From an uncultured Methanomicrobiales archaeon (GTDB lineage: Archaea > Halobacteriota > Methanomicrobia > Methanomicrobiales > Methanospirillaceae), in the NCBI GenBank assembly GCA_949320185.1, contig CASGHK010000047.1:1-64000 (forward strand): DNA of 64,000 nt, in the 5' to 3' direction. Positions 1 through 64,000 of this stretch are shown one piece after another; position 1 is the first letter of the stretch; each line of letters starts with the position of its first letter. The translations under genes and the position numbers were made by a program. The notes under the pieces are model-generated. The model saw only the letters and a program-made list of their open reading frames with translations, was not told the DNA's origin and ran no database searches.

Positions 1-1
1 G

Positions 2-619
2 CTCGTCTACACGATCGGGGTGGTCGGGGTGAACGAGATGGTCCAGCACCACTGCGGGGCCCAGCTCCACGAGAGCCGCGAGGCGTTCGTGCTGGCGGTG
101 CGGGCGATGACCGAGCTGGAGCTCTACGCCCGCGAGCTCTCTGCCAAGCACGGGATGACGATCGCCCTCGCGCGGACGCCGGCGGAGACGACCGGGCAGC
201 GGTTCGCGGTGGCGGACCTGCTCGACCGCCGGTTCCGGCCGTGGGCTACCCGCGTGATCAAGGGCGACCTGGAGGACGCCCTCGCCCGGCTCGGGACCTC
301 GAACGACCTGCCGATCTACTACACGAACGGGACCCACGTCGCCCCCGGGGCCCCGGTGCCGCTCGCGAAACGGATGGAGATCGAGCACGTCTTCTTCCCG
401 ATCGTGGACGGGGGCAACATCTTCCACATCTGGCTCGGCGAGCGCCGGCCCGACCCGCGGGGGCTGATGGAGATGGCGTTCAACCTCTGCCGCAAGACCC
501 AGATCGGCTACTTCGCGTTCACCCGCGACCTGACGGTCGCCCTCCGGCAGTTCCGCGAGCACCGGCCGACACCCCGCCTCGAGGGGATCAACCCGGTGGA
601 CGCCCGGGTGCAGGCATAA
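2..619 (+). CDS. NrdD-type anaerobic ribonucleoside-triphosphate reductase, C-terminal part (5' end outside window)
   Basis: The reading frame is open from the window edge, so the ORF-track start (a GTG at 20) is internal. The sequence GVNEMVQHH, the run around RAMTELELYAREL and the segment ALARTPAETTGQRFA match the C-terminal half of the class III reductase catalytic barrel, which reduces NTPs under anoxia. Normally this is followed by a CxxC...CxxC zinc site and the glycyl-radical motif RVxGY. Here the protein instead runs from IGYFAFTRDLTV into a short tail with no cysteine and no RVxGY, and stops. No reading frame just downstream encodes such a motif. It may be a radical-less paralog, a truncated gene, or a subunit that uses a separate radical-bearing piece. 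Family assignment is good; enzymatic activity is doubtful. Confidence 0.8.
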   Translation, partial: LVYTIGVVGVNEMVQHHCGAQLHESREAFVLAVRAMTELELYARELSAKHGMTIALARTPAETTGQRFAVADLLDRRFRPWATRVIKGDLEDALARLGTSNDLPIYYTNGTHVAPGAPVPLAKRMEIEHVFFPIVDGGNIFHIWLGERRPDPRGLMEMAFNLCRKTQIGYFAFTRDLTVALRQFREHRPTPRLEGINPVDARVQA

Positions 620-722
620 TCGCACCGGCGCCGGCCAGGAACGAGAGCCGGCAGCGCCTATCCCCCGATCACCACCTATTTTACCACGGCGCGCCGAGAT
701 GCTATCCGGAGACAGACGAGAC

Positions 723-1037
723 ATGGAGTCCTTACCGGAAGGCGAACAGGTGATCGTCCAGGGAAATGCGAAGTCGGATTTCTTCGGGAAGGGGACGCTC
801 TACCTCACCACCCGTCGGCTGATCTTCGAGGCCGCCGTGGGAGGGCTCCTCTCCCGGTCCACGGAGACGAAGATCGACCAGCCTATCGGGTCGATCGTGT
901 CGTACGGGAGCGCCGGCCGAAAGGCCCTGGAGGTCCACTTCGAGGGGAACATGGAGCCGACGGTGCTCCACGTCGACAACCCCGAGATGTGGGAGGTCGC
1001 GATCAGGACCGTCTTTTTGATGGGCGGCGCGGAATAG
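723..1037 (+). CDS. Small PH/GRAM-like domain protein
   Basis: This protein of about 104 aa reads as one compact beta-rich domain: 'GEQVIVQGNAKSDFF', then 'GTLYLTTRRLIFEA', then a region about self-consistent strands ending in a helix (PEMWEVAIRTVF). That order resembles bacterial/archaeal PH (GRAM-like) domains, where the T-x-R-R-hydrophobic strand is typical. I chose the ATG at 723 because a GGAG lies about 9 nt upstream; the ORF track starts at 699 with eight extra residues. There is no signal peptide or membrane segment, so it is probably cytosolic. Function is unknown and no operon partner is evident. Confidence 0.5.
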   Translation: MESLPEGEQVIVQGNAKSDFFGKGTLYLTTRRLIFEAAVGGLLSRSTETKIDQPIGSIVSYGSAGRKALEVHFEGNMEPTVLHVDNPEMWEVAIRTVFLMGGAE

Positions 1038-1132
1038 GGCTGACTGGAACTCTCCGTCATGGGCCGGCACACCGGCAGGAACACCGGGCGGAGCCGGACC
1101 CGCACACCGGGAGCGTGGGGTGGGGCCCCTGT

Positions 1133-1414
1133 TCAGGAGCCCCTGCGGACCAGCCGGACGACGAGCGAGATCCCGACGGCGATGACCGCGAGGAAGAAGA
1201 CCCCGTTCACCAACGGCACGTAGGGGTCGGCCACCCAGTACCGGACCGCATCCTGGACGGCGAAGTAGAGCTGCATCGTCGCGACGAGGACCAGGAGGAG
1301 GACGATCCCCGACAGCCCGGTGACCACGAACGCAGAGAGGGACTCGCGGGTCTCCCGGCGCCGGTCCTCGGTGGAGGACGGCGGCGGCGAGCCGCCGGGA
1401 ACGGGGTCAGCCAT
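1133..1414 (-). CDS. Small two-helix membrane protein
   Basis: A 93-aa protein with a Pro/Ser/Arg-rich N-terminus (about 28 residues) followed by two hydrophobic segments (about 31-53 and 69-88) and a short basic C-terminus (RLVRRGS). Its start overlaps the end of the upstream PGF-CTERM lipoprotein gene by 8 nt, so the two are almost certainly co-transcribed and translationally coupled. The basic tail suggests both termini are cytoplasmic. I do not recognise the family; it could be a partner or accessory of the surface lipoprotein. Confidence 0.6.
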   Translation of the reverse strand: MADPVPGGSPPPSSTEDRRRETRESLSAFVVTGLSGIVLLLVLVATMQLYFAVQDAVRYWVADPYVPLVNGVFFLAVIAVGISLVVRLVRRGS

Positions 1415-2348
1415 GGTTTCGCCTCCACCCGAGGAGGACGAGAGCGAGCGCGGCGAGGGATGCCGGCACGCCGAAGCCCGGTGTACGGGTCGGGACCGGC
1501 ACTGGCACCATCGCCCCGGTCTCCCGGGCCGTGATGAACTCGCCCGTGTCGATCTTTCTCACCGTGAACTCCTGCCCACCGGTCGCGGTCGCGTTCGGAG
1601 CTAGGTTCACCGACCGCGAACCGCGCTCGACGATCACGTCGCCGCTCCAGAGCACGGCTTCGACCTCGTAGTTGTGCTGGTCCGGGACCGAGAGGGTGAC
1701 GTTCCGGGTCACGGTCGCCCCGGGCCGGACCGCGCCGACCGTCGTCCACTGCCGGTCGGCGAGGAGGCGGGCGCTGGCCTCCCGCGCCTTGATCTCGACG
1801 GTGAGGTCGGGGTTCGGACCGGTGCCCTGGTTGGTCAGCTGGACCTCCGTCTCGATCTGCGCCCGGCCGTTCGCGACGCCCCGGACCAGGAAGTCCATGT
1901 CGGTGATCGTGATCGGGGTCCGGGCCGTGTCCGGCGGCAGGCGTTCGAGCGACCGGACCATCACCTCGCCGCCGGTCCCCCGGAGACCTCCGCCGGCCAG
2001 GCTCGCCCGGACCCGGTACGAGCCGCGGCGCGGAAGGGTCAGCTCGTAGGGGACCACGACCGTCGTTCCCGGGGAGATCGGGCCGAACTCCTGGGTTCCT
2101 TCGTGGACGCGGAGGCCGGTCTCGTCGTCGAGTACCTCGATTCGGAGGACGCCGGCGCCGAGCCCTGGGCCCGACCAGTGCTGGACGGTCGTGCTGACGT
2201 TCAGGACGACCTTCCCCGCGGTCACGTTCACGGGTTCGACCGTGATCCCCGTTACGCCGGCTGACCCCTCCTTGAGACAGCCTGCCGCCGTCACCAGGAG
2301 GACGACAGCGACGAGGAGGAGAAGCCAGCGCGGGGAGAACGTCGTCAT
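1407..2348 (-). CDS. PGF-CTERM-anchored surface lipoprotein (DUF7490-like)
   Basis: I place the start at the ATG at 2348 (MTTFSPRW...), preceded by AGGTCA; the ORF track begins 19 codons earlier. The protein has a hydrophobic N-terminal segment ending in a lipobox-like VTAAGC, then about 250 aa of beta-rich extracellular sequence with repeated 'VxLNVSTTV' and 'TRNVTLSVP' strands and many N-glycosylation sequons. The C-terminus is TPGFGVPASLAALALVLLGW followed by RRNHG: a PGF motif, a membrane segment and basic residues. That is the PGF-CTERM signal, known to be processed by archaeosortase A. It thus carries both lipoprotein-like and PGF-CTERM features, a combination known in archaeal surface lipoproteins of the DUF7490 type. 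Cargo role unknown. Confidence 0.75.
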   Translation of the reverse strand: MTTFSPRWLLLLVAVVLLVTAAGCLKEGSAGVTGITVEPVNVTAGKVVLNVSTTVQHWSGPGLGAGVLRIEVLDDETGLRVHEGTQEFGPISPGTTVVVPYELTLPRRGSYRVRASLAGGGLRGTGGEVMVRSLERLPPDTARTPITITDMDFLVRGVANGRAQIETEVQLTNQGTGPNPDLTVEIKAREASARLLADRQWTTVGAVRPGATVTRNVTLSVPDQHNYEVEAVLWSGDVIVERGSRSVNLAPNATATGGQEFTVRKIDTGEFITARETGAMVPVPVPTRTPGFGVPASLAALALVLLGWRRNHG

Positions 2349-2628
2349 GGTGACCTGCCAGTCTTCCCGGTACCGCTTAACTCTTTCTTTTTCGCTCAGG
2401 ATCATCCTTGCAGCCCGGGGAATAGGGGCACCCGCCCAGCCATTGCCTCTACAGACGAACCGCCCTTCTTAAGTCCCTCCCGGCCCCACGCCTGCTCATG
2501 GTACTGGGACCGGTGCCGAACAGGACGGACGGCGCACGAACGGTAACGGGCCTGTTTGCTCCGGGAGGACTGCCGGCGGACGGGCCAGCGTGGCGGTCGA
2601 TCGATCATCAGCCTGCGGGGGAGGTCGC

Positions 2629-3429
2629 GTGGCGCAGCCGGTGAAGATCTCGGTGGTGGAGGACGACCCGATCTTCGCGCGGATCCTGAAGGTGCGGCTC
2701 ACCGGGCTCGGGTACGAGGTCGTGTCGCAGTTCGCCTCGGGCGAGGAGGCGATCCGGTGCCTCCCCGACGCCTGGCCGCACCTGATGATCATGGACATCC
2801 TGATCGAGGGAGGGCTCGACGGCGTGGAGACCTCCCGCGAGATCATGGACCGGTTCCGGATCCCGACGGTCTTCGTCTCCGGGGCGACCGACGAACGGAC
2901 GATCGACCGGGTGAAGACCGTCCCGGGGGCCGAGTTCGTCTCGAAACCCTTCTCGGACGACGACCTCCGGATCGCGATCCGCCTCGCCCTCGCGAAGTAC
3001 CGGTTCGTCCACCAGCTCCGATCGCAGGAGGCCCGCCTCCGCGAGGTGCTGGAGCAGTTCCCCGGCGGGATCGTCGCCACCGACGCCCAGGGGATCATCA
3101 CCTTCGCGAACGCCGGCGCCCGGGCCCTGCTCGGGATCGACTGCCCCGACGGGGCGTCAATCCACCTCCGCGAGGTCCTCCGGCTGACGGACGCCACCGG
3201 GGCGCAGGTGCTCGAGGACCCGTTCGAGAAGGTGCAGCGGGACGGTCGGGCCTGGTGGTTCCCGCCGAACACGGTGCATAATATCGACGACCACGTGAAG
3301 CGGCCGATCTCCGGCAACGCCGGCCCGCTCCTGGACGAGGACGGACGGCCCGCCGGAATGGTCCTCACCCTCTTCCCCCTGGGCCACGAGCAGCGGTTCC
3401 TCCGGTTCCGGCCCGGGGGGACGTTCTGA
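2629..3429 (+). CDS. Response regulator with receiver (REC) and PAS domains
   Basis: The GTG at 2629 is preferred because GGGGAGG sits 5-6 nt upstream and the REC domain begins immediately (KISVVEDDPIF); the track start at 2590 adds 13 unconserved residues. Residues 1-120 form a receiver domain: acidic pair VVEDD, phospho-acceptor Asp in IMDILIE, the conserved Thr/Ser in VFVSGA, and Lys in SKPFSDDDL. Residues about 130-260 are a PAS domain (LEQFPGGIVATDAQGIITFAN). There is no output kinase or DNA-binding domain. In methanogens such REC-PAS proteins usually act within phosphorelays with orphan PAS histidine kinases; no kinase is adjacent here. It is divergent from the PGF-CTERM gene. Confidence 0.85.
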   Translation: MAQPVKISVVEDDPIFARILKVRLTGLGYEVVSQFASGEEAIRCLPDAWPHLMIMDILIEGGLDGVETSREIMDRFRIPTVFVSGATDERTIDRVKTVPGAEFVSKPFSDDDLRIAIRLALAKYRFVHQLRSQEARLREVLEQFPGGIVATDAQGIITFANAGARALLGIDCPDGASIHLREVLRLTDATGAQVLEDPFEKVQRDGRAWWFPPNTVHNIDDHVKRPISGNAGPLLDEDGRPAGMVLTLFPLGHEQRFLRFRPGGTF

Positions 3430-3659
3430 GACGGCGCCTTTTCGCTCGGCGTCGCGGGGGATGAGCTTCCCTCTTTTCCAGGACAGGCTGGATAGTACCG
3501 GTACCGGCATGCGGGGCGCCATGACCGGTTCGTCGTGAAGGACGAACGCCAGCCATCTCATCCCGTCACCCGGTTGTAACGGGGAGCTCGGGACCCTGTT
3601 TGGGTGAGCACCCTGGCCTCTCTCGTCTCTTGCCGCTGACAACAGGCATCACTTTCAGC

Positions 3660-3745
3660 AGATCGAGCCGATGTCATTAAGAACTGCCCTGGTAGAGAGA
3701 CTATCATATCATGAGGCGCACACAGCTTCTTTCCGCCGGCATTCT
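3660..3745 (+). repeat. Duplicated promoter/leader/signal-peptide block, copy 1
   Basis: The segment containing GATGTCATTAAGAACTGCC, then GGTAGAGAGACT, then ATCATATCATGA, and running into the first codons of the PKD gene is nearly identical to copy 2 at 4820-4905. Weaker similarity (GACCCTGTT) extends further upstream. The two PKD genes therefore share a duplicated control region and leader, not just coding domains. Confidence 0.85.
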
Positions 3746-4652
3746 CCTGCTGACCCTGGTCTGCATTGCTTCGACCGTATCCGCCATGAACTATCAGGGG
3801 CCGCCAACCCAAACCATACCCACACCTCCACCCTCCCCCACCACCAACCCCCTGCCTTCCTTCGCTATGTTCCCCCAGTCCGGCCCGGCACCGCACTCAG
3901 TCCTGTTCCTGGACTACACCCCGAACGCCAAGGAGTGGCAGTGGGACTTCGGTGACGGTGGCACCTCCTCACTCCAGTACCCGACGCACATCTACAACAG
4001 GACCGGGCTGTACACCGTCTCCCTGACGGTCACCACCTGGGCGGGCCAGACATCCACGACGACGGAGTACCACTGCATCCGCGTCACCGAGCCCGTTCCG
4101 CCGGCACCGACACCGGTGGCGAACTTCACAGCGAACGCGACGGGGGGCCAGGCACCCCTTGGCGTCCAGTTCACCGACACCTCCAGCCCATCACCGTACC
4201 ACCGGTGGTGGCAGTTCGGTGATGGTGCCACCTCCACCGACGTGAACCCGGTTCACACCTACGAGCGCACCGGCGCCTACACCGTGAACCTGACTGTCTG
4301 GACGCCGATCGGCCAGTCGACCGTCTCTAAGCTGGCGTACGTCACGGTTGGTCCCGACCCACGTGCACCGGTCGCGAACTTCACGATGAGCCGGTCGTTG
4401 GGGGCTGTACCCTTCTTCGTGCGGTTAACGGATACCTCGACCGGAAACCCGACGTCCTGGCGGTGGGAGATCCCGAACCTCGGCTGGACCACGACGCGGA
4501 ATCCCACCCTCTACGTCCGCTCGCCCGGGAACTATGCCTTAACCCTCACCGCGACAAACGCATACGGCTCATCGCAGATGACGAAGAACATCACCGGGAC
4601 CGGTTCTGCGCCGCGGGCCGCGAAGGGTGACGCGGTCAGCTTCGCCGGATAA
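3711..4652 (+). CDS. Secreted three-PKD-domain surface protein (headless cassette protein)
   Basis: 313 aa. Residues 1-25 are a signal peptide (MRRTQLLSAGILLLTLVCIA...), followed by a short Pro/Thr linker and then three PKD domains at about 45-125, 133-215 and 222-298. Each has the W-x-F-G-D-G or related core and the YTVSLTV strand. The first two domains are canonical (WQWDFGDGG, WWQFGDGAT); the third is degenerate (WRWEIPNLG). The protein ends in GDAVSFAG, the tail shared with the three paralogs downstream. No membrane anchor or PGF-CTERM is present. Compared with its neighbours it is the bare C-terminal cassette with no head. PKD domains usually act as extracellular spacers or adhesion modules; ligand unknown. 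Confidence 0.85.
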   Translation: MRRTQLLSAGILLLTLVCIASTVSAMNYQGPPTQTIPTPPPSPTTNPLPSFAMFPQSGPAPHSVLFLDYTPNAKEWQWDFGDGGTSSLQYPTHIYNRTGLYTVSLTVTTWAGQTSTTTEYHCIRVTEPVPPAPTPVANFTANATGGQAPLGVQFTDTSSPSPYHRWWQFGDGATSTDVNPVHTYERTGAYTVNLTVWTPIGQSTVSKLAYVTVGPDPRAPVANFTMSRSLGAVPFFVRLTDTSTGNPTSWRWEIPNLGWTTTRNPTLYVRSPGNYALTLTATNAYGSSQMTKNITGTGSAPRAAKGDAVSFAG

Positions 4653-4660
4653 CCGTCCCC

Positions 4661-4667
4661 TTTTTCC
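4661..4667 (+). terminator. T-run after first PKD gene
   Basis: CCCCTTTTTCC lies about 10 nt after the stop codon; short oligo-T runs are the usual archaeal intrinsic termination signal. No strong stem precedes it. Confidence 0.35.
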
Positions 4668-4819
4668 ACCGGCGGGGCCCTGCCGCCGTTTTCTCCTGGA
4701 TGGCTGAAAGCCAACCACCGATCACCATCAGGCTCCATTGAGGGACCGCGGACCCTGTTCTTGGTCCCACTCGGGCAGCGTCCATCTCCTGCCGTCGGGC
4801 ATCCGAACGGTCGTCAGCG

Positions 4820-4905
4820 GATCGATCCGATGTCATTAAGAACTGCCTTGGTAGAGAGACTGTCATATCATGAAGCGCACACAGCTTCTTTCTGCCGGAT
4901 TTCTC
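4820..4905 (+). repeat. Duplicated promoter/leader/signal-peptide block, copy 2
   Basis: Near-identical to 3660-3745, including GATGTCATTAAGAACTGCC, GTAGAGAGACT, TCATATCATGA and the codons for RTQLLSAG. It differs by only a few substitutions, consistent with recent duplication or gene conversion. Confidence 0.85.
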
Positions 4906-6555
4906 CTGCTGGCCCTGCTCTGCACCGCCCTCCCGGCGGCGGCAGCCCCCGCGGACTACCCGTTCCTGCAAAACCTTACGAACGAAGATGGGACGCCGTG
5001 GTCCTACTATTTATACTCGTACGGTGTCGCGGTCAACGCCTCGGGATACATCTTCGTCACTCAGTTTTACGATGAAAGGATCGATGTATTCAATTCGTCC
5101 TTCGGGCACGTTGAAACGTGGTATAGTCCAAGTCCTGCAGGGGTTGCGGTCAACTCGACGGGATACGTCTTCGTTGCGAACAGAGCCTCCAATAAAATCT
5201 CGATCCTGAGTCCATCCAGTGCTGAGGTGGGGGAAATATCGAGCGCTTATGTAAGGCAACCATGGGGCGTGGCGGTTAATACCTCGGACTATCTCTTCAT
5301 CACGAATGACCTGAGAGATAACGTTCAGGTGTTCGACAAGAATAGCGTGCATGTCGCAGAATTCGACGATGGGTTCCCGAATATCAATGCTAGGGCAATC
5401 GCCGTGAACAGCATGGACCAGATCATCGTCGGCTCAATTTATTCACCCTCTCTCAACGTCTTCGACCGGGACTATCGAGCCGTTCGGTCGATCGATACCG
5501 GGTTCAGTGATGTGCGGGGTCTCGCAATTGATGCCGCGGACAACATCATGGTGTCTGGTTTCGACGTTGCTTGGACGCCGTTCAAGGTCTTCTCCCCCAC
5601 CGGGACGTTGATTGGGACGGGATCAGGGATGCCGTTAACGCTTCCGTTTGCGATCGCGGTGAACCGTGCGACAGGCAAGGTCTTCGTCGTCGATCTCAAT
5701 TCTCATTACGTCAGAATCTTCAGCTCGCCCCAGCCCACCCCGACGCCCTCCGGCCCGTCGCCCTCCTTCGCCGCGTACCCCCAGTCCGGCCCGGCACCCC
5801 ACACCGTCCAGTTCCTCGACTACACTCCGAACGCGCAGTCGTGGTCATGGGACTTCGGCGACGGCAGGAGCTCGACACTCCAGTACCCGATGCACACCTA
5901 CACCGCACCTGGCCTCTACACCGTCTCCCTGACGGTCACCACCTGGGCGGGGCAGACGTCCACGAAGACCGAGTACCACTATATCCGGGTCACCGAGCCC
6001 GTCACCCCGGCACCGACGCCGGTGGCGAACTTCACAGCGAACACCACCACCGGATCGGCGCCCCTCGCCGTCCAGTTCACCGACGCCTCCAGCCCAGCGC
6101 CGTACCACCGGTGGTGGCAGTTCGGTGATGGTGCGACCTCCACCGACGCGAACCCGGTGCACACCTACGAGCGCACCGGCGCCTACACCGTGAACCTCAC
6201 CGTCTGGACGCCGATCGGCCAGGCGACCGTCTCGAAGCCGACGTATGTTATAGTCGACGGTGACCCGCGGGTGCCGGAGGCGAACTTCACCCTGAGCCGC
6301 ACCTCCGGCCCGGCACCGCTCTACGTCCGCTTCACCGACACCTCGACCGGCACCCCCACCTCCTGGCGCTGGGACTTCGGCGGGCTCGCCTGGACGACGA
6401 TGCGAAATCCGTCCGTCGTCTTCCGCCAGCCCGGCGTGTACACGGTGACGCTTACCGTCCGCAACCCGTACGGCTGGTCCTCGATGGGAACGAACGTGAC
6501 CGTCACCGGAGGTGCCAGGAGTACCGGCGGGCGGGCGGTCAGCGTCGTCGGGTAG
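4870..6555 (+). CDS. Secreted NHL beta-propeller protein with three PKD domains
   Basis: 561 aa. It has a signal peptide (MKRTQLLSAGFLLLALL...AAAAP). Residues about 40-285 form a head of roughly six NHL-type blades, each with a 'GVAVN.SGYIFVT....RIDVF' pattern, i.e. a beta-propeller. A short PTPSGPSPS linker leads to three PKD domains (about 300-375, 385-465, 475-550) and the terminal tail GGRAVSVVG. NHL propellers typically bind protein or polysaccharide ligands outside the cell. PKD domains 2 and 3 are almost identical in DNA to those of the genes at 6645 and 10368, whereas the head diverges much more. No anchoring sequence is recognisable, so attachment to the cell or S-layer is unexplained. 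Confidence 0.85.
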   Translation: MKRTQLLSAGFLLLALLCTALPAAAAPADYPFLQNLTNEDGTPWSYYLYSYGVAVNASGYIFVTQFYDERIDVFNSSFGHVETWYSPSPAGVAVNSTGYVFVANRASNKISILSPSSAEVGEISSAYVRQPWGVAVNTSDYLFITNDLRDNVQVFDKNSVHVAEFDDGFPNINARAIAVNSMDQIIVGSIYSPSLNVFDRDYRAVRSIDTGFSDVRGLAIDAADNIMVSGFDVAWTPFKVFSPTGTLIGTGSGMPLTLPFAIAVNRATGKVFVVDLNSHYVRIFSSPQPTPTPSGPSPSFAAYPQSGPAPHTVQFLDYTPNAQSWSWDFGDGRSSTLQYPMHTYTAPGLYTVSLTVTTWAGQTSTKTEYHYIRVTEPVTPAPTPVANFTANTTTGSAPLAVQFTDASSPAPYHRWWQFGDGATSTDANPVHTYERTGAYTVNLTVWTPIGQATVSKPTYVIVDGDPRVPEANFTLSRTSGPAPLYVRFTDTSTGTPTSWRWDFGGLAWTTMRNPSVVFRQPGVYTVTLTVRNPYGWSSMGTNVTVTGGARSTGGRAVSVVG

Positions 6556-6571
6556 GTTCCCTCTCTCTCCG

Positions 6572-6582
6572 CCTTTTTTTCC
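6572..6582 (+). terminator. T-run after NHL-PKD gene
   Basis: GCCTTTTTTTCCC begins about 15 nt downstream of the stop codon; a seven-T run is a plausible archaeal terminator. Confidence 0.4.
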
Positions 6583-6644
6583 CGCCCTCTACCTGGTTCC
6601 TCCACGAGGGAAAAAATCGGGATTCCGCACGGTCACCTCGGAAA

Positions 6645-9600
6645 ATGGCAGGACGAACACCTGTATTTATTCCCTCCGCCTTCGACACGGTACGTGTGCC
6701 ACACGTGCAGGTCCAGGAGAGAAGCGGTGTTTCGCCCCCGCCGGTCAGTCGGGATGCAGGTCGCGCGTGCACAGCATCGACCGCGCGAACGCCGTCCTGC
6801 CGGGGCCGGCTCAGGGGATGGGTACCGCCGCACCCCCGGTGCGCCTGGCTCCTCCTTGCCATCCTCTGCCTCTGCCTCGTCGCGCCTGCCGCCGGCGCCG
6901 GGTCCGACCTCTCCCGGGACGATGCCTCGGACCTGGTCCTCTCCCGGGTGCTGGACGGTTCGACCGACGGTCGCTGGGTCTATGTCCGCCCCGAACCGGT
7001 CCCGGCCCGCACCACGGTCGAGACCTGGTACGGCGACATCGTCCTGCCCGAACACGAGGGCTGGCTCTTCTTCATCGACGACCGGCCGATGGCGGGCTGG
7101 GCCCACCCCTGCCGGTACGTCCACGTCTCCAGGGGCGGCGCCGTCACGGTGAAAGAGGCGCTCGGCCCCCCCGAGGAGCTCGCGGCGTGGACCATGCTCG
7201 CCGGCAGCCTCCCCGCGAGCACCGCCACGGTGCGTCGGGCGGTAACCCGTGCAGTACGGTCCACCCTGCCCCCGCACACCGACCCCGACCACAGCTACGC
7301 CGTCCTCGTCAGCGGGGGGGCGAACGCGTACAACAACTGGGAGCGCTACTACAGCGACATCGCATTCATGTACACGACCCTCGTCCGCGACTACGGCTAC
7401 GCGGATGACCACGTCTATGTCCTGATGTCCGACGGCACCGACCCGGCACTCGACCAGCACCGGTACGACGCAACGTACGTCTCGTCAAATCCCGACCTGG
7501 ACGGGGACGGCGACACGGACGTCCAGTACGCCGCGACGAAGGCGAACATCGCGACGGTCTTCTCCCACCTCGGGACCACGCTCGGGCCCGGCGACCAGCT
7601 CTTCATCTTCACGACCGACCACGGCGGCCCGCAGCACAACCCGCAGCAGGGAACGGCCGTCCTGCTGAACCTCTGGGGCTGGGATGAGACTATCACCGAC
7701 GACGAGCTGGCCACCGAGCTCGGCCGGATCGGATCGGCCGTTCCCATTCTCATCACGATGGAGCAGTGCTACAGCGGCGGGTTCATCGACAATCTCGTCC
7801 CCGGTCTTTCCGGCCAGGAGCGGGTCATCGCCACCGCTTCCGACGCCTACCACTCGTCGTACGCGGACTACTTCAGCAAGACCTGGATCTCCGCCGTCGC
7901 GAGTCGTGACCTGGGCGGGAACGCGGTGGACGCCGACGGAAACGGCGACGGGACGGTCTCCATGCAGGAGGCGTTCGCCTACTCGTACCTGAACCGCAAC
8001 CCCCTGGATACGCCCCAGTACAGCGATACCCCCGCGGGGATCGGGAGGTCACGCGCGCTCACCAACCCCTACGACCCGTCCCTCTCCGCCGGCTTTGTCG
8101 CGACACCCACCTTCGGCTACACCTCGCTCCGTGTCCAGTTCAACGACACCTCGACCGGGACGCCCACGGCGTGGGAGTGGGCGTTCGGCGACGGCGGCAC
8201 CTCGAACGAGCAGGAGCCGTCCCATACCTACGCCACCATCGGCACCTACACCGCCACCCTCACCGTCCGGAATGCGACCAACCACGTTTCGGGGCCGGTC
8301 TCCCGGCAGATCACGGTGGCGGACCCTGCCACGCTCGGCGAGGCCGTCGACGCCCCGGAACTCGACTGGTCCTCGACCGCGGACGACCACTGGGTCGTCG
8401 ACCACACGATGACGCACGACGGGGAGGACGCGGCTCGGGCAACAGTCCGGTATGACGGGCCAGCCAACCTCTCCGCCGTCGTCACCGGGCCCGCGACCGT
8501 CTCGTTCTGGTGGAGGGTCTCGGACCCGGTGAACACCGGGGTCTACCTGTACATCGATGATAACCAGGTGGTCCGCTCCCCGAGGACGGCAGGCTGGAAC
8601 CGGTATGAACTCCTCGTCTCGCCCGGCCAGCACACGCTCAGCTGGTTATACCGTGAGTCGTACGTGGCACCGCCGGGCGGAGAAGGGTGGCTCGACCAGG
8701 TCACGATCGGTCCACCACCGGCCCTCGCCGCCGCCTTCGACGCCGACTTCCGCTCGGGGACCGCGCCGTTAACCGTCCAATTCACCGACACCTCCCCCGG
8801 ATTTCCATCCTCGTGGGAGTGGGCGTTCGGGGACGGCGGGACGTCGACCGAGCAGCACCCGTCCCATACCTACACCGCCGCCGGCACCTACACCGTCACC
8901 CTCGTCGTCCGGAACGCGACCGGGAGTGCAGCGGGGCCGGTCTCCCGGCAGATCACGGTGGCGGACCCGTCCACGATCGGCGAGGCGGTCGACGCCCCGG
9001 CACTCGACTGGTCCATGGACCACCTGCTCCCGTGGAACGTCGACCTCGAGACGACGCACGACGGCGAGGACGCGGCACGGTCGGGCGCGATCGGTGACCT
9101 GGCATCATCGAACCTCTCGACCTTCATTTCCGGACCCGCCACGCTCTCGTTCTGGTGGAAGGTCTCCAGCGAATCGGGATACGACCTCCTCTCCGTCCTG
9201 GTGGACGGGAGCTTGGTCGATACAATCTCCGGCGAAGTCGACTGGACCCGGCGCGAGCTCGCGCTCGCTGCAGGCCCGCACACCGTCACCTGGCGGTACA
9301 GCAAGGATACCAACACTGTAGAGGGGATGGACGCGGGATGGGTTGACCGGGTCGGCGTTCTCGCGGCACCGACCCCCGCCGCAGGTCCTTCAGCCTCCTT
9401 TGCCGCGTACCCCCAGTCCGGGACGGCGCCACACACCGTCCAGTTCCTGGACTACACCCCGAACGCGAAGGATTGGTCCTGGGACTTCGGCGACGGCGGC
9501 ACCTCGAACGAAGAGAACCCGGCGCATGTCTACAACCGTTCCGGGCTCTATTCCATCTCCCTCACCGTCACCGATTGGGCCGGGCAGGCAACGACGAAGA

Positions 9601-10187
9601 CGGAGTACCACTTCATCCGGGTCACCGAGCCCGTGACGCCGGCACCGACGCCGGTGGCGAACGTCACGGCGAACACCACCACCGGATCGGCGCCCCTCGC
9701 CGTCCAGTTCACCGACACCTCCAGCCCATCACCGTATCACCGGTGGTGGCAGTTCGGCGATGGTGCCACCTCCACCGATCGTGACCCCGTCCACGTCTAC
9801 GAGCGGACGGGAGCGTACACGGTGAACCTGACCGTCTGGACGGCGATCGGCCAGGTGACCGTCTCGAAGCCGGCGTATGTCATAGTCGACGGTGACCCGC
9901 GGGTGCCGGAGGCGAACTTCACCTTCAGCCGCACCTCCGGCCCGGCGCCGCTCTACGTCCGGTTCACCGACACCTCCACCGGCACCCCCACCTCCTGGCG
10001 CTGGGAATTCGGCGGGCTCGCCTGGACGACGACGAAGAACCCGTCCGTCGTCTTCCGCCAGCCCGGCGTGTACACCGTCACGCTCACCGTCCGCAACCCG
10101 TACGGCTGGTCATCGATGGGAACGAACGTGACCGTCACCGGAGGTGCCAGGAGTACCGGCGGACGGGCGGTCAGCGTCATCGGGTGA
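6645..10187 (+). CDS. Secreted clan CD (legumain/C13-like) cysteine protease with PKD and jelly-roll-like modules
   Basis: 1180 aa from the track start. The true start is uncertain: a TATA-like TGTATTTATT lies inside the first codons (about 6661), so a GTG near 6696 or 6705 is plausible. A hydrophobic signal core (WLLLAILCLCLVAPAAGAG) lies at about 68-86. Residues about 215-430 are a C13/caspase-fold peptidase, with catalytic His in TTDHGG (H326) and Cys in MEQCYSGGF (C375). An EF-hand-like loop DADGNGDGTVS follows. Next come PKD, a jelly-roll-like module (ATVSFWWRVSD), PKD, a second such module (ATLSFWWKVSS), then the three-PKD cassette shared with the neighbours, ending in GGRAVSVIG. It probably acts at the cell surface; substrate unknown. 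C13-like peptidases often cleave after Asn/Asp, but specificity here is inference. Confidence 0.85.
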   Translation: MAGRTPVFIPSAFDTVRVPHVQVQERSGVSPPPVSRDAGRACTASTARTPSCRGRLRGWVPPHPRCAWLLLAILCLCLVAPAAGAGSDLSRDDASDLVLSRVLDGSTDGRWVYVRPEPVPARTTVETWYGDIVLPEHEGWLFFIDDRPMAGWAHPCRYVHVSRGGAVTVKEALGPPEELAAWTMLAGSLPASTATVRRAVTRAVRSTLPPHTDPDHSYAVLVSGGANAYNNWERYYSDIAFMYTTLVRDYGYADDHVYVLMSDGTDPALDQHRYDATYVSSNPDLDGDGDTDVQYAATKANIATVFSHLGTTLGPGDQLFIFTTDHGGPQHNPQQGTAVLLNLWGWDETITDDELATELGRIGSAVPILITMEQCYSGGFIDNLVPGLSGQERVIATASDAYHSSYADYFSKTWISAVASRDLGGNAVDADGNGDGTVSMQEAFAYSYLNRNPLDTPQYSDTPAGIGRSRALTNPYDPSLSAGFVATPTFGYTSLRVQFNDTSTGTPTAWEWAFGDGGTSNEQEPSHTYATIGTYTATLTVRNATNHVSGPVSRQITVADPATLGEAVDAPELDWSSTADDHWVVDHTMTHDGEDAARATVRYDGPANLSAVVTGPATVSFWWRVSDPVNTGVYLYIDDNQVVRSPRTAGWNRYELLVSPGQHTLSWLYRESYVAPPGGEGWLDQVTIGPPPALAAAFDADFRSGTAPLTVQFTDTSPGFPSSWEWAFGDGGTSTEQHPSHTYTAAGTYTVTLVVRNATGSAAGPVSRQITVADPSTIGEAVDAPALDWSMDHLLPWNVDLETTHDGEDAARSGAIGDLASSNLSTFISGPATLSFWWKVSSESGYDLLSVLVDGSLVDTISGEVDWTRRELALAAGPHTVTWRYSKDTNTVEGMDAGWVDRVGVLAAPTPAAGPSASFAAYPQSGTAPHTVQFLDYTPNAKDWSWDFGDGGTSNEENPAHVYNRSGLYSISLTVTDWAGQATTKTEYHFIRVTEPVTPAPTPVANVTANTTTGSAPLAVQFTDTSSPSPYHRWWQFGDGATSTDRDPVHVYERTGAYTVNLTVWTAIGQVTVSKPAYVIVDGDPRVPEANFTFSRTSGPAPLYVRFTDTSTGTPTSWRWEFGGLAWTTTKNPSVVFRQPGVYTVTLTVRNPYGWSSMGTNVTVTGGARSTGGRAVSVIG

Positions 10188-10189
10188 TC

Positions 10190-10199
10190 ACCTCTTTTT
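10190..10199 (+). terminator. T-run after protease-PKD gene
   Basis: CACCTCTTTTTACC directly follows the stop codon; a short T-run typical of archaeal termination. Confidence 0.35.
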
Positions 10200-10245
10200 A
10201 CCGGCCCGCGGAGAGCGCCAGGCGGTTCTTCTGCCCTATCGTTCC

Positions 10246-10267
10246 GGGAGAGGGGAAGCCTCTCTCC
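10246..10267 (+). other. Hairpin-forming inverted repeat between PKD genes
   Basis: GGAGAGG and CCTCTC are separated by GGAAG, giving a stable stem. It lies about 60 nt past the protease gene and 100 nt ahead of the next one. It could be an RNA 3'-end structure or a processing site; no function can be assigned. Confidence 0.35.
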
Positions 10268-10367
10268 GTCTTGCACGCGGGGTACGCCCGATCCCGATGA
10301 GGTTTGCCATTCAACCCCAAAGATAAACCAATAAGAAAAAGAATGGCACGATTCTTCATCTAGTATA

Positions 10368-12128
10368 ATGAACCGCACGCCGCTCCTCGTCACTGGCATC
10401 GTGCTGCAGATCCTGCTCCTGACAGTGTCGCCGGCATCCGCCGCACTCGCTGACTATGCCTTCGTCCAGGACCTCACGAGCGCCGGTGGTGGGACATGGA
10501 CGTCCGGTTCCCTGTCGGGTGTTGCGGTCGATACATCGGGACACGTTTATATCAGTCAGCCTGCTTTCAACACGATCGCCGTCTTCAGCCCTTCCTTCCA
10601 CTATCTCACGACCTGGAGTGCTCCAAATCCCAAAGCGATGGCGTTCAACGCGACGGGGTACCTCTTCGTCGTGAACGAGCAGGGCAGGAAGCTCTCGATC
10701 CTGAACCCTTCCGGGACGAAGGTCGATGAAGTCTCACTGGGTTCTGGCTTGCCCCGAGGGGTGGCAATCAACCGGTCGGACTGTATCTTCGTCGCGATTG
10801 AGTCGCCCCCCCAGGTCCAGGTGTACGGCCGGGACGGCTCGCTGATCGAGACGTTCCAACCGGGTTACGTGATCCCCCAGGCAATCACCGTGAACAGCAC
10901 GGACCATATCATCATCGGTTCCCGCGACTCGGGATCCATCCTGGTCTTTGACCGGGATTACCACGTGGTTCAGCCGATCAACACCGGGACCACGGGCATT
11001 CGGGGCCTCGCGATCGATGCCGCGGACAACATCCTCTCCATTGCGGCTCAGGGAACGACATTCCAGGTCTACTCCCCCTCCGGCACGCTGATCGGACAGT
11101 CCACAGGCGTGATGATGTGGCCATCCAGGGGTATCTCCGTGGCACCCTCGGGGAGGGTCGTCGTCAATGATCCTGTAAACAACAGGGTTCGGGTCTTTCA
11201 ACCACCGCAAATCGAACCCACATTCACATTCACCCTCACACTCACGTCCACGACCACACTCACGTCCACGACCACACTCACGCCAACCCTGACACCCCTG
11301 CCCACACCCACCACCAGGCCTTCCCCCTCCTTCATCGCCTATCCCCAGTCCGGCCCGGCACCGCACTCCGTCCTGTTCCTGGACTACACCCCGAACGCAA
11401 AGGCGTGGCAGTGGGACTTCGGCGACGGCGGCACCTCGTACGAACAGTACCCGACCCACACCTACACCACTACCGGTCTCTACACCGTATCCCTGACGGT
11501 CACCGACTGGACGGGGAAGACGTCCACAAAGACGGAGTACCACTGCATCCGCGTCACCGAGCCCGTCGGGCCGGCACCGACGCCGGTGGCGAACTTCACA
11601 GCGAACACCACCACCGGATCGGCGCCACTCGCCGTCCAGTTCACCGACACCTCCAGCCCATCACCGTACCACCGGTGGTGGCAGTTCGGCGATGGTTCCA
11701 CCTCCACCGATCGTGACCCCGTCCATGTCTACGAGAGCGCAAGCGCGTACACGGTGAACCTCACCGTCTGGACGCCGCTCGGCCGGGCGACCGTCTCGAG
11801 GCCCGCGTACATCGTCGTCGAGGGTGACCCGCGGGTGCCCCAGGCGAACTGGACGGCAAGCCGGCTCTCCGGCCCGGCGCCGCTCTACGTCAAGTTCTCC
11901 GACACCTCCTCCGGCACCCCCACCTGCTGGCGCTGGGACTTCGGCGGGCTCGCCTGGACGACGATGCGGAGCCCGTCTGTCATCTTCCGCCGGCCCGGCG
12001 CGTACACCGTGACGCTCACCGTCCGGAACCAGTACGGCTGGTCCTCGTTCGGGACGAACGTGACCGTCACCGGCACCGCGGGGACCACCCGGGGCGCCGG
12101 CGATCGGCCGGTGAGCGTCGTCGGGTGA
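10368..12128 (+). CDS. Secreted NHL beta-propeller protein with Thr-rich linker and three PKD domains
   Basis: 586 aa. The ATG lies close behind an A-rich region (AAACCAATAAGAAAAAGAATG) and has no clear Shine-Dalgarno sequence. A signal peptide (LLVTGIVLQILLLTVSPASA) is followed by an NHL-type propeller of about six blades (about 28-275; GVAVDTSGHVYIS, AITVNSTDHIIIG). A Thr/Pro linker of about 35 residues contains two copies of an 18-bp repeat (TLTSTT). Then come three PKD domains (about 320-570) and the tail GDRPVSVVG. The head is only moderately similar to that of the 4870 gene, while the PKD-2 DNA is nearly identical, a pattern expected from gene conversion of the stalk. Probably an extracellular binding protein. 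Confidence 0.85.
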   Translation: MNRTPLLVTGIVLQILLLTVSPASAALADYAFVQDLTSAGGGTWTSGSLSGVAVDTSGHVYISQPAFNTIAVFSPSFHYLTTWSAPNPKAMAFNATGYLFVVNEQGRKLSILNPSGTKVDEVSLGSGLPRGVAINRSDCIFVAIESPPQVQVYGRDGSLIETFQPGYVIPQAITVNSTDHIIIGSRDSGSILVFDRDYHVVQPINTGTTGIRGLAIDAADNILSIAAQGTTFQVYSPSGTLIGQSTGVMMWPSRGISVAPSGRVVVNDPVNNRVRVFQPPQIEPTFTFTLTLTSTTTLTSTTTLTPTLTPLPTPTTRPSPSFIAYPQSGPAPHSVLFLDYTPNAKAWQWDFGDGGTSYEQYPTHTYTTTGLYTVSLTVTDWTGKTSTKTEYHCIRVTEPVGPAPTPVANFTANTTTGSAPLAVQFTDTSSPSPYHRWWQFGDGSTSTDRDPVHVYESASAYTVNLTVWTPLGRATVSRPAYIVVEGDPRVPQANWTASRLSGPAPLYVKFSDTSSGTPTCWRWDFGGLAWTTMRSPSVIFRRPGAYTVTLTVRNQYGWSSFGTNVTVTGTAGTTRGAGDRPVSVVG

Positions 12129-12326
12129 GGCTCTCCCCCTCGTTCTCGAACGCAGCCGACAGGGCCTCCCCGTCCCGCAGGGTGAACGCTTCTCGCTGCG
12201 GGCACCGCCCACCGGGTGCCCAGACCGACGACCGTTCATGAGGCTGAGTCCCCCAGGTGAACGCTCAACCGGCAGTGACCCTAAGAACCAGCAATTGGTG
12301 GTTAATACGGTCTGAAGGTCACACAC

Positions 12327-12346
12327 GGTTACCTTATTGTAACCGA
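12327..12346. promoter_or_regulatory. Perfect inverted repeat upstream of broken gene
   Basis: CGGTTAC-CTTATT-GTAACCG has 7-bp perfect arms and a 6-nt spacer. A second dyad follows at 12348-12373 (AAATTTTTCG ... CGAAATTT). Both lie in an AT-rich stretch just ahead of the ATG at 12380, so they look like operator/promoter remnants of the pseudogene. No known regulator is matched. Confidence 0.45.
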
Positions 12347-12379
12347 CAAATTTTTCGTCATAAAACGAAATTTCATCGT

Positions 12380-12872
12380 ATGCTCCACATTTCCTCGGCT
12401 TCAAGTCAAGGTTCGGTTCAAGGCGAATCGGAAGGTTCTTTTCGCAAACCGGGGGTGTGTGTCTTCGCAGTGTTGCCCGGATCCCTCTTTCTTGGGGCCG
12501 TCATCGTCCCGCTTGCCTCAGCCCTCCTCGCTGGGTTCCAGGAGTTCTACCTGCCCCTGCCCGAAAGCCAGACTCAGGACGCCTTCGTCTCCATCCGGAC
12601 CGGGCCTACCGAGTCGATGCCCAACATCGCTGGGGGCACGGCGAGCGCCGATAACACCGTCATCTATTACGACCACCGGGAGAACGGCCTGGGCGGACTC
12701 GAGCGGCGGCATGGTCATGGGCGATACGTACGTCTTCGATCGCCAACCAGTAGAACGGGGTCTGGCGTGTCGACCTCTGCTCGTGCGCGAACGGCGAATC
12801 GATCAGGGCTGGCGACTCGGACGCATAGGACCTCGGGAATCAAACTCTCGCTGGCTGAAACCGTCCGAATGA
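12380..12872 (+). pseudogene. Truncated, frameshifted copy of the giant surface protein N-terminus
   Basis: From the ATG at 12380 the frame encodes a hydrophobic leader (SLFLGAVIVPLASALLAG) and then GFQEFYLPLPESQTQDAFV, which aligns with GFQEFYLPLQANITQDAFV of the giant gene at 13156. The match continues through SADNTVIYYDHRENGL (giant: SADNTVVYYDHWENGL). At about 12690-12700 the frame shifts: GGMVMGDTYVFD, equivalent to the giant's NKGQIYVFE, is read in another frame. Similarity then fades and about 300 bp of unassignable sequence follows up to the giant gene. It is a decayed partial duplicate. The ORF-track proteins covering it (12257-13096, 12459-12872) are therefore not real genes as drawn. 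Confidence 0.8.
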
Positions 12873-13092
12873 TCAAATCCCTCTCCTGCCGGTTCCGTCG
12901 TTTCGGGCACATGGGTACGGATCAGCTCAGGGATTTGCATCTCGATCGAAACAGGTACTGTTCACGAGATCCCTCGCGGTCTTCTCGAGTAACGATAAAG
13001 TTCGATGATGCCGAAACTAATAATCACGTAAAAAATTCACTTCATTGTCGCACCATTAGCCGTAACCGGACACGAAACCTGGAGTTGCTTTC

Positions 13093-13155
13093 ATGATGAG
13101 ACCATAATATCTGTTTTTCCTCGCCCTGATCACCCTGTCGCTCGCCTGCCCCATC
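13093..13155 (+). other. Signal-peptide coding segment of the giant gene interrupted by an in-frame TAA
   Basis: GGAG lies 8 nt before two ATGs (13093, 13096), which are in frame with the giant ORF. They read M-M-R-P, then TAA at 13105-13107, then YLFFLALITLSLACPIVSA running straight into ALPAGFQEF. This is a textbook signal peptide cut by one stop codon. No ATG, GTG or TTG lies in frame between the stop and the GTG at 13156, which sits at the end of the hydrophobic core. Confidence 0.85.
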
Positions 13156-16100
13156 GTGTCGGCCCTCCCTGCGGGCTTCCAGGAGTTCTACCTTCCGCTC
13201 CAGGCGAACATCACCCAGGACGCCTTCGTCTATGTCAGCAGGTCCACGGAGACGACGATCGGGGCGAACATGCACTATATCGTGGGGGTAACAGCGAGCG
13301 CTGACAACACCGTCGTCTATTATGACCACTGGGAGAACGGGTTGCAGACGGGCACCGGTGCCGACGAGATTGTCCGTCTGAACAAGGGGCAGATCTACGT
13401 CTTCGAGGCCTCGAACGTCCCTGCCAACAACCGTGGGACCTCGATCAAGTACGACGGAGGCGACCGGATCTTCGTCTCCGGGAGCCTGCTGCAACTGGTG
13501 GTCTCGACCTGGCCTGAGTCGATAGGGACCGTGCTCTCGGACGCCTGGGAGATCTATCCGACCAAGGCATGGAACACCCAGTACATCGTTCCCGTCGGAC
13601 AGGACATCGGCGCGACGGCGAACTACGCCGACTTCTCGATGACCACGATTCAGGTGATGTCGGCCACGAACGGCAACACCGTCACGATCTCGCCCCCGGG
13701 GTCGTCTCCGACGACGGTCACGCTCAACCAGGGCCAGGCTTACTCCTTCACCGTTGCGAAGGCGGGGACATCGGTGACGGGGACAGCGCCGGTCCAGGTC
13801 CAGATCATCGCTGGGGACAACGCTAATAATATCCGGTACTCGATGCGGGGCTACACGATCACGCCCCGGCAGTACTGGGGCACGAGTTACTATGCGCCGG
13901 TACCGAGCTGGCCCTCACGAACGATCAGCTCAACAACCTATACCCCTGATACGGACCTCTTCCTGTACAACCCCAATTTAGCGGCGATCACGGTCCAGTA
14001 CCAGACCCGGGTCGGATCAGGCTCGTTCTCGATCCCCGCGGGCTCGACGAAATCGTTCTACGAGATGACGAATGGCTACGTCCCCACGAGCTCGGGCGTC
14101 TACCTCAGTTCCAGCTCGATCTTCTGGGGCATCGGTTCCTGCGATACGAGGTCCGCCACCTTCGACTGGGCGTACTCGCTCGTCCCCGAGCAATTCCTCG
14201 GGACCGACAACTACATCAGCTGGGCGCCGGGGACACGGGACAAGAGCGCGAACCATTCCCCCGTTTTCATCACGGCGACAACGAACCGCACCACGGTATA
14301 CGTGTATTACGCCCCCGACGACGGGGTTCCCGACCAGACCTTCAACCTGGACCGCCTGCAGTCGATCGAGGTCTTCGACCCGGACAACGACAACTCGGGG
14401 ATGCACGTCGTGAGCACGGCCCCTGTGGCGATGGCCTGGGGCCAGAGCCCGAGAGTGGCAGGCACAGGCGACCCGAGCCTCGACATGGGCTACACGACGC
14501 TCCCCCTCCCGACGGAGTGGATCGATATCTCGCTCGATCTCGAGAAGACCGCCGAGCCCACCCAGATCCGGGTCGGCGGCGAGACAACCTTTACGCTCAA
14601 CATCACGGTCCCCAGCACCGCCGGCGCCCCCGTCGCGGACCTCTCGATCGTGGACAAACTCCCACCGGGCTGGCAGTACGTCCCGGGGAGCACGAAGGTG
14701 GACGGGATCGCGTTCCCCGATCCCGCCCCGGTCACCGGGAACCTGAATGCGGGGTACACGCTGACCTGGAACGGCACGGGGACCCTGGTGCAGGGATCGA
14801 AACGGGTCCTCGCGTTCCGCGCTCTCTCGACGGCGTCGGTCAGTGCGTTCTTCCCGAACCGGAACGTCGCCTCGGTCACGGGGACCTCGGTCGGTGCGAC
14901 GCTCACGGCTGACTCGGACGCCTTCGTCACGTTCGACAACTCCCTGCCCGGGATCAATATCGCGAAGAGCGGCCCCGCTTCGGCGAGGATCGGTGAGGAG
15001 ATCCAGTACACGTTCATTGTCACGAACACCGGCAACCTCACGCTCTCGAACGTGACCGTGAACGACGAACTCCTCGGCGGGAACATCACGGGCCCGGTGA
15101 GGGGCGATGATGGGGACGGGCGCCTCAACACCACCGAGGTCTGGGTCTATGAGAAGAACTACACGGTCCCGATGGGCGCCCCCAACCCGCTGGAGAACAC
15201 CGCGGTCGCCACCGCCGACTACCAGGGAATCCCGACGAGCGACCTCGACGATTATCGCATAACTCTCGACATCGCCCCCGGGATCAATCTTGCGAAGGAG
15301 GGGCCAGCTTCGACCCGGATCGGCGAGGAGATCACGTACACATTCAACGTCACGAACACCGGCAACGTGCCACTCAGGAACGTAACGGTGGTCGATGAAC
15401 AGCTCGGAGGAAAAATCACCGGGCCGGTGAGCGGCGATGACGGTGACGGCTTCCTCGAGCTTGGAGAGGAGTGGTACTACACGGCGACCTACACCGTCCC
15501 TGACGACGCTCCCAACCCCATCATCAACAATGCCACGGTGAGTGGTGACTACCTGGGAGCCCAGGCCATCGACACTGATCCTCACACCACGACACTCGAC
15601 ATCGCCCCGGGGATCAACCTGGCGAAGGAAGGGCCGGCAACGGCACGGATCGGCGAGACGATCACCTACACCTTCAACGTCACGAACACCGGCAATGTCC
15701 CCCTGAGGAACGTTACGGTGAACGATCCGCTCCCCGGTCTCACGGTCTCCGGGCCGGAGAAAGGGAGCGACGGCAACGACGTCCTCGACATCAACGAGAC
15801 CTGGAACTACACCGCGACCTACACCGTCCCCGTCGGCGCCCCCAACCCACTCGAGAATATTGCAACCGCCGCTGCCGACTACGAGGGAGTCCCAGTTCAG
15901 GACACCGATGGCCACACCACGACCCTCGATATCGCACCCGTGATCAAGCTCGTCAAGAACGGCCTGAGGTCGGCTCAGATCGACGAGACGATCACCTACA
16001 CCTTCAACGTCACGAACATCGGCAATGTCCCCCTGAGGAACGTCACGGTGGACGACCCGCTCCCCGGTCTCACCATCTCCGGGCCGGAAAAAGGGAGCGA

Positions 16101-19100
16101 CGGCAACGACGTCCTCGACATCAACGAGACCTGGAACTACACCGCGACCTACACGGTCCGGGACGGCGACCCGAACCCGCTTGAGAACAACGCCACAGTG
16201 ACCGGCGACTACGAGGGCAGGCAGGTTCACGACACGGACGATTTCTCAGTACCGTTCGACCTCGCCCCCGGGCTGAAACTCGTCAAGGTAGGTCCCGCCT
16301 CTGCCAAGATCGACGAGGAGATCACGTTCGAGTTCATACTGACGAACACCGGCAACGTCCCGCTCTCGAACGTGACGGTCACCGACCCGCTCCCCGGCAT
16401 CACGATCGATCCGAAACCAGACGGCGATCTCAACAACGACAAGGTGCTGGACCTCACGGAGATCTGGCGCTACAACGCGTCCTACAGAGTGCCGGCCGAT
16501 GCACCGAACCCGGTCCTGAACAACGCCACGGCAACGGGGGACTATCGCGGGAACGCCGCAACGGATAGCGACGAACACGCCGTGACCCTCAACATCGCCC
16601 CCGACATCAACCTGGAGAAGGAAGGACCTGCCTCCGCCACGATCGGCGAGACGATCACCTATACCTTCAATGTCACGAACACCGGCAACGTGCCACTCAG
16701 GAACGTGATGGTCACCGACCCGCTACCTGGTGTCACGATCAATCCGACGCCAGCCGGCGATCTCAACAACGACCAGGTGCTGGACCTCACGGAGACATGG
16801 CGCTACACCGCGACCTATACCGTACCTTCCGGCGCACCCAATCCAATCCCGAACACGGCGACGGCCCGGGGCGATTATCAGGGGCTGCCAGCCGAAGATT
16901 CCGATCCCCACGCTGTCACGCTCAATCTGGCCCCGGGGATCCAGGTCGCGAAGTCCGGTCCGGCCTCTGCTGTGATCGGTGAGGAGATCACCTACACCTT
17001 CAACGTCACGAACATCGGCAACGTCCCACTCTCGAACGTGATAGTGAACGACCCGCTCCTCGGCGGCAACGTTCCGGGGCTGCCGAGCGGGGACGATGGA
17101 GACAATGTCCTGGAGGTTGGTGAGATTTGGAACTACACCGCGACTTACATCGTCCCAACGGGCGCACACAACCCACTCGTGAACCATGCAACGGCCACGG
17201 GAGTCTACGAGGAGACATCCGCCCAGGCGTATGACGCTCACACCACGACACTCAACATCGCACCCGCAATCAACATCGCCAAGTACGGTCCCAGCTCTGC
17301 CCGGATCGGTGACGAGATCACCTACACCTTCAACGTAACAAACGCGGGCAACGTCCCACTCTCAAACGTGATAGTGAAGGATCCCCTCCTTGGCGGCACT
17401 GTCCTCGGGCCAGAATCCGGTGATGACGGCGATGGCGTCCTGGAGCTCGACGAGTCCTGGAACTACAGCGCAACGTACACCGTACCTGCCGGCGCACCGA
17501 ACCCTCTGGTCAACACGGTGACGGCTTCGGGTGATTACGAGGGTCATTCGGTCCACACCGATGACTATGCTGTGACTCTCAACCTCGCCCCCGGCATTCA
17601 CCTGGCGAAGGAGGGACCCGCATCCGCGACCATCGGCCAGACGATCACCTACACGTTCACCGTCACGAACACCGGCAACGTCCCGCTCTCGAACGTGACG
17701 CTCACCGACCCGCTCCCCGGCATCACGATCGATCCGACACCGGACGGCGATCTCAACAACGACAAGGTGCTGGACCTCACGGAGACATGGCGCTACACCG
17801 CGACCTACATCGTCCCCACAGGCGCACCCAATCCAATCCCGAACACGGCGACAGTGACAGGCGACTATCGCGGGGATACCGCGACGGACAGCGACGACCA
17901 TACGGTCACCCTCGACATCGGGCCCGGGATCAACCTGGCGAAGGAGGGACCCGCATCCGCGACGATCGGCCAGACGATCACCTACACGTTCACCGTCACG
18001 AACACCGGCAACGTCCCGCTCTCGAACGTGACGCTCACCGACCCGCTCCCCGGCATCACGATCGATCCGACACCAGGCGGCGATCTCAACAACGACAAGG
18101 TGCTGGACCTCACGGAGACCTGGAACTACACCGCCACCTACACCGTACCTTCCGGCGCACCCAATCCAATCCCGAACACGGCGACTGTGATAGGCGACCA
18201 TCGCGGGGATACCGCGACCGACAGCGACGACCACTCGGTCACCCTCAACATCGGACCCGGGATCAACCTGGCGAAGGAGGGACCCGCATCAGCGATCATC
18301 GGCCAGACGATCACCTACACGTTCACCGTCACGAACACCGGCAACGTGCCACTCAGGAACGTGACGGTCACCGATCCACTCCCCGGCATCACGATCGATC
18401 CGACGCCAGACGGCGATCTCAACAACGACAAGGTGCTGGACCTCACGGAGACCTGGAACTACACCGCGACCTACACCGTCCCAACGGGCGCACCCAACCC
18501 AATCCCGAATACGGCGACGGTGACAGGCGATTATCGCGGGCATACCGCGACGGACAGCGACGACCACACGGTCACCCTCAACATCGCCCCTGAGATCAAC
18601 GTCGTGAAGACCGGTCCGGCAACAGCCGGTATCGGTGACAAGGTGACCTACACATTCACGGTCACGAACAGCGGAGAGGTCCCCCTCGCCAACCTGAGTG
18701 TCACCGATAATGTTGCCGGAACGGCGACCTACCAGTCGGGCGATACCAACGCAGATAACAGGCTGGACCACACCGAAACCTGGATCTACACCGTCGACTG
18801 GACGGTGGCAGCCACACCAGACCCGCTGCTCAACACTGTCACGGCGAGCGGCCAGTACGGAGGAGAGACCTACACAGATAAGGACGAACACAGTCTTGAC
18901 GTCCTCAGCTCGGGAATCAACGTCACGAAGACCGGGCCGGCAACAGCCGGTATCGGCGACAAGGTGACCTACACATTCACGGTCACGAACAGCGGAGAGG
19001 TCCCCCTCGCCAACCTGAGTGTCACCGATAATGTTGCCGGAACGCCGACCTACCAGTCGGGCGATACCAACGCAGATGGCAGGCTGGATAACACCGAAAC

Positions 19101-21648
19101 CTGGATCTACACCGTCGACTGGAGGGTGGCAGCCACACCAGACCCGCTGCTCAACACCGTCACAGCAAGCGGCCAGTACGGAGGAGTGACCTACACAGAT
19201 AAGGACGAACACAGTCTTGACGTCCTCGAGCCAGGTCCAGCGCCAGCCATCCTACTCGAGAAGTCCGGGCCGGCGACGGCATACATCGGTGAGAAGATCA
19301 CGTACACGTTCAAACTCACGAACACAGGCAGTGTCCCGCTCACCAGCGTGACGATTACCGACCCGATGCTCGGCGGGGTGATCCCCGGGCCGACAGGCGG
19401 CGACCTCGACAATGATCAGGTGCTGGACCTCGGCGAGTCCTGGATCTACTCCGCCACGTACACCGTTCCGGCCGATGCACCCGTCACGCTCAGGAACTCG
19501 GCGGTCGCGAGAGCGATCAGTGGGGGGACAGAGACCCTGACCGCCGACTCCAGTGACACCCGAATCCTCGGGCCGGCGCCGAGCCCGTCGGTCACCGTCC
19601 TGCCCAGCGAGACTGCCACGCTCGAACCGAACGTGACCGTGACCGCAACCGTGACACCGACAGTTACCACAACACCGACGGCAACCATGGAACCCAACCA
19701 GACAGCAACCGCAACCACAACACCGACGGCAACCATGGAACCCAACCAGACGGCAACTGCAACCACCACACCGGGCACAACCATGGAACCCAACCAGACG
19801 GCAACCACAAATGTCACTCAGACCCAGACCGTCGAACCCAGCGGGACCACCACAGTCGAGCCGAACCAGACCGCAACCGCAAACACCACGTCGACCATAA
19901 CCACGACACCGACCGCAACAACGACCAGGACACCGACCATCACCACGACGGTGACACAGACGCCTTCCAAGACGCCGACCATCACGGTGACAACGACACC
20001 GAAAGGAACTCCCGCCAAGACACCAACCGCGACAGTGACCAAGACTCCGACAAAGACAACCGTGGTGCCCACCAAGACACCTACGACCCCGTCCACCCCC
20101 GAGGGCAAGCCCAACACCGGCAAGACCACGGTCCCGACCACAAAGGTCCCGACCGGACAGACGACCTGGCCCACCACGACCGACACACCACCCGGGTCGA
20201 GCACTCCGACCAAAACGACGGTTCCAGGGACCCCAGACGAACCCTCCGGGCCGGTCATACCGCCGGTGGCGACACCGTCCACGACAATCGTCACCACGCT
20301 CCCATCAACCGAACCGACGGCGTCACCAACGCGCACGGGAACGGCAACAGGCACTCCGTCTCTGGCGCCCACGGGCACGCAGACCGGGACTCCGACTCCT
20401 GTGGTCACGATCCAGCCCGATCTCTGCCCGGTCCTGCCCGTTCCGACCGGACCGGTCACCGTGATCGACCGTTCGACCGTGATCACAGCGCCCGGGTTCT
20501 ACGCCCTGGGCGCGGGAGTGGTGAACACGACAGCCCTCGTCTGGCTTGACATCCGGGCATCGGACGTCACCATCGACGGGATGGGCCGGAGAATCGATGG
20601 TGTCGACCGGTCCGGTTCATACGGTATCAGGGTGCGCGGAGATGGAATCCTCTCGAACGTCACCATCCATAACCTGACGGTGACCGACTTCGCGTACGGG
20701 ATCGCATTCGAGAACGTGAAGTTCGGTCACATCGTCGGTATCGAAGCCTCATCGAACACCTACGATGGGATCCTGGTTGTCGGCGGACATGACAACCGGA
20801 TCGAGTGCAGCATCATCGACCGAGACGACGACGGGATCAACCTGGTCTCGACCGACCGCGCGTTCATCACCCACAACATCGTGACCGAGAACGTCCGCGG
20901 GTCCGGGATTCACCTCTCCATGGGGTGCGACGAGGCGACCCTGCTCGGCAATTACATCGCTGGGAACGATGAGGGGATCGAGATCGATGGCGCTTCGAAG
21001 ACCGTGGTTCGTGCCAACCGGATCCTCTCGAGCCGGTACTACGGCCTGAACCTGACGACGGCTCAGGACCTCACAATCGTCGACAACCACTTCAGTAACG
21101 TGGCAAACCTCCGCGTTCCGACCGGACCGTTCTCCGGGACCTGGTATCTCGATCCTGTCGTGGGTCCGAACGTGATGGGCAACCGGTATCTCGGCGGCAA
21201 CTACTGGGGCACGCCCGACAGGACCGGGTTCTCCGACACGACGCCTGACGCGAACAAAGACGGGTTCGTTGACGGGAGCTACCAGCTCCCGGGAGGACTC
21301 GGCGAAGACCGGTTCCCACTCGGCCCCCCCCTCTCCTCCACGGGGGACACCTACAGCCCGGGACCGACCGGCACATTCGACCAGGCTGACTCCGGTAGCG
21401 ACCCGTCCGTTGACACCAACACCCGAGCTGACGAGGGAGTGAACACCACCTTACCGGAAAAAACGGCCCCTAACGCGAACGCTAAGACCACAAAGACCAC
21501 GGCATTGCCGGGGCGGAGCCCGGCAGAGCAGGCCACACCGGGGACCGCGGAAGAGGCTACGCCGCCCACGCTGGCTCCGGGCTTTGGCATGGTCCTGGCA
21601 CTGGCCGCCTGTGGTTGTGTGGCGACGCGCTTCATGCGGAGAGGCTGA
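13156..21648 (+). CDS. Giant PGF-CTERM surface protein with DUF11/DUF7507-type repeats and beta-helix
   Basis: 2830 aa from the GTG at 13156; the natural start is probably the ATG at 13093, now separated by a TAA. Order (residues from 13156): a head of about 455 aa containing ADNTVVYYDHWENG, of a type I cannot name; a DUF11-like domain (about 460-595); 14 repeats of about 107-115 aa (about 598-2135), each 'INLAKEGPASA.IGE.ITYTF.VTNTGNVPL.NVTV.DPL'; a Thr/Pro mucin-like linker (about 2140-2420) with 48-bp repeats; a NosD-like right-handed beta-helix (about 2430-2730); a linker; and finally APGFGMVLALAACGCVATRF plus MRRG, a PGF-CTERM signal for archaeosortase A. It should form a very long glycosylated stalk anchored at the cell surface, probably an adhesin or spacer. 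Whether it is currently made depends on the stop codon in its leader. Confidence 0.85.
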   Translation: MSALPAGFQEFYLPLQANITQDAFVYVSRSTETTIGANMHYIVGVTASADNTVVYYDHWENGLQTGTGADEIVRLNKGQIYVFEASNVPANNRGTSIKYDGGDRIFVSGSLLQLVVSTWPESIGTVLSDAWEIYPTKAWNTQYIVPVGQDIGATANYADFSMTTIQVMSATNGNTVTISPPGSSPTTVTLNQGQAYSFTVAKAGTSVTGTAPVQVQIIAGDNANNIRYSMRGYTITPRQYWGTSYYAPVPSWPSRTISSTTYTPDTDLFLYNPNLAAITVQYQTRVGSGSFSIPAGSTKSFYEMTNGYVPTSSGVYLSSSSIFWGIGSCDTRSATFDWAYSLVPEQFLGTDNYISWAPGTRDKSANHSPVFITATTNRTTVYVYYAPDDGVPDQTFNLDRLQSIEVFDPDNDNSGMHVVSTAPVAMAWGQSPRVAGTGDPSLDMGYTTLPLPTEWIDISLDLEKTAEPTQIRVGGETTFTLNITVPSTAGAPVADLSIVDKLPPGWQYVPGSTKVDGIAFPDPAPVTGNLNAGYTLTWNGTGTLVQGSKRVLAFRALSTASVSAFFPNRNVASVTGTSVGATLTADSDAFVTFDNSLPGINIAKSGPASARIGEEIQYTFIVTNTGNLTLSNVTVNDELLGGNITGPVRGDDGDGRLNTTEVWVYEKNYTVPMGAPNPLENTAVATADYQGIPTSDLDDYRITLDIAPGINLAKEGPASTRIGEEITYTFNVTNTGNVPLRNVTVVDEQLGGKITGPVSGDDGDGFLELGEEWYYTATYTVPDDAPNPIINNATVSGDYLGAQAIDTDPHTTTLDIAPGINLAKEGPATARIGETITYTFNVTNTGNVPLRNVTVNDPLPGLTVSGPEKGSDGNDVLDINETWNYTATYTVPVGAPNPLENIATAAADYEGVPVQDTDGHTTTLDIAPVIKLVKNGLRSAQIDETITYTFNVTNIGNVPLRNVTVDDPLPGLTISGPEKGSDGNDVLDINETWNYTATYTVRDGDPNPLENNATVTGDYEGRQVHDTDDFSVPFDLAPGLKLVKVGPASAKIDEEITFEFILTNTGNVPLSNVTVTDPLPGITIDPKPDGDLNNDKVLDLTEIWRYNASYRVPADAPNPVLNNATATGDYRGNAATDSDEHAVTLNIAPDINLEKEGPASATIGETITYTFNVTNTGNVPLRNVMVTDPLPGVTINPTPAGDLNNDQVLDLTETWRYTATYTVPSGAPNPIPNTATARGDYQGLPAEDSDPHAVTLNLAPGIQVAKSGPASAVIGEEITYTFNVTNIGNVPLSNVIVNDPLLGGNVPGLPSGDDGDNVLEVGEIWNYTATYIVPTGAHNPLVNHATATGVYEETSAQAYDAHTTTLNIAPAINIAKYGPSSARIGDEITYTFNVTNAGNVPLSNVIVKDPLLGGTVLGPESGDDGDGVLELDESWNYSATYTVPAGAPNPLVNTVTASGDYEGHSVHTDDYAVTLNLAPGIHLAKEGPASATIGQTITYTFTVTNTGNVPLSNVTLTDPLPGITIDPTPDGDLNNDKVLDLTETWRYTATYIVPTGAPNPIPNTATVTGDYRGDTATDSDDHTVTLDIGPGINLAKEGPASATIGQTITYTFTVTNTGNVPLSNVTLTDPLPGITIDPTPGGDLNNDKVLDLTETWNYTATYTVPSGAPNPIPNTATVIGDHRGDTATDSDDHSVTLNIGPGINLAKEGPASAIIGQTITYTFTVTNTGNVPLRNVTVTDPLPGITIDPTPDGDLNNDKVLDLTETWNYTATYTVPTGAPNPIPNTATVTGDYRGHTATDSDDHTVTLNIAPEINVVKTGPATAGIGDKVTYTFTVTNSGEVPLANLSVTDNVAGTATYQSGDTNADNRLDHTETWIYTVDWTVAATPDPLLNTVTASGQYGGETYTDKDEHSLDVLSSGINVTKTGPATAGIGDKVTYTFTVTNSGEVPLANLSVTDNVAGTPTYQSGDTNADGRLDNTETWIYTVDWRVAATPDPLLNTVTASGQYGGVTYTDKDEHSLDVLEPGPAPAILLEKSGPATAYIGEKITYTFKLTNTGSVPLTSVTITDPMLGGVIPGPTGGDLDNDQVLDLGESWIYSATYTVPADAPVTLRNSAVARAISGGTETLTADSSDTRILGPAPSPSVTVLPSETATLEPNVTVTATVTPTVTTTPTATMEPNQTATATTTPTATMEPNQTATATTTPGTTMEPNQTATTNVTQTQTVEPSGTTTVEPNQTATANTTSTITTTPTATTTRTPTITTTVTQTPSKTPTITVTTTPKGTPAKTPTATVTKTPTKTTVVPTKTPTTPSTPEGKPNTGKTTVPTTKVPTGQTTWPTTTDTPPGSSTPTKTTVPGTPDEPSGPVIPPVATPSTTIVTTLPSTEPTASPTRTGTATGTPSLAPTGTQTGTPTPVVTIQPDLCPVLPVPTGPVTVIDRSTVITAPGFYALGAGVVNTTALVWLDIRASDVTIDGMGRRIDGVDRSGSYGIRVRGDGILSNVTIHNLTVTDFAYGIAFENVKFGHIVGIEASSNTYDGILVVGGHDNRIECSIIDRDDDGINLVSTDRAFITHNIVTENVRGSGIHLSMGCDEATLLGNYIAGNDEGIEIDGASKTVVRANRILSSRYYGLNLTTAQDLTIVDNHFSNVANLRVPTGPFSGTWYLDPVVGPNVMGNRYLGGNYWGTPDRTGFSDTTPDANKDGFVDGSYQLPGGLGEDRFPLGPPLSSTGDTYSPGPTGTFDQADSGSDPSVDTNTRADEGVNTTLPEKTAPNANAKTTKTTALPGRSPAEQATPGTAEEATPPTLAPGFGMVLALAACGCVATRFMRRG
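17593..18591 (+). repeat. Three near-identical 333-bp tandem units
   Basis: Units start at 17593, 17926 and 18259, spaced by exactly 333 bp (111 codons), and are almost identical in DNA (GGCGAAGGAGGGACCCGCAT recurs in each). A further similar pair with a 321-bp unit starts at about 18598 and 18919. These are the most recent duplications within the 14-repeat stalk; the other repeats are much more diverged. Confidence 0.85.
19681..19806 (+). repeat. 48-bp tandem repeat in Thr-rich linker
   Basis: The unit begins GCAACCATGGAACCCAACCA and encodes a 16-residue TATMEPNQTATATTTP-type peptide. Copies start at 19681, 19729 and, partially, 19777. Short in-frame repeats like this are prone to copy-number change. 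Confidence 0.8.
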
Positions 21649-21756
21649 AATCCTCCCCATTATCATCTTCGCCCCGCGTTGCACGGCTATTAAGCCGGTC
21701 CCGCTCCTATCGGAGGCATGGCACCGGGCGGAGGACCGCCGGCGCCTGAGGCATAC

Positions 21757-22236
21757 ATGATACGCTACAACTCGGTTGTCCTCTTCAGCGAGGATGTGCC
21801 CCGCCTGCGCGACTTCTACCACGATCTCTTCGGCCTCGAGGTCCAGCTGGACCTCGGTGGGATGGTGAGTTTCACCTGCGGCATCTCGATCTGGGAGATG
21901 GACGGTGTCCGCGAGATGGTCTACGATGGGCTCGAACCCTCGACGGTTGAGCGGCCCCGCCAGGAGTGCTACTTCGAGACCGACGAGATCGAGGGCTTTA
22001 TCGAGAGGCTCGGGGGCAGAGTCCGGCTCGCTCACCCGATGAAGACCGCCCCCTGGCAGCAGCGCGTCATCCGGTTCTATGACCCAGACGGTAACCTTAT
22101 CGAGGTGGGGGAGGCGATGGACGCGGTCGTCCGAAGGCTTGCGGCCGATGGCAAGACGGCCGACGAGGTCGCCGCACTCACGCTGATGCCGTCCGAGTTC
22201 GTGAACGCCGTGCTCGGGGGTGGCGTGAATGCCTGA
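21757..22236 (+). CDS. Glyoxalase/bleomycin-resistance (VOC) family protein
   Basis: 159 aa from the ATG at 21757, preceded by CTGAGG; the track ATG at 21718 is possible but would put GGAGG only one base from it. The core 'VLFSEDVPRLRDFYHDLFGLEV' and the C-terminal 'VIRFYDPDGNLIEVGE' are the two paired beta-alpha-beta-beta-beta halves of the vicinal-oxygen-chelate fold. A Glu in the final LIEVGE strand could bind metal. After the VOC domain there is a helical tail of about 40 residues (VVRRLAADGKTADEVAALT). The substrate cannot be predicted. The stop overlaps the following zinc-ribbon gene by 8 nt, so the two are co-translated. Confidence 0.8.
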   Translation: MIRYNSVVLFSEDVPRLRDFYHDLFGLEVQLDLGGMVSFTCGISIWEMDGVREMVYDGLEPSTVERPRQECYFETDEIEGFIERLGGRVRLAHPMKTAPWQQRVIRFYDPDGNLIEVGEAMDAVVRRLAADGKTADEVAALTLMPSEFVNAVLGGGVNA

Positions 22237-22750
22237 CCCGGTCACGACCTGCCAGAGCTGCGGGATGCCGCTCGCCGCTCCGGGCGACCGGGGAACAGAG
22301 AACGACGGCACGCCGAGTCCGTACTACTGCCGGTACTGCTACCGGGACGGCGCCTTTGCCGAGCCCGGCATCACCATCGAGCGAATGGCCGAGCGGGGAG
22401 GCGAGATGATGTCGACGATGTTCCAGATCCCGCCGGAACGGGCCCGGGCCTTCACCCTCCAGCAGCTCCGTTCCCTCCTCCGCTGGAGTGGCCGGCTGGT
22501 CCCCTCCTGTGGGAGCTGTGGTATGCCCCTCCAGGAGACGGGCGACGCCGGTACCGAGGCGGACGGGAGTCCGAGCACCCGTTACTGTGTCCACTGCTAT
22601 CGGGACGGTGCCTTCACCCAGCCCGACCTCACCCGCGAGACGATGATCGAGCAGTACGCCCCACTCCTCGCGAACGAGCTCGGGATGCCGCTCGAGCAGG
22701 CGCGGGTGATGGTCACCGCTTTCACCGCGACCCTTCCCCGATGGGGCTAG
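22229..22750 (+). CDS. Protein with two tandem zinc-ribbon domains (PF12674-like)
   Basis: 173 aa built from an internal duplication. Half 1 has CQSCGMPL ... YYCRYCYRDGAF and a helical tail (about 1-84); half 2 has CGSCGMPL ... RYCVHCYRDGAF and a similar tail (about 88-173). Each half supplies two CxxC pairs, so each should bind one zinc. The CxSCGMPL...CxxCYxDG signature is that of the 'putative zinc ribbon' family, usually found as a single copy. It overlaps the VOC gene by 8 nt. The molecular role is unknown. Confidence 0.8.
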   Translation: MPDPVTTCQSCGMPLAAPGDRGTENDGTPSPYYCRYCYRDGAFAEPGITIERMAERGGEMMSTMFQIPPERARAFTLQQLRSLLRWSGRLVPSCGSCGMPLQETGDAGTEADGSPSTRYCVHCYRDGAFTQPDLTRETMIEQYAPLLANELGMPLEQARVMVTAFTATLPRWG

Positions 22751-22815
22751 AGGTCCGCACCCTTTTTGCCGGAGGGCCGGCGTCGAAAAAGAGAGAGGTG
22801 GAGGAGATCGAGGGG

Positions 22816-23757
22816 TTACCGGGCGCGGGTGGACCCATCCGAGAGGGTCTGGGCCCCCCGGGAGTTGCCGCCGAACTGGTTCGACCCGATCTTTAAGTTC
22901 TGGCTCTGGATCGCCCAGAGGGCATAGTCACCGTTCTTCGAGACGGTGTTGCTGTTGATCGTGCAGTGGTCCGAGTCGAAGAGGACCATGCCCGACTGCG
23001 TGTGGGACGTCACCTGGTTGGAGGTAATCGTGTTCCCGGACGAGTAGTCAAGGAAGACCCCGTGGTCCTTGTTCCCCGAGACGCGATTGCCCTTGAGGGT
23101 GTTCCCGGTGGTGAAGTCCACGTACAGGCCCATTCGACCGTTGCCGTTCACGGTGTTGTCGAGGACGCTGTTGCCCTTCGAGTCATAGACGACCCCCGTC
23201 GAGGTCCGCCCAGTAGAAGCGAGCCAGAGACCCATCTCGCGGTTGTTGGAGATGGTGTTGGCCCGGATCGTGTTGCCGGAGCACTTTGACCAGACGTAGA
23301 GGCCCTGCATGTTCCCGCTCACCGTGCAGCCGGAGATGACGTTGTTGTTCGATTCGCGGAGGCTGATGCCCGCCCGCGTGTTGCTCGTTGAGGTGACAGA
23401 CTCGATCCGCCCGTTGTTCACGTTCTTGAAGTAGATGCCATCGTACCAGTCCTGGACGCGGACGTTCTTGATCGTGACGCCGGTGAGCGTCTTCCCGCCC
23501 TTGTTGACGAGTATACCGAAGCTGCCAGAGGCGTCCTTCCCGCGGATGGTGTAACCCCTTCCATCGATCGTGACGCCGGACGACTGGACCTGGATCGCAG
23601 GGGATGAACCGCCCGTGATGTCCTTCGCGAGGACATAGGTGCCAGGCGATGAAATGACAGTCGGGCCGGTGATGGTCGTCGCACCGAGAACCGCGGGGAT
23701 TGCCGCGATCAGGACCAGCGCAACGAGACCGGACCTCAAAATCAGGCTGTTCTTCAT
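22816..23757 (-). CDS. Secreted right-handed beta-helix (NosD-like) protein
   Basis: 313 aa. It has a clear signal peptide (LILRSGLVALVLIAAIPAVLG) followed almost entirely by parallel beta-helix rungs of about 22-24 residues, with N-x-x-x-x-N ladders such as 'NNVISGCTVSGNMQGLYVWS' and 'GNTIRANTISNNREMG'. This is the NosD/PbH1 pattern, also seen in the C-terminal helix of the giant protein. It has no PGF-CTERM or membrane anchor. Such folds bind or cleave polysaccharides, or serve as passive surface structures; no catalytic motif is recognisable. Its transcript is probably leaderless (TATAAA 26 nt from the ATG). Confidence 0.85.
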   Translation of the reverse strand: MKNSLILRSGLVALVLIAAIPAVLGATTITGPTVISSPGTYVLAKDITGGSSPAIQVQSSGVTIDGRGYTIRGKDASGSFGILVNKGGKTLTGVTIKNVRVQDWYDGIYFKNVNNGRIESVTSTSNTRAGISLRESNNNVISGCTVSGNMQGLYVWSKCSGNTIRANTISNNREMGLWLASTGRTSTGVVYDSKGNSVLDNTVNGNGRMGLYVDFTTGNTLKGNRVSGNKDHGVFLDYSSGNTITSNQVTSHTQSGMVLFDSDHCTINSNTVSKNGDYALWAIQSQNLKIGSNQFGGNSRGAQTLSDGSTRAR

Positions 23758-23774
23758 GCAACCCTTTCGGTTGC
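23758..23774 (-). promoter_or_regulatory. Dyad between TATA box and start codon of the beta-helix gene
   Basis: GCAACC-CTTTC-GGTTGC abuts the ATG of the minus-strand gene. Both arms are perfect. With the TATA box at 23784-23789, it lies exactly where RNA polymerase and TFB would sit, so it is a good operator candidate. Confidence 0.5.
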
Positions 23775-23783
23775 AGATGACCC

Positions 23784-23789
23784 TATAAA
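23784..23789 (-). promoter_or_regulatory. TATA box of the beta-helix gene
   Basis: TTTATA on the minus strand, 26 nt before the ATG at 23757. This spacing predicts transcription starting at or within a base or two of the ATG (leaderless mRNA). Confidence 0.6.
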
Positions 23790-23822
23790 CCCTTTCCTTT
23801 CTTCGATAGAGTCTTTTTGTGA

Positions 23823-24203
23823 TTACTCGAAGGTCGAATTCTCAGCAATGCATATATACTTTCTTGTGATTGTGACGATCCTCGTAATGTACGCGCGCAT
23901 GGATCTTCGCGGATCGGATGGTGCGGATGACGAGGTGCCGCACCCCCTCTCCCCCTCGCCGTGTGATGTGGGTCGAACTCCCACGTCTGTATCAAACCGG
24001 GCAACGATCTGGTCCCAGTCGAGCGATGGATCGAACGAATAGAAAAGCTCTTGCCCAGCCTCCTCGACCTTGAACCCGAGCGGCTCCACGGAGCCGAACC
24101 CCGCCGGACCGGCGAGGGTGTACCGGACCCGCACGACCGGGACGAGGACCCGTCCACCGACGATGACCGGGTCTCCGAGCCGAACCCCGTCACGGCTGAT
24201 CAC
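23823..24203 (-). CDS. Short protein of the GerW/YtfJ-associated cluster
   Basis: 126 aa. It starts 4 nt inside the end of the upstream DUF2953 gene, so it is translationally coupled to it. The first part (LGDPVIVGGRVLVPVVRVRY) resembles the 'VGEPIVMGDRVMVPISGYGF' strand pair of the GerW/YtfJ-family protein two genes upstream. The middle (EPLGFKVEEAGQELFYSFDP) gives no further hint. The last 40 residues are Ser/Pro/Arg-rich and look unstructured. Probably a degenerate or accessory relative of the YtfJ family; low certainty about function. Confidence 0.55.
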   Translation of the reverse strand: MISRDGVRLGDPVIVGGRVLVPVVRVRYTLAGPAGFGSVEPLGFKVEEAGQELFYSFDPSLDWDQIVARFDTDVGVRPTSHGEGERGCGTSSSAPSDPRRSMRAYITRIVTITRKYICIAENSTFE

Positions 24204-24889
24204 TGCCGGGCCTCCCGGACCAGGGCACGGACTTCTGGGCGGATCGCGAGCCGGAGCACCGGGACGAGGACCCGGATCGGAGAGCGGACCCGGACCTCGC
24301 CCCGGGCGTCCCAGTCCAGGAACGGGCCGTTGAAGACCGGAGTCGCGTTCAGGCAGAGCCAGGGTTGGACCGCGAGCGCCCCCCGGAGCGCCATCAACAG
24401 GCCGACCGTCTCCCCCGTCGTCGCTGCGTCCCCTGTCCCGACTGCGAGGTCGAGGCGGAGACGGAGGCGGGTCTGCCGCAGGGCGGTGATCGCCACGCGC
24501 TGAACCGCCGGCCGGAGCCGAAGGAGGAGACCGAGCACCCGGAGCGCCCGGCCGAGCGTCGCCATCGGGCGAGCCGCCGGCCCCTTGGCGGGTGCTGTCG
24601 TCGTCGTGGTTTCCACCGCAGTTTCCATACTGCGCTTCTCCTGACCCGCTCCTTTCTCCTTCTCTCCCGGGACCGGGAGGCGTACGGCGATGCCCGGGAG
24701 GCAGACCTCGAGCCGTCGTTCTCCGTCATCCTGCCGGAAACGGGCGCCGACGACCCCCCAGCTCACCTCCGCCGACGCCCGCTTCGGGACGGACCGGACG
24801 GTCGCCACGATCGGGACGAAGGTCAGGTACAGCAGGGCGATGACGACAAGGACCACCACGAGGACCGCAAGCGTCAGCAGGACCGGCAT
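24200..24889 (-). CDS. DUF2953 (YtfI-like) membrane-anchored protein
   Basis: 229 aa. One strong N-terminal membrane segment (VLLTLAVLVVVLVVIALLYL), a small beta region (VSWGVVGARF), a charged Thr-rich stretch, then amphipathic helices and a C-terminal region 'TGDAATTGETVGLLMALRGAL' typical of DUF2953. In Bacillus the DUF2953 gene ytfI neighbours ytfJ. The same pairing here, with a GerW/YtfJ gene directly upstream, supports the assignment. The function is not established outside spore formers, and this organism is not expected to sporulate. Confidence 0.65.
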   Translation of the reverse strand: MPVLLTLAVLVVVLVVIALLYLTFVPIVATVRSVPKRASAEVSWGVVGARFRQDDGERRLEVCLPGIAVRLPVPGEKEKGAGQEKRSMETAVETTTTTAPAKGPAARPMATLGRALRVLGLLLRLRPAVQRVAITALRQTRLRLRLDLAVGTGDAATTGETVGLLMALRGALAVQPWLCLNATPVFNGPFLDWDARGEVRVRSPIRVLVPVLRLAIRPEVRALVREARQ

Positions 24890-24922
24890 GAGTCAAAGAG
24901 AGGGGAGAGGGGGGACCTGGGC

Positions 24923-25369
24923 TCAGGACTCGGAGGACGGGGGTTCGATCTCCTCTTCGAACCTCGCCACCGGGGAGGTGGATGCCGCGGACCGCTTCGA
25001 GGTGATCGCATCGATCACCTGGGGCACGAGCGAAGACGAGAGCGTCCCGACGACCTCGGCCAGCTCGGACTTCTTCTTGAGGAGGTGGACCTGCACCCCC
25101 GTCGGGCCGGCGACCGTCCCGTCCAGGACGACGACCGCGATCGGGTTGACGCCCGCGGCCGCTCCGACCGCCGAGCCGTCACCGCCCGCACCCTCCTGGC
25201 CCTCACCAGCCGTACCGTGGCCGGCACCGCCCCCGAAGCCGAACCCGTACCCCGAGATCGGGACCATAACCCGATCGCCCATCACGATCGGCTCGCCGAC
25301 CACGTTCTTCGTCGAGATCAGCCGTTCGAGTTCGAGGACGGCCGTCCGGATCATCTCTTCGCCAGACAT
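24923..25369 (-). CDS. GerW/YtfJ-family protein
   Basis: 148 aa from the ATG at 25369, which has GAGG about 9 nt upstream; the track start adds 47 residues that cross the promoter. The sequence 'NVVGEPIVMGDRVMVPISGYGFGFGGG', then a Gly-rich loop, then 'GVNPIAVVVLDGT' is the signature of the YtfJ/GerW sporulation-protein family. The family is widespread in non-sporulating prokaryotes too. The C-terminal third is a helix and an acidic tail. It is the first gene of a three-gene minus-strand operon with DUF2953. Biochemical role unknown. Confidence 0.8.
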   Translation of the reverse strand: MSGEEMIRTAVLELERLISTKNVVGEPIVMGDRVMVPISGYGFGFGGGAGHGTAGEGQEGAGGDGSAVGAAAGVNPIAVVVLDGTVAGPTGVQVHLLKKKSELAEVVGTLSSSLVPQVIDAITSKRSAASTSPVARFEEEIEPPSSES

Positions 25370-25400
25370 CTTGGAACCTCGTCCTATTAACGGCACGATG

Positions 25401-25410
25401 ATATAAAAAA
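25401..25410 (-). promoter_or_regulatory. TATA box of the GerW/YtfJ operon
   Basis: TTTTTTATAT on the minus strand lies 32 nt before the ATG at 25369, leaving room for a leader of a few bases that contains the GAGG ribosome-binding site. Confidence 0.6.
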
Positions 25411-25488
25411 AATTCGTACCGTTCCCTGGACCCTTTGCGGCCCTCTGACCCTCTTTCAGCCGATCCGGGCCCTCTCGGAAGGAGAATG

Positions 25489-25496
25489 CATAAAGG
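25489..25496 (+). promoter_or_regulatory. TATA-like box of methyltransferase gene
   Basis: GCATAAAG ends 23 nt before the ATG at 25519, implying a leaderless transcript. No Shine-Dalgarno sequence is present. Confidence 0.45.
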
Positions 25497-25518
25497 GTCG
25501 CGGCTCCCAAGGGCTCTC

Positions 25519-26388
25519 ATGACAGACGGGGACTGCCCCGCGGACGGGATCGACTGGGTCGAGGTCTGGCGCTGCCGACAACAGCGCCAGCGAACCGCGC
25601 GCAACTACATAGACGGTCGGCACCTCTGGAGCCGGGAGGAGAACGCCCGGCGCTACGACGCCTCCTCCCGGGACGAGTACGGCCCGCGGGTGACCGAAAC
25701 GATCGCCGGCCTCCCGCTCTCGCCCTCCGCCCGGGTGCTCGACATCGGGTCCGGGCCCGGGACGCTCGCCCTCCCTATCGCCCCACGGGTCCGCGAGGTC
25801 GTCGCCGTCGAACCGGCAAAGGGCATGACGGCCGTCCTCGCCGAGCACCTGGAGCGGGACGGGATCAAGAATGTCCGGATCGTCCAGAAGCGCTGGGAGG
25901 ACATCGATATAGTCGTCGACCTGGACCCGCCCTATGAGATCGTGATCGCCTCGTTCTCCGTCACGATGGAGGAGATCGACAAGGCGGTCCGAAAGATGGA
26001 CGCGGTTGCCGCCCCCGGGGGCATGATCGCGCTCTACTGGTTCCTCGACCCCTCCTTCTACGACCTCGCCTCGGAGGCGCTCTGGCCCGAGCTCCACGAC
26101 AGTCCGTACCGAGGGGGGCCCCGGGCAGACCTCCTCTTCCTCATCCTGGTCCAGCTCGGGTTCCTCCCCCGGGTCGAGGTGCTCGAGTTCGAGCGGACCT
26201 ATCGGTTCGCCACGATGGACGAGGCGATCGAGCATTTCGCACCCCACTTCAGCATCGAGGACGAACGTGGACGCGGCCTCCTCCGCTCCTATCTCGAAGG
26301 GGTTGCCCGGCCCGGGACCGGGGGCGAAATCGTGCTGTCCCACCCCTCGCGGTACGCTCGGGTCTGGTGGCAGAAGTCTCGGGTATGA
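25519..26388 (+). CDS. Class I SAM-dependent methyltransferase
   Basis: 289 aa from the ATG at 25519 (MTDGDCPADGIDW); the track start lies in the promoter region. After a basic helical N-terminus (WRCRQQRQRTARNYID), the Rossmann methyltransferase begins: motif I VLDIGSGPGTLALP, acidic post-I residue in VVAVEPAKGM, then 'VRIVQKRWEDID' and 'VIASFSVTMEEID', and a C-terminal cap with 'YRFATMDEAIEHFAPHF'. This architecture is common in methanogen-specific methyltransferases of unknown substrate. It stands alone between the YtfJ operon (divergent) and the sensor kinase. Confidence 0.8.
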   Translation: MTDGDCPADGIDWVEVWRCRQQRQRTARNYIDGRHLWSREENARRYDASSRDEYGPRVTETIAGLPLSPSARVLDIGSGPGTLALPIAPRVREVVAVEPAKGMTAVLAEHLERDGIKNVRIVQKRWEDIDIVVDLDPPYEIVIASFSVTMEEIDKAVRKMDAVAAPGGMIALYWFLDPSFYDLASEALWPELHDSPYRGGPRADLLFLILVQLGFLPRVEVLEFERTYRFATMDEAIEHFAPHFSIEDERGRGLLRSYLEGVARPGTGGEIVLSHPSRYARVWWQKSRV

Positions 26389-26418
26389 AGGAGCTGAAAA
26401 CCCCCCCTTGCAGGTCGG

Positions 26419-26426
26419 TTTATATC
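26419..26426 (+). promoter_or_regulatory. TATA box of the CHASE4 histidine kinase gene
   Basis: TTTATATC begins 43 nt before the ATG at 26462, predicting a leader of roughly 10 nt. Confidence 0.6.
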
Positions 26427-26461
26427 GCGGGGGACCGAACCTTCTGGATAGCGCGCGATCC

Positions 26462-28921
26462 ATGAAGCTTCGGTCCCGCACCCTCCTCGCCCTCGCACTC
26501 CTGCTGGCCATCGCCACGGTAGCGATCAGCGGTTATGTCCTCATCTTCAGTCTGGACAACTACAGTGATCTCGAGCGCGAGTACATGACGCAGGACCTGG
26601 ACCAGGCCCGGCACCGGATCACAGAGAAGTCGGCCACAATATCGGCCATCGTCAGCGACTGGGGGCCGTGGGACGATACCTGGGAGTTCGTCAACGGGAG
26701 CCGACCGGACTACGTCAGGAGCAACCTTATGCCCGAGGTCACGGTGTTCCACAACCTCCGTGTCGACCTGATCTTGATCCTCGACCGCGGAGGGGAGGTC
26801 ATCTACGCCGGGGCCTACGACCAGGCCAACCGGAGCATGATGCCGGTCCCTGCGGCGATCGCTGCGCAGCTGACTCCCGGGAGCCCGCTCCTGAACACGA
26901 CCGACCCGAGGGGAGAGACGAGCGGGATACTGATGGTCGAGGACCGACCCATGGCCATCGCATCCCGCCCGATCGTCAGGACCGACTTCTCCGGCGACCC
27001 GCAGGGCGTGGTGATCATGGGCGCGTACTTGGACCCGGACACCGTGGTCCCACCCCTACCCGACCAGGATCGTTCACTCCGATTCATCCCTGCGGACGAT
27101 CCCGCCCTTGCGGCGCTTCCCCTCTCCGCGCCAGGAGCGGGGATGACCGGCCCTCGGACCGAGGTGCGTATCATCGACCAGGATACGGTCGCCGGGTACG
27201 CCCTGATCCAGGATATTGATGGTAAGGACGCTCTCGTCCTGGAGCTCATCAAACCGCGGAGTATCTATCATCAGGGGATCAACACCACCTTCCAGTTCGT
27301 CATGATCCTTCTCGGCATCTGGCTCTGCTCGGGCATCGTCGGCCTTGTTTCGCTCGATCGCCTGGTCCTCTCGAGACTCGGGGCGCTCCGGGAGCAGGTC
27401 AGGTCCGCCGTCGTGGACGCGGATGCCTCGAGACGGATCGAGATCGGGGGGAACGACGAGTTCTCCGCTCTTGCCGGCGATATCAACCGGAGCCTCGAGG
27501 CCATCTACACCACCCAACGCCAGCTCCAAGCGAGCGAGATGCGGTTCCGCCAGATGGCCGACCTGCTCCCCCAGATCGTCTTCGAGCTGGACACACAAGG
27601 CCGGCTGACCTACATCAACAGGATGGGCTCCGAGACCTTCGGCCTGACCCCCGAGGTGCTCGCGCTCCACCCGCTCGTCGAGACCTTCATCGCCCCCGAA
27701 GACCGCGAGCGCCTGCTCAGGAACCGGGGGATGGCCACAAGTGGCGGGACATCGCCTGGAGAAATCTACACCATGCTTCGGCAGGACGGGACACCGCTCC
27801 GGGTCATGGTCAACGCCGCGGCCATCGTCGAAAACGGCGTCTTCCAGGGGGTGCGCGGCAGCATGATCGACCTCTCTGACCGCCTGGTCCTCGAGGAAGC
27901 ACTCCGCGAGAGCGAGGAGAAGTACCGGGCGCTTACAGAGAGCAACCCCGACGTGCTCTTCTCGGCCGATCTGGACGGGGTCGTGACCTACATATCGCCC
28001 CAGGTTAACCGGTACGGCTATCTCGAGGAGGACCTCGTCGGCTCCTCGATCTTATCTATCATCCATCAAGACGAGCGACCCGGGATCGCCGCCGACCTTA
28101 AGAGAGAGATCCTCAACACCGCTCAGTACGGGGCGACATTCAGGATCAACGACCGCTGGGAGAACATCTTCTGGGTCGAAGCGAAGAGCTTCGTGCGCCT
28201 CGATTCGTTCGGCACGCCGATCGGGATCTACGGCGTGCTCCGGGACATCTCCGAGCGAAAGCGGGCCGAGGAGGCGATCGAGCTCGCGAACAAGAAGCTG
28301 AACCTGATGAACAACATCACCCGGCACGACATTCTCAACACCATCACGGGCCTCCTCGGGTGCGTGGACATGACAAATGCAACCGATTCAGCCGACGAGC
28401 GGCGGGTCCTGCTTCAGGACATCAGGCATCTAACGAACCAGATCCAGCGGCAGATCGCGTTCACCAAGGAGTATCAGGAGGTTGGGGTCCACCTGCCGCG
28501 GTGGCAGAACGTAATCGAGACTCTCCAGCGGGTCAAGTCCGCCTTCGAGCGAGATGTCGAGTTCATGATCGACCTGGTGAACGCGGAGATTTATGCGGAT
28601 CCTCTGCTTGAGAAGGTCTTCTACAACCTTGTCGACAATGCGATTCGCTACGGCGAGAAGGTCACGACCATCCGGTTTTTCCTCCTCATCTCGGACGAGG
28701 GGCTCACGCTCGTCTGCGAGGACGACGGAGTGGGGGTTGCAGAGGGGCTCAAGCAGGTCATCTTCGAGCGAGGCGTGGGCAAGAACACGGGCATGGGCCT
28801 CTTCCTGAGCCGGGAGATCCTCGGGATCACCAGGATCAGCATCTCCGAGAACGGTGTCCCGGGGCAGGGGGCGCGGTTCGAGATCTTCACCCCGCGTGGC
28901 ACCTATCGGTTCGTCAAGTGA
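26462..28921 (+). CDS. Membrane sensor histidine kinase: CHASE4-HAMP-PAS-PAS-kinase
   Basis: 819 aa from the ATG at 26462; the track start is 65 codons upstream inside the preceding gene and promoter. TM1 (about 8-29), an extracellular CHASE4 domain (DWGPWDDTWEFV is diagnostic), TM2 (about 280-302), HAMP, two PAS domains ('MADLLPQIVFELDTQGRLTYIN', 'LTESNPDVLFSADLDGVVTYIS'), then a histidine phosphotransfer region with the methanogen-type H-box NNITRHDILN and an HATPase domain (FYNLVDNAIRYGEK, EDDGVGV, GVGKNTGMGLFL). It autophosphorylates on His in response to an extracellular signal, probably a small molecule. The receiver protein 60 nt downstream is the likely phospho-acceptor. Confidence 0.9.
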   Translation: MKLRSRTLLALALLLAIATVAISGYVLIFSLDNYSDLEREYMTQDLDQARHRITEKSATISAIVSDWGPWDDTWEFVNGSRPDYVRSNLMPEVTVFHNLRVDLILILDRGGEVIYAGAYDQANRSMMPVPAAIAAQLTPGSPLLNTTDPRGETSGILMVEDRPMAIASRPIVRTDFSGDPQGVVIMGAYLDPDTVVPPLPDQDRSLRFIPADDPALAALPLSAPGAGMTGPRTEVRIIDQDTVAGYALIQDIDGKDALVLELIKPRSIYHQGINTTFQFVMILLGIWLCSGIVGLVSLDRLVLSRLGALREQVRSAVVDADASRRIEIGGNDEFSALAGDINRSLEAIYTTQRQLQASEMRFRQMADLLPQIVFELDTQGRLTYINRMGSETFGLTPEVLALHPLVETFIAPEDRERLLRNRGMATSGGTSPGEIYTMLRQDGTPLRVMVNAAAIVENGVFQGVRGSMIDLSDRLVLEEALRESEEKYRALTESNPDVLFSADLDGVVTYISPQVNRYGYLEEDLVGSSILSIIHQDERPGIAADLKREILNTAQYGATFRINDRWENIFWVEAKSFVRLDSFGTPIGIYGVLRDISERKRAEEAIELANKKLNLMNNITRHDILNTITGLLGCVDMTNATDSADERRVLLQDIRHLTNQIQRQIAFTKEYQEVGVHLPRWQNVIETLQRVKSAFERDVEFMIDLVNAEIYADPLLEKVFYNLVDNAIRYGEKVTTIRFFLLISDEGLTLVCEDDGVGVAEGLKQVIFERGVGKNTGMGLFLSREILGITRISISENGVPGQGARFEIFTPRGTYRFVK

Positions 28922-28982
28922 GCTTATACGGAATGAGGATGGATGTTAGAGAGAACGCGAGAGATTGCAGCCGGAGCGTGAC

Positions 28983-29351
28983 ATGTCAAAGGGATCCATA
29001 CTGGTCGTCGAAGACGACGACATCATCGCAAAGGTGCTGGACTGGCGGCTGAAGAACCTCGGGTACGCGGTCAGCGGCCGCGCGTCGACGGGGGCCGAGG
29101 CCATGGAGTTGCTGGTCAGCCAGAAGCCCGACCTCGTCCTGATGGACATCAACATCAAGGGAGAGATCGATGGGATCGAGACGGCGTCGATGATCAAGAA
29201 GGGATTCAGTATACCCGTCGTCTACGTCACCTCACACTCCGACGGCCCGACCCTCGAGCGGGCGAAGGCGACGAAACCGGACGGCTTCATCATCAAGCCG
29301 TTCGGAGACGACGACCTGAGGGTCGCGATCGACCTCGCCCTCTGTGGGTAG
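28983..29351 (+). CDS. Stand-alone response regulator receiver protein
   Basis: 122 aa from the ATG at 28983, with GGAG 7 nt upstream; the track starts at a TTG six codons earlier. A single REC domain: acidic residues VVEDDDI, phospho-acceptor Asp in LVLMDINIKGEIDG, Thr in YVTSHS and Lys in IIKPFGDDDLR. It is closely similar in layout to the REC of the 2629 gene. With no output domain it must relay phosphate or act by protein contact. Its position just after the CHASE4 kinase marks it as that kinase's partner. Confidence 0.88.
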   Translation: MSKGSILVVEDDDIIAKVLDWRLKNLGYAVSGRASTGAEAMELLVSQKPDLVLMDINIKGEIDGIETASMIKKGFSIPVVYVTSHSDGPTLERAKATKPDGFIIKPFGDDDLRVAIDLALCG

Positions 29352-29411
29352 GGTTGGCATACAGGGGGCCGATGGCCCGGAAAAAAAGGGAGCCGGCGCC
29401 CAACCAAAAGG

Positions 29412-30614
29412 TCAGGTGACCGGCTGCCGGGCCTCGATTGCCAGCGCCGGGCGGTCCGCGAGCGATGCGATGAACCGCTCGATCCGGTTGACCGCCTCGA
29501 CCAGGTCCTCGTGCGAGACGGCGTAGGCGCAGCGGACGTGCCCGGCGCCGCCCTCGCCGAAGACCGAACCCGGAACGACGGCGACGTGCTCTTCGGCCAG
29601 GAGCTGCTCGGCGAACTCCACGTCGGTGAGCCCGGTCGACTCGATCGACGGGAATGCGTAGAACGCCCCCTCCGGCATGTGGCACACGAGACCGGCCCGG
29701 TTCAGCCCCTCGACAAAGAGATTTCGCCGGAGGCGATAGGCCTCGATCATCGCGTCCTTCTCCGCCTTGGCCGAGCGAAGCGCTGCGAGCGCCGCCACCT
29801 GGCCCATGCTCGGGGCGCAGAGCATCACGTACTGGTGGATCTTGAGGGCGGCGTCCGCGAGCTCCGGAGGGGCGCAGAGGTATCCGATCCGCCAACCGGT
29901 CATCGCGTAGGCCTTCGAGAACCCGTTCAGGGTGATCGTCCGCTCACGGAGCGTGCCGATCGTCGCCGCCGGCACGTGGGCCTGCTCGTAGCTCAGCTCC
30001 GAGTAGACCTCGTCCGAGAGGAGGACCAGGTCGTGGTCCTCCACCACGTCCGCCACCGCCTTCAGGTCGGACGCGGTCATGACGCCTCCCGTGGGGTTGT
30101 TGGGGAAGTTCATGATCAGGGCCTTCGTCCTCGGTGTCACCCGCTCGGTCAGCTGATCGGGGACCAGGCGGAACCGGTCCCGCTCGAGGCACGGCACCGG
30201 CACCGGGACGCCGCCCGCCAGGGTGACACACGGGGCGTAGGAGACGTACGACGGCTGGGCGACGAGCACCTCGTCCCCCGGGTCCGTGACCGCCCGGATC
30301 GCGATATCGAGACCCTCCGAGACCCCGGTGGTGATGATCATCTCGGTTTCGGGGTCGTAACAGAGCCCGAAGTCCCGCGCGAGGTCGTCCGCGATCTGCT
30401 CGCGGAGGGCCGGCATTCCCCGGTTCGATGTGTACGAAGTCTGACCCTGTTCGAGGGCGACCATGCAGGCGTCGATCGCCTTCCAGGGGGTCGAGAAGTC
30501 GGGCTCTCCAACGCCAAGGCTGATCACATCGTCCATGGTCTGGACCAGGTCGAAGAACCGCCGGATCCCCGAGGGGGGGATCATCCGGGCCGCCCGTGAG
30601 ACTGGGTCGCGCAT
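29412..30614 (-). CDS. PLP-dependent aminotransferase class I/II (aspartate/aromatic type)
   Basis: 400 aa, the usual size. It shows the fold type I features: 'LGVGEPDFSTPW' near the N-terminus, 'NFPNNPTGG' (substrate/PLP contact), 'LVLLSDEVYSEL' with the Asp for the pyridine nitrogen, 'ITLNGFSKAYAMTGWRIGY' with the PLP-binding Lys, and the C-terminal Arg region. It exchanges amino groups between amino acids and 2-oxo acids; exact specificity cannot be read from sequence. It lies 10 nt downstream of an Lrp/AsnC regulator gene and in line with cdc6, suggesting that the Lrp protein senses amino acids and controls this unit. Confidence 0.88.
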   Translation of the reverse strand: MRDPVSRAARMIPPSGIRRFFDLVQTMDDVISLGVGEPDFSTPWKAIDACMVALEQGQTSYTSNRGMPALREQIADDLARDFGLCYDPETEMIITTGVSEGLDIAIRAVTDPGDEVLVAQPSYVSYAPCVTLAGGVPVPVPCLERDRFRLVPDQLTERVTPRTKALIMNFPNNPTGGVMTASDLKAVADVVEDHDLVLLSDEVYSELSYEQAHVPAATIGTLRERTITLNGFSKAYAMTGWRIGYLCAPPELADAALKIHQYVMLCAPSMGQVAALAALRSAKAEKDAMIEAYRLRRNLFVEGLNRAGLVCHMPEGAFYAFPSIESTGLTDVEFAEQLLAEEHVAVVPGSVFGEGGAGHVRCAYAVSHEDLVEAVNRIERFIASLADRPALAIEARQPVT

Positions 30615-30624
30615 GGTCCCTCCC

Positions 30625-31128
30625 CTAGAACGAGAATGGCTGACGTTCGCCGCCGCCGTCGCGACCGAGCATCAGCGTCCCGTTCTCTTTGTACGACTTC
30701 ATGATGATGTGCGTCGCGGTCTCGCGAATCCGCTCCATCGGGGCGATGTGCTCGGAGACGAACCGGGCGATCTCCTGCATGTCCCTGCCCGTGACCAGGA
30801 CGTGGAGGTCGTAGGTGCCGGTGATCAGCCGAACGGACCGGACCTCCTCGAAACGGGCGATTCTCTCCGCCAGCCGGTCGTAGCCGTGATCCCGCTCGGG
30901 CGAGACCTTCAGCTCGATGATCGCCGAGACCTCCGCCTGGCCGGAGCTGCTCCGGTCCACGATCGCGGTGAATCGCCGGATCACGCCCTCCGCCTGGAGG
31001 GTGCGGATCCGCTCTTCGACCTCGGCGGCCGGAACCCCGAGCATCGCGGCGAGCTCCGGCGTCGGGATGCGACTGTTCTCCTCGAGCAGGTGTACGAGCG
31101 TTGTATCGGTTGCGTTCATGATTTCCAT
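30625..31128 (-). CDS. Lrp/AsnC-family transcriptional regulator
   Basis: 167 aa from the ATG at 31128, which overlaps the cdc6 stop as TGATG; a second ATG three codons on (MNATDTT) is the alternative. The track ORF starting at 31491 is out of register with the real protein. N-terminal helix-turn-helix (LVHLLEENSRIPTPELAAML), linker 'LQAEGVIRRFTAIVD', and a C-terminal RAM ligand-binding domain (VSAIIELKVSPE ... VRLITGTYDLHVLVTG). A basic tail of about 20 residues follows. Lrp proteins respond to amino acids as octamers or dimers. The downstream aminotransferase is the obvious target, though autoregulation is equally possible. Confidence 0.88.
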   Translation of the reverse strand: MEIMNATDTTLVHLLEENSRIPTPELAAMLGVPAAEVEERIRTLQAEGVIRRFTAIVDRSSSGQAEVSAIIELKVSPERDHGYDRLAERIARFEEVRSVRLITGTYDLHVLVTGRDMQEIARFVSEHIAPMERIRETATHIIMKSYKENGTLMLGRDGGGERQPFSF

Positions 31129-32432
31129 CACCACCGGAGTGTCTTCTTGACCCAGGTCTTGTCCATCTGGGCGAGGCCCTGTCCGGTCAACCGAGGGTCC
31201 TTCGTGATGACCTCCTGGATCTTGCCCGAGTTCGCATCGAACCACATCTCCTTGGTCCGGCCGTAGCGTCCGCGCGAGACAACCCGCGTGTTGATCACGC
31301 CGAGCATGTTCAGCTCGCTGATGAGGTCGGTGATCCGCCGGTTGGTCAGGACGTCCAGTTCGAGCGCTGCCGCCACCTCCTGGTAGACCCTGCAGACCTC
31401 GCCCGAGGTGAAGATCGCCTGACCGAGCTGCTCTAGCAGGATCATCGAGTAGAGCACAACCTTCGACTGGGTCGGCAGAGTGGAGATGCACTCGATCATC
31501 GAGTCGGTCTCGATCTTCGCCTGGGCCAACTTGACGTGCCGTTCCCCAACCTCCTGGGCTGACTCGCGCTCGGCGAGTTCCCCCGAGATACGGAGGAGGT
31601 CGAGGGCTCTCCGAGCATCGCCGTGCTCCTGCGCCGCAAGCGCCGCGCAGAGCGGGATCACCCCCTCGTCGAGAGTGTTCTCCATGAACGCCCCCTCTGC
31701 GCGCTGCAGGAGGATATCGCAGAGCTGCGGAGCGTTGTACGGAGGAAAGACGATCTCCTCCTCGGAGAGCGAGGAGAGGACCCGGGGGTCGAGGAAGTCC
31801 TTGAAGGAGAGGTCGTTGGAGATCCCGATGATGCAGACCTTGGAGGCCTTCAGGTCCGAGTTGATCCGGGTCAGGTTGTAGAGCGTATCATCACCGCTCT
31901 TCTTGACGAGCTTGTCGATCTCGTCGAGCACAATGACGAGCACCCCACCTCGTGCTTCGAGCTGGTTCTTCAACTCGAGATAGACCTGGTCGGTCGGCCA
32001 GCCGGTCATCGGGATGTGGGGTCGGAGCTTATCCGACGAGATCTCCTCCGGGTGCTCGATGTCCTTCGCGATCTGTGCGAGCACCCGGTACTGGGTGTCG
32101 ATCACCTCGCAGTTGATGTGCACCACCGTGCAGAGCGAGGTCTGGTTCGAGGCCGACTCGAGCTCGCTCCCGACGTACCGGACGCACGCTGTCTTTCCGG
32201 TCCCGGTTTTGCCGTAGATCAGGATGTTGGACGGCGTCTCATTCCGGAGAGAAGGAGCAAGAATTGAGGCAATCTCATTGATTTGAGGCATCCGGTGCGG
32301 TAGAATCTGGGGACGGTACGAGTGCCGCAGCACCTCCCGGTTTCTGAAGATCCGCGCATGCTCGGTCAGGTACTTCTTGAAGAGACCGAGAGAAGGATTC
32401 TCACTGGGCGGGGGGTCCTGAGTCATGTGCAC
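31128..32432 (-). CDS. cdc6: Orc1/Cdc6 replication initiator
   Basis: 434 aa. AAA+ domain with Walker A 'IYGKTGTGKTACVRYV', Walker B 'VLVIVLDEIDKLVKK', sensor 1 'VCIIGISNDL', and sensor 2 around 'GDARRALDLLRISGELA'. The C-terminal 90 residues are a winged helix (QAIFTSGEVCRVYQEVAAAL ... LTNRRITDLISELNML) that recognises ORB sites. It loads MCM at the origin, and its gene lies directly beside an ORB array, as is usual in archaea. Two ATGs at the start (MHM) are equivalent. The stop codon overlaps the Lrp gene start, so the initiator and a transcription factor are translationally coupled. Confidence 0.95.
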   Translation of the reverse strand: MHMTQDPPPSENPSLGLFKKYLTEHARIFRNREVLRHSYRPQILPHRMPQINEIASILAPSLRNETPSNILIYGKTGTGKTACVRYVGSELESASNQTSLCTVVHINCEVIDTQYRVLAQIAKDIEHPEEISSDKLRPHIPMTGWPTDQVYLELKNQLEARGGVLVIVLDEIDKLVKKSGDDTLYNLTRINSDLKASKVCIIGISNDLSFKDFLDPRVLSSLSEEEIVFPPYNAPQLCDILLQRAEGAFMENTLDEGVIPLCAALAAQEHGDARRALDLLRISGELAERESAQEVGERHVKLAQAKIETDSMIECISTLPTQSKVVLYSMILLEQLGQAIFTSGEVCRVYQEVAAALELDVLTNRRITDLISELNMLGVINTRVVSRGRYGRTKEMWFDANSGKIQEVITKDPRLTGQGLAQMDKTWVKKTLRW

Positions 32433-32500
32433 TGGAAGTTGTACATTTGCATTCGGTCTCTATTAAGGTGATCCAGCTCATCGACCGTGGTTTCGAGAAC

Positions 32501-32520
32501 CCCCCTGTTTCCAGTGGAGT
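32501..32520 (-). promoter_or_regulatory. Origin recognition box 1
   Basis: CCCCCTGTTTCCAGTGGAGT: G-string plus TTTCCAGTGGA core, read on the minus strand. Confidence 0.75.
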
Positions 32521-32577
32521 ATCCGGAGTGCCGTTGTTGAACCGCGATCTTCTCCAATCCGATTCGTATGGGCGAGG

Positions 32578-32600
32578 ACCCCATCGTTTCCACTGGAGGT
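32578..32600 (-). promoter_or_regulatory. Origin recognition box 2
   Basis: ACCCCATCGTTTCCACTGGA: CCCC...GTTTCCACTGGA matches the reverse complement of the archaeal ORB. Confidence 0.8.
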
Positions 32601-32721
32601 CGATCTCAGATCGGGATCCACCGGTGCGGAAACGGATTCAGCGGAGTGTCGCAACCGACGTCGGGTATCCTTCATGCAAAAGAGAGAACCGATCGATCTC
32701 GTGATCGGGGATCCGACCCCC

Positions 32722-32742
32722 ACCCCTTTGTTTCCTGTGGAA
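32722..32742 (-). promoter_or_regulatory. Origin recognition box 3
   Basis: ACCCCTTTGTTTCCTGTGGA: same orientation as boxes 1 and 2, immediately left of the AT-rich core. Confidence 0.78.
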
Positions 32743-32759
32743 CGTGTGGAGACGAGGAT

Positions 32760-33020
32760 GACGATCTCGTCCTCTATATCATGAGAACGAGCATTTGGTA
32801 ATTATCGCTCTTCGACTACAAAAACCTGATCAGAAAACAGACCGAAAATTCACAGTAAAACGGGTGACATACCGGAAAACCAAGGTCCGAACCGGAAAAA
32901 GTTCATCGAAAACTGTCGTTTTGGACGGTGATAGGAGCGGTCGATCGGGCACGACCCGGGTGATAAGACCGGAGCAGGATAGAAAAAGACTCGAATACCC
33001 GTGATCGGAAAACCGGAAAA
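32760..33020. other. AT-rich putative duplex-unwinding element
   Basis: A tract dominated by A-runs (CTACAAAAACC, CAGAAAACAG, CCGGAAAAAG) lies between ORB3 and ORB4. It is the least GC-rich stretch of comparable length in the window. No coding potential. Confidence 0.6.
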
Positions 33021-33390
33021 GTACGATCAAACCGGATCAAGAGAGAGAACGAACCACTCTTCGAGTGTGGTTCTACCCTCGGCAGGACAGGATCGACCAC
33101 CCGTAAATGGTCGATCGTACCAGTGGAGAGGCGCCATTGCCATCATGGAAACTCGAACATTTAATGGAGAAGGAAGAGTGGTCGAGCGACGTACGGCTCT
33201 GCACCACCAGCTCATCTCTCCTGATCCAGCCCGATCCAGGCCTGTCAGTTGTGGGATCGAAAGACCATATTCGACGATTTTTGACGATCTCTCGTGAATT
33301 CGAGCGTAGCGTTCAAGACCTGGAGCCTCTCCTCCTCTCTTATCTGTTTGCCAGATCACGCTCTGCACCAGTGCCTGCTATCATCCTTGG

Positions 33391-33414
33391 ATTTTCCACT
33401 GGAAACGAAGGGGT
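33391..33414 (+). promoter_or_regulatory. Origin recognition box 4 (full, plus-strand)
   Basis: TTTTCCACTGGAAACGAAGG followed by GGT: the complete ORB consensus with G-string, in the opposite orientation to boxes 1-3, so that the two sets flank the AT-rich core. Confidence 0.85.
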
Positions 33415-33537
33415 ACCCCTCAAACGTCGCGGATTGGTGAAAGCAGGAGCGTGGGCAGGCGTTTCAACCCGGCACCGAAATCGGAGCGATCCAGGTACGA
33501 TCCCCCCTCACGCGGGCTGGAACCTTCATCAACGATC

Positions 33538-34044
33538 ATGGACCATGGATCTTTCATGGATCCGACGCATCGAGGACCAGTTGAGGTCCGGGCAGGGGTC
33601 ATCACGGTCTCCTCGACACGCACGGAGGCGACCGATTCGAGCGGAGCACTGATTCGGGAGCGGTTCGAGACCGCTGGACACCGGGTCACGTACAGCACGA
33701 TCGTCCCCGACACCCGGATCGAGATCCGACGTGCGATCCTGCAGGCGCTGGAGTCGGCGAACTGCATCGTACTCTCGGGGGGTACGGGTCTGACCCACGA
33801 CGACTGCACGATCGAGGCGGTCTCTCCGCTCTACGAGAAGGCGATCGACGGGTTCGGCGAGGTCTTCCGGTCCAGGAGCCTCGCGGAGATCGGGACTGCA
33901 GCGATGCTCTCGCGTGCCTCCGCCGGTATCATCGCGGGTGCCGTGGTCTTCTGTATCCCCGGGTCCACCGGGGCGGCGCGCCTCGCCCTCGATGACCTGA
34001 TCCTCCCCGAGGTCGGTCACATCCTGACCCACGCGAACCGCTGA
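33538..34044 (+). CDS. moaB: MoaB/MogA-family molybdopterin-binding protein
   Basis: 168 aa from the ATG at 33538; the ATG at 33556 is equally possible, and the track start at 33451 lies too near ORB4. The protein shows the MoCF fold: 'VRAGVITVSSTRTEATDSSG', 'IVPDTRIEIRRAI', the diagnostic 'CIVLSGGTGLTHDDCT', 'IDGFGEVFRSRSLAEIG' and 'GAVVFCIPGSTGAARLAL'. In this family the GGTG loop binds molybdopterin for adenylylation during Mo/W cofactor synthesis. Methanogens need this cofactor for formylmethanofuran and formate dehydrogenases. It is a single gene on the right side of the origin. Confidence 0.9.
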   Translation: MDHGSFMDPTHRGPVEVRAGVITVSSTRTEATDSSGALIRERFETAGHRVTYSTIVPDTRIEIRRAILQALESANCIVLSGGTGLTHDDCTIEAVSPLYEKAIDGFGEVFRSRSLAEIGTAAMLSRASAGIIAGAVVFCIPGSTGAARLALDDLILPEVGHILTHANR

Positions 34045-34158
34045 TCAGGACGAGAGGTGGGCAGGTACGACCGACCTGTGGGTTGCACCGTCTGAACCGG
34101 CGGGCCCCTGTGATGACCTGGAGCCCGGACCGCCCACCGGTCCGGCTGTCTGCTCCGG

Positions 34159-34662
34159 TCACCGGTTCGCGTCGAGAAGGGCGACGCGCTCGAGCACCAG
34201 TTCATTGAGCCGATCCTCCCCGACGGTACCGAGCTCCTCGGGTGTGATCCCGAAGAGCTCGCAGAGCCTTTCGCGGTGCCCCGGGGACGGTACGTCCGGC
34301 TCGGGGACGAAAGTGACGAGCCGCTCGAGCTCGCTCCAGGCGTCGCCTTCCGGCTCGGAGACGGTGACGTAGCAGCGGTTCTCGCCCGCGTGCAGGCCGA
34401 ATGTCCTGCCGATCCGGGTCTGGCGTGAGCCCGACGCGTAGAGCAGGGCCTCCATCTCGAGGCTCCGGGCGATCATCTCGCCCCGTTCGAAGGAGCGGAC
34501 CGCGTGGCGGACGGCGGAGAGGGCGTGCTCCTGTCCGGCCATCCTGTCCGCGTCGAAGAGGACGATCCGGGTCCCGGTCACCTCCCCGATCTCCCGGACG
34601 GTCGCGAGGAACCGGTCCGGTTCGTCGACAGACGCGGTCGCATATCGGATCTTAAACTGCAT
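34159..34662 (-). CDS. cgi121: KEOPS complex subunit Cgi121
   Basis: 167 aa from the ATG at 34662 (MQFKIRYAT); the track start is a GTG overlapping the hel308 stop. The core 'ALSAVRHAVRSFERGEMIARSLEMEALLYASGSRQ' matches Cgi121/TPRKB, including the conserved 'A..HA...F..G....S.E.E.LLY.SG.RQ'. KEOPS makes the tRNA t6A37 modification; Cgi121 recruits tRNA to the complex through contact with Bud32. It is immediately downstream of hel308 and probably co-transcribed with it. The C-terminal 35 residues (CELFGITPEELGTVGEDRL) are a helical extension. Confidence 0.85.
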   Translation of the reverse strand: MQFKIRYATASVDEPDRFLATVREIGEVTGTRIVLFDADRMAGQEHALSAVRHAVRSFERGEMIARSLEMEALLYASGSRQTRIGRTFGLHAGENRCYVTVSEPEGDAWSELERLVTFVPEPDVPSPGHRERLCELFGITPEELGTVGEDRLNELVLERVALLDANR

Positions 34663-34667
34663 ATGTA

Positions 34668-36881
34668 TCACTCGAACTGGTGGAGCGATGCCTGGCGCGG
34701 GCCCGTCCGGGGCCGCTCCGCACTCTCCCCGAGCCCCCTCTTCGTGCCGCCGGTGCTGTCGGCTTCCGATCCTGGTCCCTCACCAGGGCCGGTGCGGTCC
34801 TTCTCCGCGAACTGGGCGAAGACCTGGTCCGCAATCCCCCTGCCGAGGATCCGGGCGACCTCGTCGTGCCCGGCCCGTCGCACCGCCTCGGGGTCGACGA
34901 GTCCGTTCGTGAAGAGCCGGCGGGCGCGCACCCGCCCGATCCCCCGGAGGCGGACCAGAGGGAGGAGCTCGCGGCGGATCCCGTGCGCAACGCAGAGCTC
35001 CAAATCCGCCACCTCCCGTTCGAACTCGGGCCGGAACATCCTGGCGAGCCGTGCCGCCGCGTGCACCAGCCAGGCGATGTTCGTCACCGTCGAGTGGATG
35101 TCGCCCGGCGCCACCTCGTATCGCTCGCAGATCGTCTCCTCGGAGGCCTCCCCGATATAATCGTTCAGTAACAGGGCGGTCTTGAGTGCGCGGTAGAACG
35201 ACTCCTGGTCCTCCCAGGGGAACTCCATCCAGAGCTCGTCCTCGCGCTCGTACGCGAACCGCGAGAGCCCCTCCATGTCACGCGCCTTCACGAAGAGCGC
35301 CGGCATGTCCGGGGTCGCCGAGAGGACATGGAGGAGGCCGACGTCCGAGTACTCCTCCGTCTCCTGGAGGGCGAAGGTGATCGCCTCGGCCGTCAGCGGG
35401 TCGACGTAGAGGCGCGAGACCAGGCTCCCGTACTCGGTCGGTTCGTATCTGCCCGAGAGGTCCGAGATCATCTCGGCGTCGAGCAGGAAGAGGAGGGCCT
35501 CATCGATCGACGGTTCGAGGGCCGTCGTGTTCCGGTGGGTGTAGCCGTAGAAGGTTGTCTGCATGAACGCGCCGAGTTCCTCCTGGGTCCGGGCGAACCG
35601 GGTCGCGACCAGGGAGAGGACGTGGCCAGCGAGCACCCCCGGGTCCCCGCAGTGGGAGACGATCGGCTCCGGCGGGGCGTCGATATAGCGCTCGAAGAGC
35701 TCGTCGATTGCCTCCTCCGACTTCGCTATGAGCACCGCCTCGCCATAGGGGTCGAGGTGGGGACGGCCCGCTCGTCCGGCCATCTGGTGGTACTCCTGGA
35801 CCGGGATCGGGACCATGCCCTGGCCACCCGAGAACCGGAAGCAGTCCCGGACCACCACCCGGCGCGCCGGGAGGTTCAGGCCAGCGGCGAGCGTCGGGGT
35901 CGAGGCGATGCACCGGATCGCTCCACTCCGGAACCCGTCCTCGACCAGGTCTCGGTACTCCCGCCGGAGGCCGGCGTGGTGGAATGCAGCTCCCCGGGAA
36001 ACGCAGGCGGCGAGAGTCCGGTCGAGCTCGGTGACTGCCAGGTCGGTGATCCGGTGCGCCAGGTCGGCGAGCGCCGGCTCCTTGGAACGGATCGCTGATG
36101 CGGCGCGCTTCGCGAATCCCTCGGCGTTCCGCCGGGAGTTGACGAAGACCAGACTCTGGCCGCCTTCGGCGATCGTGTCCAGGCAGAGGTTCAGATCGTC
36201 CGACTTCGAAGCGGTCGCGTCGACCTCCCGGCAGCCGTCATGAAACCGGATCTGCCCCCGGAAGTAGACCCCCTGCCGGAGACGGACCGGCCGCCAGTCC
36301 GAGGCGACGAGCGCTGCGTCCAGCCATCCGGCGAGGGCCGCGGGGTTCCCGATCGTGGCGGAGAGCCCGATCACCTGGAGCGACGGGTTGAGCCGGCGCA
36401 GCTTCGCGATCACCAGCTCCAGGGTGGCGCCGCGGTCCGGTGAGCCGACCAGGTGGACCTCGTCCACGACGAGAAGGGCGACATCCGCGAGCCAGGGGGT
36501 CCGGTTCCGGAGGAGGGAATCGACCTTCTCCGAGGTGGCGACCACGATCTCGAACCGGCCCAGGTGGTCGTCGCGCCGGTCGTAATCGCCGGTTGCGATC
36601 CCGACCCGCGCACCCGTAGAGAACTCGGTATACTTCTCGGCGGCGAGGGCCCGGAGCGGGACGATGTAGAGGCAGGTGCCCCCCCGAGCAATCGCGGCGT
36701 GCATGGCCAGCTCGGCCACGAGCGTCTTGCCCGATGCCGTCGGGATCGAGACCAGGAGGTTCCTCTTCTCAAGGAGGCCCTGTTCTACACAGGCAGCCTG
36801 CGGGGGGTAGAGGTCCGTGATCCCCCGCGCGGCGTACCGATCGATGAGATCGGCCGGGACAGGGAGGTCAGCGAGCCTCAT
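34668..36881 (-). CDS. hel308: Hel308-type superfamily 2 DNA helicase
   Basis: 737 aa, the usual length. Q-like N-terminal 'YPPQAACVEQGLLEKRNLLVS', Walker A 'IPTASGKTLVAELAMHA', 'VPLRALAAEKYTEF', DExH box 'LLVVDEVHLVG', motif III 'LSATIGNP', motif V region 'ASTPTLAAGLNLPARRVVVRD' and motif VI 'YHQMAGRAGRPHLDPYG'. After a winged helix and ratchet region, the C-terminus has a helix-hairpin-helix (LVRLRGIGRVRARRLFTNG). It unwinds lagging strands at stalled forks, 3' to 5'. The last 35 residues are low-complexity and charged. The gene lies about 3.5 kb from the origin, with two ORB-like sites in the upstream gap. Confidence 0.93.
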   Translation of the reverse strand: MRLADLPVPADLIDRYAARGITDLYPPQAACVEQGLLEKRNLLVSIPTASGKTLVAELAMHAAIARGGTCLYIVPLRALAAEKYTEFSTGARVGIATGDYDRRDDHLGRFEIVVATSEKVDSLLRNRTPWLADVALLVVDEVHLVGSPDRGATLELVIAKLRRLNPSLQVIGLSATIGNPAALAGWLDAALVASDWRPVRLRQGVYFRGQIRFHDGCREVDATASKSDDLNLCLDTIAEGGQSLVFVNSRRNAEGFAKRAASAIRSKEPALADLAHRITDLAVTELDRTLAACVSRGAAFHHAGLRREYRDLVEDGFRSGAIRCIASTPTLAAGLNLPARRVVVRDCFRFSGGQGMVPIPVQEYHQMAGRAGRPHLDPYGEAVLIAKSEEAIDELFERYIDAPPEPIVSHCGDPGVLAGHVLSLVATRFARTQEELGAFMQTTFYGYTHRNTTALEPSIDEALLFLLDAEMISDLSGRYEPTEYGSLVSRLYVDPLTAEAITFALQETEEYSDVGLLHVLSATPDMPALFVKARDMEGLSRFAYEREDELWMEFPWEDQESFYRALKTALLLNDYIGEASEETICERYEVAPGDIHSTVTNIAWLVHAAARLARMFRPEFEREVADLELCVAHGIRRELLPLVRLRGIGRVRARRLFTNGLVDPEAVRRAGHDEVARILGRGIADQVFAQFAEKDRTGPGEGPGSEADSTGGTKRGLGESAERPRTGPRQASLHQFE

Positions 36882-36889
36882 GAAGACCC

Positions 36890-36980
36890 CTTCTTCGCCA
36901 GTGGAGCGACGAAGAGGCGCCGCCGGTTCGGGGTATCGGTGGTGAAAAACACGGTATTGGTCTCCAGTGGAACCGCTCCC
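36890..36980. promoter_or_regulatory. Two ORB-like sites in the hel308 promoter region
   Basis: CGCCAGTGGAGCGACGAAGA (about 36897) and TCTCCAGTGGAACC (about 36961) carry the CCAGTGGA core of the origin boxes. They could bind Cdc6, or be chance matches in a GC-rich gap. Confidence 0.35.
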
Positions 36981-37001
36981 GGAGATCGTCTCGCTCTCGC
37001 C

Positions 37002-37541
37002 TCAATAATAGTAACTGATCATGTCGGCCTTCGCTTCCTTCCGCTTCCGGTCGAGGTAGGCGAAGACCGACTCGTGCGGGACGCCGCGGATCAGCATGTC
37101 AATCGCTCCCCGCGCGTCCTTCACCTGCTCGGGCAGGCCGATCATCGCGACCGTCTTACCCTGGACCGAGAGGTGGGTCGAGGTCATGTGCTCGATCTGC
37201 TCGCGGGCCTTGCCATCCCGGCCGATGATCCGTCCCCGGAGCCGGTCGAGCTGCCGCGGGGTGTCCGCGACCCCCGCGAGGTCGATCTGCTCGAAGACCA
37301 GGTCCTCGTCCTCGATCAACCGGAACGCATTCTCGGGGGAGAACCCCCTGCCGATCGCCTGGACCACCGAGGCGGCGATCAGCACCCGGACCGGGTCCTC
37401 GCCCTCGATCGTGACGAGCCCCTCCTCCGAGTCAATAGATATGGCGCTCTCCGTTCTCTCCTCGATGTTGCGCTTGGTCGCTCCGCTCTTTCCGATCAGG
37501 ACCCCTATCCGGTTCCCGGCAATCTTCAACTCCTGCTGCAT
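37002..37541 (-). CDS. KH-domain RNA-binding protein (archaeal Dim2/Pno1-like)
   Basis: 179 aa from the ATG at 37541, which has GAGGTAACG just upstream; the track start adds 23 residues overlapping rio1. Two KH domains: the first at 1-75 with 'RIGVLIGKSGATKRNIEE', the second at about 90-170 with 'RLRGRIIGRDGKAREQIEHM'. GxxG loops (GKSG, GRDG) for RNA contact are intact in both. Archaeal homologs of Pno1/Dim2 act in small-subunit maturation, and pairing with the Rio1 kinase gene 10 nt upstream is a conserved arrangement. Function is inferred from family and context. Confidence 0.88.
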   Translation of the reverse strand: MQQELKIAGNRIGVLIGKSGATKRNIEERTESAISIDSEEGLVTIEGEDPVRVLIAASVVQAIGRGFSPENAFRLIEDEDLVFEQIDLAGVADTPRQLDRLRGRIIGRDGKAREQIEHMTSTHLSVQGKTVAMIGLPEQVKDARGAIDMLIRGVPHESVFAYLDRKRKEAKADMISYYY

Positions 37542-37551
37542 CTCGTTACCT

Positions 37552-38346
37552 CTATCGCTCTCTCTCGCCCGCGAGGACCGCTTCGAGCGGGATCCCGGTC
37601 GTCTCGGCAAAGACCTCGAACTCGGACTGAACCGCGCAGTGCTCTCCGAAGAAACGGTTGACGTTCCGGATGTCGCGCATCAGGAACCGGAGCGCCTGCG
37701 GGTGGTCCGGGGTCACGGACTGCCCCATGTCGATGACGTACACCTGATCGCCGACGAGTATATTAAATTCGCTCAGATCCGCGTGGACCAGTCTTGCCTC
37801 ACCATAGAGCCGGCGGATGAATGCCAGCACGGTTGCATACATCGATGCTGGGTCGTCCATCGCCACCTCCTTCAACCGGGGATACGGCCGTTCGTCCTCG
37901 CCGAGGAACTCCATCAACAGGATGTTCCGGTCGAACGAGAGCGGTTCTGGCACCGAAAGGCCGGCGTCGTGAGCCCGTTTCAGGTTCGCGAACTCCTTTC
38001 TCGTCCACGTGAAGATCACCTCTTTCCGGGTCTTGCGGACCGAGGAGAACCTCCGATCCCCCTGGAGGTAGACCGACATGGTGTTGAAGTTCGCGGTCTG
38101 GATCCGGTAGATCTTGACCGCGACGTCGCGCTCGCCCGCCTCGGCGAGGTAGACGTTCGCCTCCTTTCCGGTCGAGATCGCCCCCCCTATCGCCGAGAGG
38201 CGCTTCTTGTGGACCAGTTTGTACAGGGCGAGGAGGGTGACCTCGTCGAAGACGTCGTCCCGCACCTTGAACTCGTCGGCGTCCTTGACCCGGACGCCGT
38301 GCGCCTCGAGTTCGCGGTCGAACCGGTCCTCGTCCCCCCGTTTCAT
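37552..38346 (-). CDS. rio1: RIO1-type serine/threonine kinase
   Basis: 264 aa from the ATG at 38346, where GGGTGA provides a Shine-Dalgarno sequence at good distance; a GTG at 38355 overlapping the tyrS stop is the alternative. RIO1 signatures: P-loop 'ISTGKEANVYLAE', ATP-contacting Lys in 'DVAVKIYRIQT', flexible-loop sequence 'ARLVHADLSEFNILV' with the catalytic Asp and Asn, and the metal-binding 'YVIDMGQSV'. It drives late steps of small ribosomal subunit maturation. It sits between tyrS and the KH gene in a tight operon. Confidence 0.92.
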   Translation of the reverse strand: MKRGDEDRFDRELEAHGVRVKDADEFKVRDDVFDEVTLLALYKLVHKKRLSAIGGAISTGKEANVYLAEAGERDVAVKIYRIQTANFNTMSVYLQGDRRFSSVRKTRKEVIFTWTRKEFANLKRAHDAGLSVPEPLSFDRNILLMEFLGEDERPYPRLKEVAMDDPASMYATVLAFIRRLYGEARLVHADLSEFNILVGDQVYVIDMGQSVTPDHPQALRFLMRDIRNVNRFFGEHCAVQSEFEVFAETTGIPLEAVLAGERER

Positions 38347-38351
38347 TGTCT

Positions 38352-39293
38352 TCACCCGAGGTACTCGCGGACCGGCATGAGGAGCTCGACCATCGCCTCG
38401 CCCGCCGCCTTCTTCAGGTCAGCCGGGTGGACCTCGCCGGCAGCGTACGCGGCCTCGAGGACCTTGTAGGAGTCGAAGACCCGGTCCCCGCCGAACTTCT
38501 CGGGCCTCCGGATCTCGAGCCGGCCCTGGCGCGGGAAGACGTGGTGCTGGAGGAGTCCGAGCACTGGGTTCTCGTCGATGCCCGGCGGGCAGAAGGCCTT
38601 CTGGAGCTTCTTCCGGATCGCCTCCTCGCTCTCGGCGACCGAGATGTAGTTGCCCTGTGACGAGGACATCTTCTTGCCGTCAAGCCCGTTCAGGATCGGG
38701 GTGTGGAGGCAGACCGGGGCCCGGTATCCCAGTTCGGGCAGAAACTCGCGGGCGAGCATGTGGATCTTCCGCTGGTCGATCCCGCCGACCGCCGCGTCGA
38801 CCCCGAGCGCCATGATGTCGACCATCTGCATGAGCGGGTAGACCATCTGCGAGACGGTCGGGTTCTCCATCGCCCGTCCCACCTCGTCCATCGACCGTCG
38901 GGCGCGGGCGAGGGTGACCGACTGGGACGACTGGAGGACCGGGATCATGTAGTCCCGTTCGAGCTGGAGCTCGGTCCCGAGCACATACTCAACGTCGGTG
39001 AGGCCCAGCCCCTCGAAGCAGCGGCGGTTGTACTCGGCGAGCTCGCGTACCTCGGCCATCGTCCCTTTCCGGTTCAGGAACGCGTGGAGGTCGGCGAGCA
39101 GGACGACGACTTCGAAGCCGGCCTCTTGAAGGTCGATCAGCTTATTAACGGTCACCATGTGGCCGAGGTGGACCTCCCCCGAAGGCTCGTAACCGGCGTA
39201 AACCCGCTTCTTCGGCCGGTCGAGAAGCGCGCGGAGCTCGTCGTCGGTCACGACCTCGACCGTGTTCCGCGTTGCCAGGGTATACGCATCCAT
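38352..39293 (-). CDS. tyrS: Tyrosyl-tRNA synthetase, archaeal type
   Basis: 313 aa, the compact archaeal/eukaryal form lacking the bacterial S4 domain. HIGH-like 'PSGEVHLGHMVTVNKL', tyrosine pocket 'YAGYEPSG' and 'YPLMQMVDIMAL', and the second class I signature as 'GKKMSSSQGNYI'. It charges tRNA-Tyr. It is the first gene of an operon tyrS-rio1-KH on the minus strand; its stop overlaps the GTG upstream of the rio1 ATG. A weak AT-rich promoter lies before the ATG. Confidence 0.94.
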   Translation of the reverse strand: MDAYTLATRNTVEVVTDDELRALLDRPKKRVYAGYEPSGEVHLGHMVTVNKLIDLQEAGFEVVVLLADLHAFLNRKGTMAEVRELAEYNRRCFEGLGLTDVEYVLGTELQLERDYMIPVLQSSQSVTLARARRSMDEVGRAMENPTVSQMVYPLMQMVDIMALGVDAAVGGIDQRKIHMLAREFLPELGYRAPVCLHTPILNGLDGKKMSSSQGNYISVAESEEAIRKKLQKAFCPPGIDENPVLGLLQHHVFPRQGRLEIRRPEKFGGDRVFDSYKVLEAAYAAGEVHPADLKKAAGEAMVELLMPVREYLG

Positions 39294-39435
39294 GCCAGTA
39301 CCTTGGACGAGAGAGGCATTAGGGTTACTCGTCCGGTCTCCCTCCGTTCGTCCTTTCGCCAGAATACGAAGCTTGATATCCTCAGTTGAAGACGAACTTC
39401 CTCGTCGAACTATTGCCTTCGCGGCGGGTGACGGG

Positions 39436-41727
39436 ATGACGTACCTCCTTTATGTCGACGACGAACCCGATCTCCTGGAGCTGACCCGGCTCTTTCTCGA
39501 ACGCTCGGGAGAGTTCGTCGTCATCACCTGTGTCTCCGCCCGCGAGGCGCTCGAGTCCCCATGTCTCGAACGCTGCGATGCGATCGTCTCCGACTACCAG
39601 ATGCCGGAGATGGACGGGATCGCGTTCCTCAAGGCGGTCCGGGAGCGGCGGATAGACGTCCCGTTCATACTCTTCACCGGGCGCGGGCGCGAGGAGGTGG
39701 TGATCGAGGCGATCAACAACGGGGCGGACTTCTACCTCCAGAAGGGTGGCGATCCCCGCGCCCAGTTCGCCGAGCTGGTCCACAAGGTCCGTCAGGCGCT
39801 CAGTCGGCGGCGCACCGAGGCGGCCCTCAACGAGACCGAGAAGCGGCTCGGCGACATCATCAACTTCCTCCCGGACGCGACCTTCGCGATCGACCGGGAG
39901 GGCCGGGTGATCGCCTGGAACCGGGCGGTCGAGGAACTGACCGGGATCAGGGCCAGCGAGATCATGGGCGAGGCGGACTACGCCTACGCCGTCCCGTTTT
40001 ACGGAAAGCGGCGCCCAATTCTGATCGACCTGGTCCTCAACCCTGAGGTTGCCCCGGATCAGGGGTACGACAACGTCGTCCGTCGGGGCGACGTCCTCAG
40101 CGCTGACACGGCCCTCCCCCGTCCGAAGGGGAGGCCGACGACGCTGAGGGGTATGGCAAGCCCGCTCTACGACCGGGAGGGCTCTCTTGTCGGCGCGATC
40201 GAGTCGGTCCGCGATATCTCCGACCTCAAAAGGGTCGAGGCCGAGCTCCGGGAGTCCGAGGAGAAGTACCGGCTGGCCGCTGACCTCTCCGGTCTGGTGG
40301 TCTACGACAGCGACCTCTCGACCGGGAAGGGTGTCATCGCCGGTGCGATCCGGGCGGTGCTCGGCCTCGAGCCGGGGGAGGAGTCGGCACTGGACACCTT
40401 CGGCGCCTGGATGGACCGGGTCCACCCCGACGACCTGCCAGGGGTGCTCGCCGCTCTGGGTGAGAAGGACGCCCCTGCGACGAGCTACTCGGTGGAATAC
40501 CGGTTTCGGGCGCGGACCGGGACCTGGATCCCGATCGAGGATACGGGGGGCGTCCTCTTTGACGGGGCGGGCCGGCCGGCCCGGAGGATCGGAACCCTTC
40601 GGAACCTGTCGAAGAGGAAGGAGCAGGAGGAGGCCCTCCGGCGGAGCGAGGAGAAGTACCGGGGGCTGGTCGAGCGGATCTCCGACTTCGTGCTTCTGTT
40701 CGACCACGATCTCTCCCTGACCTACGCCTCACCCTCGTTCGTCGCCCTCTCAGGGAGTGACCTCGATCATCGCCGGGGCTCGCCGCTCCCCCTCGACGCG
40801 CTCGAAGAGTCCGGGCGCATGGCCGTGCTCGATGCGTTCAAACGGCTCCAGGCACTCGAGCCGGTCGGACAGGTCGAGGTCTCCCTCCGGATCCGGAACA
40901 GGGAGCCGATCGTCATCGAGTTCAACGGCACCCCGATACATCGGGACGGCGTCTTTTTGGGTGCACAGATCGTTGGGCATGACATCACGGCCCTCCGCAC
41001 CGCCCAGGAACGGTTGCAGGCCGCACACGATGAACTCCTTACCGCCGAGGCCGACCTCAGGAGACAGGTGGACGCTCTGAAGAGGAGCGAACAGCAGGCA
41101 TCGGAGAACGAGGTGAGGTTCCGGGCGATCTTCGAGCACAGCCCGTACGCGATCTCGATCACGGGCCCAACCGGCACCTACCTGGCGGTCAACCGGGCTT
41201 TCGAACGGGACAGCGGCCATTCGTCCGCCGAGGCGATCGGCCGGACACCGGTCGAGATCGGCCTGATGTCCAGGGAGGTGTACCAACAGATCGGCCAGGA
41301 GCTCCTGCTGAAGGGAAGGGTGGAGCAGATCCCGTTCACCACTAGGCGGGCGAACGGTGAGGAGGGCCATGCCCTCATCTCCGCGATCTGGATCGTCTAC
41401 GACAATACGCCGGCTGTGATGGCGATCGTGATCGACATCACCGAGCAGACCCGGGCTGAGCAGACGATCCGGAAGAAGAACGAGGAGATCGACCGGTTCT
41501 TCTCGACGAGCCTCGACCTCTTCTGCATCGCCGACACGGGCGGCCATTTTCGCCGCCTGAACCGGGAGTGGGAGGCGACGCTGGGGTATACGACGGAGGA
41601 ACTCCTGGGGCGACGATTCCTGGATTTCGTTCACCCCGACGACCTCGAGGCCACGATCGAGGCGATCGCCGCCCTCGACGAGCAGCGGCCGGTACTGAAC
41701 TTTACGAACCGGTACCGCCCACCGTGA
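39436..41727 (+). CDS. REC-multi-PAS histidine kinase, N-terminal part (frameshifted gene)
   Basis: 763 aa from the ATG at 39436 (MTYLLYVDDEPDLLEL); the track start lies inside tyrS. An N-terminal REC domain (VDDEP, phospho-acceptor Asp in AIVSDYQMPEMDG, Lys in LQKGGDP) is followed by about six PAS domains, for example 'IINFLPDATFAIDREGRVIAW' and 'LVERISDFVLLFDHDLSLTYA'. The frame stops at TGA 41725 after RYRPP, in the middle of a PAS domain. Removing one C from the CCC at 41718-41720 restores 'RYRHRDGSYRWIEWRS', which joins directly to the next ORF. The intact protein would be about 1320 aa (39436-43399). Confidence 0.88.
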   Translation: MTYLLYVDDEPDLLELTRLFLERSGEFVVITCVSAREALESPCLERCDAIVSDYQMPEMDGIAFLKAVRERRIDVPFILFTGRGREEVVIEAINNGADFYLQKGGDPRAQFAELVHKVRQALSRRRTEAALNETEKRLGDIINFLPDATFAIDREGRVIAWNRAVEELTGIRASEIMGEADYAYAVPFYGKRRPILIDLVLNPEVAPDQGYDNVVRRGDVLSADTALPRPKGRPTTLRGMASPLYDREGSLVGAIESVRDISDLKRVEAELRESEEKYRLAADLSGLVVYDSDLSTGKGVIAGAIRAVLGLEPGEESALDTFGAWMDRVHPDDLPGVLAALGEKDAPATSYSVEYRFRARTGTWIPIEDTGGVLFDGAGRPARRIGTLRNLSKRKEQEEALRRSEEKYRGLVERISDFVLLFDHDLSLTYASPSFVALSGSDLDHRRGSPLPLDALEESGRMAVLDAFKRLQALEPVGQVEVSLRIRNREPIVIEFNGTPIHRDGVFLGAQIVGHDITALRTAQERLQAAHDELLTAEADLRRQVDALKRSEQQASENEVRFRAIFEHSPYAISITGPTGTYLAVNRAFERDSGHSSAEAIGRTPVEIGLMSREVYQQIGQELLLKGRVEQIPFTTRRANGEEGHALISAIWIVYDNTPAVMAIVIDITEQTRAEQTIRKKNEEIDRFFSTSLDLFCIADTGGHFRRLNREWEATLGYTTEELLGRRFLDFVHPDDLEATIEAIAALDEQRPVLNFTNRYRPP

Positions 41728-41758
41728 CGGGTCGTACCGCTGGATCGAATGGCGGTCC

Positions 41759-43399
41759 ATGCCGATGGGGAACCTGATCTACGCCTCCGCCCGCGATATC
41801 ACCGACCGGCACGAGGCAGCTGCCCGGGCATCCCGGATCAGCGCGTTGAAGCAGGAGCTGATCCACAGCGCCCCGCTCGAGGAGCGGCTCGGTCGGATCA
41901 CCGATGCGGTCGTCGAGATCTTCGATGCAGACTTCGCGCGGGTCTGGCTTGTCGGGCCCGGGGACCTCTGCACCAGCGGTTGCACCCATGCAGCGGCCCC
42001 TGGCGGTCTCCATGGGTGCCCGGATCGCACCGCCTGCCTGCACCTGGTCGCCAGCTCGGGACGGTACGACCGGACCGACGGCAGTCATCGCCGCGTCCCG
42101 ATGGGAGCGTACAAGATCGGGCAGATCGCGAGCGGCGACCTCCCCGAGTTCCTGACAAACGATGTCCAGCACGACACGCGAGTGCACGACCAGGAATGGG
42201 CCGTATCGCTCGGACTGGTCTCCTTTGCGGGCTTTCGTCTGATCAGTACCGGGGGGGCACCGATCGGCGTCCTTGCCGTCTTCTCACGACATATCATCTC
42301 CGAGCCGGAGTTCGCCCTGCTCCAGGACCTGGCGACCACTGCGTCGCAGGTGATCCGGACGGGGACGATCGAGAGGGCACTCCGCCAGAGCGAGCACCAG
42401 TACCGGTCCATCATCGAGAACGTCGAGGACGGCTATATCCGGTCCAACCGGGAGGGACGGCTCGTCCTGGTCAACCCTTCGGCGGCAGAGATGCTCGGGT
42501 ACGCCTCGCCCGACGACCTCCGGGGCCTCTCGGCCGAAGCGATCTACCGGTCGGTGGAGGACCGGGCGGTCCTCCTTCGTCGCGTGCAGGAGACCGATCA
42601 CGTCCGGGACTTCGAGATCGAGATGGAGAGGCGAGACGGTTCCTCGTTCTGGGCATCGGTCAACGCCCATAAGATCCTGGACGACGACGGTTCGTACGTC
42701 GGGATGGAGGGTTTCGTGCGCGATATCACGGAGCGCCGGAGGATGGAGACCGCCGTCCGCGAGGCGAACCGGAAGCTGAACCTGCTCAACAGCATCACCC
42801 GGCACGACATGGCCAACCAGCTGACGGTCCTGGAGGGGTTCGTGAACCTTGCTGCAGACAACACCGCCTCGCCCCGTGCCGACGAGTACCTTGAGAAGGT
42901 CAGGTCGGCGGCCCGGACGATCGAACGCCAGCTCGAGTTCACGAAGACCTACCAGGAACTCGGCGTTCGTGCCCCGACCTGGGTGAGGATCGAGGGTCTC
43001 GTTGAGGGACCGACGCCGGTACCGGTGGAGCTCCGGGAGGAGTGCAGGGGTTGGGAGGTCTTTGCCGACCCGATGGTGACACTCGTCTCGGCGAACCTGC
43101 TCGACAATGCCGTGCGCCACGGGGAAGGGGTGACGAGGGTCGTCGTCGGGTGCAGGGAGGGCTCTGGAGGGCTCGTTATCATGGTCCAGGACGACGGCGT
43201 CGGGATCCCGCACGAGGAGAAGGAGCGGATCTTTCAGAAGGGGGTCGGTCGGAACACCGGCCTGGGGCTCTTTCTCGTCCGGGAGATCCTCGGGATCACG
43301 GAGATCGCGATCCGGGAGAATGGCGAGCCCGGTGCCGGGGCCCGGTTCGAGATCGTGGTGCCCCGGGGCTCCTACCGGAGGGCTACCACTCCCGCCTGA
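41759..43399 (+). CDS. REC-multi-PAS histidine kinase, C-terminal part (frameshifted gene)
   Basis: 546 aa as drawn; it has no independent start signal, and MPMGNLIYASARDITDR is the end of a PAS/PAC domain whose beginning is in the previous ORF. A GAF domain (about 20-205; contains five Cys/His in CTSGCTHAAAPGGLHGCPD, possibly metal- or redox-sensing) is followed by a PAS domain ('YRSIIENVEDGYIRSN'), the H-box LNSITRHDMANQLT and an HATPase (ANLLDNAVRHGE, DDGVGIP, GVGRNTGLGLFLV). It contains the entire kinase core, so without the upstream part it might still be made as a soluble kinase if reinitiation occurs. Confidence 0.88.
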   Translation: MPMGNLIYASARDITDRHEAAARASRISALKQELIHSAPLEERLGRITDAVVEIFDADFARVWLVGPGDLCTSGCTHAAAPGGLHGCPDRTACLHLVASSGRYDRTDGSHRRVPMGAYKIGQIASGDLPEFLTNDVQHDTRVHDQEWAVSLGLVSFAGFRLISTGGAPIGVLAVFSRHIISEPEFALLQDLATTASQVIRTGTIERALRQSEHQYRSIIENVEDGYIRSNREGRLVLVNPSAAEMLGYASPDDLRGLSAEAIYRSVEDRAVLLRRVQETDHVRDFEIEMERRDGSSFWASVNAHKILDDDGSYVGMEGFVRDITERRRMETAVREANRKLNLLNSITRHDMANQLTVLEGFVNLAADNTASPRADEYLEKVRSAARTIERQLEFTKTYQELGVRAPTWVRIEGLVEGPTPVPVELREECRGWEVFADPMVTLVSANLLDNAVRHGEGVTRVVVGCREGSGGLVIMVQDDGVGIPHEEKERIFQKGVGRNTGLGLFLVREILGITEIAIRENGEPGAGARFEIVVPRGSYRRATTPA

Positions 43400-43495
43400 T
43401 CCTCCCCCGTTCCTGAACGATGGTCTGGAAAGGGGGGTCGGGATCGTCGCATCCCCAAGACGGGGACATCCTGCCGATTGCCTATCGACCGGGCT

Positions 43496-44521
43496 TTACT
43501 TCACCGCGACGAACCCGAGCGCTTGCTCGGTCATGCGGATCGACTCCGCCGCCGGTACGTCGGATGCCATCGCGCGGATCGCGTCGACGTTCTCGACCAC
43601 GACGTCCGCCTCCTGGTGGATGGCCTGGAAGAGCCAGAGCTCGGTACCGTCGACGACCGAGATCGACTCCTCGAAGACCCCGTTCTCCCACATGTCCGAC
43701 CTGGGACGGCCGATGTCCTGCATGTGCTCTTTTAACTCCGCGGAGGACTTGATCCCCGCTGCCCTGTTGATCAGGCCGATCCTCGAGTGGCCCCGGAAGA
43801 GTTCGATCACCTGCTCGCGGGTCGCGGGTCTCTTCAGCGACATCTGGACCGTGTGCATGTGCATGAACGTGGTTGGGACGATCATCGCCCCCGTCGTGAT
43901 GTTGATGTGTGGCAGGACCGACTGGACGTCCGGCCCGTGGTGGCTCGGGAGCGTCACGGGGTCGAGCACGATTGCGTCGATCGGTCCCCGCTTGATATCC
44001 CCGGGGTCTCCACCGCGCCGCACCATGACGGCCCTGACCTTCTCGACGCCGATCGCCCGGTCGACCTCGTTGATCACCCGGACGAGCCCGGTCGTGTTGC
44101 AGGAGACGACACGGACGAACTGCCGGCCCTTCGCCTCGTCGTAGTTGACCGATGAGTTGAACGAGAACCCGGTGGTCGCGTGCTTCTCTCCGCCCTGGTA
44201 GATCGCCCGAACCCCGTGCTCCTCGTACATGGGCTTGTTCTTCAACCCGACTCCTCCTGGGGTTGCGTCAACCACGATGTCGGCCTTCGCGATCATGTCG
44301 ACGACTGTGCCGGCGATAGGGACGCCAGCGGTCTCGAAGTCGGGACGCTTCGCAAGGTCCGCGATGTAGAGGGGGTAGCCCCGTGCCTTCGCGACGTAGG
44401 CGTCTGCGTTCATCGAGGTCTTCGAGACCCCCACGATCTCCATATCGGGCTGGCAGGCGACTGCGTCCGCGACGCGCTTGCCGATTGTCCCGTACCCGTT
44501 GATAGCGACTTTAATGGTCAT
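43496..44521 (-). CDS. Type II glyceraldehyde-3-phosphate dehydrogenase
   Basis: 341 aa, typical of the archaeal type II enzyme. The N-terminal Rossmann motif 'KVAINGYGTIGKRVADAV', 'VVDATPGGVG', the catalytic Cys in 'FVRVVSCNTTGLVRV', and the C-terminal 'HSRIGLINRAAGIKSSAEL' are diagnostic. It interconverts glyceraldehyde 3-phosphate and 1,3-bisphosphoglycerate with NAD(P), mainly for gluconeogenesis in methanogens. A single gene with an AT-rich stretch (about 44610-44635) about 100 nt upstream that could hold the promoter. Confidence 0.93.
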   Translation of the reverse strand: MTIKVAINGYGTIGKRVADAVACQPDMEIVGVSKTSMNADAYVAKARGYPLYIADLAKRPDFETAGVPIAGTVVDMIAKADIVVDATPGGVGLKNKPMYEEHGVRAIYQGGEKHATTGFSFNSSVNYDEAKGRQFVRVVSCNTTGLVRVINEVDRAIGVEKVRAVMVRRGGDPGDIKRGPIDAIVLDPVTLPSHHGPDVQSVLPHINITTGAMIVPTTFMHMHTVQMSLKRPATREQVIELFRGHSRIGLINRAAGIKSSAELKEHMQDIGRPRSDMWENGVFEESISVVDGTELWLFQAIHQEADVVVENVDAIRAMASDVPAAESIRMTEQALGFVAVK

Positions 44522-44736
44522 GGCCTTCCCCTTCCCGGTCCCCCTGACCGCCTCCCGGTACGACGGAGGTGCCGGGTGCTCGTGGGGGGATCTGTACCAC
44601 GTCAGTTAACGGGGGGATTCGATTTATGTTTTATCAATCGCTCCTGCTGGGAAAGGATGGGGAGGCCCGATTGAGCCCGGCGCAGTTCCCATGACAATGA
44701 ATATCCCGTCGCCGGCCATCGTATCGTCCGATCGTC

Positions 44737-44924
44737 ATGGTTCACCCGAACCGAGTCCTTCTTTTCGTGCTGGGCGTCCTCGCGCTGGGACTTCGCCGGC
44801 CTCGCCGAACGGCGATGAAGAGCCCTCCGTCGTCTTCCGCTAGTCCGGCGAGTATACGGTCACGCTCACCGTGTCGAATGCATAGGGGAGTTCGAGCGTG
44901 ACATGAAGCATGACCGTGATGGCC
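44737..44924 (+). pseudogene. Relic of a PKD surface-protein gene (signal peptide joined to a PKD end)
   Basis: Not in the ORF track. An ATG at 44737 encodes a good signal peptide start (MVHPNRVLLFVLGVLALGL). The DNA then runs GCTGGGACTTCGCCGG, matching the WRWDFGGLAW segment of PKD-3. One frame over, EEPSVVFR*SGEYTVTLTVSNA* aligns with NPSVVFRQPGVYTVTLTVRN of the island genes, with TAG at a Gln and a Tyr position, then a degraded SSxVT end. It is an internally deleted, stop-riddled copy of the PKD cassette 33 kb away from the island. Confidence 0.75.
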
Positions 44925-44982
44925 ACCGCCGCCCGAACGCGGGTATCAGTCGAGGTTTTCGGCTGATCTCCTCCGCCACCCT

Positions 44983-45489
44983 TCAGAGATAATCGGCCTG
45001 GACCGCGACGACCTCGGTGGAGTCGGCGGCGGCTGCGTACCGCTCGAGGAGCTCCTGGTTCAGGACCAGGAAGTGGGGTCCCCAGCGGAACGCGTTCATC
45101 AGGGCCCGGGCTTGCTCGGGCTCGCCCAAGATCCAGCAGGCGGCGGAGAGCGCCTCCGCCGAGGAGAGGCGGAGGGGCCGACCGTAGTTGGTCGGGTTCG
45201 CCGCGACCAGGTATGGAAGGGCCCTGTGGTGGCGCCAGTGTGCGAAGACACCGGCGTCTAGCACCTCCCAGGAACAGTCGAGGGCGGTCACCGAGCGGAT
45301 CGCCCCCCCCTTCACCGGCGCGTCGGCCGGCGAAAGGGCCTGCTCGGCGGTGGGGTCCAGCACGAGCGTCGACCGCGGCACCCGCTCAGGCCGGTCCAGG
45401 ACACGGACGAGGCCGGCCCGCCCGAGCCGGACCACCGTGCACTTTTTTGGAGCGCAGGTGTTGTCACGGTAGGCAAGGAGGGGGATCAT
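44983..45489 (-). CDS. tsr3: Tsr3-type rRNA aminocarboxypropyltransferase (DUF367)
   Basis: 168 aa, family length. Conserved 'CAPKKCTVVRLGRAGLV' N-terminus, 'LSPADAPVK', the SAM/aminocarboxypropyl signature 'VTALDCSWEV', 'RALPYLVAANPTNYGRPLRLSSAEALSAACWILG' and 'NAFRWGPHFLVLNQELLERY'. Tsr3 transfers the 3-amino-3-carboxypropyl group from SAM to the hypermodified uridine of small-subunit rRNA. It is divergent from the 45519 gene with only 29 bp between starts, so the two promoters overlap. Confidence 0.92.
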   Translation of the reverse strand: MIPLLAYRDNTCAPKKCTVVRLGRAGLVRVLDRPERVPRSTLVLDPTAEQALSPADAPVKGGAIRSVTALDCSWEVLDAGVFAHWRHHRALPYLVAANPTNYGRPLRLSSAEALSAACWILGEPEQARALMNAFRWGPHFLVLNQELLERYAAAADSTEVVAVQADYL

Positions 45490-45518
45490 CTATACCCGTC
45501 TCGCCCCCACCCTCCATA

Positions 45519-46394
45519 ATGTACGTGCTCGCCGCCCCATGCCTTCTCGACCCCTCCCTTCGGGCCGAGGGGATCACCTCGGACGAAGACCGGGCGGCCT
45601 TCGCCCGGGCGCTCGAGCGCTGCGCCGAGTTCGGGATCGAGGTCGTCCCCCTCCCCTGCCCCGAGACCCTCCACCTGGGCCGTCCCCGTCCCCCGGGTCC
45701 GTTCCGGGGCCGGCTCGACACGCCGGGTTTCGAGGCGCTCCTCGACCGCCTCGAGGAGGAGGTCCGGGCACTGATCGCCGGGCGGGGCCCGCCGCTCTGC
45801 ATCGTTGGAGTCGACTCCTCCCCCTGCTGCGGGGTCAACCGGCACTTCTTCGATGAGGACCGTCAGCCCGGGAGGGGGACATGGCTCGCCCGGTTCTCCG
45901 CGATCCCCGCCGTCGACGTACATACGTTCGCATGCTACCGTCTCTACCTCGCTGCCCCGCTCTTTTCGGCAGCCGAACGGGAGTTCAACGCCCGGCTCGC
46001 TGTGTTCCTCCGGGAGCGGCACTACCGGGTCGTTCTCCCCCAGGAGCTCGGGGACGACGAAGCCGTCCGGGGCGAGGGGGAGCTGTACCAGCTCTACGAC
46101 CGCCTCGTCGCCGGGCTCGAGGGGGCCGACGTCGTCGTCGCGGTGATCGACGGCGCGGACGCCGATTCGGGGACCGCCTGGGAGATGGGGTACGCCACCG
46201 CCCGGTCCTTTCCGGTGATCGCGCTCAGGACCGACTTTCGGCGGGTTGGGGACCACGAGCGGGTCAACCTGATGCTCGAGTGTTCGTCAACGATCGCCGG
46301 CTCGTTCGACGAGCTGGCAGCTCTGCTCGGAGAACGGTTGGATAAGCAAGAAAAGGGGGGTTACCAGGCCTCGGGGAAGGCCATGTTGGTGTAG
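45519..46394 (+). CDS. Fusion: TudS/DUF523-like desulfidase domain + nucleoside 2-deoxyribosyltransferase domain
   Basis: 291 aa from the ATG at 45519 (MYVLAAPCLLDPSLRAEG); the earlier track start overlaps tsr3 antisense. Residues 1-135: 'PCLLDPSLRAEG', 'FGIEVVPLPCPETLHLGRPR', 'VGVDSSPCCGVN' with spaced cysteines, resembling TudS-related (CD3072-like, DUF523-related) putative desulfidases that use a [4Fe-4S] cluster. Residues about 145-280: 'VYLAAPLFSAAEREFN' equivalent (RLYLAAPLFSAAEREFN), 'VVVAVIDGADADSGTAWEMGYATA' and 'VIALRTDFR', the nucleoside 2-deoxyribosyltransferase fold with catalytic Glu in 'GTAWEMG'. The fusion suggests salvage of a sulfur-containing base or nucleoside: desulfuration plus glycosidic transfer. 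Each domain is recognisable; the joint function is inference. Confidence 0.8.
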   Translation: MYVLAAPCLLDPSLRAEGITSDEDRAAFARALERCAEFGIEVVPLPCPETLHLGRPRPPGPFRGRLDTPGFEALLDRLEEEVRALIAGRGPPLCIVGVDSSPCCGVNRHFFDEDRQPGRGTWLARFSAIPAVDVHTFACYRLYLAAPLFSAAEREFNARLAVFLRERHYRVVLPQELGDDEAVRGEGELYQLYDRLVAGLEGADVVVAVIDGADADSGTAWEMGYATARSFPVIALRTDFRRVGDHERVNLMLECSSTIAGSFDELAALLGERLDKQEKGGYQASGKAMLV

Positions 46395-46816
46395 ATATCC
46401 TCGAGCCGGGCCTTGTGCCCACGCTCCATCGCGGCAAGCTCGGTGAAGAGCTTCTTCTGCTCGGCGTCTTCGGTCGCGTTCGCGAGACCGGTGTACATCT
46501 GCATCGCCTCGAGTTCCTTCTTGATCGCGAGGACCAGGCCGTCGATCGGCTTCAGGTCGGGGGTGAACGGCGGGGATGCCACCGAATCGGCGACCTTGTA
46601 GTCCCTGGTGGTCGAGAAGCCGAGCGAGGTGTAGTCCTTTGTCAGCATCTTCTGGAGGAACTCACGGTGGCTGGTCTCGTCTCCGGCCAGCTCCTTGAAG
46701 AGCGACTTCAGGTTCGCATCCTGGACCTTCTCAGCGACCGTGTTGTAGAACGAGTAGGCCTCGACCTCGCGATCGATCGCCAGTGTGATGATCTTGCGGT
46801 ATTCTTCTGGAGTCAT
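46361..46816 (-). CDS. Ferritin-like/rubrerythrin-type diiron protein
   Basis: 151 aa from the ATG at 46816 with GGAGG 13 nt upstream; the track start is 13 codons earlier. A four-helix bundle with two ExxH-type motifs: 'EVEAYSFYNTVAEK ... DETSHREFLQKM' and 'KKELEAMQMYTGLANAT ... AMERGHKARLEDIY'. It lacks the rubredoxin CxxC domain of full rubrerythrins. It probably handles peroxide or iron in the cytosol. Its 3' end overlaps the end of the convergent 45519 gene by 34 bp. The TATA-like ATTAAATATCC lies about 45-55 nt upstream of the ATG. Confidence 0.88.
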   Translation of the reverse strand: MTPEEYRKIITLAIDREVEAYSFYNTVAEKVQDANLKSLFKELAGDETSHREFLQKMLTKDYTSLGFSTTRDYKVADSVASPPFTPDLKPIDGLVLAIKKELEAMQMYTGLANATEDAEQKKLFTELAAMERGHKARLEDIYTNMAFPEAW

Positions 46817-46910
46817 GACTAATGACAACCTCCGTTGCAAACTACTGTTCTGCATCGGGATATTTAATTGAATGGTATCGTCAGTTTGATACGGCTACCT
46901 CAACGACGAC

Positions 46911-46925
46911 CTATTTTTTAAATAA
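46911..46925 (+). promoter_or_regulatory. TATA box of amtB1
   Basis: CTATTTTTTAAATAAC is the only TATA-like element before amtB1; the NrpR-type site begins 4 nt after it. A GTATC-N8-GATAC dyad at 46875-46892 lies just upstream and could be a further operator shared with the divergent ferritin gene. Confidence 0.55.
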
Positions 46926-46928
46926 CAT

Positions 46929-46942
46929 GGAACCTAAATTCT
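46929..46942 (+). promoter_or_regulatory. NrpR-type nitrogen operator of amtB1 (7 of 8 matches)
   Basis: GGAA-CCTAAA-TTCT fits the methanogen NrpR consensus GGAA-N6-TTCC with one mismatch, and lies between TATA box and predicted start of transcription. Confidence 0.5.
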
Positions 46943-47036
46943 TTCTTATAGTCGCCCAGACCGCGTGTGCCGGGGCCGGGAGGAAGAGAAGGGGATGGTA
47001 GAAGATACGAAGTGCCGGTACGGGGTGAGCCGGTAA

Positions 47037-48239
47037 GTGGCCCTCGACACGGGGACGACGGCATGGTTGCTCGTCTCGACCGCGCTCGTGATCCTGATGA
47101 CACCCGGGGTCGGGCTCTTTTATGGCGGGATGGTGAGGAAGAAGAACTTCATCTCGATGATCGCGCTCTCGCTCGTCGCGCTCTCGCTCGTGAGCCTCCA
47201 GTGGGTCCTTATCGGCTACACGCTCGTCTTCGGCCACGATATCGGCGGTCTGATCGGAGGGCTCGAGCATCTCGGGCTCGCGGGGGTCGGCCTCGACCCG
47301 GGGGACGGGACCTATCCGCCGATCCTCTTTGCCGCGTTCCACCTTGCCTTCGCCGCGGTGACGCTCGCCGTCATCACCTCCGCCGTCGCTGAACGGATCA
47401 AGCTCAGTTCGTTTCTCGTGCTCGGGTTGCTCTGGACCACGCTCGTCTACGATCCCCTCGCTCACTGGGCGTGGGGAGGGGGCTGGGCCCAGTCCCTCGG
47501 GCTCCTGGACTTCGCCGGCGGCACCGTGGTCGAGATCAACTCGGGGTTCTCGGCCCTTGCCCTCGCCCTCGTGATCGGGAAGAGGGTCGGGTTCGGGCAG
47601 CACTCGATGGAGCCGCACAACATCCCGATGGCCCTTCTCGGCGGCGGGCTCCTCTGGTTCGGCTGGTTCGGGTTCAACGCCGGGTCCGCCCTCGCCGCGG
47701 ATGGCATAGCGGCGAACGCCTTCCTGGTCACCAACACCGCCGCTGCTGCCGGCGCGATGGCATGGCTCCTCGTCTCCTGGCTCTATGGCCGCCCCGCATC
47801 CCTTGGCATGATCACGGGCGGGGTGGCAGGACTCGTTGCGATTACACCCGCTGCTGGTTTCGTTACGGTCCCCGCCTCGATCCTGATTGGCGGGGTCGCG
47901 GGCATCCTCTGCTACGGCGCGATGGTCTGGAGGCTCCGCCGGCAGTATGACGAGTCGCTTGACGCCTTCGCGGTCCACGGAGTGGGTGGGCTCTGGGGCA
48001 CGGTGATGACCGGGATCCTCGCTGCCACCGCGGTCAACCAGTTTCCCGGCCTCCTGGAGGGGGGCATCCACCAATGCCTGGTGAATATGAGTGCAGCCCT
48101 CGTCGCCGTCGTCTATGCGTTCGGTGTCACCTACCTGATCGCGCTCGCGGTCGACCGGTTGATGGGCCTCCGGGTCACCGAGGAGGAGGAGTACGTCGGC
48201 CTTGATATCTCGCAGCACGGCGAGCGGATCTCGTACTAG
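47037..48239 (+). CDS. amtB: Ammonium transporter AmtB (copy 1)
   Basis: 400 aa starting at GTG with GGGGTGAG upstream. About eleven membrane helices with the Amt signatures '[17 protein letters not shown]', '[13 protein letters not shown]', '[26 protein letters not shown]' and '[18 protein letters not shown]', including the twin pore His (VEINSG lacks the first, see note). In copy 2 that segment is [14 protein letters not shown]; in copy 1 the usual His of 'VHISSG' is replaced by Glu (VEINSG), whereas '[10 protein letters not shown]' is kept. The tail reads [17 protein letters not shown]. It imports ammonium, normally gated by GlnK; no glnK gene is adjacent to this copy. Confidence 0.9.
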
Positions 48240-48276
48240 CAATCTTTTTCTCGTGCCGCCCCCTGATCTGACAGGA

Positions 48277-48486
48277 ATGTCTTTCGAACGCGTATTCGCC
48301 CTTATCACCCTCATGGCCGTCGTGGTGGGTGCCGCCCTTGGTGCCGGCTGCCTCGGTGAGTCCGCCCCCGATTCGGGCGGCAGTGTGACCGGGTCTCCGA
48401 CGTCCGGCGCCGGTGAGACGCTGGGAGGCACGACCGCCCCTACCAGCGCGACGACGATCCCGATCCCGATCCCGGTCGGGAGCTGA
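48277..48486 (+). CDS. Small lipoprotein
   Basis: 69 aa from the ATG at 48277 (MSFERVFALITLMAVVV), after ACAGGA. A hydrophobic signal ends in a lipobox-like LGAGC, followed by a short Ser/Thr/Gly-rich extracellular region (SPTSGAGETLGG) ending in IPIPIPVGS. Two nt separate the next membrane-protein gene's Shine-Dalgarno region from this stop, so they are co-transcribed. Family not recognised. Confidence 0.6.
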   Translation: MSFERVFALITLMAVVVGAALGAGCLGESAPDSGGSVTGSPTSGAGETLGGTTAPTSATTIPIPIPVGS

Positions 48487-48490
48487 TCCC

Positions 48491-48943
48491 ATGGTCAGAC
48501 GCAGGCGGACGAGGGTACCACGTGCCGTCCTGCTCGGGCTCCTCGGCGCTCTCCTGCTCGGCGCTGGTTGTTTTACCCCTATTTTGGCGTTCCCCGGAGG
48601 GGGGTATGCAACCCTTCTCGGGGGGAGCTCGGTCCCGGCCCGGATGATTCTCGTCGGGGCCATCGCCTCCATTGTGCTCGTCCTCCTCGCCCGGAGGCGG
48701 GCCCTCCTGATCACTGGCTCGTTCTCGGGTTTGATGGTCCTCCTCGAGTTCTTTTCCCGGCGGGACGCGCTCCTTCCCCTGCCCACGAGCGGCTCGCCGG
48801 TGGAGACCGTCCTCGCCTCGTTCTCCAGCGAGTGGGGGTGGGGCCTCCTCGTCCTCGGTACGGTGTTCCTTCTCATCGCCGGAGCCCTCCCTGCACGCTC
48901 ACGGCGCGTGCCTCCTTCCGAGAAGGCCAATCGACGGCGCTGA
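48491..48943 (+). CDS. Membrane protein, about four helices
   Basis: 150 aa. A basic N-terminus (MVRRRRTRVPR) followed by hydrophobic segments at about 12-32, 50-66, 70-88 and 117-135, and a basic Ser/Arg tail. The start is 4 nt after the lipoprotein stop. No conserved motif is recognised. Probably works with the lipoprotein; the pair lies between amtB1 and acs with no obvious link to either. Confidence 0.6.
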   Translation: MVRRRRTRVPRAVLLGLLGALLLGAGCFTPILAFPGGGYATLLGGSSVPARMILVGAIASIVLVLLARRRALLITGSFSGLMVLLEFFSRRDALLPLPTSGSPVETVLASFSSEWGWGLLVLGTVFLLIAGALPARSRRVPPSEKANRRR

Positions 48944-48992
48944 CCCCGTATTCTCTTGTCCGAATATGTTTCGGATACAAAAGTATTATCAC

Positions 48993-49012
48993 TGTAATGA
49001 TTAATCATTGCA
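48993..49012. promoter_or_regulatory. 20-bp palindrome upstream of acs
   Basis: TGTAATGATTAATCATTGCA: the central 14 bp are a perfect palindrome and the arms extend with one mismatch. It lies in the only AT-rich part of the 240-bp gap before acs, so it is a likely operator. Confidence 0.5.
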
Positions 49013-49134
49013 AAACTTGGAGGCGTCTGGAATTCGTCGCGAAGAGTGCCGCGGCCCATGAGGTGGCGACCACCGGGCCCACGAGATGGAGACGAAGGCA
49101 GGGCCTTGAGGCTCCAGGACCGACCTTGAGAGCA

Positions 49135-49156
49135 CCCGCCCCGTGATACGGGCGGG
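49135..49156 (+). other. Strong GC hairpin in the acs leader
   Basis: CCCGCCCCGT-GAT-ACGGGCGGG forms a nine-pair stem with one bulged C. It ends 26 nt before the acs ATG and may affect translation or mRNA stability. No named riboswitch is recognised. Confidence 0.45.
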
Positions 49157-49182
49157 ACGAGTGCGATAGATGAGAGAGACCC

Positions 49183-51081
49183 ATGGAAGAGGATTTCGAT
49201 GTCCGGCTGGCCGAGGAAGTCAAGTACTACCGGCCGGCACCCGAGTACCGTGAGAAGGCCTGGACCAGCGACTACGAAGCGGCCTATGCCGGGTTCATCG
49301 AGGACCCGGAGGGGTTCTGGGAGGCGGAGGCCCGAGAACTCGAGTGGTTCCGGGAGTGGGACGAGGTCCTGCGCTGGGACTACCCATATGCGCAGTGGTT
49401 CGTCGGTGCCCGCCTCAACATCACCCACAACTGCCTGGACAGGCACATCACCGACCACCGGCGCAACAAGGTGGCCCTGATCTGGCGTGGGGACGAGGGC
49501 GAGGAGCGGATCTACACCTACTACAAGCTCTGGCGCGAGGTGAACCGTTTCGCAAACGGCCTCCGCTCCCTGGGAGTGAATAAGGGTGACCGGGTCTGTA
49601 TTTACATGCCCGTGGTCCCCGAGCAGACGATCGCGATGCTCGCCTGCGCCCGGATCGGCGCCATCCACTCGGTCGTCTTCGGCGGGTTCGGGGCGCAGGC
49701 GGTCGCCACGCGCCTCAACGACGCCCAGGCGCGAGTTGTCATCACCGCCGACGTCGGGATGCGGCGGGGGAAACGGATCCCGCTGATCACGATTGTCCAG
49801 GAGGCCGTGATCGACGCCCCCTCGGTCGAGCGGATCGTGGTCCTGCGGCGGCAGCTCGACCACCCGGTCCCCATCCACGAGGAACGGGAGGTCGACTTCT
49901 ATGAACTGATGGAGGGCCAGTCCTTCGAGTGTGAACCCGAGGTGATGGACGCGGAAGACCCGTTCTTCATCCTCTACACCTCTGGATCGACCGGCGCTCC
50001 CAAGGGGATCGTCCACACCTGCGGCGGGTACATGGTAGGGGCGCACTACACCACGCGGCATGTCTTCGACTTCAAGGACAACGACGTCTACTGGTGCACG
50101 GCCGATCCCGGGTGGATTACGGGCCACTCCTACGTCGTCTACGGCCCGTTGATGGTCGGCGGCACGGTCGTGATCGCCGAGACGACCCCCGACTACCCCG
50201 ATCCAGGGTCGTTCTGGGAGATCGTCGAGGACCTGGGCGTCACCATCTTCTACACGGCTCCGACCGCGATCCGGATGTTCATGAAGGTCGGGGAGGAGTG
50301 GCCCAACAAGTACGACCTCCGGTCGCTCAGGGTGCTCGGTTCGGTCGGCGAGCCGCTCAATCCAGAGGCCTTCGAGTGGTTCTACCGGGTGATCGGCAAG
50401 CAGCGCTGCCCGGTCGTCGACACCTGGTGGCAGACCGAGACGGGGATGCAGATGATCACGACCATGGTCGGCGAGCCGATGCGCCCCGGGTTCGCCGGCC
50501 GGTCGATCCCCGGCGTCGTCGCCGATGTGGTGAACCGCAACGGGGAGCCGGTCCCTGCGGGAACGGGTGGGTTCCTGGTGATCCGGAAGCCCTGGCCCGC
50601 GATGCTCCGGACCGTCTACAACAACGACCAGCGGTACCGACAGTACTGGGAGACGATCCCGGGCTGCTACATCGCCGGCGACCTGGCCGTGAAGGGGCGA
50701 GACGGCTACATCATGGTGATCGGCCGAGCCGACGACGTGATCATCATCTCGGGCCACAACATCGGCACCGCCGAGGTCGAGTCCGCGCTCGTCTCGCACC
50801 ACGCGGTGGCAGAGGCGGCCGTGATCGGGAAGCCGGACCCGATGAAGGGGAACGCGATCAAGGCGTTCGTGATCCTGAAACTGGGCCAGACTCCCTCGGA
50901 CCGGCTCGAGAAGGACCTGGTCTACCAGGTCAGGATGATGCTCGGCCCGTTCGCGGTGCCGTCCGAGATCGAGTTCGTGGACGCCCTCCCAAAGACCCGG
51001 TCCGGAAAGATCATGCGCCGGGTCCTCAAGGCCCGCGAGCTCGGGGTCGACCCGGGCGACCTCTCTACCCTGGAGGAGTAG
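49183..51081 (+). CDS. acs: Acetyl-CoA synthetase, AMP-forming
   Basis: 632 aa. N-terminal ACAS domain (FWEAEARELEWFREWDEVL), AMP-binding P-loop 'FFILYTSGSTGAPKGIVH', 'VDTWWQTETGMQM' and the C-terminal catalytic Lys in 'LPKTRSGKIMRRVLK', which is the regulatory acetylation site in the family. It activates acetate to acetyl-CoA with ATP, giving AMP and pyrophosphate, for assimilation rather than energy. The OFA-family transporter 4 nt downstream makes a likely acetate uptake and activation operon. The long leader contains a palindrome and a GC hairpin. Confidence 0.94.
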   Translation: MEEDFDVRLAEEVKYYRPAPEYREKAWTSDYEAAYAGFIEDPEGFWEAEARELEWFREWDEVLRWDYPYAQWFVGARLNITHNCLDRHITDHRRNKVALIWRGDEGEERIYTYYKLWREVNRFANGLRSLGVNKGDRVCIYMPVVPEQTIAMLACARIGAIHSVVFGGFGAQAVATRLNDAQARVVITADVGMRRGKRIPLITIVQEAVIDAPSVERIVVLRRQLDHPVPIHEEREVDFYELMEGQSFECEPEVMDAEDPFFILYTSGSTGAPKGIVHTCGGYMVGAHYTTRHVFDFKDNDVYWCTADPGWITGHSYVVYGPLMVGGTVVIAETTPDYPDPGSFWEIVEDLGVTIFYTAPTAIRMFMKVGEEWPNKYDLRSLRVLGSVGEPLNPEAFEWFYRVIGKQRCPVVDTWWQTETGMQMITTMVGEPMRPGFAGRSIPGVVADVVNRNGEPVPAGTGGFLVIRKPWPAMLRTVYNNDQRYRQYWETIPGCYIAGDLAVKGRDGYIMVIGRADDVIIISGHNIGTAEVESALVSHHAVAEAAVIGKPDPMKGNAIKAFVILKLGQTPSDRLEKDLVYQVRMMLGPFAVPSEIEFVDALPKTRSGKIMRRVLKARELGVDPGDLSTLEE

Positions 51082-51085
51082 GCGG

Positions 51086-52327
51086 ATGGCGGACCCCTCC
51101 CCCACCCTCTTCGGCATGCCGGCCGAACGTGGTCGCTGGGTCTTCGTCCTGCTCGGGCTCGTCATCAACCTCGCTATCGGGTCCATCTACGCCTGGTCAG
51201 TCTTTCGCAAGCCGCTCGAGGCGACATTCGGCGTCGGGGCGACAGAGAGCCTCTTCCCGTTCGTCGTCTTCCTCGCGGTCTTCGCCCTCGGGATGCCCCT
51301 CGTCGGCAGCCTCCTCGACCGGTACGGCCCCCGTCTTCTCGCGGTCGGCGGAGGGTTGATCGTCGGGGCGGGCTGGCTGCTCGGATCGCAGTCCACCTCG
51401 ATGACCATGCTGACCCTTGCATACGGCCTGATCGGCGGGGCCGGGGTCGGGATTGTCTACAACTGCCCGATCGCGGTCGCCGCCCGCTGGTTCCCCGACC
51501 GCCGGGGGCTCGCCGTGGGATTGGCCGTCCTGGGATTCGGCCTCTCCCCGCTCGTCTCTGCCCCGCTCGCGAACGCGCTTATCGCATCGATCGGACCGCT
51601 CACGACGATGGCCTGGGTGGGAGCGGCGGCCCTGGTTGTGATCGTCCTCGCCGGCCTCCCCCTCCGGTTCCCACCCGCCGGCTGGGCACCCGCCGGCTGG
51701 ACCCCGACGGCAGCTCAGGTCTGCACCCGGGACCTGACACGGTCCGAGATGGTCCGGACCGGTGCGTTCTGGGGCCTCTGGCTCTGTTTCTTCATCGGCA
51801 CGGTCGCCGGCCTGATGGCGATCGGGATCGCCTCGCCGGTCGGCCAGGAGGTCTTCCTCCTCCCGGCGGCGACGGCGGCAGCGCTGGTGGGGGTCTTCGC
51901 GGTCTTCAACGGGATTGGCCGCCCCCTCTTCGGGGCGCTCGTCGACCGTATCGGGACGCGGACGACCGCGGTCGCGAACCTCGCCCTGATCGCGGCAGCG
52001 GCCCTCCTCCTCTGGGCCGGCTCCACGGGCGGGGGGACAACTGTCTACGTGATCGGTTTCGCCGCCCTCTGGCTCTGCCTCGGCGGCTGGCTCGCGATCG
52101 CGCCGGCCTGCACCGCCGCGTACTGCGGTACCCGGTATTACGGCCCGAACTACGGGCTCGTCTTCACTGCCTATGGGGTCGGCGCGATCGTCGGAAACCT
52201 GCTCGCCGGGACGCTCCGCGATCTGGTCGGGTCGTACACCGCGGTCTTCCTCCCGGTGGCGGGGCTCGCGCTACTCGGCGTCGGGATCGCGGCGCTGCTC
52301 CTTCGGCCTCCGGTCGGCACGGCCTGA
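51086..52327 (+). CDS. OFA-family MFS transporter (oxalate/formate/acetate-type)
   Basis: 413 aa, 12 membrane helices. 'NLAIGSIYAWSVFRKPLE' in TM1, 'FALGMPLVGSLLDRYGPRLL' between TM2 and TM3, 'GGAGVGIVYNCPIAVAARWFPDRRGLAVGLA' with the OFA motif, and 'GPNYGLVFTAYGVGAIVGN' in the second half. The OFA family moves small carboxylates (oxalate/formate exchange, lactate, acetate). It has GGAGG before its ATG and is 4 nt after acs, so acetate or formate uptake is the best guess. A T6 run (TTTTTTCCCC) follows the stop. Confidence 0.88.
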   Translation: MADPSPTLFGMPAERGRWVFVLLGLVINLAIGSIYAWSVFRKPLEATFGVGATESLFPFVVFLAVFALGMPLVGSLLDRYGPRLLAVGGGLIVGAGWLLGSQSTSMTMLTLAYGLIGGAGVGIVYNCPIAVAARWFPDRRGLAVGLAVLGFGLSPLVSAPLANALIASIGPLTTMAWVGAAALVVIVLAGLPLRFPPAGWAPAGWTPTAAQVCTRDLTRSEMVRTGAFWGLWLCFFIGTVAGLMAIGIASPVGQEVFLLPAATAAALVGVFAVFNGIGRPLFGALVDRIGTRTTAVANLALIAAAALLLWAGSTGGGTTVYVIGFAALWLCLGGWLAIAPACTAAYCGTRYYGPNYGLVFTAYGVGAIVGNLLAGTLRDLVGSYTAVFLPVAGLALLGVGIAALLLRPPVGTA

Positions 52328-52333
52328 GAACCA

Positions 52334-52345
52334 ATTTTTTCCCCT
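52334..52345 (+). terminator. T-run after the acs-transporter operon
   Basis: CAATTTTTTCCCC follows the transporter stop by about 7 nt. Confidence 0.45.
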
Positions 52346-52385
52346 GTTCGGGAGGATGGACAGGTTAAACGATGGGTGTTAATGG

Positions 52386-52399
52386 TTAATTTTAATATC
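52386..52399 (+). promoter_or_regulatory. TATA box of amtB2-glnK operon
   Basis: TTAATTTTAATATC lies immediately 5' of the GGAATACAACTTCC operator. Confidence 0.6.
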
Positions 52400-52402
52400 G
52401 AT

Positions 52403-52416
52403 GGAATACAACTTCC
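52403..52416 (+). promoter_or_regulatory. NrpR-type nitrogen operator of amtB2-glnK operon (perfect)
   Basis: GGAA-TACAAC-TTCC is an exact match to the GGAA-N6-TTCC operator bound by NrpR in Methanococcus. It sits at the predicted transcription start, 3 nt downstream of the TATA box, so NrpR should repress until 2-oxoglutarate rises (nitrogen limitation). Confidence 0.7.
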
Positions 52417-52464
52417 TTCCTAGTGGGTGGCGGAGAATGCCACCCCCAGTGAGGTTGACAGAGA

Positions 52465-54391
<1,927 letters not shown>

Positions 54392-54498
54392 CCGGACCCA
54401 CCCCACCCTCCAACTCTCCTTCCCCTCTTCTCTTCGTACACCACCGTCGGCCCGCTCGAACCGAGCGTTCAAGTCCCGTCCGGTTCAACCATCTTCGC

Positions 54499-55275
54499 AT
54501 GCGGGTCACGGCCCTCTCCTCGGGCTCAAAGGGCAACTCGGTCCTGGTCGAGGGCGCAAGTGGTAGCCTCATTGTCGACGCCGGGCTCTCCGCCCGAGAC
54601 CTCCTCCAGCGGGTCATCGCTGCCGGCGCCGATCCCGGCGCGATCCAGGCAGTCCTCGTGACCCACGAGCACACGGACCACGTCCGCGGGCTGGACGCAT
54701 TCGCGAAGCGTCTCGACCTCCCGGTCTACGGGACCCCCGGCACCGTCACCGAGTTCCTGCTCCACCGGAAGTCCACGCGGCGACCGGTAGAGACTCATGC
54801 TGTCCGGACCTGTGAGCGGTTCACAGTCGGCGAGTTCACCATCGAGCCACTGCCCCTCTCGCACGACGCCCGCGAGCCCTGCGGGTATGCGATCGAGGCG
54901 GGCGGGGCCCGTCTCGGGTACTGCACGGACACGGGCGTCGTCCCGGACCAAGTCCGCCAGCGCCTTTCCTGCTGTGACGCGCTCGTGCTGGAGGCGAACC
55001 ACTGCCCGAGGATGCTTGAGGAGGGGCCCTACCCGGCGATGCTGAAGCGCCGGATCCGCTCGCGGCGCGGCCACCTCTCGAACGAGCAGACGGCCGATCT
55101 TCTTCGCTCGTTCTCCGGAGACCTCGCCGCCGTGATGCTCGCCCACCTCTCGGAGACCAACAATACCCCCGAGCGGGCCCGTTCAACGGTCGAGCAGGCG
55201 TTCGGCCTCTTCTCCTCCGACCTCCAGCTCTCGATCGCGCTCCAGCAGACGATCTCCGCCCCGATGGTGATATAG
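54499..55275 (+). CDS. Metallo-beta-lactamase-fold hydrolase (YycJ/WalJ-like)
   Basis: 258 aa. 'VTALSSGSKGNSVLVEG' at the start, metal motif 'VLVTHEHTDHVRGLDAFAK', 'FTIEPLPLSHDAREPCGYAIE', 'GYCTDTGVV' and 'LEANHCPRML' with a later His ('LAHLSETNNTPERA'). The SGSKGN...THxHxDH combination is that of the YycJ/WalJ group, suggested to be nucleases or DNA-processing hydrolases. It ends directly against the ligase GTG, so it is co-translated with the ligase, supporting a DNA-related role. Confidence 0.85.
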   Translation: MRVTALSSGSKGNSVLVEGASGSLIVDAGLSARDLLQRVIAAGADPGAIQAVLVTHEHTDHVRGLDAFAKRLDLPVYGTPGTVTEFLLHRKSTRRPVETHAVRTCERFTVGEFTIEPLPLSHDAREPCGYAIEAGGARLGYCTDTGVVPDQVRQRLSCCDALVLEANHCPRMLEEGPYPAMLKRRIRSRRGHLSNEQTADLLRSFSGDLAAVMLAHLSETNNTPERARSTVEQAFGLFSSDLQLSIALQQTISAPMVI

Positions 55276-56949
55276 GTGGAGTTCGCCGAGTTCGCCCTCG
55301 TCTGCGAGCGGCTCGAAGCGCTCGCGGGCCGGCTCGAGATGCGCGACCTGGTCGCCTCGCTCCTCCCCGGGCTCGGAGAGGCGGAGCTCCCGGTCTTCAT
55401 TCGGTTCGTCCAGGGCCGGGTCTTTCCGGACTGGTCCTCCGAGAAGCTGGGGATCGGTCCGAACCTCCTCTACGAGGCGGTCGCCTACGTCGCGGGCCGG
55501 AAGCGAGCCGACGTCGTCCGGCTTGTGAACGAGACCGGCGACGCGGGGCTCGCGGTCGAGCGTCTGCTCGAGCGGCGGCAGCAGTCCTCGTTCTTCTCCG
55601 ACTCCATGTCGCTCGCCGAGGTCCACGCCCTCCTGGTCCGCGTCGCGTCGAGCGCCGGCCCCCAGTCCCAGCAGGCGAAGATGCGTCTCCTCCGGCAGGG
55701 CTTCGGGGCGATGACTCCGCTTGAGGCCCGTTACTTCGCCCGGCTCGTCCTCGCCGAGCTCAGGATCGGCATCGGCGAGGGGACGGTCCGCGACGCGATC
55801 GCGGTCGCTTTTGGAGTCGACCCGGCCCTAGTCGAGCACGCCCAGCAGGCGAAGAACGACCTGGGCGAGGTCGCTCTCCTCGCTCGCGAGGGGCCCGCCT
55901 CGCTCGAGGCGGTCTCGATCGTCCCGTTCCGGCCGGTCCGCCTGATGCTCGCTCAGCAGGGGACGATCGCGCAGCAGCTCGCGGACTTTGGCCCGGTCGC
56001 CGTGGAGTACAAGTACGACGGCTCGCGGATCCAGTTCCACCGGCTCGGAAAGGTCGGTCGGTGCTGGTCGCGCCGGCTCGAGGAGGTGACCCATGCCCTC
56101 CCCGAGGTGGTCGAGTCCCTCCTCGCGGCGACCCACGGCGACGTCATCCTGGATGCCGAGGTGGTCGCCGTCGGCCCCGACGGGCGCCCACTCCCGTTCC
56201 AGACCGTGCTCCGCCGGTTCCGCCGAAAGCACGGCGTCGCCGAGGCCCGCGAGGCGATCACGCTCGTCCCTCGCGTCTTCGATTGCCTCTGGGCCGACGG
56301 TGAGACCCTGCTGGACCGCCCGCTCGCCGAGCGGCGGGCCCGGCTCGAGGCCCTCCTTATCGACCACCTCGCGCCCCAGCAGGTGCTCGGCGACGTGGAG
56401 AGTGTCCAGGCTGTTTACGAACAGGCCCTCACCGACGGGCACGAGGGGGTTATGTTGAAGCTCCCCGGTTCGCCGTACACCCCGGGGGCGCGGGGCCGTG
56501 CCTGGATCAAGATCAAACCCGAGGCCGAGACCCTCGACCTCGCCGTCATCGGCGCGGGGTGGGGCGAGGGCCGGCGGGCCGGCGCCTTCGGTACGTACGA
56601 GCTCGCGGTTCAGGATAGAGGTCGCCTTCTCCCCGTAGGAAGGGTCGCAACGGGCATGACTGATGAGGACCTCGCTTCACTCCATGCCCTGGTCCAGGAC
56701 CTCGTGATCGCCGAGTCGGGCGCCTCGGTCACTCTCGAGCCCGGGGTGGTCTTCGAGGTCGGATACTCCGAGATCCAGGCGAGCCCCACCTATGCGAGCG
56801 GGTACGCCCTCCGCTTCCCGCGCTTCGTCCGGGTCCGTGAGGACAAGGGGGTCGATGAGGTGGAGACCCTCGAGAGCCTCGAGGAGCGGTACCTGGCGCA
56901 GACCACTCGAACCGGCGCGGACGCACACAGAGACGACCCCACATCCTGA
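55276..56949 (+). CDS. lig: ATP-dependent DNA ligase
   Basis: 557 aa beginning at GTG next to the MBL stop. N-terminal DNA-binding domain (to about 220), then the adenylation motif 'VAVEYKYDGSRIQFHR' with the nucleophilic Lys, motif III 'DVILDAEVVAVG', motif IIIa 'PRVFDCLWADG', motif IV 'GVMLKLPGSPYTPG' and motif V 'AWIKIKPEAETLDLAVIG'. The OB-fold ends with 'YALRFPRFVRVREDKG'. It seals nicks, including Okazaki fragments. It is the typical archaeal replicative ligase in length and motif order. Confidence 0.95.
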   Translation: MEFAEFALVCERLEALAGRLEMRDLVASLLPGLGEAELPVFIRFVQGRVFPDWSSEKLGIGPNLLYEAVAYVAGRKRADVVRLVNETGDAGLAVERLLERRQQSSFFSDSMSLAEVHALLVRVASSAGPQSQQAKMRLLRQGFGAMTPLEARYFARLVLAELRIGIGEGTVRDAIAVAFGVDPALVEHAQQAKNDLGEVALLAREGPASLEAVSIVPFRPVRLMLAQQGTIAQQLADFGPVAVEYKYDGSRIQFHRLGKVGRCWSRRLEEVTHALPEVVESLLAATHGDVILDAEVVAVGPDGRPLPFQTVLRRFRRKHGVAEAREAITLVPRVFDCLWADGETLLDRPLAERRARLEALLIDHLAPQQVLGDVESVQAVYEQALTDGHEGVMLKLPGSPYTPGARGRAWIKIKPEAETLDLAVIGAGWGEGRRAGAFGTYELAVQDRGRLLPVGRVATGMTDEDLASLHALVQDLVIAESGASVTLEPGVVFEVGYSEIQASPTYASGYALRFPRFVRVREDKGVDEVETLESLEERYLAQTTRTGADAHRDDPTS

Positions 56950-57040
56950 TCGCAGGGGAGGGCCGGGCCGGAAGATAGATCCCGGCAGGTCCCCGAACAT
57001 CCCGGAAAGCCTTATTTTCTCGTACACCAACCGGCGCAGC

Positions 57041-58537
57041 ATGCCCCGGACCCCTTGCATCGCCCTCCTCGCCCTCCTCGTCCTGTTGCTCGTCCCGGCG
57101 GCCTCGTCCGAGCCGTCCATTGCTCTCCTCTCCGTACCATCCCCCGGGAGCACCCAGGACTGGGTAGCCGGGATGGTCGAGGACGCGGCCTCCGCCGACT
57201 GGTGCGTCGTCCTCTACGTCCAGGTGGACGGTCGATGGTGGGGTCCAAAGCCGACTTGGATGGAGCCCCTCACCCCAATCCGGTCCGACGGCCTCTGGAA
57301 CGCCACCTTTGCCACGGGCGGCAACGACCTGGCGGCGACCCGATTCGCCGCTTATCTCCTCCCCCGGATCGCCGTCGGGGGTTCCGTCCCGCCGGAGCTG
57401 AACGGGGCGTCAGCCCTTCCGTTCTCACTCGACCAGTACCCGCATGACGAACGAGCGCGGCCGATATCGGCGCATCGGGCGACTCCCAATTTCGCCCGAA
57501 ACAACACCGACCTCGTGGGGCTCTGCGTCGGCCCCTACCTGAACGGCGAACGCCCCGGTGAGACGGTCCTCTCCGCCTCCGTTCTTCGTTCGAGGCTCAC
57601 GGTCGTCGCACCCCGCGCTACCTGGCTCCGGTGCTACGGCGTCGAGGACGGCCTCGAGGAGTTCGGGGCGATCACGCATGCTCTTGGCCGGAGGGCGGCG
57701 GTCGGCGCCTGGCTCTCCATCGACCCCGCGGCGAACCGGCGCTCCCTCCTCGCCCTCGTCGAGTGCGGGCAATCAGGGGGCGCGGATCTATTGATCGTCG
57801 GGAGCGAGTGCCTGCTCCGCGGGGACCTCTCGGAGCGGGATCTGGCCGCCTGCCTCGAGTGGGTCCGTAGAGAGGTCCCGGGGGTCCCGATTGCGACAGC
57901 GGACGGGTACGCGGAGCTCCTGGCCCACCCGGCTGTGGTCGAGGCCTCGGACCTCCTCGTTGTCCACGTCTACCCGTTCTGGGAGGGTGTCGACGTCGCA
58001 GCGGCCCCGGCCCGGACGGTGGCCGCCTGGGAGTCGGTGACGGCCGTGGCCGGAGGGCGGACCGTGGTGATCGGCGAGCTCGGCTGGCCGGACGCCGGCG
58101 GGCCGAATGGCCAGTCGATCCCCTCGAAGGAGAACGCCGTGCGGTACCTCCACGAGACCACGGCGCTCCTCGATGCCCACGGGGTGCCTTACTTCTACTT
58201 TTCGGCGTTCGATGAGGCATGGAAGATCGCGGAGCCCGGCGGGGTGGGGCCCCACTGGGGGATCTGGACCGGGGACCTGGCGCAGAAATCGGGCCGTCTC
58301 CCCCCTCCCGTCTCCCTGCTCCTCGTCTCGGGTGGTTCGGCCCGGCCGCAGGACCGGGACGGGGACGGGCTCGTCGAGGACGTCAACGGCAATGGCCGGG
58401 CCGACTTCGCGGACGTGGTCCTTTTCTTCAACCAGATGGACTGGATCGCAGCGAACGAGCCGATCGCCGCCTTCGACTACAACGGAAACGGCCGGATCGA
58501 CTTCGCGGACGTCGTCCGCCTCTTCGACCGGCTCTAG
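57041..58537 (+). CDS. Secreted GH17-like protein with dockerin-like Ca2+-binding tail
   Basis: 498 aa from the ATG at 57041; CTTATTTTCT about 25 nt upstream makes it likely leaderless, and the track start is in the ligase gene. Signal peptide (CIALLALLVLLLVPAAS), a beta-rich N-terminal region (about 25-150), then a barrel (about 165-420) resembling exo-beta-1,3-glucanase GH17 (COG5309-like): 'LIVGSECLLRGDLSERDLAA' at the acid/base position (family VGNE, here GSE) and 'VIGELGWPDAGG' at the nucleophile. The C-terminus has two EF-hand-like dockerin loops (DRDGDGLVEDVNGNGRADFA, DYNGNGRIDFADVV). It could be assembled by cohesin-like partners at the cell surface; no cohesin gene is seen here. Confidence 0.75.
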   Translation: MPRTPCIALLALLVLLLVPAASSEPSIALLSVPSPGSTQDWVAGMVEDAASADWCVVLYVQVDGRWWGPKPTWMEPLTPIRSDGLWNATFATGGNDLAATRFAAYLLPRIAVGGSVPPELNGASALPFSLDQYPHDERARPISAHRATPNFARNNTDLVGLCVGPYLNGERPGETVLSASVLRSRLTVVAPRATWLRCYGVEDGLEEFGAITHALGRRAAVGAWLSIDPAANRRSLLALVECGQSGGADLLIVGSECLLRGDLSERDLAACLEWVRREVPGVPIATADGYAELLAHPAVVEASDLLVVHVYPFWEGVDVAAAPARTVAAWESVTAVAGGRTVVIGELGWPDAGGPNGQSIPSKENAVRYLHETTALLDAHGVPYFYFSAFDEAWKIAEPGGVGPHWGIWTGDLAQKSGRLPPPVSLLLVSGGSARPQDRDGDGLVEDVNGNGRADFADVVLFFNQMDWIAANEPIAAFDYNGNGRIDFADVVRLFDRL

Positions 58538-58654
58538 TCCCCATCGATCGGCGGGGGACAAAGAGGCGTATCTACTCCTCCCCCCTCCGGGCCAGGCGGG
58601 CCTTCGGCCGTTGCAGACCGCCACGGTCAAGAGACCGCAGGTCGATCCTGTACC

Positions 58655-59887
58655 ATGAGGGATCCCTCCGATCTGCCCGGGTTCGATTCACCTGTTCGCC
58701 GCCACCTGGAAGCGCTCGCGGCCTTCGGGGAGCGACCGACGGGCTCCATGGCGAATCGCCAGGTCGAGGCATACCTTGAAGAGGCTCTTGCGGCCGCCGG
58801 GTGCAGGGTCGAACGCCTCGCCTTCCCCTGCGTAGACTGGCGGGGAGACCGGGCGATCTGTCGATGTGGCGTCCACGACCTCCTCGTTGTCGCGAACCCG
58901 TACAGCCCATCCTGTGAGGTCGAGACGGAGGTCATCGCTGCCTCAACGGACGCCGAACTCACGACGCTTGACGACGCGCCGGGGAAGATCGTCGTACTCC
59001 ACGGCACCCTCTCGACCACGCCCTGGATGCCAGCCGAGTTCCCGTTCTACGCGGACGAGGAGGCCCAGGCCCGGGTCCGCCTGCTCAGGGAGATGGGGCC
59101 AGCAGCTGTTGTCACGGTCTCGCCCCGCGAGGACTATCCCGTGCCCGTGATCATCGACGGGTCGTTGTGCATCCCCTCGTGTACGGTCGGGCCGGTGGCG
59201 GGATCACGTCTCCTCGCCTCCGGCGCCGGACCGGTCCGACTCACCCTCGAGACCGAAACCCGGCCGGCTGAAGCGTCGGACGTGATCGGACGGCTCGGCG
59301 GCGACGGGCCGTGTATCGTGCTCTCGGCCCACCTCGACACCAAACATTACACACCCGGAGCCCTCGACAACGCGACCGGCACCGCGGTCCTGCTCGCCCT
59401 GTCCGCCCGCCTCGTCGTCGACCCGCCCTGTCCCCTGGAGTTCGTCCTCTTCAACGGCGAGGAGCATTACGCGGCGCCGGGCGAGGTCGCCTACATCGAG
59501 GCCGGCCGCCTCGACCCTGCGAGAGTCCGGCTCGCGATCAACCTGGACGGCATCGGCCTCTTGGGATATCCCGCCAGCATCGCGCTCTTCGGGAGCTCAC
59601 CCGCCCTCGAGGCGGCGGTCCATGCAATCCTCGCCGATCACCCGGACCTGGTCGAGGTCGACCCCTGGCCCGCGGGGGACCACATGGTCTTCTGGATGCG
59701 GGGGGTGCCGAGCATGGCCATCTCGAGCGCGGCACCTCCCGAAGCGCTCGATCTCGTGCTCCACACCCCGACCGACACGCCCGACAAGGTAGACGCAGCC
59801 CTGGTCGCGCGGACGGCTGATGCAATCGAGGACCTTGTCCGGGCAGTCGCACGCTCTCTCGGCCTCTCCGCTGCCCTGTCCCCTTAA
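58655..59887 (+). CDS. M28-family zinc aminopeptidase
   Basis: 410 aa. N-terminal part with a PA-domain-like insert (PGKIVVLHGTLSTTPWM ... VPVIIDGSLCIPSCTVGP). The catalytic domain has 'CIVLSAHLDTKHYTPGALDNATG' (His and bridging Asp ligands), the general base and ligand pair in 'FVLFNGEEHYAAPGE', Asp in 'LAINLDGIGL', and a C-terminal His in 'WPAGDHMVFWMRGVPSM'. All metal ligands of the family seem present. No signal peptide, so it is cytosolic. It ends 4 nt over the stop of the convergent methyltransferase. Confidence 0.88.
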   Translation: MRDPSDLPGFDSPVRRHLEALAAFGERPTGSMANRQVEAYLEEALAAAGCRVERLAFPCVDWRGDRAICRCGVHDLLVVANPYSPSCEVETEVIAASTDAELTTLDDAPGKIVVLHGTLSTTPWMPAEFPFYADEEAQARVRLLREMGPAAVVTVSPREDYPVPVIIDGSLCIPSCTVGPVAGSRLLASGAGPVRLTLETETRPAEASDVIGRLGGDGPCIVLSAHLDTKHYTPGALDNATGTAVLLALSARLVVDPPCPLEFVLFNGEEHYAAPGEVAYIEAGRLDPARVRLAINLDGIGLLGYPASIALFGSSPALEAAVHAILADHPDLVEVDPWPAGDHMVFWMRGVPSMAISSAAPPEALDLVLHTPTDTPDKVDAALVARTADAIEDLVRAVARSLGLSAALSP

Positions 59888-60624
59888 TCCGCCCGCCGCA
59901 TCAGGTAGAAGACGTAGCCGAAGACCCCGGGGAAGGTCTCGAAGAGGCGTATCTCCTCCTCCACCTCCCGGACCAGGTCCGCCTCCCTTGTGGTCATCGC
60001 CCGGCCTCTCCACTCCGCTATCCTTTCATGCTGCGGGATGAAGAACGTCTCCCAGGCCTCGACGGGGAGGAGCACCGAGCCGAGCCAATGGTATCCCGCA
60101 GCCCGGACGGCACCCTCGTTCTCCGAGATCGTCCGCATCCCCGGGTATGCACGCTCCCAGTACTCCCGCACCCCCCGCGGCGGGTCATCGACGAGCCAGG
60201 ACATCTCCGAGACAACCACGTAGCCACCCGGAGCGAGGAGTTCGCGCCACGCGGAGAGCCCCAGGTCGAACCCGACTGAATAGACAGCTCCCTCGGACCA
60301 GATGAGGTCGAATGGTCCATACCCTGGCGGTATCGCGTCCATCGAGGCCTCCAACGTCCGGATCCGATCGGCGAGCCCCGCCCGCTCCGCCCGGAGGGTG
60401 AGCCGGTCGAGGAACTCGGGGACCCGGTCGACCGCCGTGATGGTCGCCCCGAGCCGCGCCAGGACGAGGGAGGCGGCCCCGGTCCCACAGCCCATGTCGG
60501 CGACCCGTGGGGATGGGGGAAGGTCGAGGAGGGAGAAGAGGTGCTCTCTGTACCGGTCGTCCCCTGGCCCCTCGCGCGGGAGGCCGAGGAAGAAGGAGAC
60601 GATCGTCTCGATGTACGGGTCCAT
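59884..60624 (-). CDS. Class I SAM-dependent methyltransferase
   Basis: 246 aa. Motif I 'VADMGCGTGAASLVLARLGA', post-I 'ITAVDRVPEFLDRL', 'DLIWSEGAVYSVG' and 'GGYVVVSEMSWL' give a complete Rossmann methyltransferase core, with a C-terminal helical extension (IAEWRGRAMTTREADLVREV). The family is close to the UbiE/COQ5-type methyltransferases, but the substrate is open. The start ATG at 60624 is 34 nt after the DraG-like gene on the same strand. Confidence 0.8.
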   Translation of the reverse strand: MDPYIETIVSFFLGLPREGPGDDRYREHLFSLLDLPPSPRVADMGCGTGAASLVLARLGATITAVDRVPEFLDRLTLRAERAGLADRIRTLEASMDAIPPGYGPFDLIWSEGAVYSVGFDLGLSAWRELLAPGGYVVVSEMSWLVDDPPRGVREYWERAYPGMRTISENEGAVRAAGYHWLGSVLLPVEAWETFFIPQHERIAEWRGRAMTTREADLVREVEEEIRLFETFPGVFGYVFYLMRRAD

Positions 60625-60658
60625 ACAGGAAGAACGAGCGTCCAGAACGATACATCAG

Positions 60659-61657
60659 TCACCAGCGCCCGCGCCGCCGGACTCCGTTCGTCTCCACTGC
60701 TTGTATCGGTCCGAGCCCGTGCGCCGCCCGGGTGCCGGCGACCACCAGGCGCATCCCGGTCGAGACCAGGTCCTGGTGGCGGTGGAGCCCCTGTCGCCAG
60801 GCGGGCGGGATCCCCTGGTGGCCGTACAAGGCTCCGGCAAGCTGCCCCGCCACGGCCCCGGCGGTATCCGCGTCCTCGCCCAGGTTGACCGCTGCGAGGA
60901 TGACCTCCTCGAACGATCTTCCGCGGGAGAAGGCCCAGAGCGCGGCCTCCAGGCAGTCGACGGCGCCGCCTCCGGCCCGGATCTCGGGTGGCTCACGCGT
61001 CAGGAACGAACCCGCCGCTACGCGGGCGATGGCGGGGCAGAGCGGCTCCTCGTCCCAGAACCCGGGTCCCGGAGCAAAGTGGGGGACGATCAGCTCCTCG
61101 CGCCCGGCCCCGTGGATGGCGCTGACCAGGAGAGCGGCGAAGAAGCGACAGGCGTCCACCGACTCCCGGGCCGCGTGGGTGGTCCGGCTCATCTCTGCGG
61201 CCGCCTCGACCGCCCGCGCCGGGTCCATCGCCCAGAAGATCGGGACGGGGGCCAGGCGCATCAGCGACCCGTTCCCGGGAGTGAGCCCAACCGCGGGCCC
61301 CGCGACCGTCGCCCCGGTACGGAGAAAGACTTCGAGGGCGCGGCGTGTCGTGGTCCCGATGTCCAGGCAGACGCCCGTCGGGGCCATGTATCCCTCCCGC
61401 CAGTAGCGGACGTAGCGCTGGAGCTGGTCGGCCGGGTCCATTCTACCGCACACGATCAGGCTCTCCGCCACGCAGAGGGTGAGGGCTGTATCATCTGTCC
61501 AGTACCCTGCGGGCAGGTTCATCACCCCGCCGGGGCGGTATTCGGTGACCGGCTCGAACGTGCCTGGCTTCATGAACTCGACCGGCGCTCCGAGGGCGTC
61601 TCCAACCGCGAGCCCCACGAGGGCGCCGAGGGCCGCGTCGTGAACGTCGATCGCCAT
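60659..61657 (-). CDS. ADP-ribosylglycohydrolase (DraG-like)
   Basis: 332 aa. The helical ADP-ribosylhydrolase fold with 'LVGLAVGDALGAPVEFM', the metal-binding 'AGYWTDDTALTLCVAES', 'TRRALEVFLRTGATV' and the C-terminal 'VNLGEDADTAGAVAGQLAGALYG' carrying the other Asp ligands. It removes ADP-ribose from proteins or other acceptors. In nitrogen fixers DraG reactivates nitrogenase and docks to GlnK/AmtB, but no nif genes are visible, so a broader target is more likely. Confidence 0.9.
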   Translation of the reverse strand: MAIDVHDAALGALVGLAVGDALGAPVEFMKPGTFEPVTEYRPGGVMNLPAGYWTDDTALTLCVAESLIVCGRMDPADQLQRYVRYWREGYMAPTGVCLDIGTTTRRALEVFLRTGATVAGPAVGLTPGNGSLMRLAPVPIFWAMDPARAVEAAAEMSRTTHAARESVDACRFFAALLVSAIHGAGREELIVPHFAPGPGFWDEEPLCPAIARVAAGSFLTREPPEIRAGGGAVDCLEAALWAFSRGRSFEEVILAAVNLGEDADTAGAVAGQLAGALYGHQGIPPAWRQGLHRHQDLVSTGMRLVVAGTRAAHGLGPIQAVETNGVRRRGRW

Positions 61658-61771
61658 GACAGACCGTTTGTCATGGTCTATAAAAAGGACGTCGAAACGG
61701 TCCTGGCCCGGTAGCCCCCGCAGGTGGGCCGGGCAGAAAGGCTTCTGGAGGTGTATGGACGAAGGGGGGGA

Positions 61772-62230
61772 TCATCCGGTTGCCGGAGGAGCGCCGGGAG
61801 CGCCGCCCGGTGGTCCCCTCGCAGGCATGGAGCTGTCCGGAGGGGTGCCGTTCGGCCATGCTCCTCCAGGCCCCCCATCGGGCGGAGTGCCGTTCAAAAG
61901 CGCGGCATCCGGCGGTGCCCCGGCAGGTGGTGTCCCGTTGGGGCGGAAACCGGCGGGGGGTTCGCCGTCGGGCCGTGTCCCGTTCGGGGCCAATCCCTGC
62001 TCCGGATTCTCGTCGGGGGGGTGTATCTCTGTCCTGTTCCCGGCCGATGACGGACCGTTGGCCGTCGGGGTTGACCCCTGGGGGGCCACCGTTGCGGGGC
62101 TCGACTCACTGGACGGGCTCTCAGTGCAACCGGCGATGCAGATGCAGCAGGCGAGCAGCCCCCCGACGGCGATGGCGAACAGGGCTGCTCGTCGTTTCCT
62201 CTTGCTTCCGGGCGTGATTGTGTTCATCAT
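61772..62230 (-). CDS. Small lipoprotein with Pro/Gly-rich NGTPP repeats
   Basis: 152 aa from the ATG at 62230 (62227 is an alternative). Basic N-terminus (MMNTITPGSKRKRR), hydrophobic segment and lipobox-like CICIAGC. The rest is low-complexity: degenerate repeats of NGTPPxG and PPDGxP, plus Gly/Pro-rich sequence. It looks like a flexible, glycosylatable surface spacer. ORFs on the opposite strand here (61656-62456) are its shadow. Function unknown. Confidence 0.65.
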   Translation of the reverse strand: MMNTITPGSKRKRRAALFAIAVGGLLACCICIAGCTESPSSESSPATVAPQGSTPTANGPSSAGNRTEIHPPDENPEQGLAPNGTRPDGEPPAGFRPNGTPPAGAPPDAALLNGTPPDGGPGGAWPNGTPPDSSMPARGPPGGAPGAPPATG

Positions 62231-62460
62231 ATCTCTCTCCTGGATCCCTAATCAGGGAAGGAGGGCGTCCTCGGCCCTCTCCTCTCTTCCGGTCGTCCCG
62301 GTACGTCGTCTCACTCTCCTCTCCTGTTCATTACCTATCGGGCTCTCTCTCTTTTCCGGTCGCTGCTTCACCTCCTCCTCGGGCAGTGTGGGTTCTTTTA
62401 GAGAGCGGATGTCCGGGGAGGACGGTCCCGCAGTCCCCAGATTACCTGTGTGGTGATGTA

Positions 62461-62480
62461 ACATAAACTTTACTTTATGT
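62461..62480. promoter_or_regulatory. Palindrome upstream of the lipoprotein gene
   Basis: ACATAAACTTTACTTTATGT: perfect ACATAAA/TTTATGT arms with a 6-nt spacer, in an AT-rich patch between the nreA end and the lipoprotein gene, about 230 nt before its ATG. The 314-bp gap holds nothing else recognisable except pyrimidine-rich sequence. Confidence 0.45.
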
Positions 62481-62544
62481 CTGGTTATATTGACTATAAT
62501 CCGCGAGTTTCTCACCTTTTTTGGTCATCCGGCCGGCCTGAAGG

Positions 62545-63702
62545 TCAGAAGAAGTCGCTGAGCGTCCGCTCGGCCCGTATCCTCGGTAGGAGGGTCGACT
62601 TCTCCCGCCACGACGCGTCCCCGTAGTGGCGGTCGAGCGCCGCCGCCCCATCGGCGAGGGTTGCGAACCGTTCGGGCGGCGAGCGCATGGCCTCGAGCGC
62701 GGCCTCACGAACGACCCAGGTGCCGAGCGGGGCCCAGTATTCACCGGTCACCGACCGGAGCACGAGGGCTCGGGCCTGCCGGCGGATCGAGACCAGGTAC
62801 TCTGTCACCGCCAGGCGGGCCGAGTAGTAGGCCCCGGCGATCGGCGAGTAGCCGGCCTTGGTCTTCCCCTCTCCATCCACCGTCACGGAGTCGAAGTCAT
62901 GGGTCCAGAGGCTGTGGGCCCGCCAGCACTCGATCATCTCGTACTGCCACCCCCCGGGAGCGAGCAGTACCGCGATCGTATTGCCGTAGAGGGTGTGGGA
63001 GAAGACGAGCACCTCCTCGATCGATGGGTACCGTGCGAGCTCCTTCTTCTGCGCCTTTCCGATGGTGTCGTCGACTGCGGTGATCGCCCAGCGGGTGGGT
63101 ACCACCCGGGGGTGCTTGCCGAGGACGCCGGCGGAGAGGAGATTGGTGAGATGGTAGACGTCCACGTCTGCCCGGTAGAGCTCTGCAAGCCCCTCCGATG
63201 CGGAGAGGTCCGTATCGGACGTTACCCGGTCGACTGCGCGGGGCACGACCGGGTTGTCCAGGACGTCGAGCGCCCGGACGGGCCCGGAGCGTCCCACCGG
63301 GGTGAGGACGCCGTCGAACCGGAGGTCGAAGTCGACCGGGCGGGAGAAGGCGACCTCGACATCGACTGGCCGTGCCGAGAGGGCCACCTCGGCCATCGCG
63401 TCCTGAACCCGGGTCACAGGGGCCCGCGCCGCGATCGTCGCCGCCCGAAGGTTCACCACGTCGTCGAGTGAGAGGCCCCGCGCGATCCAGGTCGACGGCC
63501 GATCCTCGTCGGCGAGGAGGAGGGGGCCTCCCTGGACCGCAGGGTAGCCGTACGAGCCGACGAAGACGGACGGCGCCGCGCCCATGTAGGAACTGACCGG
63601 CTTCGTTCCCACCCGCGCCAGGAACCGGGCGGTGATAGGGCATCGCGGCAGGCCGCAGAGCCCCTTTCCCTTGCAGCTCGAGCAGAGCATCCCGCCGTCC
63701 AT
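62545..63702 (-). CDS. nreA: NreA DNA-repair protein with C-terminal PIP-box
   Basis: 385 aa from the ATG at 63702, overlapping the stop of the upstream gene as TGATG; the track start is 34 codons earlier. N-terminal zinc motif 'MLCSSCKGKGLCGLPRCPI', then the Nre core 'SYMGAAPSVFVGSYGYPAVQGGPLL' and 'YPSIEEVLVFSHTLYGN'. The end 'AERTLSDFF' is a PCNA-interacting peptide (hydrophobic-x-x-FF); in Haloferax, NreA binds PCNA this way. The family acts in resistance to DNA crosslinking. The extreme C-terminal position of the FF pair is characteristic. Confidence 0.92.
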   Translation of the reverse strand: MDGGMLCSSCKGKGLCGLPRCPITARFLARVGTKPVSSYMGAAPSVFVGSYGYPAVQGGPLLLADEDRPSTWIARGLSLDDVVNLRAATIAARAPVTRVQDAMAEVALSARPVDVEVAFSRPVDFDLRFDGVLTPVGRSGPVRALDVLDNPVVPRAVDRVTSDTDLSASEGLAELYRADVDVYHLTNLLSAGVLGKHPRVVPTRWAITAVDDTIGKAQKKELARYPSIEEVLVFSHTLYGNTIAVLLAPGGWQYEMIECWRAHSLWTHDFDSVTVDGEGKTKAGYSPIAGAYYSARLAVTEYLVSIRRQARALVLRSVTGEYWAPLGTWVVREAALEAMRSPPERFATLADGAAALDRHYGDASWREKSTLLPRIRAERTLSDFF

Positions 63703-64000
63703 CACCCGATCACCCGCACCCGGTCCCCGAGGTACCGCAGGACACCGGCGACGAACTCCTCCCAGGCGACCGGTCCGCCGTCCAGGCGAGCGGCCAGCTC
63801 GCATCCCAGGTCGTCGTCCCGCTCACCGACCGCCTCGACCACAACCGATCCTGGTGCTCCCTCCCCGGCGAGCAGGCCGTCCCTGTCCCCATCGGTGACT
63901 CCGAAGACCGGGAGGTCCAGGTGGACCCCGAGGTGGAGAAGGACCGCCGTCGTGTCGTCGCCGACCGCGAGCACCCCGCAGACGTCGTCATCGAGCCCCC
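63702..64000 (-). CDS. DUF2117-family protein, C-terminal part (5' end outside window)
   Basis: The frame is open to the window edge. Visible text: 'AVGDDTTAVLLHLGVHLDLPVFGVTDGDRDGLLAGE', then 'PGSVVVEAVGERDDDLG' and 'WEEFVAGVLRYLGDRVRVIG'. This resembles the C-terminal portion of DUF2117 proteins, a methanogen family of unknown activity. Its stop overlaps the nreA start, so both are in one operon. Confidence 0.7.
   Translation of the reverse strand, partial: GLDDDVCGVLAVGDDTTAVLLHLGVHLDLPVFGVTDGDRDGLLAGEGAPGSVVVEAVGERDDDLGCELAARLDGGPVAWEEFVAGVLRYLGDRVRVIG

Follow-up and report, generated by a model that had tools for sequence, protein, structure and literature searches.

A desulfidase-like domain fused to a deoxyribosyltransferase-like domain

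The stretch of DNA analysed here (the window; 64,000 nucleotides from a contig of an uncultured Methanomicrobiales archaeon) contains a gene whose product, beginning with MYVLAAPC, joins a TudS-like desulfidase domain to a domain related to nucleoside 2-deoxyribosyltransferases (NDTs; Table 1). The gene is arranged back-to-back with tsr3 and runs towards a rubrerythrin/ferritin-like gene; a rubrerythrin-type gene adjoins the fusion in the same genus only.

Table 1. Features of the fusion locus; positions are those of the window.
Feature	Position	Strand	Basis
Fusion gene (TudS-like desulfidase domain + NDT-like domain), 291 aa	45519..46394	+	ORF call, profile matches, orthologues
TudS/DUF523-like domain, residues 1-138	45519..45932	+	NF045597 1.3e-9; model pLDDT 96; Foldseek; hhalign
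Cys8, predicted cluster ligand (= TudS Cys10)	45540..45542	+	Invariant in 28 fusions and in 39 fused + separate homologues
Cys47-Pro-Glu49; Cys47 = predicted cluster ligand (TudS Cys43), Glu49 = catalytic Glu (TudS Glu45)	45657..45665	+	Both invariant in 39 sequences; aligned to RudS Cys/Glu
Ser100-Ser101-Pro-Cys103-Cys104-Gly; Ser101 = TudS Ser101, Cys104 = predicted cluster ligand (TudS Cys104)	45816..45833	+	Residue counts, 112 fusions
NDT-like domain, residues 140-275	45936..46343	+	PF05014 1.7e-22; Foldseek 7o62, 8rh3
Leu196 at CtNDT Asp62/LlNDT Asp72 position; Asp lost	46104..46106	+	Alignment to 7o62, 7m5h, CtNDT
Glu222, predicted glycosyl nucleophile (CtNDT E88)	46182..46184	+	Invariant, 112/112
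Asn250-Leu-Met252, NLM motif	46266..46274	+	Invariant in 28-fusion alignment; motif in 110/112
tsr3, 16S rRNA aminocarboxypropyltransferase family, divergent neighbour	44983..45489	-	PF04034 2.8e-42, NF002621 1.9e-57
29-bp intergenic region separating fusion and tsr3 start codons	45490..45518	.	Coordinates
Rubrerythrin/ferritin-like gene, convergent with fusion gene, 34 bp overlap	46361-46855	-	

Profile searches assigned the C-terminal half to the NDT superfamily, with PF05014 matching residues 142-245 at an E-value of 1.7e-22 (80.2 bits; gathering cut-off 28.8) and PF15891 matching as well (1.6e-13). The best family match of the N-terminal half was NF045597, the 'CD3072 family TudS-related putative desulfidase', over residues 3-126 (1.3e-9). 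At 37.9 bits, far under the cut-off of 130, this match marks the N-domain as a distant relative; separate archaeal homologues reached about 94-125 bits and complete fusions about 30-68, all below 130. The window protein did not match PF04463 (DUF523) at E<1, and several orthologues did, two of them in family f6 at or above the gathering score. The same architecture recurs in at least 112 distinct loci and the divergent arrangement with tsr3 is conserved; thus, the fusion is a real gene and neither a chance ORF nor an assembly chimera.

An AlphaFold2 model of the whole protein, built with 28 orthologues, had a mean pLDDT of 86.8, with low confidence for the last 17 residues. The best 50 PDB matches in Foldseek all belonged to the NDT superfamily, led by DpNDT (7o62; 4.8e-9) and including CtNDT (8rh3) at 2.6e-7, with DNPH1 and MilB further down. 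As these matches covered the NDT half only, the N-domain was modelled alone from an alignment of 28 fused and 11 unfused homologues (pLDDT 96.3). In this case, TudS (6z93; E-value 6.2e-5, probability 1.0) was alone among PDB structures in passing the threshold of E<=0.001; the second-best structure had an E-value of 0.029. Moreover, hhalign aligned the N-domain profile with the TudS domains of 14 RudS proteins of the Methanomicrobiales at an E-value of 4.5e-7, placing the three Cys residues, the Glu of the CPE motif and the Arg in register. The first-pass annotation had read the protein as a TudS-like domain ahead of a complete NDT domain, and this architecture is borne out by the structural match to 6z93, the PF05014 match and the intact E222.

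Two other identities were considered and rejected. The protein is not RudS, the TudS-DUF1722 eraser of s4U in tRNA (PMC11417400): both combine a TudS-type domain with an additional C-terminal module, but the partner in the fusion is an NDT domain instead of the tRNA-binding DUF1722, and the genome has its own, separate gene for RudS. A role in anti-phage defence (NDT/TIR-like) was dropped because no PADLOC model matched at E<=0.1. The separate RudS gene (L001:940-1950, minus strand; G000:C52:38847-39266) encodes SPTSG in place of SPSCG, which turns the third cluster Cys into Ser. This variant occurs in many RudS proteins of the order Methanomicrobiales, whereas the fusion retains all three Cys residues.

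The N-domain retains the cluster ligands of TudS and differs at the second serine

In TudS, the catalytic set comprises Cys10, Cys43, Cys104, Glu45, Ser101, Ser103 and Arg17 (PMC10611767), to which RudS adds Arg60 (PMC11417400). Across 39 fused and separate homologues, C8, C47, C104, E49, S101 and R15 were invariant and R57, the equivalent of RudS Arg60, nearly so. Cys at position 104 was found in all 112 fusions. With C8, C47 and C104 kept and TudS as the only significant structure match, the Cys triad looked for in this domain is in place, and the N-domain is predicted from these residues to bind a [4Fe-4S] cluster.

The position of TudS Ser103 behaved differently. It was occupied by Thr in 68, Ala in 18, Cys in 14, Ser in six and Val in six of the 112 fusions, Cys being the residue of the window protein, while position 100 was Ser in every fusion. 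The pattern was reversed in 14 separate homologues of the NF045597 type, which all carried Ser at position 103 and K, G or H at position 100. From this reversal we infer that the second catalytic serine may have shifted from 103 to 100 in the fusions. In addition, the position of Tyr18, which stacks on the base in TudS, is Ala16 in the window protein. Compared with the stand-alone DUF523 4-thio-UMP/thiouracil desulfidase TudS (6z93/6z96; PMC10611767), the fusion thus shares the fold, the three cluster Cys residues, the catalytic Glu, Ser101 and the phosphate-binding Arg, but it is only ~22% identical, lacks a conserved Ser103, has Ala for Tyr18 and carries a second domain. The original assignment as a TudS-like domain holds for the fold and the Cys residues, and Glu49 and Ser101 agree with it; it has to be narrowed with respect to Ser103, as the N-domain diverges from its sister TudS and does not conserve the second catalytic serine.

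The NDT domain lacks an aspartate proposed to clash with ribose

Like CtNDT, DpNDT (7o62) and LlNDT, the fusion has the NDT fold with its Tyr, Asp, nucleophilic Glu and NLM motif. Y143, D216, E222, N250 and M252 were invariant in the alignment of 28 fusions, and E222 and D216 (equivalent to CtNDT D82) were present in 112/112. The NLM motif binds the 5'-OH of the nucleoside and is typical of NDTs rather than of NMP glycosidases (PMC7308715). The fusion departs from the characterized enzymes at the position of CtNDT D62/LlNDT D72, which was located by alignment to PDB NDTs including the CtNDT D62N mutant (8pqp). Here, N was found in 51, H in 48, L in eight, C in four and D in a single one of 112 fusions; separate NDTs in genomes of families f8, f29 and f21 have C or N.

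In CtNDT, the ribosyl intermediate has its 2'-OH at a distance of 2.6 A from D62, and a clash has been proposed; the D62N variant keeps ~50% of the catalytic efficiency and shows raised nucleoside hydrolysis (PMC10913048). As this Asp is replaced in 111 of 112 fusions, it is reasonable, but not certain, to predict that the NDT half accepts ribonucleosides and leans towards hydrolysis. The uncertainty stems from the LlNDT Y7F/D72N double mutant, which performed worse, not better, with ribonucleosides (PMC11647913). A natural precedent is AvNRT, the N-ribosyltransferase of Archaeoglobus veneficus, an archaeal member of the same family that is natively active on ribonucleosides (PMC7308715). AvNRT has Phe7 and retains Asp62, whereas the fusion retains the Tyr, regarded as a 'deoxy' marker under the Tyr/Phe rule (PMC7308715), and has lost the Asp. 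The initial label 'deoxyribosyltransferase' thus probably names the wrong sugar, given that the Asp disfavouring 2'-OH substrates is replaced. Taken together, the data establish that both active sites are largely intact within a conserved two-domain architecture.

The fusion is widespread in one archaeal order

Matches to the fusion were obtained in 92 of 101 relatives searched; among the 79 genomes with a completeness of 90% or more, 77 matched. Orthologues that were aligned are 45-81% identical to the window protein. The matches listed, 80 of 186 in a search reaching outside the phylum, include Methanoregulaceae, Methanoculleus, Methanofollis, Methanocorpusculum, Methanocalculus, Methanogenium and Methanospirillum and relatives, taxa that identify the order as Methanomicrobiales. 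Among 296 genomes across the phylum, no protein outside this order spanned both domains among the matches listed; in other families of the phylum, NDT-like and TudS-related proteins are encoded by separate, unlinked genes. The fusion is near-universal in good Methanomicrobiales genomes, and the halves are separate elsewhere in the phylum sample. Viral contigs contained no fusion and one NDT-only relative.

In phylogenetic trees, all fused N-domains, together with a derivative in genome G007, were set apart from the separate ones (support 100/98), and NDT-only proteins of family f3 fell among the fused NDTs with weaker support (80/77). These f3 proteins (genomes G062, G072, G087 and G097; L170, L171, L172 and L173) are encoded near tsr3 and consist of the NDT half, the desulfidase half being missing. 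Conversely, G007 kept the desulfidase half only and has an unrelated new tail in place of the NDT half (L174:2025-2765 and L174:862-1803, both minus strand, comprise this gene and its NcsA-like neighbour). The trees are consistent with one fusion event and later losses of either half. In the single-contig genome G016, the copy at L175:1967-2933 (minus strand) carries a frameshift within the NDT half, which reflects either a sequencing error or real decay.

Among reported architectures of the TudS family, stand-alone TudS accounts for 58.9% and TudS-DUF1722/RudS for 40.1% (PMC11417400), and no description of a DUF523-deoxyribosyltransferase fusion was found in the literature searched. The fusion is best regarded as a third architecture of the TudS superfamily beside TudS and RudS.

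Neighbouring genes

The tsr3 gene was divergent from the fusion in 60/60 first loci, which represent 47 distinct proteins. Among 80 named loci, the divergent arrangement was found in 77, with a start-to-start gap of 29-36 bp in 65 of these 77. No other neighbour was strongly conserved in the neighbourhood survey, and in the tested genomes outside the order tsr3 was near neither half. Tsr3 transfers an aminocarboxypropyl group, not sulfur. Shared promoter control is the most likely reason for the pairing. The first-pass annotation had cited the back-to-back position in favour of thiolated-nucleoside salvage; the neighbour is real and conserved, but it is no evidence for such a role, as Tsr3 adds no sulfur and is unlinked outside the order.

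Better context evidence for salvage of thiolated RNA comes from NcsA near separate desulfidase homologues. In family f8, 7/7 loci from two genera had an NcsA-like gene no more than about 2 kb away from the separate desulfidase gene; those NcsA-like genes that were scanned scored above the TIGR00269 cut-off. In G007, the derivative without an NDT half directly adjoins another NcsA-like (tRNA 2-thiolation) gene. Because loci of a family share ancestry, these count as two independent associations, not eight. In family f21, the separate NDT gene adjoins lysS and lies near pyrE. There, the separate TudS-related gene adjoins a gene for a PurP-like formate-AICAR ligase in 3/3 loci (L185, L189, L232). 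The source genome itself encodes the s4U synthase ThiI and the s4U eraser RudS.

A putative salvage enzyme for sulfur-modified RNA nucleosides

We tentatively propose, with confidence a little short of even, that the fusion acts in the cytosol to salvage RNA nucleosides that carry sulfur modifications. In a first step, C8, C47 and C104 would hold a [4Fe-4S] cluster with one iron left free. A thiolated pyrimidine derived from tRNA turnover (type s4U, s2U or s2C) would bind to this iron through its thiocarbonyl sulfur. The sulfur would then be exchanged for water with the aid of E49, R57 and S101, possibly also S100, and the sulfide would stay on the cluster, as in TudS. In a second step, E222 of the NDT domain may attack C1' and free the base. 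Replacement of the Asp by N, H, L or C should permit ribose and favour hydrolysis, so that base and ribose would go to salvage. As to the likely substrates, the evidence speaks more for ribonucleosides derived from RNA than for deoxyribonucleosides, and more for thiolated pyrimidines than for other compounds of sulfur. Salvage of thiolated nucleosides, as suggested at the outset, is still the most plausible use in a genome with ThiI and RudS.

Several observations support this proposal. The Cys triad, Glu and Arg are positioned as in TudS and RudS, and TudS is the one significant structural match of the N-domain. The NDT half retains its nucleophilic Glu, the Asp and the NLM motif, and the near-universal loss of the D62 equivalent can be read against the published CtNDT data (PMC10913048) and the ribonucleoside activity of a natural archaeal homologue (PMC7308715). 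The NcsA-like genes near the f8 desulfidases and beside the G007 derivative, the presence of ThiI and RudS, and the location of the f21 NDTs near pyrE and lysS point in the same direction. Other observations weaken it. Ser103 is Ala, Val or Cys in 38/112 fusions, although the equivalent Ser113 is essential in RudS; the base-stacking Tyr is Ala16; the 'deoxy' marker Tyr143 is kept (PMC7308715); and the LlNDT double mutant argues against a simple gain of ribonucleoside activity (PMC11647913). Moreover, f3 retains the NDT half only and G007 the desulfidase half only, so the halves can act apart, and the separate NDT clade is also represented in f8 genomes in which no desulfidase partner was detected.

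We consider an alternative rather unlikely: two independent salvage activities, a TudS-like 4-thio-UMP/thiouracil desulfidase and an ordinary purine/pyrimidine (ribo)nucleoside transferase/hydrolase, may have been fused for co-expression only, with no shared substrate or channeling. The halves are indeed encoded far apart in the genomes of other archaea, either one is kept alone in some lineages, and the conserved R15 (TudS phosphate-binding Arg17) suggests nucleotide substrates, whereas the NLM motif suggests nucleosides. Against this stand the near-universal fusion within the order, which suggests a benefit of linkage, and the prediction of RNA-derived modified nucleosides from both halves.

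A more specific version of the salvage proposal, doubtful at present, sees a dedicated recycling enzyme for tRNA thiolation with both active sites reworked. The TudS-type serine would have moved from 103 to 100 for a different thio-base of the 2-thiouridine type, which would agree with the presence of NcsA next to relatives of the fusion, and the NDT centre would have become a ribonucleoside hydrolase through loss of the Asp by the 2'-OH. In Methanomicrobiales, the fusion would then stand opposite NcsA as its eraser/salvage counterpart.

The same NcsA-like genes, repeatedly found nearby, and the loss of the second catalytic serine could also speak for a sulfur carrier. Here the N-domain, its cluster in a [4Fe-5S] state, would serve NcsA or other enzymes of tRNA thiolation as a donor or acceptor of sulfide rather than act as a hydrolytic desulfidase, with the NDT half recognising the nucleoside. 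We regard this as improbable: E49, R57 and S101, which activate water in TudS/RudS, are conserved, and the new invariant Ser100 could stand in for Ser103. Disfavoured, and very improbable, is a gene pair coupling acp transfer by Tsr3 to cleavage of the resulting 5'-methylthioadenosine (MTA) by the NDT half. Transfer of acp yields MTA, a sulfur ribonucleoside, and the divergent pairing with tsr3 is order-wide; however, the invariant D216 and N250 bind a 5'-OH that MTA does not have, PF01048 proteins (the MTA/nucleoside phosphorylase family) occur in 61/61 genomes, TudS works on C=S and not on thioethers, and outside the order both halves are unlinked from tsr3. Finally, a degenerating relic without a catalytic role is hardly credible, as the catalytic residues are invariant in 112 divergent orthologues, even though the frameshifted copy (L175), the half-losses in f3 and G007 and the drift at the TudS Ser103 position may be taken as signs of decay.

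If the salvage proposal is right, an order-wide link between desulfuration and glycosidic-bond cleavage would give these archaea a disposal route for thiolated nucleosides, and the fusion would hint at what the uncharacterised CD3072 family acts on. In addition, the NDT half varies naturally at the D62 position, so that the determinants of ribo- versus deoxyribonucleoside use in NDTs become directly testable.
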